From the NCBI GenBank assembly GCA_046760705.1, contig JBHIER010000204.1:1-6334 (forward strand): DNA of 6,334 nt, in the 5' to 3' direction. Origin of the DNA: JBHIER01 sp046760705 [NCBI: bacterium] (GTDB taxonomy: Bacteria; JBHIER01; G020348925). The notes beneath the pieces were generated by a model, which worked only from the letters and a program-made list of their open reading frames with translations, searched no databases and was not told the origin of the DNA. Position numbers and translations under genes: made by a program. This document shows, in pieces, positions 1 to 6,334 of the stretch; the first letter of the stretch is position 1, and each line of letters opens with the position of its first letter.

Positions 1-338
1 TCATCCGCCCGGAGCTGCGAGATCTGCGAGATCTGTGAGATCTGTGAGATCTGCCAGTTCTGGCAAAAATCGCACTGAAAATTGCAGCCCACTGTGGCCA
101 CAGAATAGCTCAGGGTGCCGGGCAGGAAATGGAAAAGTGGTTTCTTCTCAATGGGGTCGACATGCTTGGCAATCACTTTGCCGTACACCAGGGTAAACAG
201 TCTCCCTTGCCTGTTCTGGCGGACTCGGCAGATGCCCATCCCTCCCGGCCTAATTCGACACCGGTGCCCGCACAACTGACACTCAACAACATTGCCATCG
301 ATAGTTTCGTACAGCATCGCTTCTTTGGGCTCGGACAT
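1..338 (-). CDS. amrS: AmmeMemoRadiSam system radical SAM enzyme, N-terminal part (cut by window edge)
   Basis: The 112 visible residues match the N-terminus of the Memo-associated radical SAM family (AmrS/PflA-like). A cysteine set at C20, C23, C27 and C37 comes first, then the family phrase VDPIEKKPLFHFLPG around residues 60-74, then the CxxxCxxC motif at C85, C89 and C92 (CNFQCDFC) that binds the [4Fe-4S] cluster cleaving S-adenosylmethionine, followed by QNW. Family members are usually about 330-370 residues, so roughly two thirds lies beyond base 1. The ATG at 338 is preceded by GAGGTGA ten bases upstream; an in-frame stop lies a little further upstream, leaving only a GTG nine codons earlier as an alternative. 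The AMMECR1 and Memo partners are not visible here. The odd point is a run of four QIS units at residues 96-107, encoded by a 9-bp tandem repeat, where relatives as I recall them have a single unit. The substrate of this family is not established. Confidence 0.9.
   Translation of the reverse strand, partial: MSEPKEAMLYETIDGNVVECQLCGHRCRIRPGGMGICRVRQNRQGRLFTLVYGKVIAKHVDPIEKKPLFHFLPGTLSYSVATVGCNFQCDFCQNWQISQISQISQISQLRAD
15..53. repeat. 9-bp in-frame tandem repeat, 4.3 copies
   Basis: The unit CTGYGAGAT occurs four times in a row, followed by a partial CTG. The first two copies carry C and the next two carry T at position 4. Read on the minus strand it encodes QIS four times inside the radical SAM gene, starting four residues after the last cluster cysteine. 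The period is a multiple of three, so copy-number change keeps the frame. Confidence 0.95.
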
Positions 339-471
339 AACTATCTGCTCACCTCTATTGGCCACGGATCACTCCTACTCGATGGTGCCCAACATATCGA
401 TCTTCTTCTCTAATATCGGCAATTAAATCTTTGTTTTTTTGGCAAGAAAGTCATGAGGTGCCGACATTCAA

Positions 472-500
472 CCTTTTGATGTGCGGCTTCGCCGCAAAGG
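472..500 (-). terminator. GC hairpin downstream of rubredoxin, possible terminator
   Basis: Ten bases after the rubredoxin stop codon the minus strand can fold a stem of TGCGGC and GCCGCA around a GAA triloop (482-496). Outer CCTTT and AAAGG arms could extend it across a five-base bulge. There is no T tract after the stem on the minus strand, so it is not a classical intrinsic terminator; it may be a transcript-end stabilising structure. The whole 339-510 gap holds nothing else convincing: an A-rich patch near 431-439 lies upstream of the radical SAM gene, but no clear -35/-10 pair was found. Confidence 0.35.
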
Positions 501-510
501 GAAACGTTTC

Positions 511-675
511 TTATTCACTCATTCTCTCAAATTGATCTTTTGGTGCTCCGCACTCAGGGCAGATCCAATCATCGGGTAGATCCTCAAAGGGGGTGGGGGG
601 ATCGATCCCGTTATCCGGATCCCCCTTCTCAGGATCGTAAACATACCCGCAAACAATACATTGCCATTTTTCCAT
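511..675 (-). CDS. Rubredoxin
   Basis: This is a 54-residue canonical rubredoxin, a cytoplasmic one-electron carrier with a single Fe(SCys)4 centre. The ligands are C6 and C9 in CIVCG and C39 and C42 in CPECG, with 29 residues between the pairs. Family landmarks are present: [14 protein letters not shown] at residues 11-24, [12 protein letters not shown] at 26-37, and the GAPKDQFE tail at 43-50. Length matches the usual 52-55 residues. The ATG at 675 is fixed by the family N-terminus MEKWQC and by a perfect AGGAGGTGA nine bases upstream. It stands alone, 144 bases after lipB, so it may have its own promoter or be read through. The flavo-diiron protein at 4987-6210 belongs to a family that commonly takes electrons from rubredoxin, which makes this the natural local donor; that pairing is inferred. 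Confidence 0.97.
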
Positions 676-684
676 CGGTACTCT

Positions 685-693
685 TCACCTCCT
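685..693 (-). promoter_or_regulatory. Strong Shine-Dalgarno sequence of rubredoxin
   Basis: AGGAGGTGA on the minus strand is a near-complete anti-16S match, nine bases before the rubredoxin ATG. It supports this start and suggests high translation, as expected for a small electron carrier. A perfect 10-bp palindrome, CACTTAAGTG, lies just upstream at 698-707 and could be an operator, though nothing else supports that. Confidence 0.8.
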
Positions 694-728
694 CTCTCAC
701 TTAAGTGTTTTTCCTTCCTCTGTGGCGC

Positions 729-763
729 TGACAGTTGGGGCAGAGTGCTTGGCTCCACTGTCA
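729..763. repeat. Inverted repeat in the lipB-rubredoxin gap
   Basis: TGACAGT at 729-735 is mirrored by ACTGTCA at 757-763, with a 21-base loop. It sits midway in the 144-base gap between lipB and the rubredoxin gene. It could be a leader hairpin or a protein-binding site, or chance. It is not followed by a T run on the minus strand, so a terminator for lipB is not supported. Confidence 0.4.
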
Positions 764-819
764 ACTGAGTCATCCCGACGAGCACCCTGTTGTGAGCCTG
801 AACTACGGGCAATCTGACC

Positions 820-1506
820 TCAAGCCAGAGAGGCCTCAATTTTCAATCTCTCATCGACAAGCCTTACGTTGAAGATCGCTTCAAATCCATGTCTAACCAA
901 ATCCTTAACCTCATCAAAGGCCACCTCCCTCCCCAGCACCCTTTCTGTCGAAGTGACCTCCTTGCCGGTGCCGCAGGGGTTAATAAGCTGGAAGGCGGTC
1001 AGGTCTGCTGAAACATTGAGGGCAAACCCGTGGAAGGTTACCCAGCGCTTGACCGCTACACCGATGGCAGCGATCTTCTTGTCCCCTACCCAGACGCCGG
1101 TGCAGTCCTGTCTCTGCTCGGCTTTGATTCCCAACCCCCCGAGGGCGAAGATGAGAGCCTGCTCCAACCTTCGAATGAAGGGACGGACCCCCGACAATCC
1201 ACCTTTTATGGAGAAGATAGGATAGCCCACCAACTGACCTGGGCCGTGATAGGTGATATCACCGCCCCGTTCCACCCGATGGAGTCCAATTCCTCTGGCT
1301 CTCAATTCGGCCACCGAGACCAAGAGGTTGTCAAGGGTGCCCCTCTTGCCCAGGGTGATGACCGGTGGGTGCTCCACTAAGAGGAGAGTGTCGGGGCACC
1401 CGCCCTTCACCCTCCCGCGGTGCACCTGAAGTTGGATGCGGTGGGCTTTCTCATAATCCAAAAACCCCAGGTCCCATAACAAAAACCTTCGCAAGTCACG
1501 GCTCAT
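820..1506 (-). CDS. lipB: Octanoyl-[acyl-carrier-protein]:protein N-octanoyltransferase LipB
   Basis: LipB moves the octanoyl group from octanoyl-ACP to a lysine of lipoyl domains (2-oxoacid dehydrogenase E2 subunits, glycine cleavage H protein); LipA then inserts the sulfurs. The 228-residue protein has the family hallmarks in order: WDLGFLDYEKAHRIQ at residues 11-25, LLLVEHPPVITLGKRG at 41-56, RGGDITYHGPGQLVGYPI at 80-97, GDKKIAAIGV with the expected catalytic lysine K144, FHGFALNV at 158-165, and INPCG with the catalytic cysteine C178. Length is typical (about 210-240). The start at 1506 has no obvious Shine-Dalgarno sequence, but the N-terminal motif placement fits it. It begins 14 bases after the thiamine-binding protein gene, so the two are probably cotranscribed. 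LipA is not in the window. Confidence 0.96.
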   Translation of the reverse strand: MSRDLRRFLLWDLGFLDYEKAHRIQLQVHRGRVKGGCPDTLLLVEHPPVITLGKRGTLDNLLVSVAELRARGIGLHRVERGGDITYHGPGQLVGYPIFSIKGGLSGVRPFIRRLEQALIFALGGLGIKAEQRQDCTGVWVGDKKIAAIGVAVKRWVTFHGFALNVSADLTAFQLINPCGTGKEVTSTERVLGREVAFDEVKDLVRHGFEAIFNVRLVDERLKIEASLA

Positions 1507-1520
1507 AGATTCAGGCTCGA

Positions 1521-1826
1521 CTACTTTTTTACCTCCCGCCCCAACCGCTGCTCGACGCTCTTAACCTTGCCCGCAATGCGGTCGGTGTAGCCTTTGCGGT
1601 CGTCGATAGTTATGTGGGTAATGACCCTGTCCACGTGCTTCATCATCGTATCGTGGCAATCTTTGACCAGATGGATGACCTCCTTCCAATCTCCCTCAAC
1701 AATGGTCCCCATGGAGGTGAGGCGATAGTCAAGACCGCTCTTATCCACCAGGTCAATAACATCGGCCAAGTACTGGCTTATGCTTGACCCTGCACCTACC
1801 GGTACAATGTCAAACTGGGCTATCAC
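1521..1826 (-). CDS. MTH1187 family thiamine-binding protein
   Basis: This 101-residue cytoplasmic protein matches the MTH1187/YkoF-like thiamine-binding family (formerly DUF77), which forms small ferredoxin-like-fold oligomers. Visible family landmarks are an N-terminal strand IAQFDIVPVGAGSSIS (2-17), YRLTSMGTIVEGDWKEV (34-50), a central helix with the CH pair at 57-58, RVITHITIDDR (67-77), and a C-terminal KVKSVEQRLG helix (87-96). The start is a GTG at 1826, supported by a G-rich AGGGGGG Shine-Dalgarno-like sequence upstream and by the usual family N-terminus. It heads a likely two-gene unit with lipB. Its physiological role is not settled; binding of thiamine or a related metabolite is known for some members, and no transport or enzymatic motif is visible. 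Confidence 0.92.
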   Translation of the reverse strand: MIAQFDIVPVGAGSSISQYLADVIDLVDKSGLDYRLTSMGTIVEGDWKEVIHLVKDCHDTMMKHVDRVITHITIDDRKGYTDRIAGKVKSVEQRLGREVKK

Positions 1827-1892
1827 AGCAATCCCCCCTTTCCTCTGTAACTACAGAAAAGACAAAAAGTACCACTCTGGGAACTCTCCCTC

Positions 1893-1920
1893 CCAATACT
1901 CCATCACTCCAATACTCCAT
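1893..1920. repeat. Short direct repeat in intergenic gap
   Basis: CCAATACTCCAT occurs at 1893-1904 and again at 1909-1920, separated by CACT, giving a 16-base period. It lies in the 124-base gap (1827-1950) between the membrane cytochrome gene and the thiamine-binding protein gene. Apart from this repeat and the ribosome binding site near 1830-1840, the gap shows no convincing promoter or terminator. Confidence 0.85.
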
Positions 1921-1950
1921 TAAGAAGCCGGATCCCGAGCGCCTCCAATG

Positions 1951-2550
1951 TTACCGACCCCCTGTCGTATCCGAGACGCCACAGACATTGGTATAAAGAT
2001 AATCAGTAATTTGCGCCGCCTCCTCATGGCTTATCCAGCCGGGCAGAAAGGACCTCATCAGGCCCACCAAACGGGTCCAATCTACAGTGGTCCTGGACTT
2101 ACTGAATATCCTTTCGAGAGTGTGGCATCTTGTACATTTCACCTGTAACAGACTCCATCCCGGGGATTCCGTCTCAACTTCAGATCGCAACTCTTTTGGT
2201 TTAGTATAGTGTGAGCTTGCGACCGGGAAAAAATGGCCGGCTGAGGTCGCAACTGCCCCAAAGGCTAAGAGAAAAACAGCCAACCCAAATTTATGGATGC
2301 TGCCCATGAATTGCCGATAGAGACGAACAATCAAAATCTTGGCGGTTAAGACAACGAAGAGGCCCAGGGCAAAAATCGCATGAAAAACCGCCCGCGAAGA
2401 GAGTTCCTGCCTGGATGAAACCAAGAGAGCAATACAGAAGTAGCCTATCAAGAGGAATAATAGAACAAAGAGATATCCCGCCGTCTTATGCACTCTTCTC
2501 AAAAGTAGCGGAGGGAATCGACTCTCCTTTCTCCCTCTAAGTTCAAGCAT
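1951..2550 (-). CDS. Three-helix membrane protein with C-terminal heme c domain (putative b/c-type cytochrome)
   Basis: This 199-residue protein has three predicted membrane helices (about 24-45, 54-76 and 84-107) followed by a small cytochrome c domain with a CTRCH heme motif at 139-143. After the motif come LMRSFLPGWISHEEAAQITDYL-like features; M165 is the candidate sixth ligand. The basic N-terminus suggests N-in topology, which places the heme c domain in the periplasm. H21 and H86 would then lie at the cytoplasmic ends of helices 1 and 3, and H57 and H106 at the periplasmic side of helices 2 and 3, a layout suited to two heme b groups; this is inference. It may belong to the DUF6529-like membrane proteins, but I cannot confirm that. 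It starts 13 bases after the upstream cytochrome c gene and lacks a good Shine-Dalgarno sequence, so translation may depend on its neighbour. Confidence 0.82.
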   Translation of the reverse strand: MLELRGRKESRFPPLLLRRVHKTAGYLFVLLFLLIGYFCIALLVSSRQELSSRAVFHAIFALGLFVVLTAKILIVRLYRQFMGSIHKFGLAVFLLAFGAVATSAGHFFPVASSHYTKPKELRSEVETESPGWSLLQVKCTRCHTLERIFSKSRTTVDWTRLVGLMRSFLPGWISHEEAAQITDYLYTNVCGVSDTTGGR

Positions 2551-2563
2551 AGAGAAGGGCAGA

Positions 2564-3043
2564 TCACTTCTTCTCTTCTTCTACCTTTTCCGCCTCGATC
2601 GACGCAACGTAGGCGGTCAGCGCGGTGAGTCTCAGGTCGTCCAAAGTCAGGGGCTTGCCTTTCAAGGGGTTGACGACGCAGAAATTGATCACCTGATCCA
2701 GGGTCATGACTTTCATGGCCATGGGGAAGTATTTTGGGTATCGGGCCCCCAGATTGTCAAAAGCATCCATCGTCATTCCCTTCATCTTCATCGGGTTCGT
2801 TTTGGTGCCGCCTTCAAGATGACAGGAGTTGCAGGTCATGCCACTGGTTCCCAACTCCTTGTCGTAGAAGAGGGCTTTACCCCTCTCCACTGCCTTTGCC
2901 AGCTCGGCCTGCTGTTCAGCCGGGGTTAACATGTTTTGCTCTTCCCTCCGACCCTTCTTCTCCTGGCCGAAGGCCAAGAAGGCAATGACGAGAACAAGGG
3001 GGATGCAAAAAGCAAAGAGATAAAAAGTCTTAGACTTTCCCAT
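2564..3043 (-). CDS. Membrane-anchored or secreted monoheme cytochrome c
   Basis: This 159-residue protein has a basic start (MGKSK), a hydrophobic segment at about 5-27 that acts as signal or membrane anchor, a charged linker, and a class I-like cytochrome c domain. The heme motif is CNSCH at 71-75, within ERGKALFYDKELGTSGMTCNSCH-type context. The later stretch VINFCVVNPLKGKPL and LTALTAYVASIE resembles the cytochrome c domains of the SoxA/TsdA type, where a similar phrase precedes the last helix; C122 lies there. Seven methionines fall between 85 and 113, leaving the axial ligand undecided. The ATG at 3043 is chosen over a GTG at 3052, because the GTG lies inside the AGGAGGTGA ribosome binding site. 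It would accept or donate electrons in the periplasm; the following gene, 13 bases away, is the likely membrane partner. Confidence 0.9.
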   Translation of the reverse strand: MGKSKTFYLFAFCIPLVLVIAFLAFGQEKKGRREEQNMLTPAEQQAELAKAVERGKALFYDKELGTSGMTCNSCHLEGGTKTNPMKMKGMTMDAFDNLGARYPKYFPMAMKVMTLDQVINFCVVNPLKGKPLTLDDLRLTALTAYVASIEAEKVEEEKK

Positions 3044-3048
3044 CGTTT

Positions 3049-3057
3049 TCACCTCCT
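3049..3057 (-). promoter_or_regulatory. Shine-Dalgarno sequence deciding the cytochrome c start
   Basis: AGGAGGTGA on the minus strand sits five bases before the ATG at 3043. A GTG in the same frame at 3052-3050 overlaps this site and therefore cannot use it, so the longer 162-residue reading is unlikely. Confidence 0.8.
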
Positions 3058-3081
3058 CTCTTCAGTTTTTTGACCTTGCAA

Positions 3082-3396
3082 TTAGTCATCGCTCTCTTCC
3101 ATTAACTTTTGGGTCAACTTCTCCGCATTTCTATGATCTTTGACTCTGATATTCACCTTCTCTACCCCGTCCACCTCCTTTGCCTTTCCCATAATTTCTC
3201 TGCCAATATGAAGGGCGAAAACATCAGGGCAGAAAGGTACTGTCAGATGAAAGACTATGGAAGCCGTCTCCCCTTCCACTTTCACCTCATCGATGAGCTG
3301 ACGGGAGCCGATACTTTTCCCAAACTCAGGGTCTGTGACAGATTCAATACTCTTCAGAACCTTGCGCTCCTTGTCGGATAAATCTTGCCTTTCCAT
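3082..3396 (-). CDS. DUF59/MIP18-like iron-sulfur assembly-type protein
   Basis: This 104-residue soluble protein matches the MIP18/DUF59 (SufT/PaaD-like) fold. It has the family DPE signature at 22-24 in SVTDPEFGKSIG, LIDEVKVEGETASIVFHLT at 34-52, the conserved cysteine C56 in LTVPFCPD, and the closing VDGVEKVNIRV strand at 75-85. Members help in iron-sulfur cluster maturation (SufT, Cia2) or in phenylacetyl-CoA oxygenase assembly (PaaD), and many bacterial ones are uncharacterised. Its ATG follows directly after the stop codon of the SRPBCC gene with no gap, and AGGAGAG inside the end of that gene serves as its ribosome binding site, so the two are translationally coupled. A role in maturing a metal centre of a neighbouring protein is possible but not shown. 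The acidic ESDD tail is unremarkable. Confidence 0.85.
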   Translation of the reverse strand: MERQDLSDKERKVLKSIESVTDPEFGKSIGSRQLIDEVKVEGETASIVFHLTVPFCPDVFALHIGREIMGKAKEVDGVEKVNIRVKDHRNAEKLTQKLMEESDD

Positions 3397-3870
3397 TTAG
3401 CTCTCCTCACGCCTGCCTGTACCCCGAGGGTCGGGGCAGACAGGTCTGATAAAATTTTCCAGATTGCTGAAGAACTTACCCACTTGCCCTTTGATATTGG
3501 CAGCCAACAGAGGGCTGATCGTTACTCTTAAAGGTCCACTGACAGTCAGACGTAATTGCAATGTGAGGTTTACCTCCTTCGGTCCGGTCTCCTCGATAAG
3601 AAAATTTCCCTCGGCAAAGAAATTGGGGCCGTGCGCCTTCCAGCCAATTTTGCCGGAGTCGTAATTTTCGCTCACTATTTCTGCAGTGAGAGATGGGCTG
3701 GAGGTGAACTTCGCCATCGGCTCTCTGCTCAGCCACTTTATCTCGTCGTCCTCACATTCCACTCCCTTGACAAAATGAAAAAATCGCCCGAAGACTTTTA
3801 GGTCTGTGAGGCACTCATACAGAGTTCTCTTATCAATTTCGAAAGCTTTTGTCCTGGTGTGCTCGGCCAT
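3397..3870 (-). CDS. SRPBCC (START/Bet v 1-like) fold protein
   Basis: This 157-residue protein looks like an SRPBCC ligand-binding fold: an N-terminal strand HTRTKAFEIDKRTLYECLTD leading into a helix, central strands including KIGWKAHGPNFFAEGNFLIEE and VNLTLQLRLTVSGPL, and a long C-terminal helix LLAANIKGQVGKFFSNLENF. Such proteins bind hydrophobic ligands or, like CoxG, assist enzyme maturation; I cannot assign the ligand. The ATG at 3870 is preferred because GAGGT lies at a suitable distance upstream; an in-frame TTG at 3876 would sit directly against that site and overlap the M24 stop. Two bases separate the M24 stop from this ATG. The last dozen residues (from about PVCPDPRG onward) are encoded by a palindromic repeat and are probably not part of the ancestral fold. 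Confidence 0.75.
   Translation of the reverse strand: MAEHTRTKAFEIDKRTLYECLTDLKVFGRFFHFVKGVECEDDEIKWLSREPMAKFTSSPSLTAEIVSENYDSGKIGWKAHGPNFFAEGNFLIEETGPKEVNLTLQLRLTVSGPLRVTISPLLAANIKGQVGKFFSNLENFIRPVCPDPRGTGRREES
3412..3444. repeat. Palindromic repeat element inside the 3' end of the SRPBCC gene
   Basis: The plus strand reads CCTGT at 3416-3420 and CCCCGA at 3422-3427, then a GGG loop, then TCGGGG at 3431-3436 and ACAGG at 3440-3444. This gives an 11-bp stem with a small asymmetric bulge. Its layout resembles dispersed palindromic repeats with a CCCCGA..TCGGGG core that I recall from many environmental genomes. It is read in frame as the C-terminal tail of the SRPBCC protein and ends just before the ribosome binding site of the DUF59 gene. 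Confidence 0.8.
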
Positions 3871-3872
3871 CT

Positions 3873-4985
3873 TCAAACCTCTATCAACCCGTTCTCAAAG
3901 TGCGTCAATTGCCTCAAACCATCTTTCAGAACATGGTAGGTGTTTTCAAAGCGGACCCCTCCAATTTTCGGTATGGAAAAGACCGCATGCCCAATGGAAA
4001 CGGTCATATTTTCCTGAAAAGATAGCATGACATCGTCGGGGAAAATTGTGGGAAAGGGCACCTCCTCAAAATCTAACCCGATACCGTGCATCATCCCTCT
4101 GACATAGTACTCTCCCAAACCCATCTCTTCCGCCTTTTGAGACGCTTTCTCCTCACATTGGTAAATCTGTTTACCCACCGCTATATTGTCGATAAATTCT
4201 TTTTGTATCTTTTCGTACGCGGTATAGATTTTCTTAACCTCGTTCTTCGCTGGGCCGATGGTAAAGGATCGGCAAATATCCCCACAATATCCTTGATATT
4301 TCGTTCCGACATCGATCAACACTATATCTCCCTTTTCAATCTTTTTATTCGTGGCCAGTCCATGGAGCCACCCAGACCGGTATCCTGAATTGACGAAGGT
4401 GGGAAAAGAGAGTCCATCGCCTCCGGCCTCCATGACCGAAATTTCGATCTCCCAGGCCACCTCCTTTTCGGTCATCCCTGCCCTCAAGACGTCAGCCGCC
4501 TTTTTCATGGCCGCAGTTGCTATCTTACACGCCTGTTCTATCAGGGCGATCTCCTCATCCGATTTTATCATCCTCAGGGGAGAGACAATCTTTTTGGAAT
4601 CGACTATCTCGACATTGGGATTGGCCATCTTAAATCTTTCCAGCATAAAAGCAGGGAGATGAAAACCGAACTCAATACCCATCACCGGTTTCTCCTTCCC
4701 CAGCCCATTGAAGAACTGGATGATAGCCAGCATCATCTCGTGTAACCCTCGATAGGTGGTAATATTCTCGATCCAGGATATCCTCTGAACCTCATCCTTT
4801 TCGCCCTCAAAGACAAAAAGGATTGGATCGCCCTTCTGGGGGATGAGAGCCCGTGGCTGCTTTCTCATATCACCGGTGAAATAGTAGTAATTTGCTAAAT
4901 CGAAAGCCATAAAGACATCGATCTCATCCTGCTGCATGTTACTTTGTAGTTGCTCGACTCTCTGTCTATAAATTTTGTCGGTCAT
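3873..4985 (-). CDS. M24 family metallopeptidase homologue (Xaa-Pro aminopeptidase/creatinase-like)
   Basis: This 370-residue protein has the two-domain plan of aminopeptidase P, prolidase and creatinase: an N-terminal creatinase-like domain (about 1-135) and a pita-bread catalytic domain (about 145-368). Catalytic-domain landmarks are FPTFVNSG..WLHG with H208, VLIDVGTKYQGYCGDICRSF with metal aspartates D225 and D236, MMHGIGLDFEEVP with H300, and GGVRFENTYHVL with E347. The other glutamate ligand, normally in an EPG motif, aligns with H333 in SIGHAVFSIP, so the metal site may be altered. Lengths fit the family (about 350-400). The ATG at 4985 starts one base after the FprA stop, with GGAGG inside the end of fprA, so the genes are coupled. 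It could be a peptidase of changed specificity or a hydrolase acting on a non-peptide substrate as creatinase does; the substrate cannot be told. Confidence 0.88.
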   Translation of the reverse strand: MTDKIYRQRVEQLQSNMQQDEIDVFMAFDLANYYYFTGDMRKQPRALIPQKGDPILFVFEGEKDEVQRISWIENITTYRGLHEMMLAIIQFFNGLGKEKPVMGIEFGFHLPAFMLERFKMANPNVEIVDSKKIVSPLRMIKSDEEIALIEQACKIATAAMKKAADVLRAGMTEKEVAWEIEISVMEAGGDGLSFPTFVNSGYRSGWLHGLATNKKIEKGDIVLIDVGTKYQGYCGDICRSFTIGPAKNEVKKIYTAYEKIQKEFIDNIAVGKQIYQCEEKASQKAEEMGLGEYYVRGMMHGIGLDFEEVPFPTIFPDDVMLSFQENMTVSIGHAVFSIPKIGGVRFENTYHVLKDGLRQLTHFENGLIEV

Positions 4986-4986
4986 C

Positions 4987-6210
4987 TCATCCTCCCTTCA
5001 TCTCATAACCGTTGCCGCGTTTTACGATTTCTGCAAATTTTGCTCCGAACTCCTCTCCCCTTTTCAGATCCTCATGGGTTGGGCCGCCGGCAAATTGAAA
5101 AGAATCCATCACGTCCCATTTTAGAGGCTTTACGATCTGTTCAAAATGTCTCTGCGCTCCCCCGCTCCATCCGAAACTGCCGAATGTGGCGACTCTTTTA
5201 TTTAACACACGCTTCTGGACCGCCATATCCAACACCTGAGCCACTGGTGGAAAAAGCGTGGTCTCATAGGTGGGAGCCCCAATCACCACCCCTGCTTTCG
5301 TCCACAATGACGGGAGAATGTAACTGACATGAGTTCTTGTGGCGTCAAAGATTTCGAGGGGTACTCCAATCCTGGATATGCCCTGAGCCACGGCGTTCAT
5401 CATCGTTTCAGTGTTGCCGTACATCGAGCCATAGATAAGGGTTATACCAGCCTCCGTTCTCCCGGTGGCGTATTCAGCCCACTTCTTATACAATTCGACA
5501 ATGAGGTGTGGGTTCTTTCGCCAGATAAGCCCGTGGGACGGGGCCACAATATTGATAGGCACATCGGCCAATGTATCGACAGCTTTGAGTACCATACTGC
5601 TAAATCTGGCTATAATATTGACAAAATAGCGCAGCGATTCTTTTTCATAGAAATCGAAATCTGTGCACACGTCATCAAAGATGGCCCCGCGGAGTGCCCC
5701 GTATCCGCCAAAAGCATCGCAGGAAAAGAGAATCCGATCCGACGTCTCATAGGTCATGATTGTCTCAGGCCAGTGCACGTAAGGAGTCTCAAAAAACTTC
5801 AAGATCTTTTTACCCAAAGCGAGGATCTCTCCGTCTTGAACGACCTTGATATTCTCGGTAATACCGTAGAACGACTCCAGCATCTCCTTAGTCTTCTGAG
5901 AGCCCAAAATGGTTACGTTTGGGGCTATCTTTCTCATGGTACTCAAGACACCGGAATGATCCGGTTCTATGTGGTTGATGATGACATAATCGATCATTGA
6001 AATATCTGTAACCTCTTCGATTTGATGAAGGAATTCGTCCACTTTAAACGATTTGGTCAAATCGACGAGTGCTTTCTTCTCGTCGTTTATAAGATAACTG
6101 TTGTAGGATACCCCTTCCTGCGTAATCGGCCACAACCCTTCAAAGAGGTCGGTGGTTCTGTCGTTGACTCCTATCCAATAGACGTCAGGTTTAATTTCTA
6201 TTGCTGGCAT
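4987..6210 (-). CDS. fprA: A-type flavo-diiron protein (FprA / rubredoxin:oxygen oxidoreductase)
   Basis: This cytoplasmic enzyme reduces O2 to water, or NO to N2O, using a diiron site and FMN, with electrons usually from rubredoxin. The 407-residue protein carries an N-terminal metallo-beta-lactamase-like domain (1-240) and a flavodoxin domain (about 246-395). The diiron ligands are complete: H80, E82 and D84 in NHIEPDHSG, H146 in YVHWPE, D165 in FSCDAFGG, and H226 in APSHG, with spacing like that of Desulfovibrio gigas ROO. The FMN phosphate loop is IYGSMYGNTETM (249-260), and FGSFGWSGGAQ follows near 344-354. There is no C-terminal rubredoxin or flavin reductase fusion, so it is class A. 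The ATG at 6210 is preferred over a GTG at 6219, which overlaps the GAGAGGTG ribosome binding site. It heads the tight operon that continues with the M24 gene. O2 versus NO preference cannot be read from sequence. Confidence 0.97.
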   Translation of the reverse strand: MPAIEIKPDVYWIGVNDRTTDLFEGLWPITQEGVSYNSYLINDEKKALVDLTKSFKVDEFLHQIEEVTDISMIDYVIINHIEPDHSGVLSTMRKIAPNVTILGSQKTKEMLESFYGITENIKVVQDGEILALGKKILKFFETPYVHWPETIMTYETSDRILFSCDAFGGYGALRGAIFDDVCTDFDFYEKESLRYFVNIIARFSSMVLKAVDTLADVPINIVAPSHGLIWRKNPHLIVELYKKWAEYATGRTEAGITLIYGSMYGNTETMMNAVAQGISRIGVPLEIFDATRTHVSYILPSLWTKAGVVIGAPTYETTLFPPVAQVLDMAVQKRVLNKRVATFGSFGWSGGAQRHFEQIVKPLKWDVMDSFQFAGGPTHEDLKRGEEFGAKFAEIVKRGNGYEMKGG

Positions 6211-6216
6211 TCTTCG

Positions 6217-6224
6217 CACCTCTC
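6217..6224 (-). promoter_or_regulatory. Shine-Dalgarno sequence deciding the FprA start
   Basis: GAGAGGTG on the minus strand lies six bases before the ATG at 6210. The in-frame GTG at 6219-6217 is part of this site, so the three-residue-longer reading is unlikely. Confidence 0.75.
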
Positions 6225-6263
6225 AGTTTTCTATAGAGTGTCTGTCCAGAAACGCCTATTTTT

Positions 6264-6309
6264 CTGTCATTCCGGCCTGTCTCCCACCCGTCATTTCCCA
6301 CCTGTCATT
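6264..6309. repeat. Imperfect 14-bp repeats upstream of fprA
   Basis: TCCCACCCGTCATT (6282-6295) and TCCCACCTGTCATT (6296-6309) are adjacent copies with one mismatch, and CTGTCATTC at 6264-6272 is a third partial copy. They lie 54 to 99 bases before the fprA start, where promoter or operator sites would be expected. GTCATTCC-rich sequence is also common in dispersed intergenic repeats, so regulation is only a possibility. The rest of the 6211-6334 stretch shows no convincing promoter. Confidence 0.7.
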
Positions 6310-6334
6310 CTTACCAATAATAACTCTTTCCGCC

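What the first reader, a model, noticed from the sequence alone, without database searches (positions are those of the whole stretch)
2564..6210. Six-gene cluster joining a flavo-diiron protein, M24 homologue, SRPBCC, DUF59 and two cytochromes
The first four genes have stop-to-start gaps of 1, 2 and 0 bases, and the cytochromes follow after 38 and 13. Flavo-diiron proteins usually stand alone or beside rubredoxin and rubrerythrin; I do not know a described system with this set. A working idea is an O2/NO detoxification unit (FprA) with accessory proteins for metal-site maturation (DUF59, SRPBCC) and a membrane electron path. The gene order and spacing are seen; the shared function is inferred.
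Basis: partly seen in the sequence, partly recalled or inferred. Interest (0 to 1): 0.6.

Follow-up and report, generated by a model that had tools for sequence, protein, structure and literature searches.

The report
Oxygen-scavenging enzyme with unusual operon partners
A bacterial oxygen- or nitric-oxide-removing enzyme sits at the head of a tight four-gene run with three oddly matched proteins, one an altered peptidase relative; the two cytochrome genes after it may be a separate unit, and the same set was not seen in the other genome regions examined.

Summary
The six genes exist on the minus strand with the stated gaps. The given coordinates hold only five; the sixth, a membrane cytochrome, is at 1951-2550.

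The FDP is a two-domain class A type with all seven diiron ligands. The M24 protein is probably not an ordinary Xaa-Pro peptidase: the HExP His is Glu307, and the metal-ligand Glu of (I/V)EPG is lost or shifted (Gly332-His333). It falls in a supported variant clade with PDB 9kw9 and four proteins of the Chloroflexota sample.

The cytochromes may be a separate extracytoplasmic module: a SoxA/TsdA-type protein and a DUF6529-type membrane cytochrome. The pair recurs, without an FDP, in one of nine loci.

None of 13 FDP neighbourhoods, 51 short FDP loci (12 genes shared with the 13) or eight M24-hit stretches carries the set. The window's own genome was not held. I read it as a class A FDP operon with unusual partners, seen once, its shared function inferred.

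The parts
4987..6210 (-). class A flavo-diiron protein (FprA/ROO type), 407 aa
   Evidence: PF19583 ODP 89.7 bits (cut-off 27.2), PF00258 flavodoxin 34.1 (25). Ligands H80, E82, D84, H85, H146, D165, H226. Best PDB match 'Anaerobic nitric oxide reductase flavorubredoxin', 243.9 bits.
3873..4985 (-). M24 (creatinase/prolidase) homologue, 370 aa, variant active site (E307 for the HExP His; G332-H333 at the (I/V)EPG Glu)
   Evidence: PF00557 169.3 bits, PF01321 61 bits. Ligand table over 75 rows, tree, pairwise check.
3397..3870 (-). SRPBCC/START-like small protein, 157 aa
   Evidence: PF10604 at E 0.0035, below its cut-off. AlphaFold model of modest confidence (pLDDT 63.5) with 261 PDB matches at E <= 0.001; the listed ones include CoxG, Bet v 1-like and START proteins.
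3082..3396 (-). DUF59/MIP18-like protein (FeS_assembly_P), 104 aa
   Evidence: PF01883 47.6 bits (cut-off 23.5). NCBIfam SUF_assoc 30.2 of 143.4 and PaaD 31.9 of 180 needed.
2564..3043 (-). probably exported SoxA/TsdA-type monohaem cytochrome c, 159 aa; CNSCH at 71-75, conserved Cys122
   Evidence: PF21342 49.1 bits (cut-off 27). Cys122 kept in 9 of 9 relatives. Export is read by eye from the N-terminus.
1951..2550 (-). membrane cytochrome: three predicted helices with H21 and H57, C-terminal CTRCH; DUF6529-like
   Evidence: PF20139 30.0 bits (cut-off 23.3). Low-confidence model with helices 15-45, 53-80, 86-113, pLDDT 57.9. 29% identity to the neighbour of the cytochrome c homologue in L164; that neighbour's own PF20139 score, 21.3, is below the cut-off.
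511..675 (-). rubredoxin, 54 aa, likely electron carrier to the FDP
   Evidence: Sequence; PF00301 85.9 bits. It lies 4.3 kb downstream of the FDP gene and is not in the tight run.

Best explanation
Positions 6210-3082 are most likely one transcription unit of four closely spaced genes. The first product is a class A flavo-diiron O2 (or NO) reductase that takes electrons from rubredoxin, very likely the one encoded at 511-675, and makes water (or N2O). The other three are probably cytosolic: an M24-fold protein with an altered metal site that is probably not an Xaa-Pro peptidase, a ligand-binding SRPBCC-type protein, and a DUF59 protein of the kind linked to Fe-S handling. I think they form a small unit of unknown substrate whose oxygen-sensitive part is protected by, or co-regulated with, the oxygen scavenger. 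The two cytochrome genes behind it are probably a separate extracytoplasmic redox module placed next to the operon. Shown: genes, spacing, families, ligand residues, the variant M24 clade, and one recurrence of the cytochrome pair without an FDP. Inferred: co-transcription, rubredoxin as donor, protection, separateness of the cytochromes, and the role of the M24/SRPBCC/DUF59 trio.
For: Gaps of 1, 2 and 0 bases with SD-like sequences. All seven FDP ligands present, also in 5 of 5 closest FDPs found, which are 58-71% identical. In three of those five, oxygen-defence genes lie near: desulfoferrodoxin and a DJ-1/PfpI protein in L122; a FUR-family regulator, catalase and a ferritin-like protein in L124; three rubrerythrin-like proteins, desulfoferrodoxin, two rubredoxins and a rubredoxin-reductase-like protein in L125. 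Rubredoxin lies within about 1.5 kb in 12 of 51 FDP loci and in the window. M24 variant: E307 aligns to the canonical His in 49 of 49 pairwise alignments, and the variant clade has support 100/99. A rubredoxin gene lies 0.8 kb downstream of a variant M24, on the same strand, in L170, and an FDP lies 3.2 kb from another in L136. The cytochrome pair occurs without an FDP in L164.
Against: No second genome with the four-gene order was found: 0 of 13 FDP neighbourhoods, 0 of 51 short FDP loci, 12 of whose genes are also among the 13, and 0 of 8 M24-hit stretches. The close spacing could therefore be a young, functionally neutral join. Rubredoxin is 4.3 kb away with lipB, a thiamine-binding protein gene and the cytochromes among the genes between. 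In two of the five closest FDP neighbourhoods I saw no oxygen-defence genes: L126 by reading translations only; L123 could not be read well because long frames on both strands dominated. I saw no NADH:rubredoxin reductase in the window. The cytochrome pair was adjacent in only 1 of 9 cytochrome c loci.
Confidence: 0.5

Rival explanations
1. A chance run of unrelated housekeeping and stress genes: the FDP stands alone functionally and the short gaps only reflect a compact genome and a long same-strand run.
For: All ten genes in the window run the same way. None of M24, SRPBCC, DUF59 or the cytochromes was found in the FDP loci examined, and none of SRPBCC, DUF59 or the cytochromes in the eight M24-hit stretches at E 1e-3. 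The variant M24 stands without these partners in the four loci of the Chloroflexota sample.
Against: Three successive gaps of 1, 2 and 0 bases stand out against 124-145 bases in three of the four junctions after the membrane cytochrome. The window's own lineage could not be searched.
Confidence: 0.33
2. One reading: one six-gene O2/NO detoxification unit in which DUF59 and SRPBCC mature the FDP metal site and the cytochromes feed it electrons from the membrane.
For: Gene order and gaps; FDP ligands intact; DUF59 belongs to an Fe-S assembly family.
Against: FDPs are cytosolic (family knowledge), whereas the first cytochrome looks exported and is SoxA/TsdA-type with a conserved Cys. The cytochrome pair occurs once without an FDP. 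Close FDPs have none of these helpers near them. The general donors named in PMC6033852 are rubredoxins and NADH/FAD-dependent oxidoreductases (passages).
Confidence: 0.07
3. The operon's real business is a catabolic or biosynthetic step carried out by the variant M24 (a hydrolase or lyase, as creatinase is in this fold) with SRPBCC and DUF59. The FDP is a co-regulated guard or even a redox partner in that step.
For: The window M24 keeps five of the seven compared positions and changes two. Non-peptidase M24 relatives match it far below cut-off or weakly: ectoine hydrolase 92.1 of 575 bits and DMSP lyase 39.9 of 600, creatinase 1chm 34 bits. A redox partner lies near a variant M24 in two other genomes: an FDP 31% identical 3.2 kb away in L136, and a rubredoxin on the same strand 0.8 kb downstream in L170.
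Against: I recognised no substrate or pathway gene in the window. In L136 two genes on the other strand lie between. Rubredoxin and FDP genes also lie near many other genes, so two of eight may be chance. The nearest solved relative, 9kw9, has lost both Asp positions as well.
Confidence: 0.1

Closest known systems
Class A flavo-diiron proteins (PDB 1e5d rubredoxin:oxygen oxidoreductase, 1ycf, 6frm F420H2 oxidase; names, organisms Desulfovibrio, Moorella and methanogens recalled)
   Same: Two-domain architecture, all seven diiron ligands, similar length (407 against 398-410 aa); rubredoxin in the window
   Different: Tight run with M24, SRPBCC and DUF59 genes, not seen in 13 neighbourhoods and 51 short loci
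M24 family 'proline dipeptidase' PDB 9kw9/9kwa
   Same: Match over residues 3-361, 196.6 bits, the best in the PDB; same variant clade (sister at 97/89, but 9kw9 is a long branch); both have Glu at the HExP His position
   Different: The window protein keeps both Asp ligands that 9kw9 has lost. The organism of 9kw9 was not shown, and no paper on it was found.
Canonical prolidase/aminopeptidase P (M24B)
   Same: Creatinase_N plus M24 domains; H208, D225, D236, H300, E347 at the canonical positions
   Different: HExP His is Glu307; the (I/V)EPG Glu is lost or shifted, Gly332-His333
SoxA/TsdA Cys-ligated cytochromes
   Same: PF21342 above cut-off; a Cys at the SoxA position in the phmmer alignment to 1h31, present in 9 of 9 relatives
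   Different: One haem motif and 159 aa, where the SoxA and TsdA chains matched have 252-275 aa; below NCBI's SoxA cut-off (55.9 of 110)

Membership tests
Class A flavo-diiron protein | metallo-beta-lactamase-like plus flavodoxin domain, no further domain | tested here: met
   PF19583 at 37-230 and PF00258 at 261-371 of the 410-aa frame, both above cut-off; the only other family above cut-off is the overlapping PF00753
Class A flavo-diiron protein | seven diiron ligands H-x-E-x-D-H, H, D, H | tested here: met
   H80, E82, D84, H85, H146, D165, H226; the same residue types, each three positions on, are listed for a C. difficile FDP in PMC6033852 (passage)
Class A flavo-diiron protein | O2 or NO reductase activity with rubredoxin | not testable with these tools
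   A rubredoxin gene is present; activity needs the bench
Xaa-Pro peptidase (M24B) | five metal ligands Asp, Asp, His, Glu, Glu (named for E. coli PepQ in PMC4213023, passage) | tested here: not met
   Four of five kept; the first Glu is Gly332 in 35 of 53 pairwise alignments, and in the other 18 it fell at neither Gly332 nor His333. The multiple alignment sets it beside a gap, against His333. His333 could serve as a substitute.
Xaa-Pro peptidase (M24B) | second active-site His of the HExP motif (role recalled) | tested here: not met
   Glu307 in 49 of 49 pairwise alignments
SRPBCC superfamily | helix-grip fold | tested here: met
   One strand, two helices, four strands and a long C-terminal helix in the model; 261 PDB matches at E <= 0.001. 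The model's pLDDT is only 63.5, residues 34-59 are of very low confidence, and Pfam is below cut-off.
DUF59 / MIP18 family | FeS_assembly_P domain | tested here: met
   47.6 bits, cut-off 23.5
SufT or PaaD | NCBIfam SUF_assoc or PaaD cut-off | tested here: not met
   30.2 of 143.4; 31.9 of 180
SoxA/TsdA cytochromes | domain PF21342 with the Cys haem-ligand position | tested here: met
   49.1 bits; Cys122. Ligation itself was not tested.
SoxA proper | NCBIfam thiosulf_SoxA cut-off | tested here: not met
   55.9 of 110 bits

The most novel reading that the evidence does not exclude
The M24 variant, with Glu at the His site and Gly-His at the Glu site, is a new, non-peptidase metal enzyme. Together with the SRPBCC and DUF59 proteins it carries out an oxygen-sensitive reaction, and the flavo-diiron protein in the same operon is its dedicated oxygen guard or redox partner.
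Probability: 0.12. Interest if true: 0.65.

Novelty: new variant of a known kind. Interest (0 to 1): 0.33.

Why it matters
If the four-gene unit is real, it ties a well-studied oxygen scavenger to three proteins that I did not find linked with it in the papers I could search (listings only). It also gives a handle on an M24 group that carries the name 'proline dipeptidase' in the PDB yet has changes at two of the seven active-site positions compared. That group is the most testable part. If the unit is a chance join, the finding is ordinary apart from the M24 group.

Tried and rejected
Rejected: (1) the six genes as one functional unit, because the cytochromes are of another type and the pair occurs once without the rest; this rests on one locus of nine. 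(2) The idea that rubredoxin is absent: it is in the window. (3) M24 as an ordinary peptidase, on ligand grounds. (4) A DUF59 hit in L144 (35.6% over 45 aa, E 0.001): it lies in a long frame with no such gene evident and drops out at the E 1e-3 setting. (5) The FDP in L136 as firm support: it is only 31% identical, and two opposite-strand genes lie between.

Led nowhere: the genome-contig scan with M24 gave 69 relatives, all at 36% or less in the best segment. None of the 69 held SRPBCC, DUF59 or cytochrome matches at E 1e-4. Two (L036, L051) held weak FDP-like matches of 25-27%, two (L048, L061) radical SAM matches, and one (L064) a rubredoxin. SRPBCC searches gave 1 of 395 genomes in the Desulfobacterota sample (E 1.1e-4, L070, 3.2 kb held) and 1 of 191 in the Chloroflexota sample (E 8.5e-4, L169), neither with the cluster. 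M24 in 119 genomes around an archaeal locus gave none at E 1e-40, and the tool warned that an empty answer shows nothing. FDP in 60 genomes around the Latescibacterota locus gave 39% at best. LipB did not place the window in a phylum: 11 of 21 genomes matched, the best-scoring at 45% and none above 46%. The plasmid search with M24 gave 836 records, all under 60%, the five listed at 28-29%. Promoter and terminator scans gave fewer sites than the mean of shuffles, and Rfam gave none. The membrane cytochrome model was judged too poor for a fold search (pLDDT 57.9). For 9kw9 no paper was found; the four hits are unrelated by title.

Searches kept only M24 matches at E 1e-45 or better. One search had matches in 135 of 198 genomes, but only 30 loci were held and read.
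Full report
Observation. I find ten genes in the window, all on the minus strand: FDP 6210-4987, M24 4985-3873, SRPBCC 3870-3397, DUF59 3396-3082, cytochrome c 3043-2564, membrane cytochrome 2550-1951, a TIGR00106 thiamine-binding protein 1826-1521, lipB 1506-820, rubredoxin 675-511 and the start of an AmmeMemoRadiSam radical SAM gene from 365 off the window's end (families). The stated gaps of 1, 2, 0, 38 and 13 bases are right for the ATG starts. The coordinates given leave out the sixth gene.

The FDP. It carries the two core domains and nothing else. The best PDB matches are flavorubredoxins and the nitric oxide reductase 1ycf. The seven diiron ligands are H80, E82, D84, H85, H146, D165 and H226, the same types as listed for a C. 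difficile FDP (PMC6033852, passages). Five FDPs at 58-71% identity were found, three in 198 genomes of the Desulfobacterota sample and two in 151 of the Chloroflexota sample. The next listed ones are at 45% or less. The ligands are kept in all five. In three of the five, desulfoferrodoxin, rubrerythrin- or ferritin-like proteins, catalase or rubredoxins lie near. In L126 I saw none by reading translations, and L123 was not readable. So this FDP type often sits among ordinary oxygen-defence genes.

Is the neighbourhood shared? In 13 stretches of 11-20 kb around the best FDPs (12 genomes), no M24, SRPBCC, DUF59 or cytochrome relative was found by tblastn at E 1e-3; L125 held two rubredoxins, and L128 and L130 a radical SAM match each. 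In the 51 shorter FDP loci (about 1.5 kb each side, less at contig ends; 12 of the genes are also in the 13), 0 had any of these and 12 had rubredoxin. From the M24 side, the 69 loci of the genome scan had none of SRPBCC, DUF59 or the cytochromes. Eight further M24 hits were found: four in 251 genomes of the Chloroflexota sample, one in 148 of the Desulfobacterota sample and three in 249 around a Clostridia locus. Stretches of 9.7-19.9 kb around all eight held no SRPBCC, DUF59 or cytochrome at E 1e-3. Of the eight, one (L136) has an FDP 3.2 kb away with two opposite genes between, one (L170) has a rubredoxin 0.8 kb downstream on the same strand, and one (L146) has a lipB-like match 4.3 kb away. 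The window's own genome is not held and its phylum stayed unknown, so the most informative relatives were out of reach.

The M24 protein. Over 75 aligned M24 rows, 54 have the canonical pattern, while 9 have Glu in place of the HExP His: the window, 9kw9, L143-L146, L136, L147 and L149. Another 12, all gut Clostridia or Oscillospiraceae loci, are altered in a different way. One of the eight hits above (L148) is canonical. E307 is the aligned residue in 49 of 49 pairwise alignments. The first metal Glu is replaced by Gly332 in 35 of 53 pairwise alignments, and 18 were uninformative. The multiple alignment instead puts a gap there and sets the canonical Glu against His333. The tree of 38 rows puts the nine in one group (100/99) against 29 others, and the window with 9kw9 and L143-L146 (95/91); 9kw9 is a long branch, so its exact place is unsure. 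The window protein keeps both Asp ligands, L143-L146 lose the second, and 9kw9 loses both. I conclude that it is not a standard Xaa-Pro peptidase. Whether it is a metal enzyme at all is open.

SRPBCC and DUF59. The SRPBCC assignment rests on a weak Pfam match and on a single-sequence model of modest confidence, whose 50 listed PDB matches include CoxG, START, Bet v 1-like, plant hormone receptor and aromatase/cyclase proteins. It says 'ligand-binding fold', no more. The DUF59 protein passes Pfam but not the SUF or PaaD models.

The cytochromes. The first has, by eye, a signal-like N-terminus, one CxxCH and the SoxA/TsdA domain. Its Cys122 aligns with a SoxA cysteine and is present in 9 of 9 relatives, from the 9 of 198 genomes that matched. 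In TsdA a cysteine is the catalytic haem ligand (PMC4423706, passages); that Cys122 is its counterpart is inferred, not aligned to TsdA here. The second has three predicted helices, with H21 and H57 conserved in its one relative, and a C-terminal c-haem motif. In L164, one of the nine cytochrome c loci, the two homologues are adjacent in the same order, with no FDP, M24, SRPBCC or DUF59 found in the 12 kb held, apart from a 23% FDP-like hit at E 0.05. In the other eight no membrane cytochrome relative was found; in four of them (L160, L161, L163, L166) a gene that reads as multihaem follows the cytochrome c (only L160's was checked with Pfam, a c554-type match). This leans towards a separate module but does not settle it.

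Verdict. A class A FDP heads a probable four-gene operon with three unusual partners. The cytochromes are probably separate, and a rubredoxin gene is nearby. The set is a single case so far. The literature searches for FDP with SRPBCC (0 papers) and for any two of FDP, Xaa-Pro and DUF59 (2 papers, both Thermococcus proteomics by title and abstract start, not opened) show no described system, within an open-licence library only.

Noticed in passing
   Followed up: yes
L170 8446-10559: A rubredoxin gene lies 0.8 kb downstream of a variant M24 gene on the same strand in a genome of the sample around a Clostridia locus; a cupin-like frame follows.
   Followed up: partly
window 15-62: A 9-base tandem repeat inside the radical SAM gene encodes about four ISQ units right after the CxxxCxxC motif; it may be a repeat expansion in the coding frame.
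   Followed up: no
window 6282-6309 and 1893-1919: Short tandem repeats in the gaps before the FDP gene and after the membrane cytochrome gene, perhaps marking the ends of the unit.
   Followed up: no
L144 6611-9808, L146 4182-6153: Two variant M24 genes of the Chloroflexota sample lie beside a groEL-like and a groES-like frame (read from the translations, no family search).
   Followed up: no
L030, L034, L042, L043, L047, L049, L053, L054, L057, L059, L060, L062: Twelve gut Clostridia/Oscillospiraceae M24 homologues have changes at most of the compared positions, both Asp ligands included (pattern IQSHG-E), and form another possible pseudo-peptidase group.
   Followed up: no
L160, L161, L163, L166: The SoxA/TsdA-like cytochrome c is followed by a gene that reads as a multihaem cytochrome in four genomes of the Desulfobacterota sample, and these cytochromes carry repeated NPC motifs.
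   Followed up: partly
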